From contig NZ_JADKRS010000005.1 in the NCBI RefSeq assembly GCF_015351075.1, positions 189,577-253,576 on the forward strand: a stretch of DNA of 64,000 bases. Reading direction: 5' to 3'. Positions 1 to 64,000 of this stretch are shown piece by piece (position 1 is the stretch's first letter; each line of letters starts with the position of its first letter). The DNA is from Clavibacter sp. VKM Ac-2873 (lineage in GTDB: Bacteria; Actinomycetota; Actinomycetes; Actinomycetales; Microbacteriaceae). Below the pieces are notes generated by a model that saw only the letters and a program-made list of their open reading frames with translations, was not told where the DNA came from and made no database searches. Made by a program: the position numbers and the translations under genes.

Positions 1-263
1 GACCACATGCTGGGCGATCCGGAGAGGCCGCGGCTCAGCACGTCGGCGTCGCCGAGCATCGACTGGCGGCGGAGCCACTCGACGTAGGAGGGGTTCGACG
101 CGTCGGCGGCGCGCGGGTCGTTCGACGAGCGGCGGATCCCGCTGGCGCGCAGCTGCGGACGGGCGCGGAGGCGGGCGGGGCGGGCCGGGAAGCGCTCCTC
201 GTCGTACGTGATCTCCGTGGGCTCCGGCTCGGGGATCGCGTTCGTCTCGATGGCGTCGTCCAC
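1..263 (-). CDS. Hypothetical protein, N-terminal part (cut by window edge)
   Basis: The first 87 or so codons of a minus-strand gene that runs off the left edge. It starts with GTG at 261-263 (reading MDDAIETNAIPEPEPTEITY), preceded by a GAGGAG ribosome site about 6 nt upstream. The N-terminus is acidic and likely disordered, followed by an Arg/Pro-rich stretch and then a better-ordered segment (SNPSYVEWLRRQSMLGDADV). No signal peptide or membrane segment is visible. I do not recognise the family from this fragment. A possible -10 box (TACGCT on the minus strand, 332-337) lies about 70 nt upstream. Confidence 0.7.
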   Translation of the reverse strand, partial: MDDAIETNAIPEPEPTEITYDEERFPARPARLRARPQLRASGIRRSSNDPRAADASNPSYVEWLRRQSMLGDADVLSRGLSGSPSMW

Positions 264-537
264 TGGTGCTCCTCGGGTGTGGTGGTGCGCGCCCGATGCG
301 GGCGCCGTCGGCCCGCGGGGCCGCTGTGACGAGCGTACGCAGGATGCGGGGGCGTCGTGCGCGGCGGCGGGGGCGACGACGAGGGGGCGGCGGGATCCTG
401 CCCTGCCGTCTCCGCGCGGGCTGGCCACCGGGGGACCCTCTCGACCCGCGCCGCCCTGGTCTCGATAGCGTCGGTCGTCGAGCCGGGCGCGACCCTCCTC
501 CTCCGCATCCCCGCCCACCCCCCTAGGAAGGCCGATC

Positions 538-1809
538 ATGATCGACGCATCGAGCATCGCCCCGCTCGCCGGCATCCGGGTCCTGGAGCTCGGCAACCTC
601 ATCGCCGCTCCCACCGCCGGACGCCTCCTCGCGGACTTCGGGGCCGAGGTGATCAAGGTGGAGCGGCCCGGCACCGGCGACGAGCTGCGGAGGTGGCGCC
701 TGCACGAGGGCTCGACCACGTCGATGCTGTTCCACGCCATCAACCGCAACAAGCGCTCCATCACCCTCGACCTGCGCACGGACGAGGGGCGCGACGCCGT
801 GCGACGGCTGGTCGCCGAGTGCGACGTCGTGCTCGAGAACTTCCGGCCGGGGACCCTCGAGCGCTGGGGGATCGGGCCGGACGTGCTCGACGCGATCAAC
901 CCCGAGATCGTCATCGCGCGCATCTCGGCCTTCGGGCAGACCGGGCCGCTGTCGCAGCGTCCCGGCTTCGCGGCGGTCGCCGAGGCGATGGCGGGGTTCC
1001 GCGATCTCGTGGGCGACCCCGATCGTCCTCCCGTGCGCGTGGGCATCTCGATCGGCGACTCCGTCGCGGGCCTCTACGCGGGCTACGGCGTCATGATGGG
1101 GCTCTACCAGCGCGAGGCGCGACGGGGCGCCGGCCTCGCGCCGGCGCCGCTCGCCGAGCGGGTCGTCGACGTCGCTCTGAACGAGTCCATGTTCTCGATG
1201 ATGGAGTCCCTCATCCCCGACTACCAGGCCCACGGCATCGTGCGCGAGCGCGTCGGCGGGCGCATGGAGGGCATCGCCCCGTCCAACGCCTACACGTGCT
1301 CCGACGGCGCCAGCATCATCATCGCCGGCAACGCCGACGCCATCTTCCCGCACCTGATGGGGATCATCGGACGACCCGACCTCGCCGCGGACGAGGGCCT
1401 CGGCGCGAACGACCAGCGGTGGATCCGCCGCGACGAGCTCGACGCGGCCATCGGCGCCTGGACCGCGACCCGGACCGCGACGGAGGCGCTCGCCGCCCTC
1501 GACGAGGCGGGCGTCCCGTCCGGACCCATCTACACGGCCGCGGACATCAGCTCCAGCGAGCAGTACGCCGCCCGCGGGATGATCCAGGAGTTCGACGTCG
1601 ACACGGGAGCGGGGATCGTCCCCGGCGTCGGGTTCCCGGGCATCGTCCCCGTCTTCGGCGGACGCTCGCTCCCCATCCGCACGCTCGCGCCCGCCCTGGG
1701 CCAGGACACCGAGGAGGTGCTCGCGATGCTCGACGACGCGCGCGCGACAGGCGCAACGGACAGGACCCGCGCGACCCGCGGCGACGACGAGACGGCGGGC
1801 GACCGATGA
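538..1809 (+). CDS. CaiB/BaiF family (class III) CoA-transferase
   Basis: 423-aa class III CoA-transferase, which moves CoA from a donor such as succinyl-CoA onto an organic acid. The start is typical (LAGIRVLELGNLIAAPTAGR, then FGAEVIKVERPGTGD), and the conserved catalytic Asp region follows in the ENFRPGTLERWG segment and after it. The length matches the family. An AGGAAGG ribosome site lies 7 nt before the ATG. The stop overlaps the next gene start by 4 nt (ATGA), so it is translationally coupled to an HMG-CoA-lyase-like enzyme. A CoA-transferase plus lyase pair suggests activation and C-C cleavage of a branched or hydroxylated dicarboxylate; the exact substrate cannot be read from sequence. 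Confidence 0.9.
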   Translation: MIDASSIAPLAGIRVLELGNLIAAPTAGRLLADFGAEVIKVERPGTGDELRRWRLHEGSTTSMLFHAINRNKRSITLDLRTDEGRDAVRRLVAECDVVLENFRPGTLERWGIGPDVLDAINPEIVIARISAFGQTGPLSQRPGFAAVAEAMAGFRDLVGDPDRPPVRVGISIGDSVAGLYAGYGVMMGLYQREARRGAGLAPAPLAERVVDVALNESMFSMMESLIPDYQAHGIVRERVGGRMEGIAPSNAYTCSDGASIIIAGNADAIFPHLMGIIGRPDLAADEGLGANDQRWIRRDELDAAIGAWTATRTATEALAALDEAGVPSGPIYTAADISSSEQYAARGMIQEFDVDTGAGIVPGVGFPGIVPVFGGRSLPIRTLAPALGQDTEEVLAMLDDARATGATDRTRATRGDDETAGDR

Positions 1810-2726
1810 CCGGCGTCCGGCTCCGCGACGTCACCCTCCGCGACGGCCTGCAGCTCACCGGCGGGATGCTCCCCACCGAGCGGAAGGTCGAGCTCGCGCG
1901 GGCCCTCTTCGCGGCGGGGGTCCCCGAGCTCGAGATCGGCTCCATGGCGCGCGGCGACCTGGTCCCGCCGATGGCGAACACGCTCGACGTCATCGCGGCG
2001 TTGACGCCCGAGGAGCTCGAGCGCTCGTGGGTGTGGGTCGCCACGCCGCGTCACGTCGCGCGCGCCGCGGCCGCGGGGGCCCGCAACTTCCAGTACTGCC
2101 TGTCCGCCTCCGACGCCCACAACCAGGCGAACATCGGCCGGACCACGGACGCCAGCCTGGCGGCCATGCCGGAGGCGGTGGATCTCGCCCGCGGGGTCGG
2201 CGGGCGCATCCAGCTGTGCATCGCGACCTCGTTCACCTGCCCGTTCGACGGCGACGTCCCCGAGCAGCGGGTGATCGACATCGCGGACGACCCGCGGACC
2301 ACGGGAGCCGAGGACATCGTGATCTGCGACACCCTCGGGCAGGCGCACCCGCAGCAGGTGGCGTCCCTCGTCGGCCGCGTGGCCGCGGAGACGCCGAAGC
2401 GCGAGATCGTGTTCCACGGGCACGACACGTGGGGCGCCGGCGTCGTCAACGCGCTCGCCGCGATCCAGGCCGGGGCCACGGTGGTCGACGGGGCGCTCGG
2501 CGGCCTCGGCGGATGCCCGTTCGCCCCGGGCGCGAGCGGCAACACCGCCACCGAGGACCTCGTCTTCGCCCTGCGCCCGGACTGGCTCACCACCGCGGCC
2601 TTCGCCGACCTGGTGCGCGCATCCGAGCGGCTGCTCGACGACCTGGGCGAGCCGAACCGCTCGAAGGCCCGGCAGGGAGCGCGCTCCACGGCGCGGGCGT
2701 TCCCGTGGGTCGTCGCCGACGGCTGA
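1806..2726 (+). CDS. Hydroxymethylglutaryl-CoA lyase-like protein
   Basis: 306-aa TIM-barrel enzyme of the HMGL/pyruvate-carboxyltransferase family. Visible family features: the metal/substrate site LRDGLQ near residue 12, the metal-binding His pair in FHGHDTWG, and the active-site Cys loop GGLGGCPFAPGASGN near residue 237. This Cys loop is characteristic of true HMG-CoA lyases rather than isopropylmalate synthases. The start overlaps the CoA-transferase stop (ATGA at 1806-1809). Together the two genes could activate an acid to its CoA ester and cleave it to acetyl-CoA plus a keto acid. The physiological substrate (HMG-CoA or a related hydroxy-acyl-CoA) is inferred, not shown. Confidence 0.85.
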   Translation: MTGVRLRDVTLRDGLQLTGGMLPTERKVELARALFAAGVPELEIGSMARGDLVPPMANTLDVIAALTPEELERSWVWVATPRHVARAAAAGARNFQYCLSASDAHNQANIGRTTDASLAAMPEAVDLARGVGGRIQLCIATSFTCPFDGDVPEQRVIDIADDPRTTGAEDIVICDTLGQAHPQQVASLVGRVAAETPKREIVFHGHDTWGAGVVNALAAIQAGATVVDGALGGLGGCPFAPGASGNTATEDLVFALRPDWLTTAAFADLVRASERLLDDLGEPNRSKARQGARSTARAFPWVVADG

Positions 2727-2765
2727 CCGCGCCGGCCGGCGACGGCCGGGCGCCGCCGGCTCCGC

Positions 2766-3209
2766 TCAGGCGGTGCGGGTGCGGCGGCTGAGGAGCCCGT
2801 CGACGCTGAGGCGGCCGGCCCCGAGGAGCGCGACGACGATCAGGCCGGCGATCAGGGCCAGCACGAGCTCGTAGCCGCCGCCGTCGACGAAGACGCCCTT
2901 GTCGGCGTGCACGATGACGAAGGCCCCGAGCAGGTTGAGGACGTTGAGGGCCGCGACCACGGGGGTCAGGAGGCCGATGATCAGCGCGGCACCTCCGACG
3001 GTCTCGACCGTCGCGGCGAAGACCGCCGCCGCGGCCGGGATCGGGATGCCCATCTGCGTGAAGGAGGCGGCGGTGCCGTCGAGCGTGTAGTCGAGGAACT
3101 TCTGCAGCCCGTGGGCCATGAGGATGAAGCCGATCGCGGCGCGGGCGATGAGCAGGGCGGCGTCCTGGAGGACGGGCGATGTGCGGGCGGGGTGGAGCAG
3201 CGTGCGCAT
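2766..3209 (-). CDS. DoxX family membrane protein
   Basis: 147-aa protein with four predicted membrane helices and the DoxX-type core (RAAIGFILMAHGLQKF near the N-terminus, TPVVAALNVLNLLGAF in the middle). DoxX proteins are small inner-membrane proteins often linked to thiol or oxidative-stress redox chemistry; their reaction is not well defined. The reading frame stays open upstream to 3467, but the Arg/Pro-rich extension does not look coding. The ATG at 3209 has a clear AAGGAGA ribosome site and begins the conserved part. The gene is convergent with the HMGL gene, and a GC-rich hairpin-capable stretch lies between them. Confidence 0.88.
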   Translation of the reverse strand: MRTLLHPARTSPVLQDAALLIARAAIGFILMAHGLQKFLDYTLDGTAASFTQMGIPIPAAAAVFAATVETVGGAALIIGLLTPVVAALNVLNLLGAFVIVHADKGVFVDGGGYELVLALIAGLIVVALLGAGRLSVDGLLSRRTRTA

Positions 3210-3440
3210 GCGGGGTTCTCCTTCTGTTCGGGGATGACGGTCGACGTGCGGATTCGCGGTCGAGCGGTCCGGCGCGCGGGGCGCCGGCGTCGGCGGGAGG
3301 ACGCGGGAGCGCCGGGATCCGGGAGGCCTCGAGGGGCCGGCGAGCCGGGGCGGATCCCTCCGGCGCGGTCTCCCTGGACGTCCGACCGCGCACCCGTGGT
3401 GCGTGACGGTCGACAGGTCCGTTCGGCGCCGCGACGCCCG

Positions 3441-3464
3441 ACGCTCAATCATTGAGCGTTCAAT
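3441..3464. promoter_or_regulatory. Overlapping TTGA/TCAA palindromes in the doxX upstream gap
   Basis: The 339-nt gap between doxX (3209) and the SRPBCC remnant (3549) contains a perfect 19-bp palindrome at 3441-3459 (ACGCTCAATCATTGAGCGT). It overlaps a second inverted repeat, ATTGA-GCGT-TCAAT, at 3451-3464. Three alternating TTGA/TCAA half-sites suggest a dimeric repressor site (MarR- or TetR-like). It is AT-rich against a GC-rich background. It lies about 230 nt from the doxX start, so its target is uncertain. The rest of the gap shows nothing convincing. Confidence 0.5.
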
Positions 3465-3548
3465 CAACGTAGGCGCGAGCGTCCGGGGGAGTCAAATCCC
3501 GCCACGGGCGGATCGGGGGACCCGCATCCGCCGTGCCAGCATGGATCC

Positions 3549-3704
3549 GTGCCCGTCGTCGAGTCCCGCCGCATCGTCCCCGTCTCGCCGGAGGTCGCGT
3601 TCGCGATCTCGCAGACGCAGGGGGAGATCCGGAAGCGGTGGGATCCCGTCATCGCGCACCAGCACCTCATCGGCCCGGGCGCGGACGCGCCCGACGTGGG
3701 CTGA
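3549..3704 (+). pseudogene. Truncated SRPBCC-domain protein (N-terminal remnant)
   Basis: 51-codon reading frame from GTG 3549 to TGA 3702-3704. It encodes VESRRIVPVSPEVAFAISQT and then GEIRKRWDPVIAHQHLI, which looks like the first beta-strand/helix pair of an SRPBCC (START-like/polyketide cyclase) protein. Full members run 140-160 aa, and here the frame stops after the WDP segment. The remaining domain is not found downstream: the next gene begins 3 nt later and is a membrane protein. I read this as a 5' remnant, though a short expressed peptide cannot be excluded. A CAGCAT box sits 6 nt before the GTG, resembling the leaderless promoters elsewhere in the window. Confidence 0.55.
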
Positions 3705-3707
3705 CCC

Positions 3708-4043
3708 GTGTTCCTGAGGAGCCGGTCGCGAGGGCGCGAGACGTGGGGGTGGCTGATCCTCGGCGTCGCCCTGTGCGCGGTCTCGGTGCTCGGCCTCACG
3801 GGCGCGTTCGGGGAGATCAGCAACGCGGGGCGCGGCGACACCATCGTCCTCTTCGGCGTGCCCTTGGGGCTCCTCGCGATCGGTGGCGGGGTGGCCAACT
3901 GGATCCGCGGCTGGAGCGACCCGGGCGACGAGGAGGTCGAGGACCCCGCGCACGTCGGCGACCGGGCCGGCCTCCCGGTCGACGGCGAGGGTGACGGCGA
4001 GGTCGAGGACCAGAGCCGCCCGGATGGGATGATCGACCGGTGA
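3708..4043 (+). CDS. Small membrane protein with acidic tail
   Basis: 111-aa protein starting at GTG 3708. A basic N-terminus (FLRSRSRGRETWG) leads into two hydrophobic segments (WLILGVALCAVSVLGLTGAF around residues 14-33 and IVLFGVPLGLLAIGGGVANW around residues 46-65), then an Asp/Glu-rich soluble tail of about 40 residues. No family recognised. The stop overlaps the rsmI start codon (GTGA, 4040-4043), implying translational coupling. No strong ribosome site is visible before the GTG, so the start is tentative. Confidence 0.7.
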   Translation: MFLRSRSRGRETWGWLILGVALCAVSVLGLTGAFGEISNAGRGDTIVLFGVPLGLLAIGGGVANWIRGWSDPGDEEVEDPAHVGDRAGLPVDGEGDGEVEDQSRPDGMIDR

Positions 4044-4855
4044 TCATCCTCGGCGCGACCCCCATCGGCAACCTGGGCGACGCGTCGCGGCGGCTCGTGG
4101 AGGCGCTGTCCTCCGCCACGGTCATCGCCGCCGAGGACACCCGCACCACCATCCGCCTGCTCGGCGCGCTCGGCGTCGAGAACCGGCCGCGCCTCATCGC
4201 GCTGCACGACCACAACGAGCAGGAGCGCTCCGCCGACCTCGTCGAGCTGGCGCGCGAGACCGACGTGCTCGTGCTCTCCGACGCCGGCATGCCCGCGATC
4301 TCCGACCCCGGCTTCCACCTGGTGGAGGCGGCGGCCGCGGCGGGCGTCCGTGTCACGGTGATCCCCGGACCGAGCGCCGTCCTCAGCGCGCTCGCCGTCT
4401 CCGGCCTCCCCACCGACCGCTTCACGTTCGAGGGCTTCCTCCCGCGGAAGGGCGGCGACCGGCGCCGGGTGCTCCGCGAGCTCGTGCGCGAGCGCCGCAC
4501 GATGGTCTTCTTCGAGTCGCCGAACCGGCTGCAGGCGTCGCTCGAGGACGTCGTCGCCGAGTGGGGTCCGGATCGCCGGCTCGTCGTGTGCCGCGAGCTC
4601 ACGAAGCTGTACGAGGAGGTGCGCCGGGGATCCGCCGCCGAGCTCGTCGCCTGGGCCGCCGAGGGCGTGCGCGGCGAGATCGTCGTGGTCGCGGAGGGCG
4701 CCGCGGCGCTCGAGGTGGATCTCGCGACCGGCGTCACGCAGGTGCTCGAGCTGGTGTCCGACGGCGCGCGCCTCAAGGACGCGGCCGGCACCATCGCCGA
4801 GGCGACCGGCCTCGGCAAGCGCGACCTGTACCAGGCGGCGCTCCAGGCGCGGTGA
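4040..4855 (+). CDS. rsmI: 16S rRNA (cytidine1402-2'-O)-methyltransferase RsmI
   Basis: 271-aa tetrapyrrole-methylase-fold enzyme that 2'-O-methylates C1402 in the decoding centre of 16S rRNA using SAM. Diagnostic segments: ATPIGNLGD at residues 5-13, IAAEDTRTT (about 29-37), LSDAGMPAISDPG (about 84-96), IPGPSAVLSALAVSGLPT and FEGFLPRKGGDRR. The usual N-terminus is present from the GTG start, which overlaps the upstream stop. In many actinobacteria rsmI lies near metG; here metG is 44 kb away (48022). Confidence 0.95.
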   Translation: MIILGATPIGNLGDASRRLVEALSSATVIAAEDTRTTIRLLGALGVENRPRLIALHDHNEQERSADLVELARETDVLVLSDAGMPAISDPGFHLVEAAAAAGVRVTVIPGPSAVLSALAVSGLPTDRFTFEGFLPRKGGDRRRVLRELVRERRTMVFFESPNRLQASLEDVVAEWGPDRRLVVCRELTKLYEEVRRGSAAELVAWAAEGVRGEIVVVAEGAAALEVDLATGVTQVLELVSDGARLKDAAGTIAEATGLGKRDLYQAALQAR

Positions 4856-4868
4856 GGCGGGCGGTGGG

Positions 4869-5429
4869 CTAGCCCACCGGATCCTGCGCGCGGCGCTCGC
4901 GGAACGCGACCATGTTCATCCGGTTGCCGCAGCGCACGCTGCAGAACCGCTTCGAGCCGTTGCGGGAGAGGTCGACGAGCACGCCGTCGCAGTCGTCGGC
5001 GGCGCATTCGCGGAGGCGGTCGGTGGCGTCGGAGCGCACGACGTCGACGAGGGCCATGGCGGCCTCCACGAGGATCCGGTCGGCGAGCGGCGCGTCCTCC
5101 GGCGTCGCGTGCAGGTGCCAGTCGAGGGCGTCGTGCCGCACGAGGCGCGGCGCCGCGTGGTGGCGCGCGAGCAGCTCGTTGACGGGATCCACCATGGCGT
5201 CGCGGTCGAGGCCCCAGATCTCCCGCAGGCGGGCGCGGGCGCGGTGCACCTCGCGGAGCTCGCGCTCGTCGCGGTCGAAGCGGCCGGAGAAGCCGCTGCG
5301 GGTCATCAGGTCGGCGAGCTGCTCCGGGGTGGCGAGCAGGTCGTCGCCCGAGCGGGTGGCGCGCGGGGCCGTGTTGAGGATCACGGCGTCGAACGTCAGC
5401 ACGTCCTCCGTGTCAGGGGTGAAAAGCAA
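4869..5429 (-). CDS. CGNR zinc-finger / ABATE-domain regulator
   Basis: 186-aa protein with an N-terminal ABATE-type domain (FDAVILNTAPRATRSGDDLL) and a C-terminal CGNR zinc finger whose ligands are visible as CAADDCDGVLVDLS and FCSVRCGNRMNM. Such proteins are presumed transcription regulators; their ligands are mostly unknown. The start codon is TTG at 5427-5429, supported by a strong AAGGAG site 7 nt upstream. It is divergent from the EamA transporter at 5503, so it may regulate that gene. A second CGNR protein lies at 54662-55162. Confidence 0.85.
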   Translation of the reverse strand: MLFTPDTEDVLTFDAVILNTAPRATRSGDDLLATPEQLADLMTRSGFSGRFDRDERELREVHRARARLREIWGLDRDAMVDPVNELLARHHAAPRLVRHDALDWHLHATPEDAPLADRILVEAAMALVDVVRSDATDRLRECAADDCDGVLVDLSRNGSKRFCSVRCGNRMNMVAFRERRAQDPVG

Positions 5430-5502
5430 GTTGACTCCTTATCCACGACGAGTCTAACGTCAGGACCGTAGGCCGCATGGCCCCTGACGAGACGAGCGCA
5501 CC

Positions 5503-6459
5503 ATGGATCGACGCCACCTGACCACCGGACTCGTCCTCGCGATCGTCGCCGCCTGCTCCTTCGGGCTGTCGGGCGCGTTCGTGAAGCCGCTGCTCGAGTC
5601 CGGCTGGAGCCCGGTCGCGGCCGTGGCTCTCCGGGCGCTCGTCGGCGGGCTGATCCTCGCGCCCGTCGCGCTCGTGCAGCTCGGCGGCGACCTCCGGCCC
5701 GTGCTGCGGGCGTGGCGCCGGGTGCTCGGCATGGCGCTCGTGGGCGTCGCGGGCGCGCAGGTCATGTACTTCGCCGCCATCGAGCGGATCCCCGTCGGCA
5801 CGGCGATCCTCATCGAGTTCATGGCGCCGCTGCTGCTCGTGGCGGTGGCGTGGGCGATGGGCCGCCGGCGGCCCGCGGTGCCGGTGCTCCTCGGATCCGT
5901 CGCCGCGGCCGGCGGGCTCGCGCTCGTGGTGTCGCCGTCGGGCGGCGGGACGCTCGATCCCCTCGGCCTCCTCTTCGCGCTCGGCGCGATGGTCGGCTGC
6001 GCCGGCTACTTCGCGATCGCGGCGCGCGGCGCGGACGGGCTGCCGCCGGTGGCGCTCGCGGCCGCCGGGCTGCTCGTCGCGGCGGTGCTGCTGGCGCTCG
6101 TCGGCGCGACGGGGATCCTGCCGTTCACGGGATCCGTCGCCGACGTCTCGATGCTCGGGAGCGTCGTGCCGTGGTGGGTGCCGATGCTCGTGGTCGGCGT
6201 GGTCGCGACGGCGCTGGCTTACGGAGCCGGGATCACCGCGGGCGCGATGCTCGGATCCCGCCTCGCGTCCTTCACCGGCCTGCTCGAGGTCGCGGCGGCC
6301 GGCGCCTGGGCCTGGCTGCTGCTCGGCGAGGAGCTGACGGCGCTGCAGCTGGTGGGCGGCGCGCTCATCGTGGCGGGCATCGTCGCGGTGCGGTTCGACG
6401 CGCGGGCGGACGCGCTCCCGGAGGGCGCGGAGGCGGCGACGGCCTCGCCCGCCGCCTGA
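5503..6459 (+). CDS. EamA/DMT-family transporter
   Basis: 318-aa integral membrane protein with ten hydrophobic segments arranged as two EamA repeats (first: IVAACSFGLSGAFVKPLLES; second: FALGAMVGCAGYFAIAARGA). DMT exporters move metabolites, amino acids or drugs outward; the substrate here is unknown. It is transcribed away from the CGNR regulator across a 73-nt shared promoter region, a classic regulator-effluxer layout. An Ala-rich soluble tail follows the last helix. Confidence 0.88.
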   Translation: MDRRHLTTGLVLAIVAACSFGLSGAFVKPLLESGWSPVAAVALRALVGGLILAPVALVQLGGDLRPVLRAWRRVLGMALVGVAGAQVMYFAAIERIPVGTAILIEFMAPLLLVAVAWAMGRRRPAVPVLLGSVAAAGGLALVVSPSGGGTLDPLGLLFALGAMVGCAGYFAIAARGADGLPPVALAAAGLLVAAVLLALVGATGILPFTGSVADVSMLGSVVPWWVPMLVVGVVATALAYGAGITAGAMLGSRLASFTGLLEVAAAGAWAWLLLGEELTALQLVGGALIVAGIVAVRFDARADALPEGAEAATASPAA

Positions 6460-6463
6460 CCCG

Positions 6464-7567
6464 CTACGGCGCCGGTGACTCCGCCGCGTCGACCGGCTCG
6501 AGGTGATGCAGCACGCGCTTCAGGTGCATGGCGGTGAGAACGCCCGGGCCCATCGCCCGGCCGAGCTCCTGCGCCCGGCGGTCGACCGCCTCCACAAGCA
6601 GGCGCACCTGCCGCGCGGCGTCGCCCATCGCGCGGTGGCGCTCGGGGGAATCGGGGTCGTCGAGGTCGAGCACGCCCGCGACCGCGTGGCACGCGTCGTG
6701 GATCGGCCCGGTGATCTCCCGGTCGAGGCCCAGCGCGCCCCGCTCCTGCCAGATGGTGTCCGCGAGCGCGGCGGACACGTCGCGGACGTGGAAGACGATC
6801 TGGTCCATCGCCTCGAGCCGGGCGTGGTCGATGCGCACGTCGCGCTTGTTCACGAGCGTGCGCGGGTTGCCCTTGCGGCTCTCGTCGGCCTCGGCGAGGT
6901 CGGCCCGCACGGCGCGCGCGGTTCCCGCGAGGTCCTCGCTCGCGCGGATCCAGTCGGCGTGCGCGGGCGGGGAATCGGCCTCGACCGCGTCGCCCACGTC
7001 CCGCAGCCGGTCGGCCACCTCGCGCTGGAACGCGCTGATGCGCGCGCCCGCCGCCCCGCTCGACAGCTGCGGCGCGATGAGCACGTTGATGAGGAGGCCG
7101 GTCACGACGCCGACGGCCATCTGCACGAGGTAGCCGAGCGAGTACTGGTCGGCGTCCTGCCCGCCGACGATGAGGACGAACAGCGCCGCCATCGGCACGT
7201 ACTCGCGGCCGGCGCCGAACCAGCCGGAGCCGGAGAGGATCACGCCGACGCCGACGATCACGGGGATCGACCACCACGAGGGGCCGGTGGTGAGGATCAC
7301 GGCGGTCGCGAGGACGATGCCCGCCGCGAGGCCGAGGAGCGTCTGGAGGCCGGTGCGCGCGGATCCCATGAGCGTCGGGTACATGCTCACGAGCGCGCCG
7401 AGCGGCGCGTAGTAGGGGTACTCGTTCGCGACGCCCGGCACGAACGGCGCGACGGCCCACGCGATGCCGACCGCGAGCGCGGTCTTGCCGGCGAGCAGCA
7501 GGCGGTCGGGGGAGACGGCGGCGCGCCAGGCGCGCGCGACCTCGAGCCGTGCCCTCGCCATGCGCAT
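6464..7567 (-). CDS. FUSC-like / aromatic acid exporter family membrane protein
   Basis: 367-aa protein with about six N-terminal membrane helices (from LLLAGKTALAVGIAWAVAPF to QMAVGVVTGLLINVLIAP) and a long cytoplasmic helical half. This is the layout of half-length FUSC/ArAE-type proteins. The family is linked to efflux of aromatic acids or bulky anions, but function is often unproven. The ATG at 7567 lies 6 nt after a TAGCCT box (minus strand, 7574-7579), implying a leaderless transcript. It converges with the EamA gene with only 4 nt between stops. Confidence 0.82.
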   Translation of the reverse strand: MRMARARLEVARAWRAAVSPDRLLLAGKTALAVGIAWAVAPFVPGVANEYPYYAPLGALVSMYPTLMGSARTGLQTLLGLAAGIVLATAVILTTGPSWWSIPVIVGVGVILSGSGWFGAGREYVPMAALFVLIVGGQDADQYSLGYLVQMAVGVVTGLLINVLIAPQLSSGAAGARISAFQREVADRLRDVGDAVEADSPPAHADWIRASEDLAGTARAVRADLAEADESRKGNPRTLVNKRDVRIDHARLEAMDQIVFHVRDVSAALADTIWQERGALGLDREITGPIHDACHAVAGVLDLDDPDSPERHRAMGDAARQVRLLVEAVDRRAQELGRAMGPGVLTAMHLKRVLHHLEPVDAAESPAP

Positions 7568-7629
7568 CTCCCGAGGCTATCGACGCGGGGAGCGCCCGGC
7601 CGCATCGGGCGGCGCGCTCCCCGCGGCGA

Positions 7630-8292
7630 TCAGGCGCGCGTCGCCTCGATCACCATGTCGTCCCGCGACGGGCTGCCGTCCGGGCGCTGCAGGCACGTGA
7701 TGACGACGAGCCGGCCCGGGGTGTCCGCCCAGACCTCGGCGTCGTCCGGGAGCTGGCCCTTGGGCACCGCGCGGCTGGATCCGACGGCGTAGTCGACGCC
7801 CGCCACCTGGATCACCGTGCCCGGGGCGACGCTCGCGCTGCCCGCGGCGTCGTCGATGAGCCGGTCGCCGGGGCCCGTGCCGCCGCCGCGCACCGAGTGC
7901 ATCACGACGAAGACGGTGCCATGCGCGGCGTCCTCGGGGGCGACGCCGAGGTCGCGCACGCGGTACGCGGAGGAGAAGCCCGGGGGATCCACGACCCCGC
8001 CGACCACGTCGACCGCGCCGAGCGGCACGTCGAGCCCGACCGAGGGCGCGCGGAAGCGGCCGAGGCCCGAGTCGACCGCGGTGCCGGCGCCGTCGGCACC
8101 CGCGGCGGGTGCCGGGACGTCGGCCTGCACCGGCGCGCCCGCGAGGTCGCGGGGGAGGCCGGCCGAGACCGGCCACCCGCCCACCGCGGCGAGCGCGCCC
8201 GCGACCACGGCCGCGGACGCGACGACGACGCCGGCGGCGGTGAGGAGCCGCCGCCGGGTCGTCCGGCCGTCCGACGTCGCCGGCGTCGTCAC
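7630..8292 (-). CDS. Sortase (transpeptidase)
   Basis: 220-aa membrane-anchored sortase. A basic N-terminus and one transmembrane segment (LLTAAGVVVASAAVVAGALA) precede the sortase domain. Catalytic residues are visible: His in FVVMHSVRGG, Cys in LVVITCLQR, and Arg shortly after (RPDG). Sortases cleave a C-terminal sorting motif and link surface proteins to peptidoglycan. The GTG start (8290-8292) overlaps the stop of the upstream phosphatase gene by 4 nt (GTGA), so the two are coupled. The phosphatase ends with a sorting-signal-like tail, so this is probably its dedicated sortase. Confidence 0.87.
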   Translation of the reverse strand: MTTPATSDGRTTRRRLLTAAGVVVASAAVVAGALAAVGGWPVSAGLPRDLAGAPVQADVPAPAAGADGAGTAVDSGLGRFRAPSVGLDVPLGAVDVVGGVVDPPGFSSAYRVRDLGVAPEDAAHGTVFVVMHSVRGGGTGPGDRLIDDAAGSASVAPGTVIQVAGVDYAVGSSRAVPKGQLPDDAEVWADTPGRLVVITCLQRPDGSPSRDDMVIEATRA

Positions 8293-9815
8293 GGCCTGCG
8301 CAGGGCGGCGCGGCGACGGACGACGGTGCGGCCCGCGATCGCGGCGAGGCCCGCGAGGCCGAGGGCCGCGAGCGCGAGGCCCGGCCACGGGTCGGCGGCG
8401 ACGGACGTGCCGCCGGTCGCGACCGCGGGGCCCGCGTGGCGCGCGCCGGTCGCGGTCGTGGTGAGGGCGGAGACGGCGGCGGCGCTCACGGTGATGGTCG
8501 CGGGATCCGAGACCGCCTGCCCCTGCGCGTCCACGAGGGTCAGCGTGTGCGTGCCGGGGTCGGTGCCCGCGGGGATCGTGACGGTGCCCGACGCGGTGCC
8601 GTCGGATGCCGCGGTGACGGATCCGACGTCGGTCGGCGTGGAGTGCAGGACCACGCGGTACGTCGCGCCCGGCGTGAGGCCGGCGGCGCGGAACGCGACG
8701 GTGCCTCCCACGGTGGGCGCGGATCCGCCCGGCAGCGCGATCTCCGCGAGCCCGGCCGTGATCCGATACGTGCGCGTCGTGCGCCCGTCCGCCGCGGTGA
8801 CGGTGACGGTTACGGTGCGGCCGTCGACCGCGATGGACGACGTGGCCGCGCGGTCCGCGGTGGTCACGCGCACGTCGGCGGCGGCGATGGCGGGGAGGCC
8901 GACGGGCACGACGGCCCCGGCGGATCCGGCCGCGTCGCCGAGCGGGACGGTCACGCCGCCCACGGTGATGGACGCCGCCGCCGCGTCGTCCGAGACGAGG
9001 AGCTCGGAGCGCAGGGCCTGGATCTCCTGGTCGTCGACCCCGAGCGTGGTGCGGATGTAGGAGTCGAGCCCCGCGTAGCGCGACGCGATGCCGGCCTCGA
9101 ACGTGCCCTGGAGGAGCGCGGGCTTGGCCCAGTCGACGCCGAGCTGCGTGTTCGAGAGGAGGTAGTCGTGGAGGATGTCGGCGCTGCCGACGCCGAGGAT
9201 CCGGTCGAGCAGGTCGATGACGGTGCCCGTGCGGTCCATGCCGTGCGAGCAGTGGATGAGGATCGTGCCGTCCCCGGTGTGCGACGCGATGGCCTGCAGC
9301 ACCTGGCGGTACGCGCTGATCATGACGCCCGGGTGGGCGGCGTCGACGTGGCCCTTGTCGATGAGGTCCTGGTACATGACGGTGTCGTCCGGGTAGTCGC
9401 CGTCGGCGCCGAAGAGCGAGATCGCGACGGTCTTCGCGCCGGGGATCGGCACGTCGGGCTTCTTCTGGATCTGGCCGGGCGTGCGCAGGTCGATCACGAG
9501 GTCGACGTGGTGCGCGGTCGCGAGCGTCGCGGCGCCGGCCGCGGTGATCTTGTCGAGCGATTCCGTGCGGATCAGGCGGCTCGCGGCGACCGTGCGCCCG
9601 TCGAGGCCGGTGTACGCGCCGAGCTCGCGGCCGTTGACGAGGCCGGGCACGTCGGTGATGAGGTGGTCGCTCGCCGTGGGCGCGGGCTGGAGCGCGGGGT
9701 CGGTAGCGGCGTGGGCGGGTGCGCCGATGCCGACGGAGAGCGCCACCGCGGCGGCTGCCACGGTGAGGGCGCCGATGCGCGCGGGGGCGGCACGGCGGGC
9801 AGGGGGGATCTTCAC
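8289..9815 (-). CDS. Secreted tyrosine/dual-specificity phosphatase with surface-anchor tail
   Basis: 508-aa exported protein. The signal peptide (ALTVAAAAVALSVGIGAPAHA) is followed by a Y_phosphatase3-type domain at about residues 40-290. That domain has NGRELGAY, DLRTPGQIQ and the CX5R active-site loop in HCSHGMDRTG. Next come Thr/Val-rich beta repeats (about 300-460), then ATGG and a hydrophobic helix (LALAALGLAGLAAIAG) ending in RTVVRRR, the layout of a sortase substrate. The motif departs from LPxTG (AVATGG). Start GTG 9815 was chosen because AAGGA precedes it and the signal peptide follows directly; the frame is open further upstream. Role inferred: cell-wall-displayed phosphatase acting on phosphorylated extracellular or host molecules. 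Confidence 0.85.
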   Translation of the reverse strand: MKIPPARRAAPARIGALTVAAAAVALSVGIGAPAHAATDPALQPAPTASDHLITDVPGLVNGRELGAYTGLDGRTVAASRLIRTESLDKITAAGAATLATAHHVDLVIDLRTPGQIQKKPDVPIPGAKTVAISLFGADGDYPDDTVMYQDLIDKGHVDAAHPGVMISAYRQVLQAIASHTGDGTILIHCSHGMDRTGTVIDLLDRILGVGSADILHDYLLSNTQLGVDWAKPALLQGTFEAGIASRYAGLDSYIRTTLGVDDQEIQALRSELLVSDDAAAASITVGGVTVPLGDAAGSAGAVVPVGLPAIAAADVRVTTADRAATSSIAVDGRTVTVTVTAADGRTTRTYRITAGLAEIALPGGSAPTVGGTVAFRAAGLTPGATYRVVLHSTPTDVGSVTAASDGTASGTVTIPAGTDPGTHTLTLVDAQGQAVSDPATITVSAAAVSALTTTATGARHAGPAVATGGTSVAADPWPGLALAALGLAGLAAIAGRTVVRRRAALRRP

Positions 9816-10111
9816 GTTCGTCCTTCTGTGGTGGGATGCGCGCGGGGTCGCGCAGGCCGGCGCGGGCGCTCGGCGACAGGAGCATGGAGCACGGCGCGGG
9901 GCCGGGAATGAACGGGAAGTTCTGCTTCGGTGAACACCCGCCGAGGGGGCGCCGGACGCGGCCGGTGCTCGCGCGCCGATGTCCGGTATCTGCACGATGG
10001 GCCTCGCGCGTCGAGATTCCGTTCCGGGTCGGGGTCCGTGCTCGCCCCACGCGACAGGATGGCCTCCCGGGGTCGCGACCTCCGCGGACCGCGGCGAGAG
10101 AAGAGAGACGG

Positions 10112-10648
10112 ATGTCCTGGCAGATCAACGGGTTGCCCCTGCACCCCCTCATCGTCCACTTCGTCGTGGTCGCGTTCCCCACGGCCGCGCTGCTGATCCT
10201 CGTCGGGGCGGTCTGGCCGGCGTTCGCGCGGCGGCTCGGGATCATCACCCCGCTGGTCGCGCTCGCCTCGCTGATCGCCGTGCCCCTGGCCACGTCCTCG
10301 GGCGAGCACCTCGAGGAGCAGGTGGGCGGGAGCGCGGTCCTCGAGGCCCACACCGCACTCGGCGACACGCTCCTGCCCTGGGCGGTCGCCGTCTTCCTGG
10401 TGGCCGTCGCGCAGTGGCTGTGGATCCGGCGCCTCGCGCGGCACGGCGCCGGCCGCGACGGCCAGGGCGTCCCGCCGGGTCGTCGCCGGATCATCACCGC
10501 CGTCCTGGCGGTCGCCGTCCTCGTCTCCTCCGTGGGCGCCATCGTCACCACGATCCGGATCGGCGAGTCCGGAGCCCGTGCCGTCTGGTCGGACTCCGGC
10601 TCCGACTCGGGAGACGGCGGGACGGGAAGGGGCGGGGACGACGGATGA
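10112..10648 (+). CDS. DUF2231-type four-helix membrane protein
   Basis: 178-aa membrane protein with the DUF2231 opening (INGLPLHPLIVHFVVVAFPT) and four hydrophobic helices at about residues 10-30, 40-60, 80-105 and 125-150, then a Ser/Asp/Gly-rich tail. The invariant HPLIVHF histidines suggest haem or metal contact, but no function is established for the family. Start ATG 10112 places the conserved motif at the very N-terminus. The 296-nt gap upstream (9816-10111), shared with the divergent phosphatase gene, shows no structure I can name. Confidence 0.8.
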   Translation: MSWQINGLPLHPLIVHFVVVAFPTAALLILVGAVWPAFARRLGIITPLVALASLIAVPLATSSGEHLEEQVGGSAVLEAHTALGDTLLPWAVAVFLVAVAQWLWIRRLARHGAGRDGQGVPPGRRRIITAVLAVAVLVSSVGAIVTTIRIGESGARAVWSDSGSDSGDGGTGRGGDDG

Positions 10649-10711
10649 CCGCCGGCGACGCCGTTGCCGTCGCCTGAACCCCTCCACCCACCACCGAACG
10701 GACGGAACCCC

Positions 10712-11116
10712 ATGCCCCTCATCCGCATCGACCTCGTCGAAGGCCGGCCCGACTCCGAGATCACGGCGATCGGCGATGTCCTCATGCGCACGCTCGTCGA
10801 CGTCTACGGCCTGCCGGAGCGCGACCGCTTCCAGATCGTCACCGAGCACGCGCCGGGTCGCCTCACCGCCCTCGACGTCGGGCTCGGCATCGCGCGGTCC
10901 GAGCAGGTCGTGATCATCCAGATCTTCACGCAGGCCGGCCGCAGCACCGAGGAGAAGCAGGAGTTCTTCCGCGTCCTCGCGGCCTCGCTCGACGAGGTCG
11001 GCGTCGCCGGCGAGGACCTCGTCGTCGGCTTCGTGGAGAACACCGCCGCCGACTGGTCCTTCGGATTCGGCCGCGCCCAGTACGTGACCGGGGAGCTGCA
11101 GAAGCCGGGATCCTGA
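10712..11116 (+). CDS. Tautomerase family protein
   Basis: 134-aa tautomerase-superfamily protein (MIF/4-oxalocrotonate type). After the initiator Met it has the catalytic Pro-2 (MPLIRIDLVEGRPDSEI). The second half continues as a fused beta-alpha-beta unit (VVIIQIFTQAGRSTEEKQEF), the length of the tandem-fused class (about 130 aa). These enzymes catalyse keto-enol tautomerisation or dehalogenation through Pro-1. Substrate unknown. The gene follows the DUF2231 gene by 63 nt in the same direction and may be cotranscribed. Confidence 0.85.
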   Translation: MPLIRIDLVEGRPDSEITAIGDVLMRTLVDVYGLPERDRFQIVTEHAPGRLTALDVGLGIARSEQVVIIQIFTQAGRSTEEKQEFFRVLAASLDEVGVAGEDLVVGFVENTAADWSFGFGRAQYVTGELQKPGS

Positions 11117-11237
11117 GGGGGCATGCGGCCGTTCCGCGCACGCAGACCACCGGCATCCAACGCCTGCGACCGGGCTCGGATCGGCGCGAGGCCGCCGAGC
11201 GACCCGCGCCGGGACTCGCGCGTCCCGTGCAGCAGCA

Positions 11238-11262
11238 CATGCAAAGACGGATGCATGCCGTC
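11238..11262. promoter_or_regulatory. Interlocked inverted repeats upstream of modA
   Basis: Two overlapping inverted repeats: CATGCA (11238-11243) with TGCATG (11252-11257), and GACGG (11246-11250) with CCGTC (11258-11262). They sit about 105 nt before modA, just upstream of a TAGACT box near 11285, a position fitting an operator for the molybdate operon. The HTH-TOBE protein encoded in the same operon is a natural candidate binder. This is inference only; the repeats do not match a pattern I can identify as a ModE box. Confidence 0.35.
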
Positions 11263-11366
11263 TCCGGTTCCGCTTCTGCCTGCCTAGACTGGCTCTGATC
11301 ACGCGAACGCGGATCCTCGCATACGGCGCGACGCTGCTCGCGTCCGGTCGACCGGAAGGCACGCGC

Positions 11367-12167
11367 ATGACGTGGTCCCGCTCCCTCGCCTCGATGGTCG
11401 CGGCGGGAGCGCTCGTCGCCGCCCTGGCCGGATGCTCGGCTCCCGCGGGGGATGACGCGCCCGCGGCATCGTCCACGCCCGGCTCGTCCCTGTCGGGATC
11501 CATCACCGTGTTCGCCGCGGCATCCCTGAAGGGCACGTTCACCGAGCTCGCGTCCGCGTTCGAGGAGCAGAACCCCGGGACGACGGTCGGGCTGAGCTTC
11601 GCCGGCTCCTCCGACCTGGTGACGCAGATCACCAACGGCGCGCCGGCGGACGTCTTCGCCTCCGCGGACGAGAAGAACATGGCCAAGCTCACCGACGCGG
11701 GCCTCATCGAGGGGACCCCGGCGGACTTCGCGACCAACACGCTCGAGATCGCCGTGCCCCCGGGCAACCCGGCCGGCGTCACCTCCTTCGCGGACCTCGG
11801 GAAGGCGGGCGTGACGACCGTCGTCTGCGCGGCGCAGGTGCCCTGCGGCGCCGCGACCGCCACGGTCGAGAAGGCGACCGGCGTCGACATCCGGCCGGTG
11901 AGCGAGGAGTCCTCCGTCACCGACGTGCTCGGCAAGGTCACCTCCGGGGAGGCCGATGCGGGCCTCGTCTACGTGACCGACGTCACCGCCGCGGGCGACG
12001 CCGTCACGGGCATCGCGTTCCCCGAGTCCGCCGAGGCCGTGAACACCTACCCGATCGCGCCCGTGAAGGCCGCCGCGAACCCGGACCTCGCGGCGGCCTT
12101 CGCCGCGTACGTCACGAGCGCCGCCGGCCGGCAGGTCCTCGCCGCCGCGGGCTTCGGCGCCCCGTAG
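11367..12167 (+). CDS. modA: Molybdate ABC transporter substrate-binding lipoprotein
   Basis: 266-aa periplasmic-binding-type lipoprotein. The lipobox LAGC near residue 23 follows a short hydrophobic signal. The ModA domain shows the oxyanion-site segments ITVFAAASLKGTFTELAS and GLSFAGSSDLVTQI, later SSVTDVLGKVTSGEADAGLVYVTD. It captures molybdate (or tungstate) outside the membrane for ModB/ModC. First gene of a four-gene operon (modA, HTH-TOBE, modB, modC). Confidence 0.93.
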   Translation: MTWSRSLASMVAAGALVAALAGCSAPAGDDAPAASSTPGSSLSGSITVFAAASLKGTFTELASAFEEQNPGTTVGLSFAGSSDLVTQITNGAPADVFASADEKNMAKLTDAGLIEGTPADFATNTLEIAVPPGNPAGVTSFADLGKAGVTTVVCAAQVPCGAATATVEKATGVDIRPVSEESSVTDVLGKVTSGEADAGLVYVTDVTAAGDAVTGIAFPESAEAVNTYPIAPVKAAANPDLAAAFAAYVTSAAGRQVLAAAGFGAP

Positions 12168-12210
12168 GACGGGCCGCTGCTTCCGCTGATCCGGCTCTAG
12201 CATGGGTGCC

Positions 12211-12615
12211 ATGCCGCAGATCAGGATCAAGAACGCCGCCGACTACCTCGGCGTCAGCGATGACACCATCCGTCGGTGGATCGACAACGGCACCCTGGAG
12301 AGCACCAAGGACGGATCCGGTCGCCTCGTCATCGACAGCCTCTCGCTCGCGCGCCATGCCCGGGAGAACGCGGTGCTGCCCGTCGACGCGAGCGAGGTCG
12401 GCCGGTCGGCCAGGAACCGGTTCGTGGGCATCGTGACCGACATCACCTCGGACCCGGTCATGTCCCAGGTCGAGCTGCAGTGCGGCCCGCACCGGGTGGT
12501 CTCGCTCATGTCCACCGAGGCGGTCCGCGAGCTCGGCCTCGAGCCTGGATCGCCCGCGATCGCGGTGGTCAAGGCCACCATGGTCATCGTCGAGACCCCG
12601 ACCGGCAGGGCATGA
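12211..12615 (+). CDS. HTH-TOBE (Mop) molybdate-responsive DNA-binding protein
   Basis: 134-aa protein with an N-terminal MerR/excisionase-type helix-turn-helix ([20 protein letters not shown]) and a single C-terminal TOBE/Mop domain ([20 protein letters not shown], ending [14 protein letters not shown]). TOBE domains bind molybdate, so this looks like a compact molybdate-sensing regulator or storage protein. Start 12211 was preferred over ATG 12202 because a TAGCAT box (12198-12203) ends 7 nt before it, matching the leaderless pattern seen repeatedly here. It lies between modA and modB, so it is likely an autoregulator of the operon. Confidence 0.87.
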
Positions 12616-12640
12616 CCGCGCGCCATCGGAGGGGAGGCGG

Positions 12641-13450
12641 ATGAGGCCCTCCTCCGGCCTCCCGCGCTGGGTCGTCGCGGTGGCGGTCGTCGGCGGCGCG
12701 TTCGTCCTCCTCCCCCTCGTCGGGATCCTCACCCGCGTGGACTGGGCCCGGTTCCTCCCGCTCATCACCTCCGAGTCCTCGCTCGCCGCGCTGGCGCTGA
12801 GCCTGCGGACGGCCGGGACCGCGACCGCGCTGTGCGTCGTCATCGGCGTGCCGATGGCCCTGACCCTCGCGCGCACGTCGTTCCCCGGCCAGGGCCTCGT
12901 CCGCTCGCTGGTGCTGCTGCCGCTCGTGCTGCCGCCCGTGGTGGGGGGCATCGCGCTGCTCTACACGTTCGGCCGGCTCGGCCTGCTCGGGAGCACGCTG
13001 CAGGCGCTGGGGATCCAGATCTCCTTCTCCACCACCGCCGTGGTCCTCGCGCAGACCTTCGTCGCGCTGCCGTTCCTCGTGCTCAGCCTCGAGGGGGCGC
13101 TGCGATCCGCGGGCAGCCGCTACGAGAGCGTCGCCGCCACCCTCGGCGCGCGGCCCACGACGGTGCTGCGCCGGGTGACGCTGCCGCTGATCCTCCCCGG
13201 GCTCCTGTCGGGGGCGATCCTCGCCTTCGCCCGGGCGCTCGGCGAGTTCGGCGCCACCCTCACGTTCGCGGGGAGCCTCGAGGGCGTGACCCGGACGTTG
13301 CCGCTGGAGATCTACCTCCAGCGCGAGACCGACCCGGACGCGGCGGTCGCCCTGTCGCTGGTCCTGGTCGTCGTGGCCGTGCTCGTCATCGGCCTGGCCC
13401 ACGGCCGCTCGTCCCGTCCTGCCCACGCGCGCGGAGGGACCGGATCATGA
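12641..13450 (+). CDS. modB: Molybdate ABC transporter permease
   Basis: 269-aa integral membrane permease with about six helices. The EAA loop that docks the ATPase is visible ([20 protein letters not shown], then [15 protein letters not shown]). The [11 protein letters not shown] segment is typical of ModB. A strong GGAGGGGAGG site precedes the ATG. The stop overlaps the modC start (ATGA, 13447-13450). Confidence 0.93.
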
Positions 13451-14493
13451 GCCTGGAGTTCACCGCGCGGCTGCGGGATCGGGGCTTCGACGTCGACCTG
13501 CGCGTCGAGACGGGCACCACGACCGCGGTCCTCGGCCCCAACGGCGCCGGCAAGTCCACGCTGGTGAGCCTGATCGCCGGCCTCCTCGCGCCCGACGCGG
13601 GCCGGGCGTCGCTCGCCGGCACGGTGCTCTTCGACACGGACGCCGGGCTGCGCCTCCCGCCGCACCGTCGCGGCGTCGCGCTCCTGGCCCAGGACGCGCT
13701 GCTGTTCCCGCACCTCAGCGTGCTCGAGAACGTCGCCTTCGGTCCCCGGAGCGCCGGCATGGGCCGCGCGGAGGCGACCGCGCTGGCACGCACGTGGCTC
13801 GCCGAGGTCGACGCCACCGAGCACGCCGATCGGCGTCCCCGCGAGCTCTCCGGCGGGCAGGCGCAGCGGATCGCGCTCGCCCGGGCCCTCGCGCCCCGCC
13901 CGCAGCTGCTGCTGCTCGACGAGCCGATGGCCGCCCTCGACGTGACCGTCGCCCCGCAGCTGCGGCGCATGCTCCGTCGCGTCCTCCGCGACCGCACCAC
14001 GATCCTCATCACCCACGACGTGCTCGACGCCCACACGCTCGCGGACCGCGTCGTGATCCTCCATCACGGCCGCATCGTGGAGCACGGGCCGACCCGGGAC
14101 GTGCTCGAACGCCCGCGCACCGCCTTCGCCGCGGAGATCGCGGGCCTCAACCTCCTCCGCGGGACCTCCACCGGGACGGGCCTCGACGACGGCGCCGGTC
14201 ATGAGCTGCGCCTCCCTCGCGGCCGCGCTCTCCCCGCGGGAGCCGCGGTCGCCGCGGCGTTCCGGCCCACCGCCGTCACGGTCGCGGCCGCCACCCCGCA
14301 GCAGCCCGCGAGCAACCGCGTGCGCGCCCGCGTGCACGACCTCGAGCGCCACGGCGACGTGATCCGGGTGCGCGCCGCGGGCATCTCGGCGGATCTGGGC
14401 CCCGCGGAGCTCGCGGCGTCCGGCATCGACATCGGGGACGAGGTCGACTTCACCGTCGACCCGGACGCGGTCGTGCTGTACCCGGCGGGCTGA
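13447..14493 (+). CDS. modC: Molybdate ABC transporter ATP-binding protein
   Basis: 348-aa ABC ATPase that powers molybdate import. Walker [10 protein letters not shown] at about residues 32-40, Q-loop within [14 protein letters not shown], signature LSGGQAQR, Walker [13 protein letters not shown], and switch His in ITHDVLDA. The C-terminal third carries a TOBE-type domain ([20 protein letters not shown]), as in ModC. Its start overlaps the modB stop, so the two are translationally coupled. Confidence 0.93.
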
Positions 14494-14545
14494 CAGCCCG
14501 GTACGTCCCGTCCGGGGGCCCCGGGCCGGTCTGCCAGACTGGTCG

Positions 14546-14661
14546 CGAAGGGGAGTAGCTCCCGACCAGCCTCATCGTCCGAGGCGCGGCGGTACGTCGA
14601 CATGCTGGTGATCGTTCACCCGGCGTACCACCCGCCTCCGTGCGGGCGAGCGAGACCTTCG
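14546..14661 (+). promoter_or_regulatory. yybP-ykoY (manganese) riboswitch in the mntP leader
   Basis: The 230-nt leader of mntP contains the hallmark AAGGGGAGTAGC at about 14548-14559. It is closed by a P1 stem CGAAGG (14546-14551) pairing with CCTTCG (14656-14661), with GCGAGCGAGACC just before the 3' arm. Internal hairpins fill the middle, including GGTACG/CGTACC (14591-14596 with 14618-14623, approximate). The yybP-ykoY class senses Mn2+ and commonly controls mntP exporters, and the gene downstream is exactly that. It is expected to turn on the pump when Mn2+ is high. A CAGACT box near 14535 may be the promoter -10. Confidence 0.88.
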
Positions 14662-14723
14662 GCATCCCGCCATGCCGAGAGCACCCTTCGTGCGCCTCGG
14701 CCACCCGCACGAAAGGCCGCACC

Positions 14724-15290
14724 ATGACCTTCCTCCCGCTCCTCCTCATCGCCGTCGGCGTGTCCGCCGACGCGTTCGCCGTCGCCCTCACCAAGGGCGT
14801 CCACATGCGCACCTTCCATCTCCGCAACGCGCTCGTCATCGCCGTGGTGTTCGGCGTCTTCCAGGCGGTGATGCCGCTGATCGGCTGGCTGCTCGGCACG
14901 AGCTTCGCGGCCTCCATCACGGGCGTCGACCACTGGATCACCTTCGGGCTGCTCCTGCTGGTGGGCGGGAAGATGATCTGGGAGGCGCTGTCCGCGCACG
15001 AGGACACCGAGAAGGACTACGACCGGCTGAACGTCCGCGAGCTGCTCGTGCTCGCCCTGGCGACGAGCATCGACGCGCTCGCCGTCGGCATCACCCTCGC
15101 GTTCCTGCCCGGGTCGATCGTCGACGCGATCCTGCTCATCGGCGCCACCACCCTGGTGCTCGCGTTCGCCGGCATCGTGATCGGGCACCGCGTCGGGGCC
15201 CGCTTCGGCAAGCCCGCGGAGATCGCCGGCGGCATCATCCTCATCCTCATCGGCACCCGCATCCTGCTCGACCACCTCGGGATCCTCTGA
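14724..15290 (+). CDS. mntP: Manganese efflux pump MntP
   Basis: 188-aa membrane protein with six helices and the two family signature segments, GVSADAFAVALTKGVHM (residues 12-28) and ATSIDALAVGITLAF (about 113-127), each carrying the conserved Asp. MntP exports Mn2+ and protects against manganese excess. The GAAAGG ribosome site lies 8 nt before the ATG. The yybP-ykoY riboswitch immediately upstream supports the assignment independently. Confidence 0.95.
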   Translation: MTFLPLLLIAVGVSADAFAVALTKGVHMRTFHLRNALVIAVVFGVFQAVMPLIGWLLGTSFAASITGVDHWITFGLLLLVGGKMIWEALSAHEDTEKDYDRLNVRELLVLALATSIDALAVGITLAFLPGSIVDAILLIGATTLVLAFAGIVIGHRVGARFGKPAEIAGGIILILIGTRILLDHLGIL

Positions 15291-15361
15291 CCGGCTGGCG
15301 CCTCCCGGATCCGACGGGAGGGAACCGGTCGGCGCGCGGGTAGGCGCGACGGGCGGTCGGG

Positions 15362-15955
15362 CTAGCGCGACGGCCGAGCCCGCGCCGCCGGGGCGGACGC
15401 CGAGCGCAGGATCCGCCGCACGGCCTCGCGCACGAAGGCCTCGCCGGGCGGCTCGGGATCGAGCGCGCGGTGGATCGAGAGGCCCTCGACGAGCGCGTCG
15501 AGCATGCGCGCGGTGGTCGGGTCGACGTGCTCCTCGAGGGCCGCGCGGCTGCGGGCCATCCAGCCCTGCGTGATGGTGCTGTACTCGGGCCTGCGTGCGG
15601 CGAGCGTGTAGAGCTCGTGGGTGAGGACGAGGTCGCCCTGCGTCCCCAGGAGGTCGCGCACGATGACGTCGACGACGGCGGACTCGGCCTCCTCGTGCGT
15701 GCGGGCGCTGCCCATGCGGCGTCGCATCCGCTCCGCGACGCGGTCCGCGAAGCGCGTGAACGCCTCGCGGAGCAGGTCGTCCATGCCGTCGAAGTGGTAG
15801 GTCATCGAGCCGAGCGGGACGTCGGCCGCGGCGGCCACCCGGCGGTGGGTGGTGCCGTCGACCCCGGCGTCGGCGATCACGTCGAGGCACGCGTCGATGA
15901 TCCGGTCGCGGCGGTGGGGGTCCGCCCGTCGGGGCGTCCGCGCCGTCGTCGTCAT
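15362..15955 (-). CDS. TetR-family transcriptional regulator
   Basis: 197-aa TetR regulator. The N-terminal helix-turn-helix is visible (RIIDACLDVIADAGVDGTTH, then AAAADVPLGSMTYHFDGMDD), followed by a helical ligand domain. Its start overlaps the stop of the acetyltransferase gene (ATGA, 15952-15955), so it is the second cistron. The likely target is the palindrome GTGTAC-AAGC-GTACAC at 16546-16561 in front of the operon. The inducer is unknown. Confidence 0.9.
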   Translation of the reverse strand: MTTTARTPRRADPHRRDRIIDACLDVIADAGVDGTTHRRVAAAADVPLGSMTYHFDGMDDLLREAFTRFADRVAERMRRRMGSARTHEEAESAVVDVIVRDLLGTQGDLVLTHELYTLAARRPEYSTITQGWMARSRAALEEHVDPTTARMLDALVEGLSIHRALDPEPPGEAFVREAVRRILRSASAPAARARPSR

Positions 15956-16545
15956 GGTCGGGCGGCGATCTCGCGGATCACGCGGGCGGGGTTGCCGACG
16001 GCCACGACTCCGGCCGGGATGTCGCGCGTCACGACGGATCCGGCGCCGATGACGCTGTCGTCCCCGATGCTCACGCCGGGGCAGACGATCACGCCGCCGC
16101 CGAGCCACACGTTGTCGCCGAGGGTGATCGGGCGCGCCGCCTCGAGCTTGTCGCGGCGGGGCTGCGGGTCGATCGGGTGCGTGGGCGTGAGGAGCTGCAC
16201 GTTCGGCCCGATCTGGCAGTCCTCGCCGATCGTGATCGCCGCGACGTCGAGGGCGGTGAGGCCGCCGTTGACGAAGGTCCGGGCGCCGATGCGGATGTTC
16301 TCGCCGTAGTCGACGAGGAGCGGCGGGCGGACGACGGCATCCGGTCCGAGCGCTCCGAGCAGCTCCTCGAGCAGGGCGCGCGCGGTGGCCGGGTCCTCGA
16401 CGTACGCGCGGTGGTACGCGTCCGCCAGCTGGACGGCGCGCTGGGCGATGCGGGCGCTCTCGGGGTCGTCGGCGATGTAGAGGTCGCCGGCGAGCATCCG
16501 CTCGCGATTCGTCCGATCGTCGCCGGCGAAGTGGTCGACAGTCAT
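15952..16545 (-). CDS. Sugar O-acetyltransferase (hexapeptide repeat, maltose/galactoside type)
   Basis: 197-aa acetyltransferase with an N-terminal Mac domain (TNRERMLAGDLYIADDPESA). Hexapeptide left-handed beta-helix repeats follow (IRIGARTFVNGGLTALDVAA, IGEDCQIGPNVQLLTPTHPI, LGDNVWLGGGVIVCPGVSIG). The catalytic His lies in LTPTHPID. It moves an acetyl group from acetyl-CoA to a sugar hydroxyl, and sugar specificity cannot be read. A TACGCT box ends 7 nt before the ATG, so the transcript is probably leaderless. It is co-transcribed with a TetR gene. Confidence 0.93.
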   Translation of the reverse strand: MTVDHFAGDDRTNRERMLAGDLYIADDPESARIAQRAVQLADAYHRAYVEDPATARALLEELLGALGPDAVVRPPLLVDYGENIRIGARTFVNGGLTALDVAAITIGEDCQIGPNVQLLTPTHPIDPQPRRDKLEAARPITLGDNVWLGGGVIVCPGVSIGDDSVIGAGSVVTRDIPAGVVAVGNPARVIREIAARP

Positions 16546-16561
16546 GTGTACAAGCGTACAC
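16546..16561. promoter_or_regulatory. Divergent leaderless promoters with shared palindromic operator
   Basis: The 24-nt gap between two divergent genes holds a perfect palindrome, GTGTAC (16546-16551), spacer AAGC, GTACAC (16556-16561). Each strand's -10 box lies inside it: TACACT (16557-16562) ends 7 nt before the plus-strand ATG at 16570, and TACGCT (minus strand, 16553-16558) ends 7 nt before the minus-strand ATG at 16545. A repressor bound here would block both promoters. The TetR gene in the minus-strand operon is the obvious candidate. Confidence 0.7.
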
Positions 16562-16569
16562 TCGCCCGC

Positions 16570-17157
16570 ATGGACACCATCGACTGGACCACCGGCTCCT
16601 GGACGAACGCGCCCGCCCACGTGGCGATGGCGGACGACGGGATGCGGGTCACCGCCGTCGAGGGGAGCGACGCCTGGCGCATCACCTCCTACGGCTTCGT
16701 GCACGACACGGAGCACGCCCTCCTCGCGCCGTTCGCCCCGGGCACGGCAATGGAGGTGTCGTTCCGGCTCGACTTCTCCGCCCAGTTCGACCAGGCCGGC
16801 GTCTTCGTGCGCGTCGACGAGGCCACGTGGATCAAGGCCGGCGTCGAGCGCAGCGACGGGGAGGACGGCCTCGGCGCGGTCGTCACCCACGGGCGGTCGG
16901 ACTGGTCGCTGGCGCCCGTCCCCGGGTGGCACGGCCGGCTCGTCACGATCCGCGCCAGCCGCTCCGGCGACGCGCTGACGGTCCGCGCCCGGGTGGACGA
17001 CGAGCCGTGGCGACTCGTGCGGGTGGCGCCCCTGGATCCCGATGCCGCCGTCACCGCGGGCCCGATGTGCTGCGCGCCGACGCGGGAGGGCCTCACCGTG
17101 CACTTCACCGCGTGGCGGATCGGGGCGGCGGACGCGGGCCTGCACCCGGAGGGCTAG
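16570..17157 (+). CDS. DUF1349 (concanavalin-like) protein
   Basis: 195-aa soluble protein of the DUF1349 type, a beta-sandwich resembling the LamG/concanavalin fold. Typical segments include GFVHDTEHALLAPF, FSAQFDQAGVFVRVDEATWIK, GVERSDG and PMCCAPTREGLTVHF. No signal peptide is visible, so it is probably cytoplasmic. The biochemical role of the family is unclear (carbohydrate binding or hydrolysis has been suggested). It shares a promoter-operator region with the acetyltransferase-TetR operon, suggesting a linked sugar-related role. Confidence 0.85.
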   Translation: MDTIDWTTGSWTNAPAHVAMADDGMRVTAVEGSDAWRITSYGFVHDTEHALLAPFAPGTAMEVSFRLDFSAQFDQAGVFVRVDEATWIKAGVERSDGEDGLGAVVTHGRSDWSLAPVPGWHGRLVTIRASRSGDALTVRARVDDEPWRLVRVAPLDPDAAVTAGPMCCAPTREGLTVHFTAWRIGAADAGLHPEG

Positions 17158-17215
17158 GCGGTTCAGGCGGGGATCACCTGCTGGGTCGCCGGCGCTGCCG
17201 CCGATGGGCGTGCGG

Positions 17216-18184
17216 TCACCACCAGAACGGGGGCTGCGTCACGTACGGGCTCTCGAGCCGGGCGACCTCGTCGTCGGTCAGCTCCAGGTCCAGCGCGGCG
17301 ACGGCGTCGGTGAGGTGATGGGGCTTCGTCGCCCCGATGACCGGCGCGGCGACCGTCGGGTTCCGCAGCACCCAGGCGAGCGCGACGCGGGCCATCGGCA
17401 CCCCGCGCTCGGCGGCGACCTGCTCGACCGCGTCGATGACGGGGCCGTCGGCGTCGGTGTCGAAGGCCTCGGCGACCCTGTCGTTCTGCGATCGCGCGGT
17501 GGTCGCGCCGCGCGGCCGGGTGAGCCGGCCCTTGCCGTTGGGGGAGTACGGCGTGAGGCCGACGCCGGTGTCGGCGCAGAGCGGGATCATCTCGCGCTCC
17601 TCCTCGCGCTTGAGGAGGTTGTACTGGTCCTGCATCGCGGCGAAGCCCGTCCACCCGTTGACCGCCGCGGCACGCTGCAGCTTCGCGAACTGCCACGCGT
17701 GCATGGACGAGGCGCCGAGGTAGCGGACCTTCCCCGCGCGGACGACGTCGTCGAGCGCCTGCATCGTCTCCTCGACGGGAGTCTCCGGGTCGAAGCGGTG
17801 CAGGTAGTGGACGTCGATGTGGTCCGTGCCGAGCCGGCGCAGCGAGGCGTCGACCTGCTCGAGGATCGCGGCCCGCGACAGGCCGGATCCGCCGGGCCCG
17901 TCGTGCATGCGCCCGGACACCTTCGTCGCGAGCACGATGTCCTCGCGCCGGGAGAAGCGGCGGATCGCCCGGCCCACGTACTCCTCGCTCGTGCCCTGCT
18001 GGTACACGTTGGCGGTGTCCCAGAACGTGATGCCGAGCTCGACCGCCTGGCGGAAGAAGGGCGCCGACGCGTCCTCGTCCATGGTCCAGGAGTGCATGCC
18101 CCGGGTGGGATCGCCGTACGTCATGCAGCCGAGGGCGAGGCGGCTCACCTGGAGGCCGGTGCTGCCGAGTCGGGTGTGCTCCAT
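17216..18184 (-). CDS. Aldo/keto reductase
   Basis: 322-aa NADPH-dependent aldo/keto reductase. It begins MEHTRLGSTGLQVSRLALGC and shows the catalytic tetrad regions: Asp/Tyr in WDTANVYQQGTSEE, Lys in VLATKVSG, His in VHYLHRFDP. The NADPH-binding segment follows near PVIGATKPHHL. It resembles the YajO/Tas-like oxidoreductase group; the substrate is unknown. Start ATG 18184 has a strong AAGGAGC site. It converges with the DUF1349 gene over a 58-nt gap. Confidence 0.92.
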   Translation of the reverse strand: MEHTRLGSTGLQVSRLALGCMTYGDPTRGMHSWTMDEDASAPFFRQAVELGITFWDTANVYQQGTSEEYVGRAIRRFSRREDIVLATKVSGRMHDGPGGSGLSRAAILEQVDASLRRLGTDHIDVHYLHRFDPETPVEETMQALDDVVRAGKVRYLGASSMHAWQFAKLQRAAAVNGWTGFAAMQDQYNLLKREEEREMIPLCADTGVGLTPYSPNGKGRLTRPRGATTARSQNDRVAEAFDTDADGPVIDAVEQVAAERGVPMARVALAWVLRNPTVAAPVIGATKPHHLTDAVAALDLELTDDEVARLESPYVTQPPFWW

Positions 18185-18372
18185 GTGCCTGCTCCTTCGC
18201 GGTGTCCCCTCCACGTTACGGCGCGGGCGCGGCGACCAGGGTGGCGCCGGCGTCCATGGACGATCGGCGCCTGGAGGACGGGCCCGCAGGGACGCCCTCC
18301 GCGTCACGCCGTCGATGACGTGCGCGGGGCCCGGAGGTGGGGGCGATCCCGATCCCGGGGGATGATGGATCC

Positions 18373-18582
18373 ATGACCACTGACGTCGACTACGACCAGA
18401 TCGTCCGCGACTCCACCGAGCAGCTGCAGAAGAAGTTCCCCGAGCACTCCGAGGCCGAGCTCCGGACGGTGGTGGAGGAGGAGCTGGCGACGCTCAAGGA
18501 CGCGACCGTGCAGGACTACCTCTCCGTCCTCACCGTGCGCGCCGCCCGCAAGCGCGTGAAGGCGCAGGGCCGCGCCGACTGA
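18373..18582 (+). CDS. Small three-helix-bundle protein
   Basis: 69-aa acidic, all-helical protein (DYDQIVRDSTEQLQKKFPEH, then ELRTVVEEELATL) that fits the small actinobacterial three-helix dimerisation-domain type. No catalytic residues or signal peptide. Function unknown. It sits alone, with 222 nt before the next, convergent gene; that gap holds G/C-rich inverted repeats but no recognisable feature. Confidence 0.75.
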   Translation: MTTDVDYDQIVRDSTEQLQKKFPEHSEAELRTVVEEELATLKDATVQDYLSVLTVRAARKRVKAQGRAD

Positions 18583-18804
18583 CCCCCCCTTCTGGGCTCT
18601 GCCCCGACATCCGGATGCGCCTACGGTGAAGACGCGTCGACGGGCCAAGAGGGGCCCTGGCGTTCGGCACCACCAGATGGACCCGGCCCGGACCCCGCCG
18701 GTGGCGGGCTCGACCTCCCCCGATGGCGGGCCCGCCGGCCCTGGTGCCGGGAGCGGCGGCGCGGTCGCCCCCCCGAGGTGCGGGCATCGCGGGACGCAGG
18801 CGGG

Positions 18805-19713
18805 TCAGGGCGCGGGCAGCGCCACCAGCCACGCATCCACCGCGTCCTCGCGCTCGACGCGGAACCCCGCCCGCTCGTAGAGCCGGCGCGCCGCGCTGCC
18901 CTGGAGCACGTCGAGGCGGAACGGGCGGCCGTCGTCGTGCCGGTCCATGAGATCGCGCAGCACCTCGCCGCCGATCCCCACGCCCTGCAGCGCCGGATCC
19001 AGGTAGAAGTGCTCGATCCAGTGCGCGTCGGGCTCGTCGCGGCGGGCGATGAGGCCCGCGTCGCGGCCGCCGACGCTGATCACCCAGGTGCGCTCGGGCG
19101 CCCACCTGTCGAGGAAGCGGCGGCGGGCGCGCGTCCGGTCCCAGCGGCCGAGCCGCTCGAGGTCGTCGCGGAGGACGTCGGCGCGCAGGTCGGCCATCCA
19201 GGCGGCGTCGCCAGGGAGGGCAGGGCGGAGGATCCACCGGGGGAGCGGCCCGGGGTCCACGCGCAGGTCCCGCTCCATGCAGACGCTCGTCGGATCCGCC
19301 GCGTACGGCCCGAACCGCGGCACGTGCCGGTAGCCGCCGCGCTCGTACATGGCGATGGCGGCGGTCTGCGGCAGGCCGGTCTCGAGGCGCATGGTCGTCG
19401 CCCCGAACGCGCGGGCCCGCTCCTCGGCGGCGACCAGGAGCGCGCGTCCGACGCCGAGGCCGCGCGCCGCATCCGTGACGAACACGCGCTTCAGCTCCGC
19501 GGATCCGTCGCCCACGTCGACGACCGCCGCCGTGCCGAGCGCGCGGCCGTCGTTCCGCGCGACGAGGAACGTGACGCCGGGCCGCTCGAGGTCGCCGACG
19601 TCGAGCGCGTGGTAGTTCTCGGCCGGGTAGAGGGCGAGCGCGAAGTCGTCGGCCTGTCGCAGCAGCGGCAGCACGTCGTCCTGGCGGGGGGACTCCGGGG
19701 TGACGGTGGGCAC
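18805..19713 (-). CDS. Tandem GNAT-domain acetyltransferase
   Basis: 302-aa protein made of two GNAT domains in one chain. The first (about 1-150) has the acetyl-CoA loop in [20 protein letters not shown] and ends [19 protein letters not shown]. The second (about 160-302) has [20 protein letters not shown] and [17 protein letters not shown]. Both retain the R/QxxGxG/A motif, so both may be active, or one may be structural. Start GTG 19713 follows a TACGCT box by 5 nt, suggesting a leaderless transcript. Substrates unknown. Confidence 0.88.
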
Positions 19714-19844
19714 ACCCCAGCGTAGGACGGGCCCCCGGTGGAGATGCCGAGGACCGGTGCCGCCCGCCGGTCATCTCGCGATGCGCACCCCGCGCGGCGA
19801 CGGCACGGCCGTCCGTCGCCCGCGCAGGCCGCTCGGTGCCGCCG

Positions 19845-20495
19845 TCAGCGCAGGTCCTTCGGGAGCCCGCGCTCGAGACGCAGCTTCTGGGCGCGACGCT
19901 CGACGACGTACAGCCGCCACGACCACGGCACGACCGCGAACGTGACGGCGCCGAAGAACCACTCCACGGGGGTCAGCGTCGTCGCGTCGGCGGGTCGGGC
20001 GATGATCCCCGCCTCCTGTGCGATCACGATGCCGACCAGGACGAGCACGAACGACATCCACACGGTGAGGGCGATCGAGATCACGAGCAGCCCGCCGGCG
20101 GAGTTCACGGGCTCGACCGCGCTGCCGACGCTGCCCTTGTAGACGCCGTACTCCTCGCGGGTGAGGCCGCGACGCGCGGCGTCCTCGGCCGCGAGCGAGG
20201 GTCGGCGGCGGCGAGGCGGACGCTCGACGCGGGTGACCGGGTCCGCGTGAGGCGCGCGGGGGATCCCGCGGGCGTCTCGGCGCAGCCGCACGGCCCGGAC
20301 CACCGACAGCACGAGCAGCCCGGCCGGTCCGAGGAACGCCAGGGCGAAGGGGAGGAGCAGGAGCCACCGGAGCGAGGGCGCTGCCACGTCGAAGATGCCG
20401 CCCGCGAGGACGATCATCGCGAGGAAGACGACCGGCATCGCGAGCAGCGGCCAGATCCAGGCGAGGTGCCGACGGCGGGGCGTGGTGGCGTTCAC
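19845..20495 (-). CDS. Four-helix membrane protein, uncharacterised
   Basis: 216-aa membrane protein from GTG 20495 (ribosome site GGGAGGAT upstream). Two N-terminal helices ([20 protein letters not shown] and [20 protein letters not shown]) are followed by a basic cytoplasmic loop containing [20 protein letters not shown]. Two more helices come next ([20 protein letters not shown] and [15 protein letters not shown]), then a charged tail. No family recognised. Nothing in the context indicates a role. Confidence 0.8.
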
Positions 20496-20663
20496 GCGCC
20501 GATCCTCCCATCGGGGCAGCCCCGGGTCGATGCCCCCGAGCGCGGGAGCCGCGACGGCGTCCCGGCCTCGGGCGTCGCACGCCGCCGATGGATACGCTGG
20601 ACCGGTGCCACGCGGACGAGGCCAGGAGCCCTCCGCGACAGGCGCCCGACCGTGAGGAAGAGC

Positions 20664-22214
20664 ATGCAGATCCACCGCGTCCGCGTCCACCGCAGCGACG
20701 AGGCCCTGCCTCCCGGGGAGCAGCTGGCGGGGCGCATCGCCGCCGTCGCCGCCGACCCGGTCGAGGTCGACGCCGAGGTCACCGGGATGATCGTCAACCG
20801 CATCATCGACAACGCGGCCGTCGCGACCGCCTCGCTCACCCGCGCGCCCGTCGTCGCGGCGCGCGCGCAGGCCCTCGCGCACGGGCCGTCCACGGGCGGC
20901 GCGGGCGCGACCGTCGTGGGCGCGGATCCCGCCACCCGCGTCAGCGCCGAGTGGGCGGCCTGGGCGAACGGCGTGGCCGTGCGCGAGCTCGACTACCACG
21001 ACACGTTCCTCGCCGCCGAGTACTCGCACCCGGGCGACAACATCCCGCCGATCCTCGCGGCCGCGCAGCACGCCGCAGCCGGAGGCCGGCCCGACGGCCG
21101 CGCGCTCACGGGCGCCGACGTGATCCGCGGCATCGCGACCGGCTACGAGATCCAGGTGGACCTCGTGAAGGCCATCAGCCTGCACGCCCACAAGATCGAC
21201 CACGTCGCGCACCTCGGCCCGTCGGCCGCCGCCGGCATCGGCACGCTCCTCGGCCTCGACGAGGGCACCGTGTTCCAGGCGATCGGGCAGGCACTGCACA
21301 CCACGACCGCCACGCGCCAGTCGCGCAAGGGCGCGATCAGCACGTGGAAGGCGCACGCGCCCGCCTTCGCCGGGAAGATGGCCGTCGAGGCGATCGACCG
21401 GGCGATGCGCGGCCAGACCAGCCCCACCCCCATCTACGAGGGCGAGGACGGCGTGATCGCGTGGCTGCTCGACGGCCCCGACGCCACCTACGAGGTGCCG
21501 CTGCCCGCGCCCGGGGAGGCCAAGCGGGCGATCCTCGACACGTACACGAAGGAGCACTCGGCCGAGTACCAGGCGCAGGCGTGGATCGACCTCGCCCGCC
21601 GGCTGCACCACGCGCACCCCGTGCTCGCGGACGCGGACGCCATCGACCGCGTCCTCATCCACTCGTCGCACCACACGCACGTCGTCATCGGATCCGGCGC
21701 GAACGACCCGCAGAAGTACGACCCGCGCGCCAGCCGCGAGACGCTCGACCACTCGATCCCGTACATCTTCACCGTCGCGCTGCAGGACGGCGCCTGGCAC
21801 CACGTCGACTCGTACGCGCCCGAGCGCGCCGGCCGCCCCGACACGGTGGACCTCTGGCGCCGCGTCACGACCACCGAGGACCCGGAGTGGACCCGCAGGT
21901 ACCACTCCATGGACCCGGCCGAGAAGGCGTTCGGCGGCCGGGTGGAGATCCGCCTGACGGACGGCTCGACCATAGTCGACGAGATCGCCGTCGCCGACGC
22001 GCACCCGCTCGGCGCCCGGCCGTTCGCGCGGGCCGACTACGTCGCCAAGCTCCGCACGCTCGCCGACGGCGTGCTCGAGGACCGCGAGGTCGACCGCTTC
22101 CTCGCCCTCGTCGAGCGCCTGCCCGAGCTCACCGCCGACGAGCTCGCCGGCCTCACCGTGACCGCCCGGCCGGGCCTCCTCGACGGCGCCGGCTCCCCGA
22201 AGGGACTCCTCTAG
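20664..22214 (+). CDS. prpD: 2-Methylcitrate dehydratase (MmgE/PrpD family)
   Basis: 516-aa MmgE/PrpD enzyme of the methylcitrate cycle, which dehydrates 2-methylcitrate to 2-methylaconitate during propionyl-CoA breakdown. Family segments include [20 protein letters not shown] (residues about 105-125), [20 protein letters not shown] and [23 protein letters not shown] 20664 was chosen; an in-frame GTG lies 12 nt upstream. Its last base overlaps the prpB start, forming an operon. A third cycle gene, prpC, is not adjacent but at 46816. Confidence 0.93.
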
Positions 22215-23128
22215 TGCTGCACTCGACCCTCACCTCCGCCGCCAAGCGCCGCGCCTTCCGGGAGCGGCTCGCAAGCGGGGAGCTGCTCCGGATGCCCGGC
22301 GCGTTCAACCCGCTGTCGGCCCGCCTCATCCAGGACAAGGGCATGGACGGCGTCTACATCTCCGGCGCCGTGCTCTCCGCGGATCTCGGCCTGCCGGACA
22401 TCGGCCTCACCACCCTCACGGAGGTGGCCGGGCGCTCGCAGCAGATCGCGCGCGTGACGGACCTGCCGTGCCTCGTGGACGCCGACACCGGCTTCGGGGA
22501 GCCGATGAACGTCGCGCGCACCGTGCAGATGCTCGAGGACGCCGGGGTCGCGGGCCTCCACATCGAGGACCAGGTGAACCCCAAGCGCTGCGGGCACCTC
22601 GACGGCAAGCAGGTGGTGGACGAGTCGACCGCGCTGAAGCGGATCCGCGCGGCCGTCGACGCCCGCCGCGACCCCGACCTGCTGGTCATGGCCCGCACCG
22701 ACGTGCGCGGCGTCGACGGCATGGCCGCTGCCGTCGACCGCGCGCGCGCGCTCGTGGACGCCGGCGCCGACGCGATCTTCCCCGAGGCGATGGCCGACCT
22801 CGCCGAGTTCGAGGCGATGCGCGCCGCGGTGGACGTGCCGATGCTCGCCAACATGACCGAGTTCGGGAAGAGCGAGCTGTTCACGACGCAGCAACTCGCC
22901 GACGTGGGCGTCAACATCGTCATCTACCCGGTGTCGCTGCTGCGCCTCGCGATGGGCGCCGCCGAGCGGGGCCTCGACGCGATCCTGGAGGAGGGCACGC
23001 TCGCCGGGAAGGTGCCGGAGATGCAGACCCGCGCGCGCCTCTACGAGCTCCTCGACTACGCGGGCTACAGCGCGTTCGACGAGGACGTCTTCACCTTCAC
23101 GCTGGAGGGGAACCGCGGCGGGGCGTGA
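22214..23128 (+). CDS. prpB: Methylisocitrate lyase
   Basis: 304-aa isocitrate-lyase/PEP-mutase-superfamily enzyme that splits 2-methylisocitrate into pyruvate and succinate. Markers: RMPGAFNPLSARLIQDKGMD, metal-binding DADTGFGE near residue 92, catalytic loop Cys in VNPKRCGHLDGK near residue 123, and ANMTEFGKSELFTTQQL. The KRCGH loop separates it from the PEP mutase at 42146. The GTG start shares a base with the prpD stop (TAGTG). Confidence 0.94.
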   Translation: MLHSTLTSAAKRRAFRERLASGELLRMPGAFNPLSARLIQDKGMDGVYISGAVLSADLGLPDIGLTTLTEVAGRSQQIARVTDLPCLVDADTGFGEPMNVARTVQMLEDAGVAGLHIEDQVNPKRCGHLDGKQVVDESTALKRIRAAVDARRDPDLLVMARTDVRGVDGMAAAVDRARALVDAGADAIFPEAMADLAEFEAMRAAVDVPMLANMTEFGKSELFTTQQLADVGVNIVIYPVSLLRLAMGAAERGLDAILEEGTLAGKVPEMQTRARLYELLDYAGYSAFDEDVFTFTLEGNRGGA

Positions 23129-23150
23129 TCACTGGTCGCGGTCCCGTCCC

Positions 23151-24308
23151 TCAGCGCAGAGCCGCCGCCTCGTAGTCCGGGAGGTCGAGGCCAGCCGAGG
23201 CGGGCCGGGTGACGAGGCGCATGAGCGGCGCCGCGAGGGCGAGCGTCGAGAACGCCGTGTTGCGGGCGAGGATCCCCAGCCGGGTCGCGGGGGCGAGGAG
23301 CCGGCCGGCGTTCACCTTCTGCGAGACGGACGAGTAGCCGCGGAACCGCTCCTCGTACGCGGCGTACGCCGTGGCGTGGTCGCCGTCGGCCCCCAGCAGC
23401 TCGCCCGCCAGCACGTACGCGCCCACCAGCGCGAGCCCGGTGCCGTAGCCGCCGAGCGCATTGCCGTAGGCGGAGTCGCCGACGAGCGCCACCCTGCCGG
23501 AGCTGAAGCGGTCGGTCGTCACGCGGCTGATGGAGTCCATGTGGAAGCTGTCCGCGGCCGAGATCATGTCGATCAGCTCCGGGATCCGCCAACCGCCGCC
23601 CGCGTACGCCCGCGCGACCTGCGCCTTCCGCGCGGCCGTGTCGTCGCCGACCGCGGGCAGGGACTCGGACGCGAACACGAGGAAGGCGGGCGCCTTGCCG
23701 CCGCCGAGCGCGATCATCCGGCCGGGCTCGTTGTACATGGCGTCCTCATCGCCCGCGTCGATGTCCGCCAGCACGTAGTAGTGGCCGAGGTGCCGGACGT
23801 AGTCCTCCTCGGGTCCGAAGGCGAGGCGCCGGACGGTCGAGTGGATCCCGTCGGCGCCGATCACGAGGTCGAAGGTCCGCGGCTCCGCGCGTGCGAAGGT
23901 CACGTCCACGCCGTCGGGACCGTCCACGAGCGACGTGATCGTGTCGTCGAACAGGTGCTCGCAGGTGTCCGCCGTGCGTGCGTGCAGGATCCGGGCGAGG
24001 TCGCCGCGCGGGATGTTGATCTGCCCGCCCGCGAACTCCCCGGGCACCACGCCGATGCGCTTCCCGGCCGCGTTCACGAGGATCCCGTCGCCCTCGACCA
24101 CGCTCGCAGCCCGCACCTCGTCGAGGATGCCCATCCGCTCGAGGACGGCCAGGTGCACGGGCCCCTTGAAGTCGACGGCCTGGCCGCCGGGGCGGACCTC
24201 GCGGGCCTTCTCGACGACGGTCACCTCGAAGCCGTGCCGGTGGAGCCAGAAGGCGAGGGCGGGTCCGGCGATGCTGGCGCCGGAGATGAGGATGCGTCGG
24301 TTCTGCAT
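23151..24308 (-). CDS. FAD-dependent aromatic-hydroxylase-type monooxygenase
   Basis: 385-aa flavoprotein monooxygenase. The N-terminal FAD-binding Rossmann motif lies in ILISGASIAGPALAFWLHRH, the DG motif in LVIGADGIHSTVRRLAFG, and the GD motif in VALVGDSAYGNALGGYGTGL. These place it in the PHBH-like class A group related to antibiotic hydroxylases such as TetX. ATG 24308 follows GGAAGGAC and lies 5 nt after the stop of a TetR gene, so the two form an operon. It probably modifies a small aromatic or toxic compound sensed by that regulator. Confidence 0.9.
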   Translation of the reverse strand: MQNRRILISGASIAGPALAFWLHRHGFEVTVVEKAREVRPGGQAVDFKGPVHLAVLERMGILDEVRAASVVEGDGILVNAAGKRIGVVPGEFAGGQINIPRGDLARILHARTADTCEHLFDDTITSLVDGPDGVDVTFARAEPRTFDLVIGADGIHSTVRRLAFGPEEDYVRHLGHYYVLADIDAGDEDAMYNEPGRMIALGGGKAPAFLVFASESLPAVGDDTAARKAQVARAYAGGGWRIPELIDMISAADSFHMDSISRVTTDRFSSGRVALVGDSAYGNALGGYGTGLALVGAYVLAGELLGADGDHATAYAAYEERFRGYSSVSQKVNAGRLLAPATRLGILARNTAFSTLALAAPLMRLVTRPASAGLDLPDYEAAALR

Positions 24309-24313
24309 GGTGG

Positions 24314-24973
24314 TCAGTCCTTCCAAGATGTGCGGGGCCGGCCGGCGCGGTCGCGCAGGTCGGAGAAGGCGGCGTCGAGCTCGTCGAACGCCGCAGTCGC
24401 GGCCTCCGTCATCTCGGTGGCGGCGGCGTCCGTGACCACGCCGTCGTGGATTCGGGCGCCGATCATGTCGCTGATCGACTGGATCACCGACACCAGCGCC
24501 GCGGCGTGCGCGCGCACGACGACGGGGTGCAGGAGCGCGTCCGTCGCGAGGAGCGCGGCGGTGATCTCCTCCACCTGCCCTTCGCGCGCCTCGAGGGCGT
24601 AGCGGCGGAGCGCGGCGCTGCGGAGCGTCTGCGTGGGGAACTCGCCGCGGGCGATCGTGAGGTCGACAGCCCGGTAGCGCGCGATGTCCTCGTCGACCAG
24701 CTCGCGGAGCGCGGCTGCGGGGGTCCTGTCTGTGGCGCGCTCCCGGACCGCGCGGCCGTAGCGCTCGCGGATCCGGTCGGCCCGGTCGAGGACGAGCTCG
24801 TGCTTCGCGGGGAAGTAGTTGTAGACGGTCTGGTCGGAGACGTCGGCGGCACGGGCGACGTCGACGACCGCGACGGCGTCGTACCCGTGCTCGGCGAAGA
24901 GCCGGGCGGCCGCGTCCGCCAGCCGATCCCGTGTCTCCTGCTTCTTGCGGTCGCGAAGTCCCTGTTCCCTCAT
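24314..24973 (-). CDS. TetR-family regulator
   Basis: 219-aa TetR regulator with the helix-turn-helix visible at residues about 14-58 (RLADAAARLFAEHGYDAVAV, ARAADVSDQTVYNYFPAKHE). First gene of a two-gene operon with the FAD monooxygenase. ATG 24973 lies 6 nt after a TAGCCT -10 box whose -35 (TTGTGC) is 17 nt further upstream, so the mRNA is leaderless. A GAGCC/GGCTC inverted repeat surrounds the promoter and may be its own operator. Confidence 0.91.
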   Translation of the reverse strand: MREQGLRDRKKQETRDRLADAAARLFAEHGYDAVAVVDVARAADVSDQTVYNYFPAKHELVLDRADRIRERYGRAVRERATDRTPAAALRELVDEDIARYRAVDLTIARGEFPTQTLRSAALRRYALEAREGQVEEITAALLATDALLHPVVVRAHAAALVSVIQSISDMIGARIHDGVVTDAAATEMTEAATAAFDELDAAFSDLRDRAGRPRTSWKD

Positions 24974-24979
24974 GCTCAG

Positions 24980-25025
24980 AGGCTAGCGCCAGTCTTTGAG
25001 CCGCACAAACTTTTGATTAGGCTCA
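24980..25025 (-). promoter_or_regulatory. Leaderless TetR-monooxygenase promoter with inverted repeat
   Basis: On the minus strand: -35 TTGTGC (25003-25008), a 17-nt spacer, -10 TAGCCT (24980-24985), then 6 nt to the ATG. An imperfect palindrome, TTTGAGCC (24995-25002) against GGCTCA (25020-25025), brackets the -35 box. It sits in a locally AT-rich patch, as expected for an autoregulatory TetR operator. Confidence 0.6.
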
Positions 25026-25078
25026 GCAAACGACCTGCGCAGGGCGAGCCCGCTGAAGGGAGCCCGGAGCCGTCATCC

Positions 25079-25234
25079 TCAGTCGGGCGCGACGAGACGC
25101 CGGAGGGACCCGTCCAGCGCGAGGCCCAGCATCAGGACCGCCAGCAGGATCCCCATGGCGACAGACGTGAGGAAGCGCCCCACGCGGGTGACCGCGCGCA
25201 CCCCGCCGGATCGGGCGGCGGGGGCGGCGGGCAT
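25079..25234 (-). CDS. 51-aa single-span membrane peptide
   Basis: Short reading frame from ATG 25234 to TGA at 25079. An Ala/Arg-rich N-terminus is followed by one strong transmembrane segment (VAMGILLAVLMLGLALDG) and a short basic tail. A TAGCCT box (minus strand, 25241-25246) ends 6 nt before the ATG, the same leaderless arrangement used by neighbouring genes, which supports expression. It sits between the pnkp stop and the divergent region of the tetR gene. Function unknown. Confidence 0.6.
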   Translation of the reverse strand: MPAAPAARSGGVRAVTRVGRFLTSVAMGILLAVLMLGLALDGSLRRLVAPD

Positions 25235-25293
25235 CCCGCGAGGCTAGCCGTGGGCGGCCCGCGCGGCCCCGGAGCGTCCACACGCTCGCGGCG

Positions 25294-27885
25294 TCACAGC
25301 CGCGGATCCACCGCCTCGGACTCCATCGCGAGCACGCCGAAGACCGCCTGGTGGACGCGCCACGTCGGCTCGCCCGCGACGAAGCGCTCGAGCGCCTCGA
25401 CTCCGAGCGCGTACTCGCGGATCGCCATGGAGCGCTTGTGGCCGACGTCGCGGTCGCGGAGGCGGCGGAGGTTCGCGGGCTCGGTGTAGTCGGGCCCGTA
25501 GACGATGCGCAGGTACTCGCGCCCGCGGACCTTGATGCCCGGCTGGGCGAGCGACTTGCGCCCGCGGACGAGACCCGCGACGGGCTTCACGACCATGCCC
25601 TCGCCGCCCGCGTCGGTCAGCTCCTGCCACCAGCGCGTGGCGGCGTCCTCGGACTCCGGCGACGCGAGGTCGACCTCAAGCGAGCGGGTGGGGATCACGA
25701 GGCCCGGATCCGCGTCCGCCAACCGCCCCGCGAGCCCGAGGTGCCAGGAGTGCTCGCGCGCCAGGTGGGTCGCGCCCTCGGTGGCGAGGAGCTGGAACGG
25801 CGCGAGGCGCACGTCGTGGAGGCCGTCGTAGGGCGCGGCGTGGCGGCGGTACGCGGCGACGTACGCCTCCGCGTCGGCGGCGCGTGCGCGCGTGCGGTCG
25901 AGGAGGTCGGCGACGTCGATGCCCGATCCGGCGGCCTGCTCGAGCACGCGGACGGCGGCGGGCAGCGCGGCGGTCGCGGCGGCGCCGACGGACGCGTACT
26001 GCTCGCGGATCAGCGGCCCGGCCTTCGCCGACCAGGGCAGCAGCTCGGCGTCGAGCAGCAGCCACGACGTGTCGAGCTCCGCCCAGAGGCCGGCGGTCTC
26101 CACGGCGGCGTCGAGCCGGGCGAGCAGCGCGTCCGTGTCGGCGGCGTCGAAGAACGGGCGGCCGGTGCGCGTGTGCACGACGCCGCGCCAGCCCGCGGGC
26201 GCGTCGAAGCGGGCGGGGTCGCGGGTGAGGAGCACGACCGCGCGGGATCCCATGTGCTTCTCCTCGCAGATCACCCGCTCCAGGCCGTCACGCCGGTACG
26301 CCTCGAAGGCCTCCGCCGGGTGCTCGAGCACGTCGTCGCGGGCGGACGACGCGGGCGGGCTCATGGTGGGCGGCAGGTAGAGGAGGTGCCGGGGATCGAT
26401 GGCGAAGCGGCTCATGGCCTCGAGGGCGCCGGCGGCGGCGTCCTCGCGGATCCCGACCCGGCCGAAGGCGCGCGTCTCCACCACCTGCTTCCCCAGCACG
26501 TCGTCGATGCGGAGGAGCCCGGGGGCGCGCACGTCGTCCGCGGCGGCTCCGTCGACGGATCCGGCGGCGGCCGACGCGTATCGGCGCCCCAGCGGCACGG
26601 TCGGCTCCGACCAGACGCGCTCGGCGGGCACCGAGACGACCTCGCGCTCGGGCCAGCGGAGCGCGCTGAGCTCGCCGCCGAAGACGCATCCGGTGTCGAG
26701 GCACATGGTGCCGTTGACCCACTCGGTGCCGATGCCGGCGACGTGCCCGTACAGGACCGTCGCGGATCCGCGGTAGTCGAGCGCCCAGTCGCGGCGCACG
26801 GGGAGGCCGTGCTCGTCCGTCTCGCCGATGGTGGCGTCGCCCCAGAGCGCGAACGCGCGCACGCGGCCGGACGCGCGCCCCTGGTACGCCTCGATGAGCC
26901 CCGCGTGCGCGACGACGAGGTCGCCGCCGTCGAGCACGAGGTGGGAGACGAGCTCGCGGCAGAAGCGCTCGACGTCGACCCGGAACGCCTCGTCCTCCTC
27001 GGCCAGCTGCGCCAGCGACTCGGCGAGGCCGTACGCGACCCGCACCTTCTTCCCCTGCAGCGCCTTCACGAGCTTGTCCTCGTGGTTGCCCGGCACCGCG
27101 AAGGCGTGGCCCGCGCGCACCATCCCCATCACGAGGCGGAGCACGCCCGGGGTGTCGGGCCCGCGGTCCACGAGGTCGCCGAGGAACACCGCGCGCCGGC
27201 CATCGGGGTGCGCGGCGTCGACGGGCCGCCCCCGCTCGTCGCGCTGGATCTCGTAGCCCAGCTCGCCGAGCAGCGTCTCGAGCTCCGCGCGGCAGCCGTG
27301 CACGTCGCCGATCGCGTCGAACGGCCCGCGCTCGTGGCGGAGGTCGTTGAGGAGGGGCGCGACGGTGAAGCGCGCGGCGTCGACCTCCTCCACGCCCCGC
27401 AGCACGTGCACCTTCCGGAAGCCCTCGCGGCCGAGGCCCTTCAGCGAGCGCTGCAGCTGGTCGTGCTGCCGCTTCACGACGGAGGCGCCGAACGTGCGAT
27501 CCGTGCGGGCGGCGTTCCGCTCCACGCACACGCCCACCGGCACGTCGAGCACGATCGCGACCGGCAGCACGTCGTGGTCGCGGGCGAGCTGCACGAGGGA
27601 GCGTCGCGACTCGGGCTGCACGTTGGTGGCGTCGATCACGGTCATCAGGCCCCGGCGGAGGCGGTGCGCGGCGACGTGCCGGAGCGCCTCGAACGCGGCG
27701 GACGTCGCGCTCTGGTCGTTCTCGTCGTTCGAGACGAGGCCGCGGAAGGCGTCGCTCGAGAGCACCTCGTAGGGCCCGAAGTGCGTGCGCGCGAAGGTCG
27801 ACTTGCCCGATCCGCTCGCGCCGACGAGCAGCACGAGCGACATGCGGGGGAGGGGGAGCGCCGCGGGGGCGGGGGCGTCGGTCAT
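25294..27885 (-). CDS. pnkp: Bacterial polynucleotide kinase-phosphatase-ligase (Pnkp)
   Basis: 863-aa three-domain RNA end-healing and sealing enzyme. Domain 1 (about 1-180) is a 5'-kinase with P-loop GASGSGKSTFA. Domain 2 (about 185-500) is a metallophosphoesterase with GDVHG, LGDLVDRGPDT and GNHED. Domain 3 (about 520-863) is a ligase-type adenylyltransferase with motif I around EEKHMGSRAV and EGMVVKP as a later motif. The length agrees with known Pnkp (about 850 aa). The start overlaps the hen1 stop (ATGA, 27882-27885). With Hen1 it repairs ribotoxin-cut RNA, mainly tRNA, and the 2'-O-methylation prevents re-cutting. Confidence 0.95.
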   Translation of the reverse strand: MTDAPAPAALPLPRMSLVLLVGASGSGKSTFARTHFGPYEVLSSDAFRGLVSNDENDQSATSAAFEALRHVAAHRLRRGLMTVIDATNVQPESRRSLVQLARDHDVLPVAIVLDVPVGVCVERNAARTDRTFGASVVKRQHDQLQRSLKGLGREGFRKVHVLRGVEEVDAARFTVAPLLNDLRHERGPFDAIGDVHGCRAELETLLGELGYEIQRDERGRPVDAAHPDGRRAVFLGDLVDRGPDTPGVLRLVMGMVRAGHAFAVPGNHEDKLVKALQGKKVRVAYGLAESLAQLAEEDEAFRVDVERFCRELVSHLVLDGGDLVVAHAGLIEAYQGRASGRVRAFALWGDATIGETDEHGLPVRRDWALDYRGSATVLYGHVAGIGTEWVNGTMCLDTGCVFGGELSALRWPEREVVSVPAERVWSEPTVPLGRRYASAAAGSVDGAAADDVRAPGLLRIDDVLGKQVVETRAFGRVGIREDAAAGALEAMSRFAIDPRHLLYLPPTMSPPASSARDDVLEHPAEAFEAYRRDGLERVICEEKHMGSRAVVLLTRDPARFDAPAGWRGVVHTRTGRPFFDAADTDALLARLDAAVETAGLWAELDTSWLLLDAELLPWSAKAGPLIREQYASVGAAATAALPAAVRVLEQAAGSGIDVADLLDRTRARAADAEAYVAAYRRHAAPYDGLHDVRLAPFQLLATEGATHLAREHSWHLGLAGRLADADPGLVIPTRSLEVDLASPESEDAATRWWQELTDAGGEGMVVKPVAGLVRGRKSLAQPGIKVRGREYLRIVYGPDYTEPANLRRLRDRDVGHKRSMAIREYALGVEALERFVAGEPTWRVHQAVFGVLAMESEAVDPRL

Positions 27886-29279
27886 CGCGTGGCCTTCCGG
27901 AAGAGCGCGAGCTGGGTGGGGGCGCCGTGCCCGGGATCCGCATCTCCGACGGGCCGGACCTCCACGCGGTAGCCGTGGCGGGCGGCCACACCGTCCGCCC
28001 ACGCGGCGAACTCGGCGCGGGTCCACTCGAAGCGGTGGTCGGGGTGGCGGAGCGCGCCGTTCGCGAGGCCCGGGTAGAGCGCGTTGTGCTCGGCGTTCGG
28101 GGTCGTGACGACCACGGCGGCGGGTGACGCGGAGCCGAACACGGACGCCTCGAGGGCGGCGTGCCGTGCGGGGTCCACGTGCTCGATCACCTCCATCAGC
28201 ACGACGGCGTCGAGGCCGGCGAGGCGCGGATCCTCGTAGGTCGCGGACGACTGCAGCAGCCGGATCCGCTCGCGCACCCGGTCGCTCGCCTCGCGGAGGT
28301 CGAGGCGACGGGCCGCGGCCTCGAGGTCGGACGCGGAGACGTCGGTGCCGATGATCGTCGTGAACGCGGGATCGGCCACCAGGTGCCGCAGCAGCGCGCC
28401 GGATCCGCAGCCCACGTCCGCGACCGTGCGGGCACCGAGCTCCGTGAGCACGGCGTGGACCGTCTCCGCGCGCAGGCGGGCGAGCGAGGGGGAGCGCGGC
28501 GCGGGCGGTTCCGTGGCGGGAGCGGCGTCCGCGGGCGCATCGGATCCCGCGTCGAGCAGCTCGTCCGCCTCGCCCACGAGGTCGCGCTGGTGCGCGAGGT
28601 AGCGGCGGGTGATGAGGTCGCGCGACGGGTGCTCGGCGAGCCAGCCGTCGCCGGCGCGCATCAGCTTGCCGACCTCGTCGTCGGACACCCAGTAGTGCTT
28701 GCCGTCGTCGAGCACGGGCAGCAGCACGTAGAGGTGGCGGAGCGCGTCGGCGAGACGGACGTCGCCGGTGAGCACGAGGTCGACGTAGAGGGAGTCGCCC
28801 CACGCGGGGAACGCGGGATCCAGCGGCACGGGCGTCGCCTCGACCCGCCAGCCGAGCGGCGCGAACAGGTCGCGCACGAGGTCGGCGCCGCCGCGCGCGG
28901 GCAGGGCGGCGACGGTGATCGTCAGCGGCAGGGCGCTCGCCGCGAGGTCGGGGAACGTGTCGCTGCGGCCGCCCATCGCCGTGCGGAACACGTGCCCGAG
29001 CGCGACGGCGAGCATCGACGAGGAGGCGTACGGCCGGTCGTTCACGTAATGGGTGATGCTCGCGGCGCCCGCGCTCCGGAACCGCGTGGAGCGGACGAGC
29101 CCGACGGGATCCACCTCGAGGAGCAGCGCGACGGTGCAGCGCTCGTCGGTCGCCTCCGGGTAGAGGACGTGCGCGACGCCCACCGCGAGGTCGAAGGACT
29201 GCGCCTTCGCCGGGTGCTTGCGGAGCAGGTGGCTGAGGTCGGACGCGGACGGCGCCGTCGAGGTGAGCGTGATGAGCAC
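27882..29279 (-). CDS. hen1: 3'-terminal RNA ribose 2'-O-methyltransferase Hen1
   Basis: 465-aa bacterial Hen1. The N-terminal half (LSHLLRKHPAKAQSFDLAVG, VLYPEATDERCTVALLLEVD) is the Pnkp-activating Hen1_N domain. The C-terminal half is the methyltransferase, with the SAM loop VADVGCGSGALLRHL and the metal-site signature MEVIEHVDPARH, then VFGSASPAAVVVTTPNAEHN. It methylates the 2'-OH at the repair junction before Pnkp seals it. GTG 29279 was chosen because the conserved N-terminus (LITLTST) starts there; the ribosome site is weak. First gene of the hen1-pnkp operon. Confidence 0.95.
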   Translation of the reverse strand: MLITLTSTAPSASDLSHLLRKHPAKAQSFDLAVGVAHVLYPEATDERCTVALLLEVDPVGLVRSTRFRSAGAASITHYVNDRPYASSSMLAVALGHVFRTAMGGRSDTFPDLAASALPLTITVAALPARGGADLVRDLFAPLGWRVEATPVPLDPAFPAWGDSLYVDLVLTGDVRLADALRHLYVLLPVLDDGKHYWVSDDEVGKLMRAGDGWLAEHPSRDLITRRYLAHQRDLVGEADELLDAGSDAPADAAPATEPPAPRSPSLARLRAETVHAVLTELGARTVADVGCGSGALLRHLVADPAFTTIIGTDVSASDLEAAARRLDLREASDRVRERIRLLQSSATYEDPRLAGLDAVVLMEVIEHVDPARHAALEASVFGSASPAAVVVTTPNAEHNALYPGLANGALRHPDHRFEWTRAEFAAWADGVAARHGYRVEVRPVGDADPGHGAPTQLALFRKATR

Positions 29280-29506
29280 GGCGGTCTCTCTCGTGGGGGG
29301 TGCGACCCGGTGCGGAGGCCTGGAGCCACCGTAGCGATCGGGGCACGCACGCGAGGGCGTGCGACACGGCCCCTCATCGGGGGTTCCGTCCGTCGCGCCC
29401 ACCAGCCGGGCGCCCGACGTGCCCCAGGAGCTGCGACCGGGACGCGATCGACGTGGTCGTCGAGCTGCCGGAGGGTGACGAGGCGCTGCGCCTCGAGCCG
29501 TAGGGA

Positions 29507-30082
29507 TCAGCCTCCGCAGAGCCCGTCGCGCACGTACGCCGCCAGCGCGTCCCGCCGACGCGCGTGCAGGACCGCCGGGTCGTCCGCCGTCGCGACCGTC
29601 GTGATCGAGATCTGCGCCCAGCTCGCCGCCGTCGCGATGAGCAGGGTCCACACGTCGTCGGGGTCGAGGTCCGCGCGGATCCGGCCGGACGCCTGGGCCG
29701 CGGCGATGTCGCGGAGGTGCGCCGCGTCGTGCTCCTCGAGGCCCGGGTAGAGGTACCCGGCGCCGTCGCGCTCGAGGCGCTTCCACATCACGAGGCGGGC
29801 GAGCGCCGGATCCTGGAGGTAGTCGTCGTAGAGGCGGGCCGCGTAGCCGGGCAGGTCGTCGGCCGTGAAGGGGACGCGGTCGCCGTTCGCGATGACGTGC
29901 GCGGCGAACACCGCGTCGAACAGCCGGTCCTTGCCGCCGAAGTGCGCGTAGAGCATCGGCTTGCTCATGCCGGACGCCTGGGCGATGCGGTCCACCCGCG
30001 CTCCCGCGATGCCGCGGGCGGCGAACTCCTCCGTCGCGGCGTCGAGGATGCGCTGCCGGGTGCGGTCGGCTGTCGAGGTCAT
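29507..30082 (-). CDS. TetR-family regulator
   Basis: 191-aa TetR regulator with the DNA-binding segment RILDAATEEFAARGIAGARV followed by AQASGMSKPMLYAHFGGKDR. A longer frame is open to 30106, but ATG 30082 lies 6 nt after a TACGAT box, matching the leaderless starts here. It is divergent from the alcohol dehydrogenase at 30127, and the operator-like palindrome between them points to control of both genes. The 227-nt gap on its 3' side (29280-29506) shows only a short open frame on the plus strand, not convincing. Confidence 0.91.
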   Translation of the reverse strand: MTSTADRTRQRILDAATEEFAARGIAGARVDRIAQASGMSKPMLYAHFGGKDRLFDAVFAAHVIANGDRVPFTADDLPGYAARLYDDYLQDPALARLVMWKRLERDGAGYLYPGLEEHDAAHLRDIAAAQASGRIRADLDPDDVWTLLIATAASWAQISITTVATADDPAVLHARRRDALAAYVRDGLCGG

Positions 30083-30100
30083 GCACCCATCGTACGGATC

Positions 30101-30120
30101 TACCAACCAGTAGGTAGAGT
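30101..30120. promoter_or_regulatory. TetR operator TACC(N)AC-GT(N)GGTA overlapping the ADH promoter
   Basis: Near-perfect palindrome TACCAACCAGTAGGTA (30101-30116) in the 44-nt gap between the tetR gene and the alcohol dehydrogenase. It overlaps the plus-strand -10 box TAGAGT (30115-30120), which ends 6 nt before the ATG at 30127. A bound dimer would block RNA polymerase. The TACC...GGTA form is common for TetR-family operators. Confidence 0.7.
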
Positions 30121-30126
30121 GAGGGC

Positions 30127-31161
30127 ATGCGCACCACAGCCCTCCTGTCCCCGGCCTCCGGCCAGCCCGTCCACCCGACCTCGATCGTCCGCCGCGATCT
30201 CCGGCCCGACGACGTCGACGTCCGCGTCACGCACTGCGGCGTCTGCTTCTCCGACCTGCACGCCCTCGACCAGCACGGCCGCGACGACGCGCTCGTCCCC
30301 GGCCACGAGTTCGTGGGGGAGGTGGTGGCCGTCGGATCCGCCGTCACGGCCTTCGCGCCCGGCGACCCGGTCGCGGTCGGCAACATCGTCGACTCGTGCG
30401 GCGTCTGCGCCATGTGCCGCGGCGGCCACGAGAACATGTGCGTCGAGTTCCCGACGCTCACCTACGGCGGCCGCGACCGGATCGACGGATCCACGACCCA
30501 GGGCGGCTGGTCCGGCCGCTACGTGGTCCGCGAGTCCTTCGTCTACCGCCGGCCGGCGTCGCTGGATCCCGCTGCCGTCGCGCCGCTCATGTGCGCGGGC
30601 GTCACGGTGTGGGAGCCGCTGCGCACCGCGGGCGTCGGGCCGGGTACGCGCCTCGGCGTGGTCGGCCTCGGCCACCTCGCGGTGCGGTTGGGGAACGCCC
30701 TCGGCGCGGAGGTGACGGTGTTCACCACGACCGCGGCCAAGGCGGCGGACGCCGAGCGGCTCGGCGCGACCCGCGTGGTCGTCTCCACGGACGCCGACGC
30801 GATGGCCGAGGCCGCGTCGTCCCTCGACCTCGTGCTCGACACGGTCTCCGTGGCGCACGACCTCGGCCCCTACCTCCGCGTGCTCGACCTCGACGGCACG
30901 CTCTGCGTCCTCGGCCACCTCGGTGAGCTGACCGTGCAGGCGATGGATCTCCTCCCCGGGCGCCGGAAGCTGGCGTCCACGGGCAGCGGCGGCCGCCCCG
31001 GCACGCAGGACCTGCTCGACTTCTGCGGCGAGCACGGGATCACGGCCGACGTGGAGGTGCTGCCCGTCGCGGAGGTCGCGACGGCGATCGACCGGCTCCG
31101 CCGCAACGACGTGCGCTACCGCTTCGTGCTCGACATGGCGGGGATCGACGACGGGGTCTGA
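30127..31161 (+). CDS. Zinc-dependent alcohol dehydrogenase (cinnamyl-alcohol type)
   Basis: 344-aa medium-chain dehydrogenase. Catalytic zinc ligands appear in THCGVCFSDLHAL and GHEFVGEVVAVG, structural zinc Cys residues in CGVCAMCRGGHENMC. The NAD(P) Rossmann loop is GVVGLGHLAVRLG. The YGG...GGWSGRYVV region is typical of the YahK/CAD subgroup, which uses NADPH to reduce aldehydes. Leaderless start behind a TetR operator. Probably an aldehyde-detoxifying enzyme induced by a ligand of the neighbouring regulator. Confidence 0.9.
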   Translation: MRTTALLSPASGQPVHPTSIVRRDLRPDDVDVRVTHCGVCFSDLHALDQHGRDDALVPGHEFVGEVVAVGSAVTAFAPGDPVAVGNIVDSCGVCAMCRGGHENMCVEFPTLTYGGRDRIDGSTTQGGWSGRYVVRESFVYRRPASLDPAAVAPLMCAGVTVWEPLRTAGVGPGTRLGVVGLGHLAVRLGNALGAEVTVFTTTAAKAADAERLGATRVVVSTDADAMAEAASSLDLVLDTVSVAHDLGPYLRVLDLDGTLCVLGHLGELTVQAMDLLPGRRKLASTGSGGRPGTQDLLDFCGEHGITADVEVLPVAEVATAIDRLRRNDVRYRFVLDMAGIDDGV

Positions 31162-31185
31162 CCGGATCTCCACGCCGGTCCGACG

Positions 31186-31770
31186 TCAGCCGATCGCGGC
31201 GACCACCTCGGCGACGGCCCGCTCCACCTCGGCGCCCACGGCGTCGCGGTCGCCCGACTCGGAGTCGTGCACGAACGCCGTCGCACCGCGGCGCGCGCCG
31301 CAGTAGTCGAGGATCCCGTGGCCCACCTGCGTCTCGAGCGCGGACAGGTAGCCGTGCCGCGCGAAGGACTCGCGGCTCGTGCCGGAGACGGGCACGAGGT
31401 GCACGGTGAGTCGCTGGAGCCGCTTCTCGATGCGACCGTCGTCGTCGATGTCGAAGGCCCAGCCGCCGATGAAGGTCCGGTCGATCCAGCCCTTGAGGAG
31501 CGCCGGCATCGACCACCACCACACGGGGAAGACGAGCACGACGTGATCCACGGCGTCGAGGCGCGCCTGCTCGGCGAGGACGTCCGCGGGCGCGGGGGCG
31601 TCGCCGGAGTACGCGGCCCGGTCGGCCATGCCGAACACCGGGTCGAAGCCCTCCTGGGCGAGGTGCGCGACCTCCGTCCGGTCAGCCCCGAGCTCGGCGA
31701 TGAGCCGGCGGGCGACGTGGTGGGCGAGCGAGTCGGGATCGGGGTGGGCCGTGACGATGAGCGCGGTCAT
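31186..31770 (-). CDS. NAD(P)H quinone oxidoreductase, flavodoxin-like fold
   Basis: 194-aa flavodoxin-fold reductase of the NQO/KefF/MdaB group. It opens ALIVTAHPDPDSLAHHVARR, and the FMN/quinone-site segment VFPVWWWSMPALLKGWIDRT is characteristic. Such enzymes do two-electron quinone reduction to limit redox cycling. It is convergent with the upstream ADH gene and lies 34 nt from the end of the FAD-disulfide oxidoreductase gene, so it may be read with that gene from the 33.3-kb promoter region. Confidence 0.9.
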   Translation of the reverse strand: MTALIVTAHPDPDSLAHHVARRLIAELGADRTEVAHLAQEGFDPVFGMADRAAYSGDAPAPADVLAEQARLDAVDHVVLVFPVWWWSMPALLKGWIDRTFIGGWAFDIDDDGRIEKRLQRLTVHLVPVSGTSRESFARHGYLSALETQVGHGILDYCGARRGATAFVHDSESGDRDAVGAEVERAVAEVVAAIG

Positions 31771-31804
31771 GCCTCCATCCGATCACGTCCGCCCGGTCGC
31801 CGCG

Positions 31805-33256
31805 TCAGGCGAGCTCGCCCGCGCGCTCCTCCTCCTGCAGCAACCGCCGGGCCGCGAAGCCGATGATCGCGCTGTACGTCGGGTACGCGAACCGCACGTG
31901 CGCGAGGGTCGCGACGTCGACGCCCGCGGCCATCGCGGTGGTGACCGACTGGATCACCTCGACCGCGTTCTCGCCCACGGCGTGCGCGCCGAGGATCAGC
32001 TCGCGGCGGCGGTCGGCGATGAGCAGCAGGAAGCCGGCCTCGCGGTCGTCGATCACGGCGCGGTCGACCTCCGCGAACGGCACCCGCGCGACCACGCACG
32101 CGCCGTCGCGCTCGCGCGCCTCCGACTGGGTGAGGCCGACGCCCGCGTAGTCGGGGTCGGTGAAGCCGCCGGCCGGGAGGAGCTGCAGCGGGATCCGCCT
32201 GTTGACGCCCAGCACCGCGTTCTCCGCCGCGGCCTCGCCCTCGGACTGGGCCGCCTGCACGAGCATGTCCTTGCCGTTGGCGTCGCCCACCGCGAGGATG
32301 TGCGGCACGCGCGTGCGGAGGTACCGGTCGACCGGGATCGCCGAGCGCGCCACCTCGACGCCGGCGTGCTCGAGGCCCAGGTCGTCGACGTCGGCGGGCC
32401 AGCCGGTGGCCATGATCACGGCGTCGAAGCTGGAGGACTGCGGGCGGTCGCCGGCGCGCCAGAGCAGGGTGATGGATCCGTCGCCCGTCTTCGTCAGCCC
32501 GGTAACCGTGTCGATGCCGGTGCGCACGCGGACGCCCTGCGCGGTGAACGCCTCGGCGACGGCCTCCGAGATCGACTCGTCCGACGCCGTGAGCACGCGC
32601 GGCGCGACGTCGAGCAGCGTGACCTCGGAGCCGAACGAGCGGAAGACGGTGACGAGCTGCGCGCCCGTGTTGCCGGCGCCGATGACGGCGAGGCGGCGGG
32701 GGATACCGGGCAGCGCGAGCACGTCCTCGGGCACGGTCGCGAGCTCGGCGCCGGGGACGGGCAGGCGGCGCGAGCGGCCGCCGACGCACACGATGACGGA
32801 GCCCGCGGTGATCCGCCGGCCGCTGTCGAGCTCGAGCGTGCGGTCGTCGACGAAGCGCGCGCGGCCCTCGTGGATGAGCGTCACGCCTGCCGCGGCGAAG
32901 CGCGCCGCCTCGTCCTTGAGCGAGCGCACGCGGTCGACCTGCGCGTGCACGCGCGCGACGATCGACGGCCAGTGCGGCGCGGGCTCGCCCACGCCGATCC
33001 CGTTCTCGCCCGCGGAGCGCACCTCGCGCACGAGCCGCGCGGTCTTCGCGAGCACGCGCGTGGGCACGCAGCCGGTGTTGACGCACGTGCCGCCCACGCG
33101 GCCGGCCTCCAGCACGACGACGGACGCGCCCAGCTCGGCGGCGCGGAGGGCCGCGGCGGTGCCCGCGGGCCCGGCGCCGATGACGGCGACGTCGTAGTGC
33201 GCGGTGTCGTCCGCAGGCGCGGCGGCGTCCTCGGGCGCTGTGGCGTTCTCGGGCAT
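31805..33256 (-). CDS. FAD-dependent pyridine nucleotide-disulfide oxidoreductase
   Basis: 483-aa flavoprotein of the lipoamide dehydrogenase/mercuric reductase family. FAD loop VAVIGAGPAGTAAALRAAEL, redox-active disulfide GGTCVNTGCVPTR near residue 60, NAD loop LAVIGAGNTGAQLV, and HILAVGDANG as the second FAD contact. The C-terminal dimerisation domain ends without the usual HPT(l)SE histidine: the sequence reads HVRFAYPTYSAIIG, so Tyr-Pro-Thr-Tyr sits where lipoamide dehydrogenases carry His-Pro-Thr. That argues for a non-Lpd substrate. The start at 33256 is divergent from a TetR gene whose operator lies between them. Confidence 0.88.
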   Translation of the reverse strand: MPENATAPEDAAAPADDTAHYDVAVIGAGPAGTAAALRAAELGASVVVLEAGRVGGTCVNTGCVPTRVLAKTARLVREVRSAGENGIGVGEPAPHWPSIVARVHAQVDRVRSLKDEAARFAAAGVTLIHEGRARFVDDRTLELDSGRRITAGSVIVCVGGRSRRLPVPGAELATVPEDVLALPGIPRRLAVIGAGNTGAQLVTVFRSFGSEVTLLDVAPRVLTASDESISEAVAEAFTAQGVRVRTGIDTVTGLTKTGDGSITLLWRAGDRPQSSSFDAVIMATGWPADVDDLGLEHAGVEVARSAIPVDRYLRTRVPHILAVGDANGKDMLVQAAQSEGEAAAENAVLGVNRRIPLQLLPAGGFTDPDYAGVGLTQSEARERDGACVVARVPFAEVDRAVIDDREAGFLLLIADRRRELILGAHAVGENAVEVIQSVTTAMAAGVDVATLAHVRFAYPTYSAIIGFAARRLLQEEERAGELA

Positions 33257-33362
33257 GGCTCCTCCGATCGGCGCCGGCCCTCGGGCGGGCGGTGGCGGCG
33301 CCTGATGCGAGGCTACCGACGCCCGGGCCCTGTGCCTCCCTCGCGTCGCGACCCGGCCTCCG

Positions 33363-33391
33363 TTGACGACATACCTTGAGGTAGGTATGGT
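33363..33391 (+). promoter_or_regulatory. Sigma70 promoter with a TetR operator in the spacer
   Basis: -35 TTGACG (33363-33368), 17-nt spacer, -10 TATGGT (33386-33391), then 6 nt to the ATG of tetR at 33398, so the transcript is leaderless. The palindrome CATACCT-N6-AGGTATG (33370-33389) fills the spacer and overlaps the -10 box. This is the best-defined promoter-operator in the window and predicts autorepression. The divergent oxidoreductase start is 107 nt away and may share control. Confidence 0.82.
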
Positions 33392-33397
33392 GACGGC

Positions 33398-33976
33398 ATG
33401 ACCTCGACGACGGATCCCGCACCCCGCACCCGACTCATCCAGGCAGCCCAGGAGCTCTTCTGGGATGACGGCATCAGCGCCACCTCCCCGCGCGACGTGA
33501 TGGACGCCAGCGGCGTCACGCAGGGCAGCCTGTACCACCACTTCCCGTCCAAGAAGGACCTCGCGCGCGCCGCGGTGTCCGATTCGGTCCAGGCGAGCCT
33601 CCGCTCCGCCGCAGCCCAGCTCGGCGGCGGAGGGGACGCGCACGACCGCCTCGTCGCCTACCTCACCCGGGATCGCGCGGCGACGCGCGGCTGCCGCATC
33701 GGCCGGCTCACCGCCGACCCGGCCGTCGCGGCCGACCCCGAGCTCTCCGGAGCCGTCGCCGGGTACTTCACGGACCTCATCGGACTCGTCCGGGACGTGC
33801 TCGTGGAGCGCGGCGTGGGCGAGCGATCCGACGACATGGCGCATGCCGCGGTCGCCGTCGTGCAGGGGGGCTACGTCCTCGCGAAGGCCACCCAGGACGA
33901 CGAGGCGATGCGCGCCGCCGTCCGGGGCTTCGTCACCCTGCTCGGAGCGGGGACGGCCGCCGCACCGGGTCGCTGA
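33398..33976 (+). CDS. TetR-family regulator
   Basis: 192-aa TetR regulator, with helix-turn-helix segments RLIQAAQELFWDDGISATSP and MDASGVTQGSLYHHFPSKKD and a helical C-terminal domain. The N-terminal sequence resembles regulators of the AcrR/LmrA-YxaF type that respond to hydrophobic compounds. It lies behind an autoregulatory promoter and is divergent from the disulfide oxidoreductase gene. It converges on the 3' end of the phosphonate operon with a hairpin between them. Confidence 0.92.
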   Translation: MTSTTDPAPRTRLIQAAQELFWDDGISATSPRDVMDASGVTQGSLYHHFPSKKDLARAAVSDSVQASLRSAAAQLGGGGDAHDRLVAYLTRDRAATRGCRIGRLTADPAVAADPELSGAVAGYFTDLIGLVRDVLVERGVGERSDDMAHAAVAVVQGGYVLAKATQDDEAMRAAVRGFVTLLGAGTAAAPGR

Positions 33977-33980
33977 CGCC

Positions 33981-34005
33981 GACGGAGGACGCGCACCCCT
34001 CCGTC
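33981..34005. terminator. Hairpin between convergent tetR and phosphonate operon
   Basis: Perfect inverted repeat GACGGAGG (33981-33988) and CCTCCGTC (33998-34005) with a 9-nt loop, nested inside a looser GACGCCGACG/CGTCGGCG repeat. It lies exactly between two converging stop codons (33976 and 34028), fitting a bidirectional terminator. No U-tract is present, as is common in GC-rich actinobacteria. Confidence 0.6.
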
Positions 34006-34027
34006 TGCGTCCGCGTCGGCGCCGGCG

Positions 34028-34840
34028 TCAGCGGGAGACCGCGGTGAACGGGATCCCGCTCGGCCAGTCCTCGACCTCGGCGCCCGCCCACGCCTCCAGC
34101 CCGGAGCAGCGTGAGCCGTTGAGGATGAAGCCCTCGGCCCCGCGACGCGCGAACCCCGCGAGCGAGCGCAGCTTGCCGGCCATCCCGCCGCTGGTGTCCG
34201 TCGCGGCCACGCTCGTGCGGAGCGCGAAGCCGGTCGCCTCCCCGGGGGTCATGTGCGCCACGATCCGGCGCTGATCGGGGTCCGCGTCCGCGTAGGCGAG
34301 GTACCCGTCGACGTTGGTGAGCAGGAGCACGCGCCAGGGCCCCTCGAGCGCGTCGATCACCGCCATCGGCACGGCATCGCTGCCGAGGATGCGCACCCCG
34401 CCGCCCGGCGCCAGGACGGCATCGCCCGAGAGCACGGGGAGCACGCCGCCCGCGAGGCAGCGGCGCAGCACGTGGCCGTCGGCGTGGACGCCGCCGGGGC
34501 GCGCGTCGTCGAAGGCGCACCACGCGGACGGCTGGAGCGACATCGCATCCACCCCCAGCGCCCGGAACGCCTCCGTCCACGCCCAGCGCACGCGGAAGGT
34601 CGCCTCGGTGAGGCGCCACGCGGACCACGCGTCGCCGACGTCGATCCCGCGGACGGCGCCGTGCCCGATGGAGCCGCCGCCCGCGACGAACACGACGTGA
34701 CCCGGGTGGCGGCGGTGCAGATCCGCCACGATGCGCGCATACCGCGCGACCGCGCCCAGGTCGAGATCGTCGTCGGTCTGCTTCGTGGAGACCAGGCTGC
34801 CGCCGACCTTGACGATGAGGGTCCTCGTCGACGAGGTCAT
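34028..34840 (-). CDS. Amino-acid-kinase-fold kinase, FomA/isopentenyl phosphate kinase-like
   Basis: 270-aa kinase of the amino acid kinase superfamily. Visible: N-terminal KVGGSLVSTKQ, the phosphate-acceptor loop FVAGGGSIGHG near residues 48-58, TNVDGYLAY in the nucleotide half and DTSGGMAGKLRSL near residue 215. The GGGSxGHG loop with its His is the hallmark of isopentenyl phosphate kinase and the fosfomycin kinase FomA, which phosphorylate a phosphate or phosphonate rather than a carboxylate. In this operon it most likely phosphorylates a phosphonate, for self-protection or activation. Last gene of the operon; its start overlaps the previous stop (ATGA, 34837-34840). Confidence 0.85.
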   Translation of the reverse strand: MTSSTRTLIVKVGGSLVSTKQTDDDLDLGAVARYARIVADLHRRHPGHVVFVAGGGSIGHGAVRGIDVGDAWSAWRLTEATFRVRWAWTEAFRALGVDAMSLQPSAWCAFDDARPGGVHADGHVLRRCLAGGVLPVLSGDAVLAPGGGVRILGSDAVPMAVIDALEGPWRVLLLTNVDGYLAYADADPDQRRIVAHMTPGEATGFALRTSVAATDTSGGMAGKLRSLAGFARRGAEGFILNGSRCSGLEAWAGAEVEDWPSGIPFTAVSR

Positions 34841-35472
34841 GCGGGACGCTCCGTCCGGTCGAGGCACGCGACGATCGCGCGACGGGACGCGTCCGGGTCG
34901 CCCGAGCCGTCCACGACGGACCAGCCGTGGCGCTCCGCCCACGCGTCCATGGTGGTGAGGATCCGCGTCTGGTGCGCCACGAACGCGGCGCGGGAGCACG
35001 ACGGATCCATGCCGCACTCGTAGGGCTCGACCTCGCCGTCCTTCTTGCGCTCCCAGGCCACGTCGGGCGTCACGCGCAGGTACACCACCGTGTCCGCGCG
35101 AGGCAGCCCGGCCACGACCGACTCGATCCACTCCCGGTCCACCCCGTAGGCGATCTCGCTCGCGGCGTGCTTCATCCAGTAGCCGTCGAGGACGGTGATC
35201 GCGCCCGGCTCGGGAGGGCGCGCCTCCAGCGCGTACCCCATGGACCACATGAGGAACAGGAACCGCGAGGCGCGGGGCATCTCCGCCACGCACTGCCGGG
35301 TCTCCTCCACGGAGGCCTGCATGAACCGGGCGGCCGGGTAGCGGTCGTCGCCCACGATGTCCCACCGGCCCACCGTGGTGGCCGCGTCCCCGCGGTCGCG
35401 CAGGAGCTCCGTGGCGAGACGCGTCGCGGTCGACTTCCCGGCGCCGTCGGCGCCGACGACGGCGACGATCAT
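34837..35472 (-). CDS. Thymidylate-kinase-like P-loop kinase
   Basis: 211-aa P-loop NTPase resembling dTMP kinase. Walker A GADGAGKSTATRLATELL at residues 7-24, then LDGYWMKHAASEIAYG (the DR-like region, here DGY), VVYLRVTPDVAWERK and a lid rich in charged and Cys residues. The DR(Y/F) motif of true dTMP kinases is altered, and the housekeeping enzyme would not sit in this operon. It could add a second phosphate to a phosphonate-phosphate, as FomB does after FomA, though it is unrelated to FomB in fold. It overlaps both neighbours by ATGA. Confidence 0.75.
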   Translation of the reverse strand: MIVAVVGADGAGKSTATRLATELLRDRGDAATTVGRWDIVGDDRYPAARFMQASVEETRQCVAEMPRASRFLFLMWSMGYALEARPPEPGAITVLDGYWMKHAASEIAYGVDREWIESVVAGLPRADTVVYLRVTPDVAWERKKDGEVEPYECGMDPSCSRAAFVAHQTRILTTMDAWAERHGWSVVDGSGDPDASRRAIVACLDRTERPA

Positions 35473-36620
35473 GCGCCGACCCCGACGCTCGCGGGGCGCC
35501 CCGCGGTCGCCTGGGCGACGGGCGCCGCGGCGAACAGGCGCTCGGGGAACGGGATGGACCACGTCGCGTCCGCGCGGTCGGCGGTGCGGTACACGTCCAG
35601 GGAGGACGTGTCGGCGGGCCGCGTCGCGTCGAGCACGTGCGGGGGCACGCTCCCCGGATGGAACGCGTCCGCGAAGTGGAGCGCGTGGTGGACGATCCGG
35701 CGCCGTCGCGTCTCCGCCGTGCGCTCGAGCACGTCGTCCCACCCGGCGCCGTCGAGCGCGCCGGCGCTGGCGGTGACGTCGACGAACTTGCCGATGTGCA
35801 TCGCGACGCCGGGCGCCGCGAACGGCGGTCGGGTCGCCTCCGCGTGCAGGTGCACGCACAGGTCGAGCAGCTCATCGGCGGGATCCAGCCGGGACAGCGG
35901 GCGGCCGTCGACCACGCTCGGGCGGGACCTGCCCAGCACCTCGCGCGTGCGGGCCTCCTCGTCGGGCTCGTCCGCGAACACGGAGTGGGCGAGGTCGATG
36001 CGGAGCACCGGCAGGTCGGGCCGGGGACCCGGCCGGAGGTAGGGGAGCGTGCCGGCGGCCCCCGCGGGATCCGGGGAGGGCACGAGGCGATCCCCCTCCC
36101 AGGCGATCGTCCCCCTGACGTAGCCCAGCTCGCGCAGGGCGGCGTCGGTCGCGTCCGCGTCGCCGCGCGCGACGAGGAGGTCGACGTCGGTGACGCGGCG
36201 GGCGCCGATGTCGCCGTAGAGCGACTCGGCGACGGCGAGCCCCTTCTGCAGGGCGTGCGCGACGCCGCGCCGCTCGAGCGCGCGCGTCACGGCCTCCGCC
36301 TCGCCCGCCAGGGCGCGGTTCCGTTCGCGGTTGCCCGCGAGGACCGCGGGGTAGATCCAGGCGGAGGGCACGGCCTGCATGCCGTCGGCGGTGTCGCCGC
36401 GCGCCAGGTGGTGCTCGAGGAGGTGGCGCCCCACGAGGGGCAGGACCTTGTGCTGCGCGGCGCGTTCCAGGAACACCCCCCACCGCACGGAGCCGCCGCG
36501 GATGAGGCGCAGGGCCGCGTCGACGTCCGTCTCGTCCAGGCGGACCCGCGACAGCCCGAGGAGCAGGCGTCGTTCCGGATCCAGGCCGCTCGGTGCGGCA
36601 CGCTCGTCGTGCAGGTGCAT
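35469..36620 (-). CDS. Nucleotidyltransferase family protein (NTP_transf_5 type)
   Basis: 383-aa protein with the pattern of the putative nucleotidyltransferase family found in many natural product clusters. A helical N-terminal part (RRLLLGLSRVRLDETDVDAA) precedes the nucleotidyltransferase core, LQKGLAVAESLYGDIGARRV followed by TDVDLLVARG carrying the two metal-binding Asp residues. Helical C-terminal segments with His/Asp follow (LDLCVHLHAEATRPP, HIGKFVDV). It may transfer a nucleotide to a phosphonate or a kinase product; this is inference. ATG 36620 has a GGAGAGG site. The 89-nt gap upstream is the largest within the operon. Confidence 0.78.
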   Translation of the reverse strand: MHLHDERAAPSGLDPERRLLLGLSRVRLDETDVDAALRLIRGGSVRWGVFLERAAQHKVLPLVGRHLLEHHLARGDTADGMQAVPSAWIYPAVLAGNRERNRALAGEAEAVTRALERRGVAHALQKGLAVAESLYGDIGARRVTDVDLLVARGDADATDAALRELGYVRGTIAWEGDRLVPSPDPAGAAGTLPYLRPGPRPDLPVLRIDLAHSVFADEPDEEARTREVLGRSRPSVVDGRPLSRLDPADELLDLCVHLHAEATRPPFAAPGVAMHIGKFVDVTASAGALDGAGWDDVLERTAETRRRRIVHHALHFADAFHPGSVPPHVLDATRPADTSSLDVYRTADRADATWSIPFPERLFAAAPVAQATAGRPASVGVGA

Positions 36621-36709
36621 GGTGGTCGACCTCTCCGTGGTGGTGTCGGGACGCGGGTCCCCGTGGTCCGTCGAGCGGGCGGGGTGGATGAGGGGCGCGG
36701 GTCGGTCCG

Positions 36710-37807
36710 TCACCAGGACCGCCGCAGGATCGCGAGCATCGCGTCGGGGCCGCCGTGCGCGCCCGGGTCGTTCTCGACGCTGCCCGTGACGGCGGCGACC
36801 AGGCGCGGCAGGTCGTCGGCCGACACCCCGGTGTCGCGGAGCCGCAGCCGCAGATCGAGGCCGTCGCGCAGCCGGTCGACGGTCTCCGCGGTCGCACCCG
36901 CGCCGCCGAGGGCGTCGTCGGTCCGGCGCAGCGCATCGGGGGCGAGGGCGCCGAGGTGCTGGATCCACGCCGGGTACAGCAGCGCGAGCCCGGCGCCGTG
37001 CGGCAGCTCGATCCCCACGGCGCCCATCGCCTGCTGGAGTCGGTGCGGGAACCCGGTGCTCGCCGTGGCGACGCTGAGCCCGCCGAACAGGGCGGCCTCC
37101 GCCAGCCGGTGGCGGTCCCGCCGATCCGGGCTCAGCTCGAGCTCGGCGGCCATCCGCTGCAGGGCCGTGGTGGCGAAGACGTCCGACACGGGGCTGCGGC
37201 GGCGGGCGACGAGGCCCTCGATCCCGTGGGCCACCGCGTCGAAGCCCGTGGCGGCCGCCGTGCGGTCGTCGACGCCCGCGAGCAGCTCCGGGTCGACGAG
37301 CGCGATGCGCGGCCGCACCGCATCCCCGCGGATCGCGACCTTGCCGCCGCCGTGGTCGTCGCCGAGGAGCGCGCCGGTGGTGACCTCGGCGCCGCTCCCG
37401 GCCGTGGTCGGCACCGCGATCACGGGGATCCGCCGCTCGACGGCCGCGCCGACCAGCCGCGCCACGCCGCCACCGCCCGCGGCGACGCCGCACGCCTTCG
37501 CGACGTCGAGCACGCTGCCGCCGCCGATCCCGATGATCACGTCGGCGCGGGCGTCCTCGACGACGCGCAGCACGCTCTCCGCGTCGCGCACGCGCGGCTC
37601 CGGCGGCACGATGTCCGCGACGGTCACGTCGACCCCGGCGCGCCGGAGGCTCGCGACGGCGCGTGCCGTCACCCCCGAGCGCCGCATCGCGTGCCGGCCG
37701 GTGACCAGCACGGCGCGCGTGCCGAACCCCGCGGCCAGCGCGCCGAGGTCGTCGAGGCCGCCGTCGCCGAGCACGATCCTCGTGTCGAGCCGGATGTCAC
37801 AGAGCAT
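36710..37807 (-). CDS. Iron-containing (group III) alcohol dehydrogenase
   Basis: 365-aa Fe-ADH. NAD-binding GIGGGSVLDVAK near residue 96, TTAGSGAEVT near 142, and metal ligands in FDAVAHGIEG (Asp, His), TGFPHRLQQAMG and LPHGAGLALLYP (His). Related enzymes in phosphonate pathways reduce phosphonoacetaldehyde. Here the expected aldehyde is 2-hydroxy-3-phosphonopropanal (phosphonolactaldehyde), giving 2,3-dihydroxypropylphosphonate. The start overlaps the end of the PGK-like gene by 11 nt. Confidence 0.87.
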   Translation of the reverse strand: MLCDIRLDTRIVLGDGGLDDLGALAAGFGTRAVLVTGRHAMRRSGVTARAVASLRRAGVDVTVADIVPPEPRVRDAESVLRVVEDARADVIIGIGGGSVLDVAKACGVAAGGGGVARLVGAAVERRIPVIAVPTTAGSGAEVTTGALLGDDHGGGKVAIRGDAVRPRIALVDPELLAGVDDRTAAATGFDAVAHGIEGLVARRRSPVSDVFATTALQRMAAELELSPDRRDRHRLAEAALFGGLSVATASTGFPHRLQQAMGAVGIELPHGAGLALLYPAWIQHLGALAPDALRRTDDALGGAGATAETVDRLRDGLDLRLRLRDTGVSADDLPRLVAAVTGSVENDPGAHGGPDAMLAILRRSW

Positions 37808-38975
37808 GGGTCCTCCTCGGCGGGGGGAGCGGGCGGCGGGTCCGCAGCGCGTCCAGCGCGGCGGCGGATCCGGTGGCGATGAGCGTGAGGGCCGACCCGC
37901 CACCGGACGACCGGCGGGCGACGGCAGCGGGGAGGTCGTGCACGGTGTCGCCGCCGAGCAGCAGGGCGGTGGCGCGGGGATCCGCGCAGCACCGCTCGAC
38001 CGCGCGGGCCGCCACGCGATGCCCCTCGTGCGCGGCGCTCGGGGTGCCCGCGACCAGCATGCGCGTCGGCGCGTCGAGCGGTCCGAGCGCGGCGGTCGGG
38101 AACTCGAAGTCCACGATGCGCTCTCCCGGGTGCACGGGCGCGCCGACGGCGATCCGCCGCACCGCCCCGTCCCGGCCGGCGACGATCAGCCGCGCGGGCA
38201 GCACGAGCCGGTGGGCGGACGGGCCCGCGAGCACGGAGCGGGCGGCGGCCAGCGCGCGGGCGGGCCGTTCCCCCATCGAGGAGTCGCCGATGTCCATCCC
38301 CGCCGCACGGAGGACGGCGTTGAGCACGGTGCCGGCCGGGACCACGCGCTCGTAGTGGCGCACGAGGCGGGGGAGGCCGATCTCGGCCTTCTCCGTCTTC
38401 CTGCCGCCGAGCACGGCGAGCGAGCGCCCCTCCGGTCGGGTCCAGCCGTCGAGCTCGCCGACCGCCCGCTCGACGGACGAGGCCAGGTACGCGGGCAGGT
38501 GGCGGAGGATCGCGTCGTTCGACGCGTGCGCCCGGTGCAGCTTCGAGAACCCGCCGAGGACGAGCGCGTCCCCGAGCCGCGCGAAGGCGCGCCCGAGCGC
38601 GGGGTCGTCCCGTTCCTCCCCGGCGTGATGGCGCGTGTTCCCGAACACGACCACCTCGCCCGGGCGCATCGTGCGCGCGCGCCTCCGGGCCGGGGGCGTC
38701 GCGTTCTCCGGGAAGTAGTCCACGCGGCGGCCGAGGCGCGATCCCAGGTACCGGGCGACGTGGTCCAGGTGCGTCGCGGATCCGTCGCCGTGCGTCCCCT
38801 GGTGGCTGAGCACCGCGACGCGCGCGCCCCGCCCGGCCATCATGGCCAGGTCGTCGAGCTCCTCGTCGATGCGCTCGGTGCTCGCGAGGCGCGCGTCGAC
38901 GTTGAAGCCCGCCGAGAGGATCCACCTGTCCCCGGCCCGGATGCGCGCCGTGCGGATCGACGCCACCCCGCGCAC
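37797..38975 (-). CDS. Phosphoglycerate kinase paralogue (probable phosphonolactate kinase)
   Basis: 392-aa PGK-fold protein. Landmarks: WILSAGFNVDARLAS (PGK has VRVDFNVP), VAVLSHQGTHGDGS (SHLGRP), VVFGNTRHHAGEERDDPALG (LLLENLRFHKGEE), FSKLHRAHASNDAI (THRAHAS), VLGGRKTEKAEIGL (GGAKVSDKI), LLLGGDTVHDL and RRSSGGGSALTLI. Substrate-site residues equivalent to Asn26, Arg39, His63, Arg123 and Arg171 appear kept, but Asp24 and Arg66 are replaced (Gly and Thr). This is as expected for an altered acceptor such as phosphonolactate, the shortened analogue of 3-phosphoglycerate. GTG 38975 lies 2 nt after the previous stop; GTG 38966 is an alternative. Not the housekeeping enzyme. Confidence 0.85.
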   Translation of the reverse strand: MRGVASIRTARIRAGDRWILSAGFNVDARLASTERIDEELDDLAMMAGRGARVAVLSHQGTHGDGSATHLDHVARYLGSRLGRRVDYFPENATPPARRRARTMRPGEVVVFGNTRHHAGEERDDPALGRAFARLGDALVLGGFSKLHRAHASNDAILRHLPAYLASSVERAVGELDGWTRPEGRSLAVLGGRKTEKAEIGLPRLVRHYERVVPAGTVLNAVLRAAGMDIGDSSMGERPARALAAARSVLAGPSAHRLVLPARLIVAGRDGAVRRIAVGAPVHPGERIVDFEFPTAALGPLDAPTRMLVAGTPSAAHEGHRVAARAVERCCADPRATALLLGGDTVHDLPAAVARRSSGGGSALTLIATGSAAALDALRTRRPLPPPRRTHAL

Positions 38976-38977
38976 GC

Positions 38978-40054
38978 TCAGAACCCCCGCATCGCGAGCC
39001 CGGCCCGCTCCGGCAGGCGCAGGGACACGTTCATGTTCTGGATCGCCGAGCCCGCCGCGCCCTTGACGAGGTTGTCGGTGACGCCCACGAGCCGCACCAC
39101 GCCCGCCGCGCCGTCGACGTCGGCCCCGAGGAAGCACCGGTTGGTGCCCACCACGTGCCGGAGGTTCGGGTAGACGTCGTACTGCTTGGCGTTCTTCACC
39201 GCGTCGTGCGTGCGCCGGTTGACGTGCACGAACGCGGCGTCGCGCTCCCGGTAGAACGCGGCCAGGCACTCGAGCACGTCGTCGCGGCCGGCGCCGTCCC
39301 GCAGCACCGCGCTCGCCTGCAGGTGGATCCCGCGGGGGAAGTCGCCGTGCGCGGTCGTGAGGTCGATGTCCGGCGAGGAGCCGACGATCCGCGTGATCAC
39401 CTCGTGGATCTCCGGCGCGTGCCGGTGCCCGTCGAGGTTGTACGGCAGCAGCGCTCCCGCCATCTCGGTCACGGACAGCGGCCGCCGGGCCTCGATCCCG
39501 GCTCCGCTCGTGCCGTTCACGGCGAAGACCGCCACCCGCTGGGAGGTGTCGACGAGCCCCGCGGCGTGGAGCGGCGTGAGGGCCAGGAGCGCGGTGAGGG
39601 CGTAGCAGCCGGGGTTGGCGATGAGGGCGGCGTCGCGGATCCGGTCGCGGAACACCTCCGTGAACCCGTAGACCGCGCGGGGCAGGAGCCCGGGCGCGGT
39701 GTGCGGCTTCCCGTGCGCCTCCTCGAAGGACCGCGCGGTCGCGAAGCGGAAGTCGGCGCTGAGGTCCACGACCCGCACCCCGGCGTCGAGCAGCGCGGGT
39801 GCCAGGCGCATGGCCTCGCCCGTGGGGGTGCAGAGGAACGCCACGTCGAGCTCGTCCAGGTGGTCGAGGAGCTCGTCGACGCGGAGGGAGCGCACGCCGC
39901 TGCCGTCGAGGGCCGCGTTGGTCTGCTCGATGTCCGCCCCGCTCCGGGACGCGGCCCGGATCTCCCCGACGTGCGGGTGCTCGAGCAGCAGGCGGCAGAG
40001 CTCCGCGCCCGCGTACCCGGTCGCGCCGACGACGCCGACGACGAGGTCGTTCAT
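38978..40054 (-). CDS. ArgC-like acyl-phosphate reductase (probable phosphonolactyl-phosphate reductase)
   Basis: 358-aa homologue of N-acetyl-gamma-glutamyl-phosphate reductase. NADP loop VGVVGATGYAGAELCRLL, catalytic Cys in ANPGCYALTALLAL near residue 152, and catalytic His region GHRHAPEIHEVI. It sits between a PGK-like kinase and two alcohol dehydrogenases rather than with arg genes, so it most likely reduces the acyl-phosphate made by the kinase to phosphonolactaldehyde. A role in arginine synthesis cannot be excluded by sequence alone, but no argB/J/D is present. Start overlaps the Zn-ADH stop (ATGA, 40051-40054). Confidence 0.86.
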   Translation of the reverse strand: MNDLVVGVVGATGYAGAELCRLLLEHPHVGEIRAASRSGADIEQTNAALDGSGVRSLRVDELLDHLDELDVAFLCTPTGEAMRLAPALLDAGVRVVDLSADFRFATARSFEEAHGKPHTAPGLLPRAVYGFTEVFRDRIRDAALIANPGCYALTALLALTPLHAAGLVDTSQRVAVFAVNGTSGAGIEARRPLSVTEMAGALLPYNLDGHRHAPEIHEVITRIVGSSPDIDLTTAHGDFPRGIHLQASAVLRDGAGRDDVLECLAAFYRERDAAFVHVNRRTHDAVKNAKQYDVYPNLRHVVGTNRCFLGADVDGAAGVVRLVGVTDNLVKGAAGSAIQNMNVSLRLPERAGLAMRGF

Positions 40055-41085
40055 GATGCGCTCCCCTCGACGATGATCTTCCCCAGGTCGTCGCCCCCGC
40101 CGTCCATGAGCGCGAACGCGTCCGGTGCCGCCGCGAGGGCGAAGCGATGGCTGATGAGGGTGCCGGGTTCGACGAGGCCGGCCTCCCACCACGCGATGAC
40201 GGCGGCGACGTCGCGCCGGGTGCTGAGCGCGGATCCGCGGATGGCGATCTCCTTCGACACGGCGTCGTTCGCGTGGAGCACCTGCGCGTCGGGGAAGTAG
40301 CTGACCACGATCACGGTGCCTCCCGGCCGCGTGAGCCGCACCGCGTCGTCGAGCACGCCCGGGTAGGCGGTCGCGACGACCACCACGTCGTGCTCGACGA
40401 CGTCCTCGTCGGGCAGCTCCCGGACGGCCGCCTGCCGGACGTCGACGAACGCGTCGCCTCCCGTGGCGATGAAACGGTCCCGCTTCCCGTCGCCGCGGTC
40501 GATCCCGCGGATGGACGCCGCACCCGCGGCCCGGGCGGCGATGACGCAGCCGAGCCCGATGGTCCCGCAGCCGATGACGCAGACGGATCGCCCGTCGAGC
40601 ACCGCCAGCGCCGCCGCGTGCGCCGAGATGGCCAGCGGCTCGATGAGCACCACGGCATCGCTCGGCATGCGCGGCGGCACCACGCACACCATGGACGCGC
40701 GGAGGACCACCTCCTCGGCGAGCGTGCCGCCGAGCCGGCCGGCGCTGAGGTTCTCGCGATCGGAGCAGAGGTGCGGGTCCCCGCGACGGCAGGCGGCGCA
40801 GCGGAGGCAGGGCGCGTAGGCGAAGGTGGCGACCCGGTCGCCCGGCCGCACGTCGCGCACCCCGGTGCCCACCTCGGTGACGGTCCCGGCGAGCTCGTGG
40901 CCCAGCACGGCGGGCGGGCGCTTGTAGGGGTGGTGCCCTCGGTACGCGGCGAGGTCGGATCCGCAGATGCCGGAGCTGATGACCCGCACGCGCACGTCGT
41001 CCGCTCCGAGCGTCCCCGCGGGCGCGGTCTCGACCTGCACGTCCCGCTCCGCCCGGAGAACGGCGCTGACGACGGCGGCGCTCAT
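40051..41085 (-). CDS. Zinc-dependent medium-chain dehydrogenase
   Basis: 344-aa sorbitol/threonine-dehydrogenase-like enzyme. Catalytic zinc in SSGICGSDLAAYRG and GHELAGTVTEVG, structural zinc in CLRCAACRRGDPHLC, NAD loop VIGCGTIGLGCVIAARAAGA. With an Fe-ADH also in the operon there are two candidate aldehyde/alcohol enzymes. One may reduce phosphonolactaldehyde. This one, by its sorbitol-dehydrogenase-like character, could oxidise the secondary alcohol of dihydroxypropylphosphonate to a ketone suitable for transamination. Coupled to both neighbours by ATGA overlaps. Confidence 0.87.
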   Translation of the reverse strand: MSAAVVSAVLRAERDVQVETAPAGTLGADDVRVRVISSGICGSDLAAYRGHHPYKRPPAVLGHELAGTVTEVGTGVRDVRPGDRVATFAYAPCLRCAACRRGDPHLCSDRENLSAGRLGGTLAEEVVLRASMVCVVPPRMPSDAVVLIEPLAISAHAAALAVLDGRSVCVIGCGTIGLGCVIAARAAGAASIRGIDRGDGKRDRFIATGGDAFVDVRQAAVRELPDEDVVEHDVVVVATAYPGVLDDAVRLTRPGGTVIVVSYFPDAQVLHANDAVSKEIAIRGSALSTRRDVAAVIAWWEAGLVEPGTLISHRFALAAAPDAFALMDGGGDDLGKIIVEGSAS

Positions 41086-42089
41086 GCGACCCGTCCCTCG
41101 AGCGTCGCGTCGCCGCGCGCGACCCCGGCGAGGATCGACGCGACCACACGTCCCACCCGCTCCTGCGCCTCGGCGGTCATCCCGCCGATGTGCGGGGTGA
41201 GCACCACGTCGTCCCGGCCGGCGAGCGGGCTCGTCCCGCGGCCCTCGACCTCGTGCACGTCCGTGGCGGCCCCGGCCAGGTGACCGGACGCGAGGGCGTC
41301 CGCGAGCGCCCGCTCGTCGACGATGCCGCCGCGCGACACGTTCACGAGGTACGCCCCCGCGGGCATCCGCTCGAGGAACGCCGCGTCGACGACGCCCCGC
41401 GTGTCGTCGTCCAGGGGCAGCGCCAGGAAGAGCAGGTCGGCACGTCGCGCCACCTCGTCGCGGGCGACCAGCTCGACGCCCTCGGCCGCGAGCTCGGCGC
41501 GCCGCGCGTCGCTGGGGGAGCGGACGCCGGCGACCACCCGGGCGCCGAGGGCCGACGCGATGGCCCCGATCCGGGACCCGATGGCCCCGAACCCGAGCAC
41601 GCCGACGGTCGAGCCGGCGATCTCGGTCCCCATCAGCTCGTGCTTGCACCAGCTGCCGACGCGGAGCTGGCGGTCGGCGAGGGCCACGTGGCGCATGGTG
41701 CCGATCGCCAGGCCGACGGCCAGCTCGGCCACGGCGTTCGCGGATCCGCCGGGCACGGAGCAGACCGGCACGCCCTGCGCGGACGCGGCCGCGAGGTCGA
41801 TGTTGTCGAGGCCGGCGCCCGCCCGGATGACCGCCCGGAGCCGGGGCGCCGCGCGCATCATCTCCGCGGTCAGCGCGGCGCCGCTGCGGAGGATGACGAC
41901 GTCCGCCTCCGCGAGATCCGCGGCCTCGGCCGGTCCGCTCGCGCCGTAGCGCTCCACGAAGCGGCTGCCGGCCGGAGCGGCCGTGCGCACGACCGGGTGC
42001 ACGGGATCCAGCAGCAGGATCGTGAGCTCGGGGAGGTGCGGCGCGGCGTCGCCCGTGGGGGATCCGGCGCGCGTTCCCGTGTCGGTCAT
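41082..42089 (-). CDS. D-2-hydroxyacid dehydrogenase (probable phosphonopyruvate reductase)
   Basis: 335-aa member of the D-isomer 2-hydroxyacid dehydrogenase family. NAD loop VGVLGFGAIGSRIGAIASAL, catalytic residues in NVSRGGIVDE (Arg), TDVHEVEG (Glu) and LTPHIGG (His). It lies directly after PEP mutase, the position of a coupling enzyme that pulls the unfavourable mutase reaction forward. The expected reaction is reduction of phosphonopyruvate to phosphonolactate, as described for VlpB in valinophos biosynthesis. PGDH-like activity on a phosphate ester is the alternative. Confidence 0.87.
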   Translation of the reverse strand: MTDTGTRAGSPTGDAAPHLPELTILLLDPVHPVVRTAAPAGSRFVERYGASGPAEAADLAEADVVILRSGAALTAEMMRAAPRLRAVIRAGAGLDNIDLAAASAQGVPVCSVPGGSANAVAELAVGLAIGTMRHVALADRQLRVGSWCKHELMGTEIAGSTVGVLGFGAIGSRIGAIASALGARVVAGVRSPSDARRAELAAEGVELVARDEVARRADLLFLALPLDDDTRGVVDAAFLERMPAGAYLVNVSRGGIVDERALADALASGHLAGAATDVHEVEGRGTSPLAGRDDVVLTPHIGGMTAEAQERVGRVVASILAGVARGDATLEGRVA

Positions 42090-42145
42090 GGTGGTGCTCC
42101 CTCTCGTTCGTCGTGTTCGGCGGGCGTCGTCCGGGACGCCCCTGC

Positions 42146-43009
42146 TCAGGACCGGGTGAGCTCCTGCCACTGGCTGAGGTCCTGGATGTCGAACACCTGC
42201 TGGACGGAGGCGATGTCGCTCTCGAGCGAGAGGCTGGATCCCTCCCGGAGGATGGTCGCGAAGGTGCCCTCCATCGCCCGGACGGAGGATCGGAGCCCCT
42301 GGTTGGCGTAGATGACGGCGGAGGCGCCGGCCTCGCTGATCGCGTCGACCTGCCAGTCCGGGTACGTCGTCGGCACGATCACCACGGGCGCGGCCCCGCC
42401 CCACTGGCGGAGGAAGCTCTCGATCTCGCCGCGCTCCCGCGACTTCGAGTGGGCCAGCACCGCGTCGGCGCCCGCGGCGACGTAGGCGGCGCACCGCTCG
42501 AGCGCCTCGTCCACGCCGAGCCCCGCGATCATCGCCTCGGTGCGGGCGATGACGTAGAAGTCGTCGCTGTCCTGGGCGCTCTTGGCGGTGTCGATCTTGT
42601 CCGAGAACTCCTGCACGGTGAGCAGCGCGTGGTGCGCGTCGGCGAACGAGTTCATCTTCGGGTGGTGCTTGTCCTCGATCGCGACCGCGGTGATCCCGGC
42701 GCGCTCGTAGCGGTGCACCATGTGGGCGACGTTGAGGTTGTTCCCGTAGCCGGTGTCGCAGTCCGCGACGACGGGGATCCCGATGGCCGACTGGATGTTC
42801 TGGGCCGCCTCGAGGTACTCGGCCATGGACAGGAGGCTCGCGTCCGGCAGCGCGCGGGATGCGGAGACCTCGAAGCTCGACGACCAGACGGCGTCGAAGC
42901 CGGCGCCCTCGGCGAGCTTGCCGCCGAGGCCGTCGTGCACGCCCGCGATGCGGACGATGGGCTTCTCGGCCATGAGCCGACGGAAGCTGGGATGCGAGTT
43001 GCTCTTCAT
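42146..43009 (-). CDS. pepM: Phosphoenolpyruvate mutase (PEP phosphonomutase)
   Basis: 287-aa isocitrate-lyase-superfamily enzyme carrying the diagnostic PEP mutase motif EDK-x5-NS as EDKHHPKMNS (residues 112-121), rather than the KxCGH loop of lyases. Also present: metal site DCDTGYGN (83-90), N-terminal AGVHDGLGGKLAEGAGFDAV and later ARTEAMIAGLG. It converts PEP to phosphonopyruvate, forming the C-P bond, the committed step of nearly all phosphonate biosynthesis. The spacing from the upstream flavoprotein gene is 27 nt. This gene defines the surrounding operon as a phosphonate cluster. Confidence 0.96.
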   Translation of the reverse strand: MKSNSHPSFRRLMAEKPIVRIAGVHDGLGGKLAEGAGFDAVWSSSFEVSASRALPDASLLSMAEYLEAAQNIQSAIGIPVVADCDTGYGNNLNVAHMVHRYERAGITAVAIEDKHHPKMNSFADAHHALLTVQEFSDKIDTAKSAQDSDDFYVIARTEAMIAGLGVDEALERCAAYVAAGADAVLAHSKSRERGEIESFLRQWGGAAPVVIVPTTYPDWQVDAISEAGASAVIYANQGLRSSVRAMEGTFATILREGSSLSLESDIASVQQVFDIQDLSQWQELTRS

Positions 43010-43036
43010 GGGTGTCTCTCTTCTTCTCTCAGTGCT

Positions 43037-45193
43037 CTATGCGGACAGGAGTTCGTGCTCGAGATGCTCGATCCAGGTGAGGATGTCCTGCATCAGGTGG
43101 TGGTTCTGCTGGGGGCGCAGGGCCCCCAGCTGGAAGAACATGACGCCCTCGCTGGGCGGCCCGAGGAACGTCAGCCGACGGTCGGCCTCGCCCGAGGCGG
43201 TGAGCGGGTGGAAGTCCGGCGAGAGGTCGAGGCCTCCCGGGCGGTAGGGCGTCCCCTCGGGGGAGGGGTTCTCCCACATGCGGACGAGGCCGCGATCGAG
43301 GAGGGACGCGTAGAGCGGGGACACGTCGGCCTCCGCGTCGAACGGGTGGACGCGCGCGTCCACCAGGACGTCGGCGGGGAAGCGGGCCCCCGTGCGCGGA
43401 CCCACGACCGTGAAGCCGCCGTCGTCGCCGAGGATCCGCCCGCCCGGTCCCGTGCTCATGTCGATGATCCCGGCGTGGATGAGGGCGAGCATCTTCTCCA
43501 TCACCTCCAGCGCGGCGCCGTTCGCCAGGCGGTTGTGGTGGCGCATGACGGACTCGATGAAGTCGCGGTGCGACTCCGCCGTCAGGCCGCCGAAGTCGAC
43601 GGCGTGCCCGAGCACCGGGCGCAGATCCCGCCAGACGCCGTCGGCCGCGGCCTTCGAGGGGTTGAGCAGGTTGCCCTGGGCGGCCGCCAGGTGGTCCCGC
43701 TCCATGAAGTCGATCACCGCGGCCGTGTACGCGGCGGGATCGGTGGCCGACGCGTCGGGGACGGGCCGGATGGCCTCCTCCCACGAGAAGCGGTGCTCGA
43801 CCGGGTGGATGGGGTGCCGCCAGGGGCTGGGCGCGCCGGCCAGGTAGGCGGCCCGGTTCGCCGCGGCGTCGTCGCGGGGGTCCTCGGGGCTCCCGCCGAC
43901 GCCGTAGACGACCCGCAGGAACCGCTCGGCCGCCTCGTCCACGTCCCAGGGGACGCCGACGGGCGCGGCGGGATCCCGGTCGAGGTGCGCCTGGAGGTGC
44001 TCCGCGACGGACGCGGCGGCCTCGTCGACGGTGCGTCCGAGCGCCTCGGCCGTCTCCGGCCCCGGGGCCGCGAGGAACTGCCGGAACACCGGCTCCAGGA
44101 CGGCGCGGAGGTGCGCGGCGACGGAGGGGCCGAAGAGCGTCGCGTGATGGAGGTAGGCCATCTCGAGCGTCACCAGCGGGAACAGGTGCGCCTGGAAGTC
44201 GAGCTGCCGGACGGTGCCGGCCCCGACGCGCACGGGGATCCCGGCCGACTCGCGGAGGGCGTCGACGGCGTCCTCGGCGAGGAACCGGCCCCGGTGCTCG
44301 TAGCGCGGCAGGTCCACCTGCTTGGCGTTGAACGGCCGCGCGAACGTGAACAGCCCCGCCCCCGACACCATCGCGATGCGGGCGGGCTCGTCGCCGCTCG
44401 GCCGGTACCGGAGCGATCCGTCCTCCTGGCGGGTGAAGGCGCCGCCGCGCCCCTCGGAGAGGTACAGCGCCACGTCGATGGCCGTGAGCCCGGCGCCCGA
44501 GCAGGCGACGACGGCTCCCGGCGGGACGGCGTCGCGCGTGAGGGTGGCCTCCAGCGGGTAGGCGTAGCGCACGAACGTGCGGCCGGATGCGTCCGCGGCG
44601 TCGGCCCAGACGGCCTGCCGCGGGTACTTCTCGGGCTTGTTGACCGAGTGGCCGGTCACGAAGAGCACCTGGTCGGCGGCGATCCGGGCCCCGGAGGCGC
44701 AGTGCAGCTCCAGGCGCCGTCCGAGGTCGTCGATGTCGACCACCTCGTCCTCGTGCAGCTCCAGGTGCACGCCCGGGATGTCCCGGAGGTGCTGCACGTA
44801 CCGGTCGAACTGCGCGGCCAGGGCCATGCCGTGCATGAAGCGCTTCGGCCAGTCCTCCGCGCGCAGGTTGAATCGCTCGTCGCCCGTCCGCCGGTATTCC
44901 TGCTGGCACCATTCATGCAATGTCGGGCGTTCGGATTCACCGAGCAGATCGCCCGCGCCGACGACGGTCTCGTCGGCTGCGAAGGACACCTGGCCGACGA
45001 TGCGATTCAGGAAGCTCGTCTGCGGCTGCCGTGCGCTGTGCACGGCGCCGGCGCCGAATTCCCCGGTCTTCTCGAATACGTGGATCTCCAGATCCACCGC
45101 GCTCGCATCGGAGCGCAGGAGGCTCACCAGCCGCTCCAGGACATATGTGCTGCTCGGACCGCCGCCGACGATCGCGAGCACTCCGCGGTTCAT
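43037..45193 (-). CDS. Large FAD/NAD(P)-binding protein (NAD_binding_9 type)
   Basis: 718-aa flavoprotein. The N-terminal Rossmann loop is LAIVGGGPSSTYVLERLVSL, with ARQPQTSFLNRIVGQVSFAA and LHEWCQQEYRR following, and VVACSGAGLTAIDVALYL as a second nucleotide site near residue 235. It resembles the HcaD/FAD-NAD(P)-binding family found in some natural product and siderophore clusters. The C-terminal 250 residues (MRHHNRLANGAALEVMEKML, QLGALRPQQNHHLMQDILTW) are less familiar. It may hydroxylate or oxidise an amine on a phosphonate intermediate; no known function can be assigned. It overlaps the aminotransferase stop by ATGA. Confidence 0.8.
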   Translation of the reverse strand: MNRGVLAIVGGGPSSTYVLERLVSLLRSDASAVDLEIHVFEKTGEFGAGAVHSARQPQTSFLNRIVGQVSFAADETVVGAGDLLGESERPTLHEWCQQEYRRTGDERFNLRAEDWPKRFMHGMALAAQFDRYVQHLRDIPGVHLELHEDEVVDIDDLGRRLELHCASGARIAADQVLFVTGHSVNKPEKYPRQAVWADAADASGRTFVRYAYPLEATLTRDAVPPGAVVACSGAGLTAIDVALYLSEGRGGAFTRQEDGSLRYRPSGDEPARIAMVSGAGLFTFARPFNAKQVDLPRYEHRGRFLAEDAVDALRESAGIPVRVGAGTVRQLDFQAHLFPLVTLEMAYLHHATLFGPSVAAHLRAVLEPVFRQFLAAPGPETAEALGRTVDEAAASVAEHLQAHLDRDPAAPVGVPWDVDEAAERFLRVVYGVGGSPEDPRDDAAANRAAYLAGAPSPWRHPIHPVEHRFSWEEAIRPVPDASATDPAAYTAAVIDFMERDHLAAAQGNLLNPSKAAADGVWRDLRPVLGHAVDFGGLTAESHRDFIESVMRHHNRLANGAALEVMEKMLALIHAGIIDMSTGPGGRILGDDGGFTVVGPRTGARFPADVLVDARVHPFDAEADVSPLYASLLDRGLVRMWENPSPEGTPYRPGGLDLSPDFHPLTASGEADRRLTFLGPPSEGVMFFQLGALRPQQNHHLMQDILTWIEHLEHELLSA

Positions 45194-46308
45194 GCGTCCA
45201 CCGTGGCGCGCAGCTCGACGAGCGATTCATCGAAAGCTCCCAGGAATCCCGTGATGTCGGTTTCCCGCAGCTGCCCCATGGTCGAGAGCCGCACGTACTC
45301 GCCGACCTTCTGCGGCACCCCGTAGATGGTGTATCCGCGACGCTTGAGCGCGTCGTGCAGCTCCTCGTACGTGACGCCGTCGGGCAGGGCGACGTTCGTG
45401 ACGCTCCTGGCCCGGTCGCGGGGGTCGAGCGCGATCCCGAGACCGCGCTCCGTCATCCCGTCGCGGATGATCCCGGCGAGCGACTCGTAGCGCGCGCCGC
45501 GCGCCGCCACGCCCTCGTCGAGCGCCATCGCCAGCGCGACGTCCAGCGCGTAGAGCACCTGGACGGCCGGCGTGAACAGCGGAGCGTCGTCCTCCTGCGC
45601 CAGGTGGTGGCGGTGGAGGTCGAGGTAGAGGGTGCGGGGCGGGTGCCCGGCGATCGCGTCGAGCGCTGCCCGGCGGGCGACCACGAAGCTCACTCCCGGC
45701 AGGCCCTCGACGCACTTGTTCGCGGTGCCGACGCACCAGTCGACGTGGTCGTCGACCACGCTCAGGTCCTCGGCGCCCAGGCTCGAGATCGCGTCCACGA
45801 TCAGCGAACGGCCGAGGGAGTGGACGATCTCGCCCACCCCGTGCAGCGGGTTCATCATGCCGGTGCTGGTCTCGTGGTGGATCATCGCGACGTGCGTCAG
45901 GTCCTCGTCCGTGATGAGCGCGTCGCGGACCGCGTCGAGCTCGATGTGCTCGCCCCAGCCGAACTCGAGGTGCGTGGCGGGGATGCCGTGGGCGGCGAGC
46001 ACCTTGGCGATCCGCTCGCCGTAGTTGCCGTTGTCGAGCACGAGGACGCGCTTGCCGGGAGCGACGACGCTGCTGAGCGTGGCCTCCAGGGCGGCCGTCC
46101 CCGACCCCGTGACGACGACGCTCGTGAAGCGGGAGTCGCCTCCCGCGAGCCGGGTGGCGGATGCGCGGACGTTGCGCAGGAGGTCGGCGACCTCGACCTC
46201 GCGGTGGCAGGCGTCCGGGTAGGTCATGGCCTCGCGGACGGCCGGATGCACGTTCACGGGGCCGGGATTGAGCAGGATGGATCTGCTCGGCGGGGATACG
46301 GCGGGCAT
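45190..46308 (-). CDS. PhnW-like class V aminotransferase
   Basis: 372-aa PLP enzyme close to 2-aminoethylphosphonate:pyruvate aminotransferase. It opens ILLNPGPVNVHPAVREAM, then SGTAALEATLSSVV, HHETSTGMMNPLHGVGEI, IVDAISSLGAEDL and the PLP-Lys segment GTANKCVEGLPGVSFV near residue 193. PhnW acts on a C2 phosphonoaldehyde. With no phosphonopyruvate decarboxylase here, the substrate is more likely phosphonolactaldehyde, a keto-phosphonate derived from dihydroxypropylphosphonate, or phosphonopyruvate itself. First gene of the operon, with GGAGGA before the ATG and a promoter about 190 nt upstream. Confidence 0.88.
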   Translation of the reverse strand: MPAVSPPSRSILLNPGPVNVHPAVREAMTYPDACHREVEVADLLRNVRASATRLAGGDSRFTSVVVTGSGTAALEATLSSVVAPGKRVLVLDNGNYGERIAKVLAAHGIPATHLEFGWGEHIELDAVRDALITDEDLTHVAMIHHETSTGMMNPLHGVGEIVHSLGRSLIVDAISSLGAEDLSVVDDHVDWCVGTANKCVEGLPGVSFVVARRAALDAIAGHPPRTLYLDLHRHHLAQEDDAPLFTPAVQVLYALDVALAMALDEGVAARGARYESLAGIIRDGMTERGLGIALDPRDRARSVTNVALPDGVTYEELHDALKRRGYTIYGVPQKVGEYVRLSTMGQLRETDITGFLGAFDESLVELRATVDA

Positions 46309-46501
46309 GGCATTCCTCCATGTGTCGTGCGGTGTTCGAGAGAATGCGGCGGAATCGCTGCCGCGACGGGGCCGGATGCGATATCCGGGCGTGGAGGCGG
46401 ACGACCGGGGTCGTCCTCGCGCGCTGACGTGCGCGAAATGGTGACGGACGACGAGGAGCGAATTCCGCTTTTCGTGGAGGGCGTCACCGGGGACTCGTTA
46501 A

Positions 46502-46530
46502 GGAATATGCCTCCTCCTGGACCAAGTCAA
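46502..46530 (-). promoter_or_regulatory. Promoter of the phosphonate operon
   Basis: On the minus strand: -35 TTGACT (46525-46530), a 17-nt spacer and -10 TATTCC (46502-46507). Transcription would start near 46495, leaving a leader of about 185 nt before the first gene (46308). The 507-nt gap 46309-46815, between this operon and prpC, is clearly AT-richer than the surroundings. I see no tRNA, repeat or insertion-sequence end in it, and no obvious palindromic operator; the long leader may carry regulation. Confidence 0.65.
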
Positions 46531-46815
46531 GACGCCTTCCCCCCGTTGCCACATGCGCGATGGTGTGCTACCGCTCCTCGCGCGCATTGGCGGACGCTCG
46601 GGATCCCGGTATTTCTTTCATCTGGAAATCACGGCCCATCGCCATTTCGGATGCAATGGAAATCAGGGTGCCGTCGCACGTCGTCGGCGGGTCCCCGCAC
46701 GGTGCCCTGGCGCCCGCCCCTGGCCGGGCGCGCGCCGTCCCGATACGCTGACGGCGCACCCTCCGTGGGTTCCCGAGCAGCTCGGGAGCGGGGCGGCATG
46801 ACGCGAAGGAGCACC

Positions 46816-47949
46816 ATGACCGACATCCGCAAGGGCCTCGCCGGGGTCGTCGTCGACACGACCCGCATCAGCAAGGTCGAGCCGGCCACCAACTCCCTCC
46901 TCTACCGCGGGTACCCCGTGCAGGAGCTCGCGCGCTCCTGCTCCTTCGAGCAGGTGGCGTACCTCCTCTGGCACGGCGAGCTGCCCACCGACGAGGAGCT
47001 CGCGCACTTCGAGAACCAGGAGCGCTCGGAGCGGCGACCGACGGACGCGGTGCTGCGGATCGTCGACGCCCTCCCCGTCGACGCCCACCCCATGGACGTC
47101 CTGCGCACGGCCGTCAGCGCGATCGGCGCCGCGGATCCGACGCCCGACGACCACTCGCCCGAGGCCGACCTCGAGCGGTCCGTCCGGCTGCTCGCGCAGA
47201 TCCCCGTGCTCATCGCCTACGACCAGCGCCGCCGCCAGGGCCTCGCCCCGGTCGAGCCGCGCGACGACCTCGGCCTCGCCGAGAACCTGCTGCTCATGGT
47301 CCACGGCGACCGGCCCACGGAGGCCGACGCGAAGGCCATGGAGGTGTCGCTGATCCTCTACGCCGAGCACTCCTTCAACGCCTCCACGTTCACGGCCCGC
47401 GTCATCACCTCGACCCTCGCCGACCTGCACTCGGCGGTCACGGGCGCGATCGGCGCGCTCAAGGGCCCGCTTCACGGCGGCGCGAACGAGGCCGTGCTCG
47501 AGACGCTCGACGAGATCGGCGACGCGTCGCGGGTCGATGCCTGGCTCGACGAGGCGCTCGCCGCCAAGCGCAAGGTGATGGGCTTCGGCCACCGCGTCTA
47601 CCGCGCGGGCGACTCCCGCGTGCCCACCATGAAGGCGGCGCTCGACGACCTCGTCGCCGTGCGGGTCGCGGCGGGCGGCGCGGCGGGGGAGTCCGCTCGA
47701 CGCACCATGGACCTGTACGACGCGCTCGAGCGCGGCATGGCGGACCGCACCGGGATCCTCCCGAACCTGGACTACCCGTCCGGCCCCGCCTACGCGCTCC
47801 TCGGCTTCGAGACCCGCGCCTTCACGCCGCTGTTCGTCGCCGCGCGCGTGGTCGGCTGGACCGCGCACATCGTCGAGCAGCGGGCGTCGAACTCGCTCAT
47901 CCGGCCGCTCTCCGAGTACGACGGGCCGGCGGAGCGCCACCTGTCCTGA
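46816..47949 (+). CDS. prpC: 2-Methylcitrate synthase / citrate synthase
   Basis: 377-aa citrate-synthase-family enzyme that condenses propionyl-CoA (or acetyl-CoA) with oxaloacetate. The N-terminus (IRKGLAGVVVDTTRISKVEP, SLLYRGYPVQELA) is that of the short PrpC type, not the long GltA type. Catalytic His in LKGPLHGGANEA and FGHRVYRAGDSR, plus the Arg/Asp region near the C-terminus (ASNSLIRPLSEYDGP). An AAGGAGC site precedes the ATG. Its expected partners prpD and prpB lie 24 kb upstream, on the other side of the phosphonate operon. Confidence 0.9.
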   Translation: MTDIRKGLAGVVVDTTRISKVEPATNSLLYRGYPVQELARSCSFEQVAYLLWHGELPTDEELAHFENQERSERRPTDAVLRIVDALPVDAHPMDVLRTAVSAIGAADPTPDDHSPEADLERSVRLLAQIPVLIAYDQRRRQGLAPVEPRDDLGLAENLLLMVHGDRPTEADAKAMEVSLILYAEHSFNASTFTARVITSTLADLHSAVTGAIGALKGPLHGGANEAVLETLDEIGDASRVDAWLDEALAAKRKVMGFGHRVYRAGDSRVPTMKAALDDLVAVRVAAGGAAGESARRTMDLYDALERGMADRTGILPNLDYPSGPAYALLGFETRAFTPLFVAARVVGWTAHIVEQRASNSLIRPLSEYDGPAERHLS

Positions 47950-48008
47950 CCGCCGCGCGCCCCGGCGATGGCCCCGGTCACACGGCCGGGAGCGCTCCCG
48001 CCGATCGT

Positions 48009-48014
48009 TAGGAT
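48009..48014 (+). promoter_or_regulatory. -10 box of leaderless metG transcript
   Basis: TAGGAT at 48009-48014 ends 7 nt before the metG ATG, and no ribosome site can fit between. This is the same arrangement as for tatD (TAGAGT, 50462-50467) and ispE (TAGGTT, 52349-52354), which supports start 48022 over the longer open frame. Confidence 0.6.
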
Positions 48015-48021
48015 GGAGCCC

Positions 48022-49599
48022 ATGTCCCGCGGCGAGCCCTTCTACATCACCACGCCGATCTTCTACGTGAACGACGTCCCGCACATCGGGCACGCGTACA
48101 CGGAGGTCGCCGCCGACGTGCTCGCCCGCTGGCACCGCCAGCGCGGCGACGACACCTGGTTCCTCACGGGGACCGACGAGCACGGGCAGAAGATCCTCCG
48201 CACCGCCACGGCGCACGACACGACCCCGCAGGCCTGGGCCGACCGCCTCGTCACCGAGAGCTGGCAGCCGCTGCTCGAGGCCGTCGACATCTCCAACGAC
48301 GACTTCATCCGCACCACGGACGCCCGCCACGAGGAGAGCGTGAAGATCTTCCTGCAGCGCCTCCACGACGCCGGGTTCATCTACACGGGCGAGTACAAGG
48401 GCTACTACTGCGTCGGCTGCGAGGAGTACAAGCAGCCCTCCGACCTCCTCGAGGGCACGGGTCCGTTCGAGGGCCAGCTGGTCTGCGCCATCCACTCGAA
48501 GCCCGTCGAGCTGCTGGAGGAGAAGAACTACTTCTTCCGCATGAGCGACTTCGGCGAGCGGCTCCTCGCGTTCTACGAGGAGCGTCCCGACTTCATCCAG
48601 CCCGAGAGCGCGCGCAACGAGATCCTGTCGTTCGTGCGCCGCGGCCTCGAGGACCTGTCGATCTCGCGCTCCAGCTTCGACTGGGGCATCCCGATCCCGT
48701 GGGACGAGAGCCACGTCGTCTACGTGTGGTTCGAGGCGCTCATGAACTACGTCACGGCCATCGGCTACGGCGTCGACGACGAGCGGTTCGCGAGCCGCTG
48801 GCCCGCCACGCACCTCGTGGGCAAGGACATCCTCCGCTTCCACGCGGTCATCTGGCCGGCGATGCTCATGGCGCTCGGCGAGGAGCCGCCGCGTCGCGTC
48901 TTCGGCCACGGCTGGCTGCTCGTCGGCGGCGAGAAGATGTCGAAGTCGAAGCTCACGGGCATCGTGCCGCAGACCATCACCGACACCTTCGGCATCGACG
49001 CGTTCCGCTACCACTTCATGCGCTCCATCGCGTTCGGACAGGACGGATCCTTCAGCTGGGAGGACCTGAGCGCCCGCTACCAGGCCGAGCTCGCGAACGG
49101 CTTCGGCAACCTGTCCTCACGCGTGATCGCCATGGTCGGCCGGTACTTCGACGGCCGCATCCCCGAGGCGCACGAGCTCACCGAGGCCGACGAGCGCGTG
49201 CTCTCCGTCGCGCGCTCCGCGGCGGCGGATGCCGACGAGGCCATCGACCGGCTCGCGATCCACGAGGCGCTCGCGGCCGTGTGGACCCTGGTCGACGAGC
49301 TCAACGGCTACATCACGAGCCAGGAGCCGTGGGCCCTCGCGAAGAAGGACGAGGACCGCGCGCGCCTCGAGACCGTGCTGCACACCGCGGTCCGCGGCCT
49401 CGGCACGCTCGCCGTGCTGCTCGCGCCCGTGCTGCCCGGCGCCACCGCCAAGCTCTGGACCGCGCTCGGCGGCACCGGCACGGTCGGCCAGCAGCGCATC
49501 GACCTCGCCGACGAGTGGACGGGATCCGGCACCGTCACGCCGCTCGAGGCCCCGCTGTTCCCGCGCATCGAGCAGGAGCCGGCCGCCGCCACCGCGTGA
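48022..49599 (+). CDS. metG: Methionyl-tRNA synthetase
   Basis: 525-aa class I synthetase that charges tRNA-Met. HIGH motif as HIGH in VPHIGHAYTEVAADVLARWH, zinc-region Cys residues in YYCVGCEEYKQPSDLLEG, KMSKS loop in GGEKMSKSKLTG near residue 308. A helical anticodon-binding domain follows. There is no C-terminal EMAP/tRNA-binding domain, consistent with the short actinobacterial form. The conserved start FYITTPIFYVNDVP begins 6 residues after the Met, and a -10 box 7 nt upstream supports a leaderless start. Confidence 0.97.
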   Translation: MSRGEPFYITTPIFYVNDVPHIGHAYTEVAADVLARWHRQRGDDTWFLTGTDEHGQKILRTATAHDTTPQAWADRLVTESWQPLLEAVDISNDDFIRTTDARHEESVKIFLQRLHDAGFIYTGEYKGYYCVGCEEYKQPSDLLEGTGPFEGQLVCAIHSKPVELLEEKNYFFRMSDFGERLLAFYEERPDFIQPESARNEILSFVRRGLEDLSISRSSFDWGIPIPWDESHVVYVWFEALMNYVTAIGYGVDDERFASRWPATHLVGKDILRFHAVIWPAMLMALGEEPPRRVFGHGWLLVGGEKMSKSKLTGIVPQTITDTFGIDAFRYHFMRSIAFGQDGSFSWEDLSARYQAELANGFGNLSSRVIAMVGRYFDGRIPEAHELTEADERVLSVARSAAADADEAIDRLAIHEALAAVWTLVDELNGYITSQEPWALAKKDEDRARLETVLHTAVRGLGTLAVLLAPVLPGATAKLWTALGGTGTVGQQRIDLADEWTGSGTVTPLEAPLFPRIEQEPAAATA

Positions 49600-49678
49600 C
49601 CCGTCGCTCGATCCCGACTCCCCGCGGTCGGCATCCGCGCGAGGGGTCGGGGTCGCCTGAGGCGGTGCCTCCTCGAGA

Positions 49679-49717
49679 CGGGTGAGCGGGGCCGTCCGTC
49701 CGGCACCCGCTCACCCG
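49679..49717. terminator. Strong hairpin between metG and a convergent gene
   Basis: Perfect 12-bp inverted repeat CGGGTGAGCGGG (49679-49690) and CCCGCTCACCCG (49706-49717), with a 15-nt loop, 24 nt before the stop of the convergent secreted-protein gene. A second, imperfect stem (about 49613-49651, CCGACTCCCCGCG against CGAGGGGTCGG) follows the metG stop. Together they look like terminators for the two converging units. Confidence 0.75.
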
Positions 49718-49740
49718 CTCAGGTCCGCTCTACGCGGGGA

Positions 49741-50202
49741 TCAGTTGATCCGGAACGTCTGCCACTGCGTGTTGTGGTTCCGGACAGCGGGCGGGAGGTC
49801 GTAGCAGGCGCCCGTCGATGCGGCCGTCCACGTGGGCGTGTCGCCTCCGTCCGTGTAGATGTACACGCGGGCGTTGCTGACGTAGATGGATGCCGCATCC
49901 TCGCGGATCGGCTGTCCGAGACCGACGGTGCCCCACTGGCTGCTGGTGAAGGTGTCGGTGACCCACCCCTCCTTCGCGTTGAACCCCGTGTACACGCGGG
50001 ACGCCGTCCCGCCGCCTCCGCAGCCGGGCCCGTAGAAGATCTCGAACGCCGGAGTGGCCGCCTGCGCCGGCGCCGCTCCGGCCAGCGTCACGAGCGCGAT
50101 GCCCGCCGTGGCGGAGATGGCCGCGACGACGCGTCTGCGCGTCGTGTTCCGCTTGCCCGCTCGCCGTGTTGCCGTGTCGATCGTGTTCGTCGATCCGTCC
50201 AT
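49741..50202 (-). CDS. Small secreted protein, beta/gamma-crystallin-like
   Basis: 153-aa exported protein. A basic N-region and hydrophobic core (VVAAISATAGIALVTLAGAA) end at a likely AQA cleavage site near residue 50. The mature part of about 105 aa starts ATPAFEIFYGPGCGGGG and has two Cys residues and repeated aromatic beta segments (ASIYVSNARVYIYTDGGDTP). The pattern recalls small secreted inhibitor or crystallin-fold proteins, but I cannot assign a family. ATG 50202 follows an AGGATGG site. A secreted effector or wall protein is possible. Confidence 0.75.
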   Translation of the reverse strand: MDGSTNTIDTATRRAGKRNTTRRRVVAAISATAGIALVTLAGAAPAQAATPAFEIFYGPGCGGGGTASRVYTGFNAKEGWVTDTFTSSQWGTVGLGQPIREDAASIYVSNARVYIYTDGGDTPTWTAASTGACYDLPPAVRNHNTQWQTFRIN

Positions 50203-50474
50203 TTGTCGCCATCCTGTCGTGCGTACGTGCTGATGGGAAACGGGCATGGGTGCCCCGTTGCACGGCGGCATCCGACCGCCTGTAGCGCGGGACGCTAGCA
50301 CCGGGGATGACCCCCGGACGGGTTCGTGCGGAGGCCTCCAGATCGTCGATCCGCGTGGTATACGCCGCGCGGGCCGGGCCATCGTGCACCGCTCCGGATC
50401 GGCGGTCGGTGAGTGCGCCGAGCTCCATCCGGCCTGCCCCGGGCGACGCGGACGCGCTCGGTAGAGTGAGCGCG

Positions 50475-51425
50475 ATGTCCGACTCCAACTACGTGCGCCA
50501 GCGCGACACCTCCGCGGCCCACGGCCAGACGCGCGACCTCACGTACCCGCCGCTGCCCGAGGCGCTCACGGTCCCCGTCTACGACAACCACACGCACCTC
50601 GAGATCGCGGACGGCGAGTCGCCCATCGACTTCACCGAGCACCTCGACCGGGCGAGCTCGGTCGGCGTCCGCGGCGTGATCCAGGTCGGCGGCGACCTCG
50701 AGACCTCCCGCTGGTCGGCCGAGACCGCCGCGCACGAGCCGCGCATGCTCGCGGCCGTCGCCATCCACCCGAACGAGGCGCCGGCCTACGAGGAGGCGGG
50801 CACGCTCGACGACGCGCTCGCCGAGATCCACGAGCTGGCCGGTCGCCCGCGCGTGCGCGCCGTCGGCGAGACCGGGCTCGACTTCTTCCGCACCGGCGAG
50901 GAGGGTCGCGCCGCCCAGCAGCGCTCGTTCGAGGAGCACATCCGCATCGCCAAGGAGCGCGGCATCGCCCTCCAGATCCACGACCGCGATGCGCACGACG
51001 AGGTCGTCGCCACGCTGCTGCGCGTCGGCGCCCCCGAGCGCACCGTCTTCCACTGCTTCTCCGGCGACGAGGACCTCGCCCGGATCTGCGCCGAGAACGG
51101 CTGGTACATGTCGTTCTCCGGCACGGTCACCTTCAAGAACGCGGGCGACCTGCGCGAGGCGCTCGCCTTCGCTCCGCGGTCGCTGCTGCTCGTCGAGACG
51201 GACGCGCCGTTCCTCACGCCCGCACCGTTCCGCGGCCGGCCGAACGCGCCGTACCTGATCCCGCACACGCTCCGCGCGATGGCCGCGCACCTCGGCACCG
51301 ACGTGTCGATGCTCGCCGCGCAGATCTCCTCCAACACCGAGCTGGTCTACGGGCGCTGGGACGACGAGCCCGTGACGTCGCCGTCGAAGGACCCCGCCGA
51401 GCTCGACCCGGCGGGCCGCGCATGA
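50475..51425 (+). CDS. tatD: TatD family metal-dependent hydrolase
   Basis: 316-aa TIM-barrel hydrolase with metal-site residues in [10 protein letters not shown] (HxH), [14 protein letters not shown] (Glu), [11 protein letters not shown] (His), FHCFSGDED (His) and [10 protein letters not shown] (Asp). TatD proteins are 3'-5' exonucleases acting in DNA repair or tRNA/DNA processing. The N-terminal 35 residues are longer than in E. coli TatD, as usual in actinobacteria. Leaderless start behind TAGAGT. The stop overlaps the rsmA start (ATGA, 51422-51425). Confidence 0.93.
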
Positions 51426-52351
51426 GCGACGAGACGGCACCCGCCGTGCCCGACGCCGGATCGCCCGCGCCCGCCACCGCGCCGACGCTGCTCGGCCCCG
51501 CCGAGATCCGCGACCTCGCCGAGCTGCTCGGTGTCGCGCCCACCAAGAAGCTCGGCCAGAACTTCGTCATCGACGCCAACACGGTGCGCCGCATCGTGCG
51601 CGTCGCCCGCGTCGAGGCGGGCACGCACGTCGTGGAGGTCGGGCCCGGCCTCGGATCCCTCACGCTCGGCCTCCTCGAGACGGGCGCGAGCGTCGTCGCG
51701 GTGGAGATCGACGGCCGGCTCGCCGAGCAGCTGCCCGTCACGGTCGCGCTCTACCAGCCGGACGCCGACCTCACGGTCGTGCACGAGGACGCGCTCCGCG
51801 TCGCCGAGCTGCCGGGGGATCCGACCGCGCTCGTCGCGAACCTCCCGTACAACGTCTCCGTCCCCGTGCTGCTGCACCTGCTCGAGCACTTCCCGGCGAT
51901 CCGCACGGGCGTCGTCATGGTGCAGGCCGAGGTCGGGCACCGCATCGCCGCGGCGCCCGGATCCAAGGTCTACGGATCCCCGAGCGTCAAGGCCGCCTGG
52001 TACGGCGCGTGGCGCACGGCCGGCCAGGTCAGCCGCCAGGTGTTCTGGCCGGTGCCGAACGTCGACTCCGTGCTCGTCGCGTTCGAGCGGCACGCGGAGC
52101 CGTTCGCGTCGGAGGAGCTGCGGAAGCGCACCTTCAAGATCGTCGACGCGGCCTTCCAGCAGCGCCGCAAGATGCTGCGCCAGGCGCTCGCCGAGCTGCT
52201 CGGCGGGAGCGAGGCCGCATCGGCCCTCCTCGAGGCCGGAGGGGTCGCCCCCACTTCGCGGGGCGAGCAGCTGAGCGTCCACGACTACCTCCGCATAGCC
52301 CGTGCCTGGGCCGATCGGGAGGGTGACGGAAGGGCTCCCAGCCTCCGCTAG
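51422..52351 (+). CDS. rsmA: 16S rRNA (adenine1518-N6/adenine1519-N6)-dimethyltransferase
   Basis: 309-aa KsgA/RsmA enzyme that dimethylates two adenines in helix 45 of 16S rRNA. Segments: [20 protein letters not shown] (the N-terminal GQNF), SAM loop [20 protein letters not shown], and catalytic [15 protein letters not shown] (motif IV). The C-terminal helical domain follows. An N-terminal extension of about 35 residues is rich in Ala/Pro. Its TAG stop doubles as part of the ispE -10 box. Confidence 0.96.
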
Positions 52352-52361
52352 GTTGGAGCAC

Positions 52362-53300
52362 ATGACCTCCGCGGCCACCAGCTCCGACGTGGTGCACGCG
52401 CGGGCCCCGGGCAAGATCAACGTCTCCCTCACGGTGGGCGCCCTCCAGGAGGACGGCTACCACGACGTCGCCACCGCGTACCAGGCCGTGAGCCTCTACG
52501 AGGACGTGTACGCCACCCGCTCGGACGGCTTCTCGGTCGAGTTCGGCGGATCCATCGACACGTCGCACCTCACGGTCGGCGCCGACAACCTGGCCATCCG
52601 CGCCGCGCGCCTGCTCGCCCGGAGCACCGGGTACCGGGGCGGCGTGCACCTGCGCATCGAGAAGCACGTGCCCATCGCGGGCGGCATGGGCGGCGGATCC
52701 GCGGACGCCGCGGCCACCCTCCTCGCCTGCGACACCCTGTGGGGCACCGAGCGCACGCGCGACCAGCTGCTCGCGCTCGGCGCGGAGCTCGGCGCGGACG
52801 TGCCGTTCGCGCTCGCCGGCGGCACCGCCATCGGCACGGGCCGCGGCGACCGGCTGAGCCCGGCGCTCGCCAAGGGTACGTTCCAGTGGGTCCTCGCCAT
52901 CGCCGAGTTCGGCGTCTCCACGCCCGACGTCTACGGCGAGCTCGACAAGCACCGCGAGCGCCACGCGCAGGACATCTTCCCGGCGCAGCAGATCCCGCAG
53001 GTCGACTCGGGCGTGCTGCAGGCGCTGCGGGCGGGGGATCCGCACATGCTCGCCGAGGTCCTCCACAACGACCTCCAGGCGCCGGCGCTCCACCTCGCGC
53101 CCGGCCTCGGCGAGGTGCTGCAGCTCGGCGAGGAGAACGGCGCGCTCGCGGGCATCGTCTCCGGATCCGGCCCCACGGTCGCGTTCCTCGCGGCGGACCT
53201 CGACAGCGCGCTCGAGCTGCAGATCGCGCTGAGCGCCGCCCGCCTCCAGGTCATCCGGGCCACCGGGCCCGTGCACGGCGCGCGCATCATCACGGGCTGA
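52362..53300 (+). CDS. ispE: 4-Diphosphocytidyl-2-C-methyl-D-erythritol kinase
   Basis: 312-aa GHMP kinase of the MEP isoprenoid pathway, phosphorylating CDP-ME. N-terminal [20 protein letters not shown], glycine-rich ATP loop [20 protein letters not shown] near residue 105, later [11 protein letters not shown]. The -10 box TAGGTT (52349-52354) ends 7 nt before the ATG and uses the rsmA stop codon, giving a leaderless internal promoter besides readthrough from tatD-rsmA. Confidence 0.96.
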
Positions 53301-53318
53301 CGCGGCCCGCTCCGACCC

Positions 53319-54206
53319 ATGCGCACGATGCTGCCCCGCGCCGTCCGGCTGACGCGTCCCGAGTGGGCGCTGATCGGCATCACGGCCATCTGGGGCGGCA
53401 CGTTCCTCGCGGTGCACGTCGCGATGGAGCACAGCGGGCCGCTCTTCTTCGTCGGGCTGCGCTTCCTCGCGGCGGGCCTGATCAGCGCGGTGCTGTTCCG
53501 CCGGACCCTCCGCGGCATGCGCCGGCTCGACCTCGCGGCCGGGTCGGCCATCGGCGTGACGATCTTCCTCGGCTACGGCCTCCAGACCTACGGGCTGCAG
53601 ACGATCCCGAGCAGCACGTCCGCGTTCATCACCGCGCTCTACGTGCCGCTGGTGCCGCTGCTCCAGTGGGCCGCGTTCCGGAAGCGGCCGAGCGCGGCCG
53701 CCCTGGTGGGAGTGGCGCTCGCGTTCGTCGGGCTGCTGCTCGTCGCCGGTCCCCAGCAGGGAGTGGCCCTCGGCGCGGGGGAGCTGGCGACGCTCGTGAG
53801 CACGCTCCCGATCGCCGCCGAGATCATCCTCATCGGTCTGTTCGCGGGGCGCGTGGACGTCGGCCGGGTGACCGTGGTGCAGCTCCTCGTCGCCGGCGCG
53901 CTGTCGCTCGCGTGCATGCCGTTGGCGGGCGAGGCGATCCCCGCGTTCTCGTGGGTGTGGCTCGTCGCCGCGGTCGCGCTGGGGGCGAGCAGCTGCCTCA
54001 TCCAGCTCACGATGAACTGGGCGCAGCGCTCGGTCTCGCCGACCCGGGCCACGATCATCTACGCGGGCGAGCCGGTGTGGGCGGGCGTCATCGGACGCGT
54101 GGCGGGGGAGCGGCTGCCCGCGCTCGCGATCCTCGGGGCCGCGCTCATCGTCGCGGGCACGGTCGTGAGCGAGCTGAAGCCGCGGGCGGCGCGGGAGCCC
54201 GTCTAG
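53319..54206 (+). CDS. EamA/DMT-family transporter
   Basis: 295-aa membrane protein with ten helices in two EamA repeats (ALIGITAIWGGTFLAVHVAM; GLRFLAAGLISAVLF; later LVAAVALGASSCLIQLTMNW and ATIIYAGEPVWAGVIGRVAG). Substrate unknown. It follows ispE by 18 nt in the same direction, so it may be cotranscribed. Its TAG stop overlaps the stop of the convergent next gene by 2-3 bp. Confidence 0.88.
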   Translation: MRTMLPRAVRLTRPEWALIGITAIWGGTFLAVHVAMEHSGPLFFVGLRFLAAGLISAVLFRRTLRGMRRLDLAAGSAIGVTIFLGYGLQTYGLQTIPSSTSAFITALYVPLVPLLQWAAFRKRPSAAALVGVALAFVGLLLVAGPQQGVALGAGELATLVSTLPIAAEIILIGLFAGRVDVGRVTVVQLLVAGALSLACMPLAGEAIPAFSWVWLVAAVALGASSCLIQLTMNWAQRSVSPTRATIIYAGEPVWAGVIGRVAGERLPALAILGAALIVAGTVVSELKPRAAREPV

Positions 54207-54622
54207 CGCACGGCTCCCGTGGCGCGGAGGTGGCGGATCAGGTCGGCGGGGTCGGCGCACATCGCCTCGAAGGCCCGGTACAGCGTCTCGGAGCGGTCGG
54301 CCGGGCCCACCGCGACGCAGGGTTTCCCGAGGCCGAACGCGATGCCGGCCTCCATGTGCGCGGCGGCGCCGGCGGGCAGCACGAGCACGAAGCGGTCGGC
54401 GGCTCGGAGGGCGGCGAGGTCCTGCTCGAACAGGCGGCGGATCCCCGGGTCGTCGAGGGCGGCGTCGTCCGCGCCGCCCGGAACCGCGAAGGCGGTGGCC
54501 TCCGCGTCGTAGGCGGTCCGGATGAAGCAGGAGGACCGCGCGCCCGCGTCGTCGAGGGAGGCGAGGACCTCCGCGATCGCGTGCCTGTTGCGCCAGCTGC
54601 CGGCGACGAAGAACGTGCTCAC
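54203..54622 (-). CDS. Nucleoside 2-deoxyribosyltransferase-like protein
   Basis: 139-aa Rossmann-like protein. It begins TFFVAGSWRNRHAIAEVLAS, has FEQDLAALRAADRFVLVLPA and ends its core with AAHMEAGIAFGLGKPCVAVG, where the Glu of HMEAGIA is in the place of the catalytic Glu of nucleoside deoxyribosyltransferases. The family also includes nucleotide hydrolases and anti-phage or stress sensors, so the reaction is uncertain. It precedes the divergent promoter region of neighbouring genes and lies 39 nt from the CGNR regulator end. Confidence 0.72.
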   Translation of the reverse strand: MSTFFVAGSWRNRHAIAEVLASLDDAGARSSCFIRTAYDAEATAFAVPGGADDAALDDPGIRRLFEQDLAALRAADRFVLVLPAGAAAHMEAGIAFGLGKPCVAVGPADRSETLYRAFEAMCADPADLIRHLRATGAVR

Positions 54623-54661
54623 GCAGGTGACGGTACTGCGGGTGCCGTGGCTGAGGTCGGC

Positions 54662-55162
54662 TCAGTCGCGCACGCGCTGGGCGTGCGCGCGGGCCTTCAT
54701 CCGGTTGCCGCAGGTCGCCATGGAGCACCACTTGGCGGTGCCCGGGCGGCTGTGGTCGACGAGGAAGAGCTCGCACTCGGCGTTGGCGCACGGGCGGAGG
54801 CGGCCGGGCAGGCGGGCGGTGACGGTCGACCAGGCGAGCACGGCGTCGACCGGGAGGCGGTCGGCGCGCGGCACGCGGAGCTCCCAGGCCACCCCTTCGG
54901 CGGTGACGCGCGGCGTGCGCACGACGCCGTCGACCGTGGCGGCCAGCTCCGCGACGGCGGCGGGCGCGGCGTCTCCGCGGACGACGGCCTGGATCGCGTC
55001 GCGTGCGCGGCGCAGGCGCTCGAGCTCGGCGGCGGTGCCGGTGCCGCCCCACTCGCGGGCGAGCTCGCGGCCGGATGCGCTGGCGAGCCGGTCCTCGCGC
55101 CGCCCGTCGACCACCGGCGCGCTGTTCAGCACGGCCAGCAGCAGCTCCTCGTCCGGGTCCAC
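54662..55162 (-). CDS. CGNR zinc-finger / ABATE-domain regulator
   Basis: 166-aa protein with the same architecture as the gene at 4869. An N-terminal ABATE-like part (LLLAVLNSAPVVDGRREDRL) is followed by a zinc finger with ligands in CANAECELFLVD and WCSMATCGNRMKARAHAQR. The GTG start at 55162 is backed by a strong GAGGAG site. It is divergent from the alpha/beta hydrolase at 55248, and the inverted repeat between them is a candidate binding site. Confidence 0.85.
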   Translation of the reverse strand: MDPDEELLLAVLNSAPVVDGRREDRLASASGRELAREWGGTGTAAELERLRRARDAIQAVVRGDAAPAAVAELAATVDGVVRTPRVTAEGVAWELRVPRADRLPVDAVLAWSTVTARLPGRLRPCANAECELFLVDHSRPGTAKWCSMATCGNRMKARAHAQRVRD

Positions 55163-55214
55163 AGCTCCTCGATCCTCCGCGCCCGGTGGCGCGATGGATC
55201 CATGCTACCGTCCC

Positions 55215-55246
55215 GCTAACCACCAAAATAACTCAAAGGGGTTAGC
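55215..55246. promoter_or_regulatory. GCTAACC/GGTTAGC inverted repeat at a divergent promoter
   Basis: GCTAACC (55215-55221) and GGTTAGC (55240-55246), perfect 7-bp arms with an 18-nt AT-rich centre, directly before the hydrolase ATG (55248) and 53 nt from the CGNR start. The right arm overlaps the expected ribosome site, so binding would act on transcription start or early elongation. The CTAAC half-site also resembles the CGCTAAC element near 57030. Confidence 0.5.
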
Positions 55247-55247
55247 C

Positions 55248-56108
55248 ATGGTCACCGTCCGCCACCGCACCGTCTCGATCGACGGCCTCGACGTCTTCTG
55301 GCGCGAGGCCGGGCCCGCCGACGCCCCCGTGCTCCTGCTCCTGCACGGCTACCCGTCGAGCTCGCACATGTTCCGCCACCTGATCCCCGCGCTCGCCGGC
55401 CGCTTCCGCGTCATCGCGCCGGATCACCTCGGGTTCGGGCGCTCGTCCGCTCCGTCCGTCGACGACTTCGACTACACCTTCGCCGCGCTCGCCGACATGA
55501 CCGGCCGCTTCCTCGCCGCGATCGGGGTCGAGCGCTACGCGATCTACGTGCAGGACTACGGCGCCCCCGTCGGCTGGCGCCTGGCGCTCGCCGATCCGGC
55601 CGCCGTGACGGGCGTCATCACGCAGAACGGCAACGCCTACGAGGAGGGCTTCGTCCCGTCGTTCTGGGATCCGATCTGGGCCGACGCGGCCGAGCGCACC
55701 GATGCGACGCGCGACGCCCTGCGGCCGGCCCTCGGACGCGCGGCGGTCGAGTGGCAGTACACGCACGGCGTGCCGGATCCGTCGGTCGTGGATCCGGATG
55801 CCTGGGAGCACGACCTCGCCCTCCTCGCCCGCCCGGGCCAGGACGACGTGCAGCTCGCGCTCTTCCGCGACTACGCGAGCAACCGGGAGCTGTACCCGGC
55901 GGTGCACGCCTGGCTCCGCGAGTCCCGGGTGCCCGTGCTCGCGATCTGGGGACGGAACGACGAGATCTTCGCCGCGGCCGGGGCGGAGGCCTTTCGGCGC
56001 GATGCCCCGCATGCGCGCGTCGAGCTCGTCGACGGCGGCCACTTCCTGCTCGAGTCGCACCTCGACGAGGTCGTCACGGCGATCGGGGAGTGGCACGAGG
56101 TCGCCTGA
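55248..56108 (+). CDS. Alpha/beta hydrolase (haloalkane dehalogenase/epoxide hydrolase type)
   Basis: 286-aa alpha/beta hydrolase. Oxyanion segment LLHGYPSSSHMFRHLIP, the nucleophile as Asp in YVQDYGAPVGWRLA near residue 106 (the D-type seen in dehalogenases and epoxide hydrolases), acid residue near AIWGRNDEIF, and catalytic His in VDGGHFLLE. The substrate is unknown. It is divergent from a CGNR regulator that probably controls it. Confidence 0.88.
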   Translation: MVTVRHRTVSIDGLDVFWREAGPADAPVLLLLHGYPSSSHMFRHLIPALAGRFRVIAPDHLGFGRSSAPSVDDFDYTFAALADMTGRFLAAIGVERYAIYVQDYGAPVGWRLALADPAAVTGVITQNGNAYEEGFVPSFWDPIWADAAERTDATRDALRPALGRAAVEWQYTHGVPDPSVVDPDAWEHDLALLARPGQDDVQLALFRDYASNRELYPAVHAWLRESRVPVLAIWGRNDEIFAAAGAEAFRRDAPHARVELVDGGHFLLESHLDEVVTAIGEWHEVA

Positions 56109-56110
56109 CG

Positions 56111-56584
56111 TCAGAGCAGGACGAGGGTCACGGCGGCCCCGACCAGCGCGAGCCCCTGCAGGCTGGCGCGGAGCACGATGATCCGGTCCCAGCCCGCCTG
56201 GAGCGCGCGGGCGTGCGCGGGCGTCTCGCCGCGGTCTGCGGCGGCGGTGAGCCGCCGGTTGATCGGCGCGCTGATCCGCGCGTAGAGGATCAACCACACG
56301 ACGAGCAGCACGAGCGCGAGGCCCGCCGTGGCGCTCGCGAGAGCCTCCCCCGCGAGGGCTGCGAGCACCGCGGCGGCGGCGGATCCGAGGAGGCCGACCA
56401 CGCCGGGGATCGGCATGCGCGCGTCACCGTAGCGGTGCACGTTCCCCATGGTGGTCGCGAGCGCGCGGTCGTCGACGCGGGCGAGCGCGGGGCGGAGCAC
56501 GAGCGCGCAGAACGCGTCCGTGCCGAAGACGAGCCCGATCCCGAGGATCGCGACGAGGGCGGCGATCTGCGCGGCGAGGATCAC
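56111..56584 (-). CDS. DUF1772/anthrone-oxygenase-like membrane protein
   Basis: 157-aa protein with four hydrophobic helices (ILAAQIAALVAILGIGLVFG; VVGLLGSAAAAVLAALAGEA; ATAGLALVLLVVWLILYARI; LQGLALVGAAVTLVLL). The loop RISAPINRRL between helices 3 and 4 is typical of DUF1772 proteins. The GTG start overlaps the stop of the SnoaL-like gene (GTGA, 56581-56584). Function unknown; the polyketide-cyclase-like partner hints at small-molecule oxidation or detoxification. Confidence 0.75.
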   Translation of the reverse strand: MILAAQIAALVAILGIGLVFGTDAFCALVLRPALARVDDRALATTMGNVHRYGDARMPIPGVVGLLGSAAAAVLAALAGEALASATAGLALVLLVVWLILYARISAPINRRLTAAADRGETPAHARALQAGWDRIIVLRASLQGLALVGAAVTLVLL

Positions 56585-57000
56585 GAGCGGGCCCCGCCGC
56601 CGAGCTGCGGCAGCACGCCGACCTGCTGGAAGACCTCCATGAGGTTGAGCTCGTCCCAGTGCTCCGCCAGCAGGCCGTCCTCGACGCGCCAGATGTCGAT
56701 GCTCCGCATCTCGACCCGGGCACCGGTCGCGGGGATCCCCATCAGCTCGCCGCGGTGCGTGCCGCGGTAGGTGAAGCGGCCGACGACGCGGTCGCCGAAG
56801 ATCACCACGTCCTCCATCGTGGCCACGACGTCGGGCAGCCCGACGAAGAAGTCCGACCAGAACGCGCGGTTCGCCTCGCGTCCGTCCGCCACGACGACGT
56901 TGTGGTTCACGTAGTCCGCGGCGATGAAGCGGTCGACGAGGTCGGCGTCGTGCGTGTTCAGCATGTCGAGGTAGGTGTCGACGAGTGCGCGGGGGTCCAT
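56581..57000 (-). CDS. SnoaL-like polyketide cyclase family protein
   Basis: 139-aa NTF2-fold protein with the usual SnoaL features: LVDTYLDMLNTHDADLVDRF, AADYVNHNVVVADGREANR, FRIGRFTYRG-like strand as VVGRFTYRGTHRGELMGIPA, and the closing IDIWRVEDGLLAEHWDELN. These catalyse aldol-type or hydrolytic reactions on small molecules, often uncharacterised. ATG 57000 lies about 24 nt from the first of two TetR-type palindromes, so the gene should be repressed by the divergent TetR. Confidence 0.87.
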   Translation of the reverse strand: MDPRALVDTYLDMLNTHDADLVDRFIAADYVNHNVVVADGREANRAFWSDFFVGLPDVVATMEDVVIFGDRVVGRFTYRGTHRGELMGIPATGARVEMRSIDIWRVEDGLLAEHWDELNLMEVFQQVGVLPQLGGGARS

Positions 57001-57023
57001 GGTGTCCTCTTCTCGTGGATGGC

Positions 57024-57103
57024 TAGCGGCGCTAACCACTAGCGACGCTAAGTCCCCGCCTTGCGTCTCGTCAAGATTGGTGCTCGCACGGCTAGCGGCG
57101 CTA
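57024..57103. promoter_or_regulatory. Three TAGCG(N)CGCTA operators in a divergent promoter
   Basis: Three 11-bp perfect palindromes: TAGCGGCGCTA (57024-57034), TAGCGACGCTA (57040-57050) and TAGCGGCGCTA (57093-57103). The first two lie 16 bp apart beside the SnoaL-like gene start (57000). The third overlaps the TACGAT -10 box (57102-57107) of the tetR gene, whose ATG at 57113 follows after 5 nt. The layout predicts tight repression of both transcripts by the encoded TetR. Confidence 0.82.
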
Positions 57104-57112
57104 CGATCCAGC

Positions 57113-57688
57113 ATGACCATCGAGGACCGACGCGCACGCGAGCGGATCGCGCGCCGCAGCCTCATCGCCACGACCGCGCGGCGGATCGCCGAGAGCGAGG
57201 GCTGGGACGCGGTGACGACCCGGCGGCTCTCGACCGAGATCGAGTACAGCCAGCCCGTCATCTACAAGCACTTCGCCTCGCTCGACGAGATCACCGACGC
57301 CGTCGCGCTCGAGGGGTTCGCGGAGCTGGCGGGGGCCCTGCGCCGGTCGCGCGTCCGGGCGACGCCCGCGGAGGCCGTGCGCGCGGTCGCCCGCCGGTAC
57401 GCGCGCTTCGCCGCGGACGCGCCCGCCCTCTACGACGCGATGTTCAGCAGGAGGACGCGCCTCGCCTTCGGCACGGCAGAGGTGCCCGAGCTGGCGGCGG
57501 CCTTCGGCGAGCTGCGGGCCGCGGTCGCGCCGGCGGCCGGCGACGCGGACGTCGAGCTCCTCACCGAGGCGGTGTGGGCGGCGCTGCACGGCATCGTCGT
57601 GCTCGACCGCGGCGGGCGGCTGGATCCCCACCGCGGCGCCGAGCGCATCGACCTCCTCGTCGACCGGCTGGTGCCGCGCGCGCCGTGA
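57113..57688 (+). CDS. TetR-family regulator
   Basis: 191-aa TetR regulator. DNA-binding helices TTARRIAESEGWDAVTTRRL and STEIEYSQPVIYKHFASLDE, then a TetR_C-type helical domain. The N-terminal extension is Arg-rich (EDRRARERIARRSL). It is leaderless, with its start overlapping one of three palindromic operators, so it is very likely autorepressed and controls the SnoaL-like/DUF1772 operon. Confidence 0.92.
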   Translation: MTIEDRRARERIARRSLIATTARRIAESEGWDAVTTRRLSTEIEYSQPVIYKHFASLDEITDAVALEGFAELAGALRRSRVRATPAEAVRAVARRYARFAADAPALYDAMFSRRTRLAFGTAEVPELAAAFGELRAAVAPAAGDADVELLTEAVWAALHGIVVLDRGGRLDPHRGAERIDLLVDRLVPRAP

Positions 57689-57721
57689 CCGGGGTCGATG
57701 CCGATGGGACGACGGGGTGGA

Positions 57722-59428
57722 TCAGCCCGCCGCCACCCGCTCGTAGCGCTCGACGTTCGCGTTCATCACGTGCCAGGCGTCGGTCTGGGCGAAGCCGCGC
57801 GGCGTGAGCGCCGCGGCGACCTCGGGCCGGATGTCCTGCTTGTCGCTCGTCACGAGCCACACGACGTCGGCGCCGTCGACCTCGTCGACGCGGTCGGCGA
57901 GCGGGTAGGTCTCCTCCCAGAGGCCGTCGGTGTCGCCGGGCGGGGTGCGCAGCAGGATGTCGTCCATGCCGCGGAAGGCGTCCGGGTACGAGTACGCGAC
58001 GATGCGCGAGGTCGCCTTCGGGTGGCGGCGGACCGGGCCGAAGATCACGGCCTCGCTCGTGCCGGGGGCCTCCTGCGCGCGCTCCTCCGCGACGATACGC
58101 GCGATGGCGGCCCAGTCGGAGTCGGCCTTCACGGTGGTGGTGCGGTCGTGCACGAGCTGCAGGAGCGAGAGCGCCACGAGCACCGCGGTCACGGCGGCGA
58201 CGAGCGGCTTCCACTTCAGCGCGAGGATCCCGACCGCCATGAGCATCGCGAACGCGGGCGCCGTGTACGCCATGTAGCGCGGCGAGTAGAGCGGCGACAC
58301 GAGGGTGGACGCACCGATGAGCAGCAGCGTCGGCACGACGAACCAGACGACCGCGAGCTGCAGGACCGTCGGCGACCACCCGGCGTGCGGGTACGCGGAC
58401 GCGAACTCGGCGAGGCCGCCCTCGGGCGCGAGGCGCGAGGCGCGGCGGGCCCGCACCAGGCGGATCCCACGGCGCACCAGCAGCGCGACGCCCACGAGCG
58501 CGAGCGCCCACGCCAGCACGGCGAAGACGTCGTTGTCGGCGAAGAGCTGCGTCGAGACGACCTGGGACGGCGTGTTCCATCCGACGGGCTTGATCCACCC
58601 GACCTGGCCCGACTGCTCCGTCACCACCCGCACGAGCGGCAGCGACAGGAGCCCCGCCGCGATCGACGCGGACGCCCAGCCGAGCAGCGACACGACCATG
58701 GGCCGGCGGCTGCGGCGGCCGGCGCGCGCCGAGGCGATGGCCCACAGGATCACGACGCCGTGCGCGCCCACGAGCAGCGCCAGGTACACGAAGGTGGATG
58801 CGCCGAGCCACGCGAGCAGCCCGTAGAGCGCCCACCACCTGGCCTGCACCTGCCAGCGGGATCCGGCGCGGCGGGCGGCCAGCACGAAGGCGATCGTCAT
58901 CGCCACCGCGATGAGGGTGCCGAGCGCGAACGAGCGGCCCTCCGTGCCCATCCACGCCGAGCGGGGGATCACGACGAAGACGAGCCCGGCGACGATGCCC
59001 GTGGCGCGCGTGGAGATGGTGCGCGTGAGCAGCACCACGCCCGCGGCGGCGAGGCCGATGAACACCGCGCTCGGGAAGCGGAGCGAGGTGGGCGAGTAGC
59101 CGACCAGCTCGAACCACACCTTCATGCCCGCGTAGTAGAGGCCGTGGACGGCGTCGACCGTGCCCAGCTCGCGGAGGAGGTCGTCCCAGCCGCGCGTGGC
59201 CGAGATGACGGTGGCGGCCTCGTCGTACCAGACCGAGGGCGCGCCGGCGAGGGGGAGCGCGAGCAGGAAGCCGACGAGGCCGATGAGCCAGGCGTCGCCC
59301 CACCGGCGGTGGTGGAAGCGGCCGAGGCCGGAGCTGGGGCGTCCGCCGCGGGTCCCGTCGGCGGGCCGTCGTACGCTGGGACCGGTCGACGCGGGTCCGC
59401 GTCCGCCGTCCGTACGGAGGTCTGTCAT
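57722..59428 (-). CDS. GT39-like membrane mannosyltransferase
   Basis: 568-aa integral membrane glycosyltransferase with about ten helices and the N-terminal loop acid motif in LAGAPSVWYDEAATVISATR (the DE of GT-C enzymes near residue 69). Soluble C-terminal domain from about residue 430 (ADSDWAAIARIVAEER, GLWEETYPLADRVDEVD). GT-C enzymes use polyprenyl-phosphate sugars to glycosylate proteins or wall polymers outside the membrane. ATG 59428 shares bases with the start codon of the divergent moeB-like gene, and no good ribosome site is visible. Confidence 0.85.
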   Translation of the reverse strand: MTDLRTDGGRGPASTGPSVRRPADGTRGGRPSSGLGRFHHRRWGDAWLIGLVGFLLALPLAGAPSVWYDEAATVISATRGWDDLLRELGTVDAVHGLYYAGMKVWFELVGYSPTSLRFPSAVFIGLAAAGVVLLTRTISTRATGIVAGLVFVVIPRSAWMGTEGRSFALGTLIAVAMTIAFVLAARRAGSRWQVQARWWALYGLLAWLGASTFVYLALLVGAHGVVILWAIASARAGRRSRRPMVVSLLGWASASIAAGLLSLPLVRVVTEQSGQVGWIKPVGWNTPSQVVSTQLFADNDVFAVLAWALALVGVALLVRRGIRLVRARRASRLAPEGGLAEFASAYPHAGWSPTVLQLAVVWFVVPTLLLIGASTLVSPLYSPRYMAYTAPAFAMLMAVGILALKWKPLVAAVTAVLVALSLLQLVHDRTTTVKADSDWAAIARIVAEERAQEAPGTSEAVIFGPVRRHPKATSRIVAYSYPDAFRGMDDILLRTPPGDTDGLWEETYPLADRVDEVDGADVVWLVTSDKQDIRPEVAAALTPRGFAQTDAWHVMNANVERYERVAAG

Positions 59429-60614
59429 GGGGTCGTCTCTGCCGCTCGTCGATCTGGACGGCACGCACCCCGGGGGGCGGGGCCTCGGTGGTCATGGCTC
59501 CGGGCAGGATGCGCACGAGCGGCGCGAACGCCACTCCCGGCACCTGGCCCTTCCCGGCATCGGGATGGGGGGTCAGTCCCGCATCGACCAGGCGCGCGTG
59601 CTCGTGATCGGCGCGGGCGGACTCGGTTCCCCCGTGCTGCAGTACCTGGCCGCTGCGGGGATCGGGACCCTCGGAATCGTAGACGACGATGCTGTGGACC
59701 TCTCCAACCTGCAGCGCCAGACCATCCACGGCACGCCCGACATCGGTCGGCCGAAGACCTCGTCAGCCGCGGATTCCGTGCACCGCACCGACCCCGGCAT
59801 CGAGGTCGTGGAGCACGCCGAGCGGCTCACGGTCGACAACGCCATCCGGATCCTCGGCGGATACGACGTGGTCGTCGACGCGACCGACAACTTCGCCACG
59901 CGCTACCTCATCAGCGACGCGGCGGCCCTCGTGGGCGTCCCGTGCGTGTGGGGATCCGTGTACCGGTTCGACGCGCAGGTCACCGTCTTCTGGGACGCGG
60001 CCCCCGACGGCCGCGGCATCGACTACCGCGACGTGTTCCCCGAGCCGCCGGCCGACGGCGCCGTGCTCTCCTGCGAGGAGGCGGGCGTGTTCGGCGCCGT
60101 CTGCGGCACGGTCGGCTCGCTCATGGCGACCGAGGTCATCAAGCTCGTCACCGGTGCGGGGACGCCGCTCCTCGGACGGGTCGTCGTGCTCGACGCGCTC
60201 GCCGGCACCAGCCGCACCATCGGCGTGAAGCGCGCGAAGGGCCGCCAGCGGGTCACCGCGCTCGCCGACTACGACCTGTTCTGCGGCGTGGGCGCGGCCA
60301 CCGACGGCACCGAGCTCGACGCGGAGGAGGTGGAGCGGATCCTCGCCTCCGACGAGCGGGTCGTGCTCCTCGACGTGCGCGAGCCCGACGAGCGCCTCGT
60401 CGACTCGATCCCCGGCCACGTCGCCGTGCCGGTGCGCATCGTCACGGTGGATCCGGGGGCGGTGCCCGGCGAGATCACCGACCGGGTGGTCGTCTACTGC
60501 GCGTCCGGCGTGCGCTCGCGGGCGGCCGCCGCGGCGCTGCGCGAGGCGGGGCGCGATGCGGTGAGCCTCCGCGGCGGGATCGCGTCGTGGCGGAGCGTGG
60601 CGGGGCGGGCGTGA
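59427..60614 (+). CDS. moeB: MoeB/ThiF-type adenylyltransferase fused to rhodanese
   Basis: 395-aa E1-like enzyme. ATP site VLVIGAGGLGSPVLQYLAAA near residue 60, DDDAVDLSNLQRQTIHG, DATDNFATRYLISD and the C-terminal part of the E1 domain with EEAGVFGAVCGTVGSLMATE. A rhodanese domain follows (about 300-395), with LLDVREPDERL and the persulfide Cys in VVYCASGVRSR. Such fusions adenylate and thiolate MoaD/ThiS-like sulfur carriers for molybdopterin, thiamine or cysteine synthesis. A GGAGG site 7 nt upstream supports ATG 59427. The gene overlaps the divergent glycosyltransferase start by 2 nt. Confidence 0.92.
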   Translation: MGSSLPLVDLDGTHPGGRGLGGHGSGQDAHERRERHSRHLALPGIGMGGQSRIDQARVLVIGAGGLGSPVLQYLAAAGIGTLGIVDDDAVDLSNLQRQTIHGTPDIGRPKTSSAADSVHRTDPGIEVVEHAERLTVDNAIRILGGYDVVVDATDNFATRYLISDAAALVGVPCVWGSVYRFDAQVTVFWDAAPDGRGIDYRDVFPEPPADGAVLSCEEAGVFGAVCGTVGSLMATEVIKLVTGAGTPLLGRVVVLDALAGTSRTIGVKRAKGRQRVTALADYDLFCGVGAATDGTELDAEEVERILASDERVVLLDVREPDERLVDSIPGHVAVPVRIVTVDPGAVPGEITDRVVVYCASGVRSRAAAAALREAGRDAVSLRGGIASWRSVAGRA

Positions 60615-61426
60615 GCTCCGGCGCCGCCCTCGACGCCGGTCCGGACCTCGGGCTCGACGACGACGCGTTCCTCGAGCACGTCGCCGACGCCCTCGCGTCC
60701 GTGCCCGGCGTGCGCGGCGTGGCGCTCGGCGGATCCCGCGCCCAGGGGATCTCCCGGCCGGACAGCGACTGGGACGTGGCCGTGTACTACCGCGGGTCGT
60801 TCGATCCCGACGACCTGCGCGCCCTCGGCTGGCCCGGCGTCCTCAGCCCGCGCGGCGGCTGGGGCCCGGTCTTCGACGGCGGCGGCGCGTTGCGCGTCGA
60901 CGGGCGCACGGTCGACGTGCACTACCGCGACCTCGACGCGATCGATGCCGTGCACGCGGAGGCGCTGGCCGGCCGCTTCACCATCGAGACCCTGCTCTTC
61001 CACCAGGCGGGCCTGCCGAGCACGATCCTGCTGGCCGAGGTGGGCGTGAACCGCGCCCTCCGCGGTGAGGTACCGGGGTTCCCGTACCCGCCGGCCCTGC
61101 GCGCATCGGCGCCCGGCGTCTGGTGGCAGCGGGCCGAGCTGACGCTGCACTACGCCCGCGAGGGCCACGCCCGGCATGGTCGCGTCGCGCAGTGCGCGGG
61201 GCTCCTCTCCGAGGCGGCGTGCGCCGCGGCGCACGCGATCCTCGCGCACCGCGGCGAGTGGATCACGAACGAGAAGCAGCTGCTCACGCGCGCGGGGCTC
61301 CGCGAGGTGGACTCGGTCGTGGGGCGCATGGGCGTGGATCCCGCCGAGCTGCGCCGCGCGGTCGATGCGGTAGAGGACCTGCTGGTCGAGGCGGCCAGGC
61401 GCGAGGGGATCGCGGGCGGCGCCTGA
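60611..61426 (+). CDS. Nucleotidyltransferase-domain protein
   Basis: 271-aa protein with the Pol-beta-like nucleotidyltransferase motif GGSRAQGISRPDSDWDVAVY (Gly-Ser then DxD) near residues 38-57, and a helical C-terminal half (WWQRAELTLHYAREGHARHG, LSEAACAAAHAILAHRGEWI). It resembles aminoglycoside/small-molecule nucleotidyltransferases (DUF4037-like group). Substrate unknown. The GTG start overlaps the moeB stop (GTGA), so the two are translationally coupled. Confidence 0.83.
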   Translation: MSSGAALDAGPDLGLDDDAFLEHVADALASVPGVRGVALGGSRAQGISRPDSDWDVAVYYRGSFDPDDLRALGWPGVLSPRGGWGPVFDGGGALRVDGRTVDVHYRDLDAIDAVHAEALAGRFTIETLLFHQAGLPSTILLAEVGVNRALRGEVPGFPYPPALRASAPGVWWQRAELTLHYAREGHARHGRVAQCAGLLSEAACAAAHAILAHRGEWITNEKQLLTRAGLREVDSVVGRMGVDPAELRRAVDAVEDLLVEAARREGIAGGA

Positions 61427-61448
61427 CCCGCGGATCAGGGCCGCGGGT
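61426..61448. terminator. Hairpin between convergent genes
   Basis: Perfect 8-bp inverted repeat ACCCGCGG (61426-61433) and CCGCGGGT (61441-61448) with a 7-nt loop. It lies at the junction of two converging genes and overlaps the last codons of the minus-strand one. It fits a bidirectional terminator without U-tract. Confidence 0.55.
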
Positions 61449-62712
61449 CGTCGCGGGTCTCGGGCTCGCCCGGATCGTCGCCCTTGCCGCGGCGGCGCCG
61501 GAGCGCGCCCTCCGCGAGCTTCAGCTGCAGCCCGTCCGCCGCCGCGCGTCCCCGACCGAACGCCGCTGCACCGAATCGACGGGCAGCGTCCACTCCCTCT
61601 GCTCCCTGGTCGCGTGCCGAGTCCCAGGTGTCGCCCACCGCGACGAGCCAAGGCCGCGCCTCCAGCGACTCCCGCTCGTCGGCCACGCCCAGCAGGCCGT
61701 TGAACTGCACCACGCCGGTGGCGGCGCGGTTGCTGGATCCCACGACAGCCCGGGAATCGAACGGGTTGAGCAGCACCTTCGCGTTGGCGGTGCCGGCCGC
61801 GGCGTCCATCCGCTCGAGGAGCCGGTCGGTCGTACGGCCGATCACGGCGAGGCGGTTCTGACGCACGGTGCGCAGGGCGAGGCGGTGCTGGTCGAGCTCA
61901 TCCGGTGCGGCGTCGAGCACGCGGTCGAGCTCGAGGACGCCGGTGGCCTCCTGCAGCTGGAAGCAGCGGGCGAGCACCGCGAGCCACTCGCGCACGGTGG
62001 ACTCGGCGTCCTTCGTCACCCGTACGAGGTCGTCGACCTTCGTCGTCCTCTCCATCTTCTCGGCGAGGGCGTCGAGCTGCCGGAGCGCATAGCCCTGCGT
62101 GCGCCCGAGCGTCATCGACGTGCCCTGGACCTTCGACCACGTCGTCTCGGAGACGCGGCCGACCTGCTCCCGGATCATCATCGCCTCGTCGATCACCATC
62201 TCGATGCCGATCATGTCGGCGAGCACGGCGTCCTTCTGCCCGCGGAGGATGTCGTCGACCTTGGCGTCGATGACGGCGAGGTAGTCGCTGATCTCGTCCA
62301 TGGCCTGCTGCATGGCGTATTGGGCCATGATCCCGGCGGCTCCGGACAGGACCGCGGGGTTCGTGAGGTAGGTGCCGGGGCCTCGCGCGAACTCGACGAT
62401 GCCCTTGATCTTGTTGCCGTCCATGATCACGCCGCGCTGGAGGTCGGGAAGCGAACCCTTCATCGCCGAGTGGGCCTTGAGCAGCTCAGACGACTTCTCC
62501 GATAGCTTCACCCACCGGCCGTGATTCTCCGCGACGACCGATCCCGCCTGCATCGCCGCAGCCGCAGCGCTGGCGACAGGCTTCAACCGCTCGAGCCCGA
62601 GGTCCCTGCCCTTCGGCAGCTCGTTCGCCGCGAGGAAGCGCTCCACCGCAGCCGGCTCGCCGATGACGGCCAGGCCGTCGCCGTCGCTGATCAGCTGGAC
62701 GTCGTCATCCAC
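61435..62712 (-). CDS. Uncharacterised helical protein
   Basis: 425-aa protein from GTG 62712 (AAGGAG site 5 nt upstream). The first 60 residues look like a small folded unit (VQLISDGDGLAVIGEPAAVE). Long amphipathic helices follow (AEKMERTTKVDDLVRVTKDA), with one hydrophobic patch (NPAVLSGAAGIMAQYAMQQA near residue 120) too polar for a sure membrane span. The C-terminus is Arg/Asp-rich. No signal peptide. I cannot name a family. Coding character (fewer Arg/Ala runs, more Lys, Gln, Met) differs from its neighbours, hinting at acquisition. Confidence 0.75.
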   Translation of the reverse strand: MDDDVQLISDGDGLAVIGEPAAVERFLAANELPKGRDLGLERLKPVASAAAAAMQAGSVVAENHGRWVKLSEKSSELLKAHSAMKGSLPDLQRGVIMDGNKIKGIVEFARGPGTYLTNPAVLSGAAGIMAQYAMQQAMDEISDYLAVIDAKVDDILRGQKDAVLADMIGIEMVIDEAMMIREQVGRVSETTWSKVQGTSMTLGRTQGYALRQLDALAEKMERTTKVDDLVRVTKDAESTVREWLAVLARCFQLQEATGVLELDRVLDAAPDELDQHRLALRTVRQNRLAVIGRTTDRLLERMDAAAGTANAKVLLNPFDSRAVVGSSNRAATGVVQFNGLLGVADERESLEARPWLVAVGDTWDSARDQGAEGVDAARRFGAAAFGRGRAAADGLQLKLAEGALRRRRGKGDDPGEPETRDDPRP

Positions 62713-62795
62713 GAGGACTCCTTCGGGTGGGTCGGTCGGGTACGCGTGAGTCTCCCACCCCGCTGTCCGTGCGTGTCGCCCCCGATCGGGGCACC

Positions 62796-63641
62796 TCACC
62801 CCAGCCGCTGCGCCCCGATCACGCCCAGCAGCCGCAGCTTCTCGTGGCTCTCCGAGCCGGGCGCGGCCGTGTAGACGAGCAGGTGGTGGGACTGCTCGGG
62901 ATCCGTGAGCGTCTGGCAGGAGAGCTCCAGCCGGCCGAGCTCCGGGTGCTCGAAGCGCTTCACGGCGCCGGGTCGGAGGCCGACCTCGTGCCGTGCCCAC
63001 AGCTCGCGGAACTCGGCGCTCCGCGGCAGCAGCAGCTCGACGTAGCGCGCGGCGCGGGATCCGGGGCCGCGGCGCGTGGCGACCTCGCGGAGGCCCGACA
63101 CCCAGAGGCGTCCGAGGGCGTCGTGGTCCTCCTCGGCGAAGAGGCCGCGGCTGGCCGGATCCGCGAACCACCGGTACCCGATGCTCCGCTCCGGCCTGGC
63201 GAGGTGCGCGGTGTCGCCCGTCAGCGCGACGCCCATCGGCGTCTGCAGCAGCGTCTCGCCGAGCTCGCTCACCACCTCGGCGGGGGTGTCGGCGAGCCGG
63301 TCGAGGATCCGCTGGAGGCCAGGTCCCACGTGGTCGCCGGATCCGCCGCGCGCCGGAGGCCGGTGGCCCGCGAGGAGGAAGAGGTGGTCGCGCTCGTCGA
63401 CCGAGAGGTGCATGCCGTGCGCGATCGCCGCGAGCATCTGCTCCGACGGCTGCGGGCTGCTGCCGCGCTCGATGCGCGCGTAGTAGTCGGCGGACATGCT
63501 CGAGAGCGCGGCGACCTCCTCGCGCCGCAGCCCGCTCGTCCGGCGTCGCGGGGTGCGGGGCAGGCCGACGTCCTCGGGTTGCAGCGCCTCGCGGCGGCGG
63601 CGGAGGAACTCGGCGAGCCCCGCGGGATCCATCTGGCGCAT
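62796..63641 (-). CDS. XRE-family regulator with MmyB-like ligand domain
   Basis: 281-aa regulator. N-terminal HTH (LAEFLRRRREALQPEDVGLP, RRTSGLRREEVAALSSMSAD, YYARIERGSSPQPSEQMLAA) and a C-terminal MmyB-type PAS-like domain (about 105-275) with GYRWFADPASR and ELWARHEVGLRPGAVKRFEH. Members commonly control a divergent short-chain dehydrogenase, and an SDR gene indeed starts at 63802 in the opposite direction. Start ATG 63641. Confidence 0.92.
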   Translation of the reverse strand: MRQMDPAGLAEFLRRRREALQPEDVGLPRTPRRRTSGLRREEVAALSSMSADYYARIERGSSPQPSEQMLAAIAHGMHLSVDERDHLFLLAGHRPPARGGSGDHVGPGLQRILDRLADTPAEVVSELGETLLQTPMGVALTGDTAHLARPERSIGYRWFADPASRGLFAEEDHDALGRLWVSGLREVATRRGPGSRAARYVELLLPRSAEFRELWARHEVGLRPGAVKRFEHPELGRLELSCQTLTDPEQSHHLLVYTAAPGSESHEKLRLLGVIGAQRLG

Positions 63642-63801
63642 GCGTCCTCCTCGGTCCCGTCCATCCTCCCGGGCGGGGACACGCTCAACCAGGACCCGCC
63701 GATCCACGTCTCGACGCGCCCTGGCTGCCCGGCCGGCGCGCGCCCAGGCTCGGGGCAGCCGACGCGGAACGCCCGCGTCGTCGTCCGCAGGAGGATCCGC
63801 C

Positions 63802-64000
63802 ATGCCCCGTCGCCCGATCGACATCCCCGTCCCCGACCTCACGGGCCGCCGCGCCCTCGTCACGGGAGGCAGCGACGGCATCGGCCTCGCGCTCGCCACC
63901 CGGCTCGCCGGCGCCGGTGCCGAGGTGCTGCTGCCCGTGCGCGACCGGCGGAAGGGCGAGGCGGCCGTGGCCCGGATCCGCGAGCGGCACCCCGCCGCGT
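63802..64000 (+). CDS. Short-chain dehydrogenase/reductase (cut by window edge)
   Basis: The first 66 codons of an SDR gene. After PIDIPVPDLTGRRALVTG comes the cofactor loop TGGSDGIGLALATRL (TGxxxGIG), then VLLPVRDRRKGEAAV, where the Arg after the second strand suggests NADP use. A GGAGGA site precedes the ATG. It is divergent from the MmyB-type regulator, a common regulator-target pair. Confidence 0.88.
   Translation, partial: MPRRPIDIPVPDLTGRRALVTGGSDGIGLALATRLAGAGAEVLLPVRDRRKGEAAVARIRERHPAA

What the first reader, a model, noticed from the sequence alone, without database searches (positions are those of the whole stretch)
34028..46308. Eleven-gene phosphonate biosynthesis operon with a glycolysis-like core
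PepM at 42146 carries the exact EDK-x5-NS motif. No phosphonopyruvate decarboxylase is present. Instead a D-2-hydroxyacid dehydrogenase, a PGK paralogue and an ArgC-like reductase sit in sequence with two alcohol dehydrogenases. Established knowledge: valinophos biosynthesis reduces phosphonopyruvate to phosphonolactate, then uses a kinase and reductase resembling glycolysis and arginine enzymes to reach 2,3-dihydroxypropylphosphonate. Inference: this operon makes the same core. The remaining genes (PhnW-like aminotransferase, 718-aa flavoprotein, nucleotidyltransferase, two kinases) point to a different, possibly aminated or oxidised end product. Nearly all genes overlap by ATGA.
Basis: partly seen in the sequence, partly recalled or inferred. 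Interest (0 to 1): 0.95.

Follow-up and report, generated by a model that had tools for sequence, protein, structure and literature searches.

The report
Predicted N-oxidised phosphonate antibiotic operon
A bacterium carries an eleven-gene operon that most likely builds a small carbon-phosphorus compound, adds an amine and then oxidises that nitrogen, possibly giving a natural version of a known laboratory inhibitor of the glycolysis enzyme enolase.

Summary
The operon is real. Eleven minus-strand genes (46308-34028) encode PepM with EDK-x5-NS, no phosphonopyruvate decarboxylase, and a 2-hydroxyacid dehydrogenase/PGK-like/ArgC-like/Fe-ADH set. Only 5 of 10 junctions are ATGA. The PGK- and ArgC-like genes are dedicated paralogues: canonical copies lie elsewhere in the genome. 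Best reading: PEP to phosphonolactate, 2,3-dihydroxypropylphosphonate, 3-hydroxy-2-oxopropylphosphonate, 2-amino-3-hydroxypropylphosphonate, then N-oxidation to oxime or nitro. The nitro compound, (3-hydroxy-2-nitropropyl)phosphonate, is recalled as a synthetic tight-binding enolase inhibitor. The core is strongly supported by homology; amination site, oxidation level and target are inferred. A new variant of a known kind.

The parts
45190..46308 (-). g1: PhnW/AepZ-like class-V aminotransferase, 372 aa; proposed to aminate 3-hydroxy-2-oxopropylphosphonate
   Evidence: PF00266; TIGR03301 339.6 bits vs cut-off 360.8; upstream of the g2 homologue in most relatives
43037..45193 (-). g2: FAD N-monooxygenase-like protein, 718 aa; proposed N-oxidation of the aminophosphonate
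   Evidence: PF13454; PDB 8cp2 L-Asp N-hydroxylase E=5.6e-39; residue mapping
42146..43009 (-). g3: PEP mutase (PepM), 287 aa, EDK-x5-NS
   Evidence: PF13714 184 bits, TIGR02320 281.7 bits; motif
41082..42089 (-). g4: D-2-hydroxyacid dehydrogenase, 335 aa; phosphonopyruvate to phosphonolactate
   Evidence: PF02826, PF00389; in vlp-like L059 and fused in ftx-like L058
40051..41085 (-). g5: Zn-dependent MDR dehydrogenase, 344 aa; proposed DHPPA C2 oxidation
   Evidence: PF08240, PF00107; 41-47% to three sister copies and the ftx-like copy, 31% to an unrelated MDR; no match in vlp-like L059
38978..40054 (-). g6: ArgC-like reductase, 358 aa; acyl phosphate to aldehyde
   Evidence: TIGR01850 301 bits; 48-56% to cluster copies, 35% to own ArgC
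37797..38975 (-). g7: PGK-like kinase, 392 aa; phosphonolactate to acyl phosphate
   Evidence: PF00162 131 bits vs 485 bits for the housekeeping PGK; A4 alignment; homologue fused to Fe-ADH in L014
36710..37807 (-). g8: iron-containing alcohol dehydrogenase, 365 aa; aldehyde to DHPPA
   Evidence: PF00465; present in the vlp-like and ftx-like clusters
35469..36620 (-). g9: PF14907 nucleotidyltransferase-family protein, 383 aa; role unknown
   Evidence: PF14907 120 bits; a GTG start at 36713 is also possible
34837..35472 (-). g10: thymidylate-kinase-like P-loop kinase, 211 aa; homologue next to g2 homologue also where no intact PepM is in the stretch
   Evidence: PF02223 21.4 bits, below its cut-off of 27; NF005923 32.9 bits vs 193; beside g2 homologues in L011, L022, L024
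34028..34840 (-). g11: FomA-like kinase, 270 aa; proposed masking or self-protection
   Evidence: PDB 3d40 FomA E=3.5e-42; homologue fused to the g1 homologue in L014 and L026

Best explanation
This is a phosphonate natural-product operon. Steps 1-5, strongly supported by homology but not assayed: PepM makes phosphonopyruvate; g4 reduces it to phosphonolactate, pulling the unfavourable mutase reaction; PGK-like g7 makes the acyl phosphate; ArgC-like g6 reduces it to phosphonolactaldehyde; Fe-ADH g8 reduces that to 2,3-dihydroxypropylphosphonate (DHPPA). Steps 6-8, inferred: Zn-dehydrogenase g5 oxidises C2 to 3-hydroxy-2-oxopropylphosphonate; PhnW-like g1 transaminates the ketone to 2-amino-3-hydroxypropylphosphonate; flavoenzyme g2 N-oxidises the amine to the oxime and perhaps to (3-hydroxy-2-nitropropyl)phosphonate. 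That nitro compound has the skeleton of 2-phosphoglycerate with nitro for carboxylate and CH2-P for O-P, so its likely target is enolase. FomA-like g11, with g9 and g10, may mask or activate the phosphonate by phosphoryl or nucleotidyl transfer; this last part is a guess.
For: Core: families; dedicated paralogues with canonical PGK and ArgC elsewhere. Every uncut locus seen with g1, g2, g6 and g7 homologues also has g3, g4, g5 and g8: 12 of 12 counting the window (L014, L016+L057, L018, L020, L021, L023, L025, L033, L052, L098, L099). Fe-ADH belongs to the pathway: an in-frame PGK-Fe-ADH fusion in L014. g5 as C2 oxidase: no g5 in valinophos-like L059, g5 in ftx-like L058/L060 with split transketolase and acetolactate-synthase-like enzyme; g5 copies group together. 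g2: E=5.6e-39 to the L-Asp N-hydroxylase 8cp2, which makes nitrosuccinate by successive oxidations; its Asn62 and four Arg are kept, four other residues of the arginine-rich substrate site differ; the kept ones are invariant in 15 of 15 homologues. Enolase was picked as a test after the nitro product had been derived (literature search precedes): a second enolase lies in Umezawaea L025 (next to a PNPOx gene of a family seen in 8 loci, one gene from Fe-ADH), in Actinokineospora L046 and in Saccharothrix L104: 3 of 48 g2-family neighbourhoods, 0.14-0.43 expected, rough P 0.0004-0.01.
Against: PhnW-type aminotransferases are best known on an aldehyde, so g1 might use phosphonolactaldehyde directly. 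No column (85% threshold) separates core-type from decarboxylase-type g1 or g2. Only 1 of 12 core clusters has an enolase in its stretch; L046 and L104 are a different cluster type without PepM in the stretch; the window genome has a single enolase, on another contig. Two full enolase matches were found in 3 of 9 other core-type genomes tested and in 1 of 7 decarboxylase-type genomes, no clear difference. The cluster enolases belong to a second-enolase group that in S. acidiscabies and S. californicus lies on another contig than the cluster. Only one vlp-like and one ftx-like cluster were available, both identified by content. g9 and g10 have no assigned step. The P value is rough: loci are related and not a random sample.
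Confidence: 0.5

Rival explanations
1. g1 aminates phosphonolactaldehyde directly to 3-amino-2-hydroxypropylphosphonate, and g2 N-oxidises it to an N-hydroxy, aldoxime or nitro compound, a three-carbon analogue of hydroxynitrilaphos/phosphonocystoximate or of the antibiotic FR-33289 (recalled).
For: g1 is closest to 2-aminoethylphosphonate aminotransferases, which act on an aldehyde. g1-g2 homologues also occur in clusters with TPP-enzyme genes and no core, where the expected substrate is phosphonoacetaldehyde (Pfam on representatives from L030 and L041). PcxL's substrate is 2-aminoethylphosphonate (passage in PMC10404684).
Against: Leaves g5 and g8 without a role although both are in 12 of 12 uncut clusters; the PGK-Fe-ADH fusion argues that the aldehyde is reduced.
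Confidence: 0.25
2. The operon makes a phosphonate head group for a cell-surface glycan or lipid, with g9, g10 and g11 as the nucleotidyl- and phosphoryl-transfer steps.
For: NTP_transf_5 and two kinases in the operon; a glycosyltransferase in sister locus L052.
Against: No glycosyltransferase or lipid enzyme named among the eleven; several sister clusters carry MFS transporters, amino-acid ligases or an NRPS module; g11 is FomA-like.
Confidence: 0.1
3. The product is DHPPA or a simple derivative, and g2 acts on an unrelated amine such as aspartate to supply a nitro or nitrous group.
For: g2 is kin to aspartate N-hydroxylases.
Against: Four of the five residues that bind aspartate in 8cp2 are changed; no nitrosuccinate lyase among the eleven; g1 lies just upstream of g2 in most relatives.
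Confidence: 0.08
4. PepM is inactive and the genes are ordinary glycolysis or arginine paralogues.
For: PepM scores below the TIGR02320 cut-off; g6 scores above the ArgC cut-off.
Against: EDK-x5-NS intact here and in 38 of 38 relatives checked; canonical PGK and ArgC are elsewhere in the genome.
Confidence: 0.02

Closest known systems
Valinophos (vlp) pathway, Streptomyces durhamensis
   Same: PepM coupled to a dehydrogenase, then kinase, reductase and dehydrogenase to DHPPA; vlp-like locus L059 has the same g4, g6, g7, g8 families. The pathway itself is recalled (paper not held); VlpF valine esterification was seen as a passage in PMC12723261.
   Different: The window adds g5, g1, g2, g9, g10 and g11 and has no ATP-grasp ligase.
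Phosphonothrixin (ftx) pathway
   Same: DHPPA core plus a Zn-MDR dehydrogenase, as in ftx-like L058/L060; from the recalled abstract, DHPPA is oxidised to 3-hydroxy-2-oxopropylphosphonate.
   Different: The window has no transketolase or acetolactate-synthase-like enzyme; it has an aminotransferase and an N-monooxygenase-like protein instead.
Hydroxynitrilaphos / phosphonocystoximate (hpx/pcx) pathways
   Same: Amination followed by a flavin N-oxidase acting on an aminophosphonate (PcxL and its substrate seen in PMC10404684 passages; the rest recalled).
   Different: Those are expected (recalled) to start from phosphonoacetaldehyde; the window has no decarboxylase. Whether g2 is orthologous to PcxL/HpxL could not be tested.
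L-aspartate N-hydroxylases (FzmM, CreE, PDB 8cp2)
   Same: Sequence homology in both halves; catalytic Asn and four Arg kept.
   Different: R13, R276, N413 and R416 equivalents are S, E, P and G; no nitrosuccinate lyase among the eleven genes.
FomA fosfomycin kinase
   Same: E=3.5e-42; the Lys of KVGGS, the GHG motif and a C-terminal Lys are kept.
   Different: 152 bits against the FomA model cut-off of 550; substrate unknown.

Membership tests
PepM-dependent phosphonate cluster | PepM with EDK-x5-NS | tested here: met
   but TIGR02320 281.7 bits is below its cut-off of 319.55
DHPPA pathway (valinophos type) | Dehydrogenase, PGK-like kinase, ArgC-like reductase and Fe-ADH beside PepM, no decarboxylase | tested here: met
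   gene content only, no activity
Valinophos cluster | ATP-grasp ligase that esterifies DHPPA with valine | tested here: not met
   none of the 11 proteins matches an ATP-grasp family
Valinophos cluster | Direct similarity to named Vlp proteins | not testable with these tools
   S. durhamensis not among the loci; paper not held
Phosphonothrixin cluster | Heterodimeric TPP ketotransferase and acetolactate-synthase-like enzyme | tested here: not met
   absent from the 11 genes; present in L058/L060
Phosphonothrixin cluster | Dehydrogenase oxidising DHPPA at C2 | tested here: inconclusive
   g5 groups with the ftx-like MDR of L058; activity untested
Phosphonocystoximate / hydroxynitrilaphos cluster | Phosphonopyruvate decarboxylase supplying phosphonoacetaldehyde | tested here: not met
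Phosphonocystoximate / hydroxynitrilaphos cluster | PcxL/HpxL-type N-oxidase | not testable with these tools
   PcxL sequence not available; PMC10404684 lists 17% identity between PcxL and the 8cp2 enzyme
L-aspartate N-hydroxylase | FAD/NADPH N-monooxygenase homology with catalytic Asn | tested here: met
L-aspartate N-hydroxylase | Aspartate-site residues R13, R276, N413, R416, R577 | tested here: not met
   only R577 kept; the alignment is distant
FomA kinase | Score above the FomA model cut-off | tested here: not met
   152.4 vs 550 bits

The most novel reading that the evidence does not exclude
The operon, like about a dozen sister clusters in other actinobacteria, makes (3-hydroxy-2-nitropropyl)phosphonate or a masked form of it: a natural nitronate mimic of the enolase intermediate, built by a phosphonate copy of glycolysis-like steps into a 2-phosphoglycerate look-alike. 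Some producers protect themselves with a second enolase, others by a FomA-like kinase.
Probability: 0.28. Interest if true: 0.88.

Novelty: new variant of a known kind. Interest (0 to 1): 0.74.

Why it matters
It joins two known kinds of pathway module, the DHPPA core and an aminotransferase/N-monooxygenase pair, in one recurring cluster type for which I found no described product in the library searched (most subscription papers are not held). It names a concrete product, each enzyme's substrate and a target, all testable with standard assays. If right, a classic synthetic enolase inhibitor (recalled) also exists in nature, and the cluster-borne second enolase could be tested as a resistance determinant. 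It also warns that automatic annotation would call g6 an arginine enzyme (above the ArgC cut-off).

Tried and rejected
PepM as query: 1 of 249 family genomes (the own) at E<=1e-60, 2 of 396 phylum genomes (own included) at E<=1e-50; plasmids gave 71 records, and the four neighbourhoods I opened (L006-L009) have no g6 or g7 match. PGK-like single protein at E<=1e-45: only the own genome of 394 class genomes; nothing in viral contigs. The PGK alignment at E<=1e-70 found 3 of 392 genomes of G430's genus (taken as Streptomyces because one hit is the contig of named L016) and 1 of 155 in another family sample, the L052 genome itself. The g2 alignment found 11 of 390 genomes in the family of the Umezawaea genome. 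Pantoea papers, seen as passages, do not describe the Pantoea cluster's genes. A residue signature separating core-type from decarboxylase-type g1 or g2 was sought; none. metG beside the operon as a duplicated resistance gene: rejected, only copy over the cut-off. Enolase in the window: none. The first gene caller gave long antisense ORFs and was replaced by a codon-usage caller, which still misses some genes (for example the PGK of L021, found by tblastn). Structure predictions for g2 and g9 had not finished at the last collection and are not used.
Full report
WHAT IS THERE. Between 46308 and 34028 on the minus strand lie eleven genes: g1 aminotransferase, g2 FAD protein, g3 PepM, g4 2-hydroxyacid dehydrogenase, g5 Zn-MDR dehydrogenase, g6 ArgC-like, g7 PGK-like, g8 Fe-ADH, g9 NTP_transf_5, g10 TMPK-like, g11 AA_kinase/FomA-like. 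PepM has EDKHHPKMNS, the only such motif in six frames of the window. Of ten junctions, five are ATGA overlaps, one an 11-nt overlap, and four are gaps of 2, 27, 56 and 89 nt. No phosphonopyruvate decarboxylase over the cut-off exists in the genome. A TetR-like gene converges on the 3' end; a citrate-synthase-like gene (named by eye, not by a model) and metG, the only copy over the cut-off, lie upstream on the other strand.

THE CORE IS DEDICATED. The genome has a canonical PGK (485 bits) and ArgC (349 bits) elsewhere. By tblastn, g7 is 45-53% identical to PGK-like proteins of other clusters but 31% to its own PGK; g6 is 48-56% against 35%. Against T. maritima PGK, g7 keeps the Asn, Arg, His, Arg and Arg of the 3-phosphoglycerate site (site recalled), but the Asp is Gly (invariant in six cluster PGKs) and the Arg of SHLGRP is Thr, consistent with a changed substrate. 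Among 249 sampled genomes of the family only this one has a PepM match at E<=1e-60, so the operon is rare there and was probably acquired.

SISTER CLUSTERS. An alignment of g2 with two plasmid homologues was used for the one named-genome scan: 40 loci. With the two plasmid loci and six further ones (stretches), I looked at 48 distinct g2-family neighbourhoods (L011, L012, L014-L053, L097-L099, L102-L104). Every uncut locus with g1, g2, g6 and g7 homologues also has g3, g4, g5 and g8: L014, L016 (with L057, same contig), L018, L020, L021, L023, L025, L033, L052, L098, L099 and the window, 12 of 12. Four of the 12 hold all eleven genes (window, L016+L057, L023, L098). L015, L017, L029, L051 and L097 are cut by the stretch or contig end and were not counted. 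PepM is more distant (36-40%) in L018, L021, L029, L033 and L051. Other loci have g1, g2 and PepM homologues with TPP-enzyme genes instead of the core: one family pair in 11 loci, another family in 9 (Pfam run only on representatives from L030 and L041). In the g1 tree (38 rows) the non-core sequences form two clean clades, apart from cut locus L097, which falls among core sequences; 3 label changes against 12.4 in shuffles; in the g2 tree (48 rows) 6 against 13. No residue column separates the types at the 85% threshold used. All 39 PepM rows checked (window plus 38 loci) have EDK-x5-NS.

WHICH STEP EACH DEHYDROGENASE DOES. One Streptomyces cluster (L059) has PepM, g4, g6, g7, g8 and an L-amino-acid-ligase ATP-grasp but no g5, g1 or g2: valinophos-like. 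An MDR about 10 kb away in that genome is only distantly related. Another (L058/L060) has g4 (fused to an AMP-binding domain), g5, g6, g7, g8, PepM, a split transketolase and an acetolactate-synthase-like enzyme, with no g1 or g2 match: phosphonothrixin-like. I recall from the abstract of Bown et al. 2023 (not held; its citation seen in PMC12723261 and PMC12268802) that phosphonothrixin is made by oxidising DHPPA to 3-hydroxy-2-oxopropylphosphonate followed by TPP chemistry. By subtraction g5 is the C2 dehydrogenase; this rests on one cluster of each kind. g5 is 41-47% identical to three sister copies and the L058 copy and about 31% to the unrelated MDR. In L014 PGK and Fe-ADH are one 800-codon ORF without internal stops, and in L014 and L026 the FomA-like kinase and the aminotransferase are fused, tying those pairs functionally.

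THE FLAVOPROTEIN. g2 matches one PDB sequence, 8cp2/8cp5, E=5.6e-39: L-aspartate N-hydroxylase, which oxidises an amine in successive rounds to nitrosuccinate (PMC10404684, abstract and passages). Mapped through the HMMER alignment, Asn62 and Arg266, 409, 412 and 577 are kept; Arg13, Arg276, Asn413 and Arg416 are Ser, Glu, Pro and Gly. The kept ones are invariant in 15 of 15 homologues aligned. So g2 is an N-oxygenase relative with a different substrate site. The same paper names PcxL as using 2-aminoethylphosphonate; its relation to g2 could not be tested.

THE PRODUCT AND TARGET. Transaminating 3-hydroxy-2-oxopropylphosphonate and oxidising the amine gives 3-hydroxy-2-(hydroxyimino)propylphosphonate and then (3-hydroxy-2-nitropropyl)phosphonate. 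I recall the latter as a tight-binding enolase inhibitor of Anderson, Weiss and Cleland 1984 (the reference, not the compound, was seen in PMC6651268). Enolase was therefore sought in 17 genomes and in all 48 neighbourhoods. Umezawaea tangerina has a second enolase in the cluster stretch (L025 248-1573), co-directional with and next to a PNPOx-family gene of a kind seen in 8 loci, one gene from Fe-ADH. Another enolase is inside the g2-family cluster of Actinokineospora (L046), and the second enolase of Saccharothrix lies about 3.5 kb from a second g2-family gene (L104). That is 3 of 48 neighbourhoods; 0.14-0.43 expected by chance, rough P 0.0004-0.01 by assumption. The three are 83-86% identical and belong to a second-enolase group that in S. 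acidiscabies and S. californicus is on another contig than the cluster. Against: only 1 of 12 core clusters has it; L046 and L104 have no PepM in the stretch; two full enolase matches occur in 3 of 9 other core-type genomes tested and 1 of 7 decarboxylase-type ones, no clear difference; the window genome has one enolase, on another contig.

WHAT IS SHOWN AND WHAT IS NOT. Shown: gene content, homology, recurrence, fusions, co-location. Inferred: every reaction. The DHPPA core I hold at about 0.9; N-oxidation of an aminophosphonate by g2 about 0.75; amination at C2 rather than C3 about 0.6; nitro rather than oxime or N-hydroxy about 0.45 given that; enolase as target about 0.4. Roles of g9 and g10 are unknown; g10 homologues accompany g2 homologues even where no intact PepM is in the stretch (L011, L022, L024).

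PRIOR ART AND PAPERS SEEN. Related clusters are known in outline: PMC12723261 reports that Streptomyces sp. I6, the strain of L017, has two phosphonate clusters, and mentions the hydroxynitrilaphos and phosphonocystoximate families (passages). In the held library I found no report of a natural nitropropyl- or 2-amino-3-hydroxypropyl-phosphonate (one synthetic-chemistry paper listed in 121). Seen as passages only: PMC10404684 (with abstract), PMC12723261, PMC12268802, PMC13302981, PMC6651268, PMC6863902, PMC7347517, PMC7744662, PMC11350110; PMC12871164 outline, abstract and passages; PMC12857756 held no match in the part stored. Not seen: the valinophos, phosphonothrixin and PcxL papers (recalled).

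Noticed in passing
L012, L047 (Pantoea), L046 (Actinokineospora), L104 (Saccharothrix), L048: A second cluster type around a g2-family gene, no PepM match in the stretches. Amidase is in all five; a 409-420-aa protein without Pfam match (62-63% between Pantoea and the two actinobacteria), an alkaline-phosphatase-superfamily protein and an M28 peptidase are in four (not L048). L046 and L104 also carry an enolase and NDK-like genes. Possibly another route to an enolase inhibitor.
   Followed up: partly
L014 671-3070 (-) and 7922-9937 (+); L026 8001-9968 (+): In-frame fusions PGK-like/Fe-ADH and FomA-like/aminotransferase.
   Followed up: yes
L011, L022, L024: TMPK-like and g2-family genes paired in Streptomyces without an intact PepM in the stretch; L022 has only a 33-aa PepM fragment match just upstream.
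   Followed up: no
L058/L060/L061 (G1215): Phosphonothrixin-like core (split transketolase, acetolactate-synthase-like enzyme, AMP-binding/2-hydroxyacid-dehydrogenase fusion) beside a condensation-domain gene and several very large uncharacterised genes, perhaps an NRPS-linked phosphonate.
   Followed up: partly
L030 and similar loci (L026-L028, L031, L032, L036, L037, L043, L050); L015-L017: PALP, ornithine-cyclodeaminase-like, AMP-binding and small carrier-protein genes near g1-g2 (families, Pfam on L030 and L015 representatives), reminiscent of diaminopropionate supply and activation (recalled); not every locus shows all four.
   Followed up: no
window 22220-23125 (+): A second PEP-mutase-superfamily gene in the window is an ordinary methylisocitrate lyase (TIGR02317 394 bits, above its cut-off).
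   Followed up: yes
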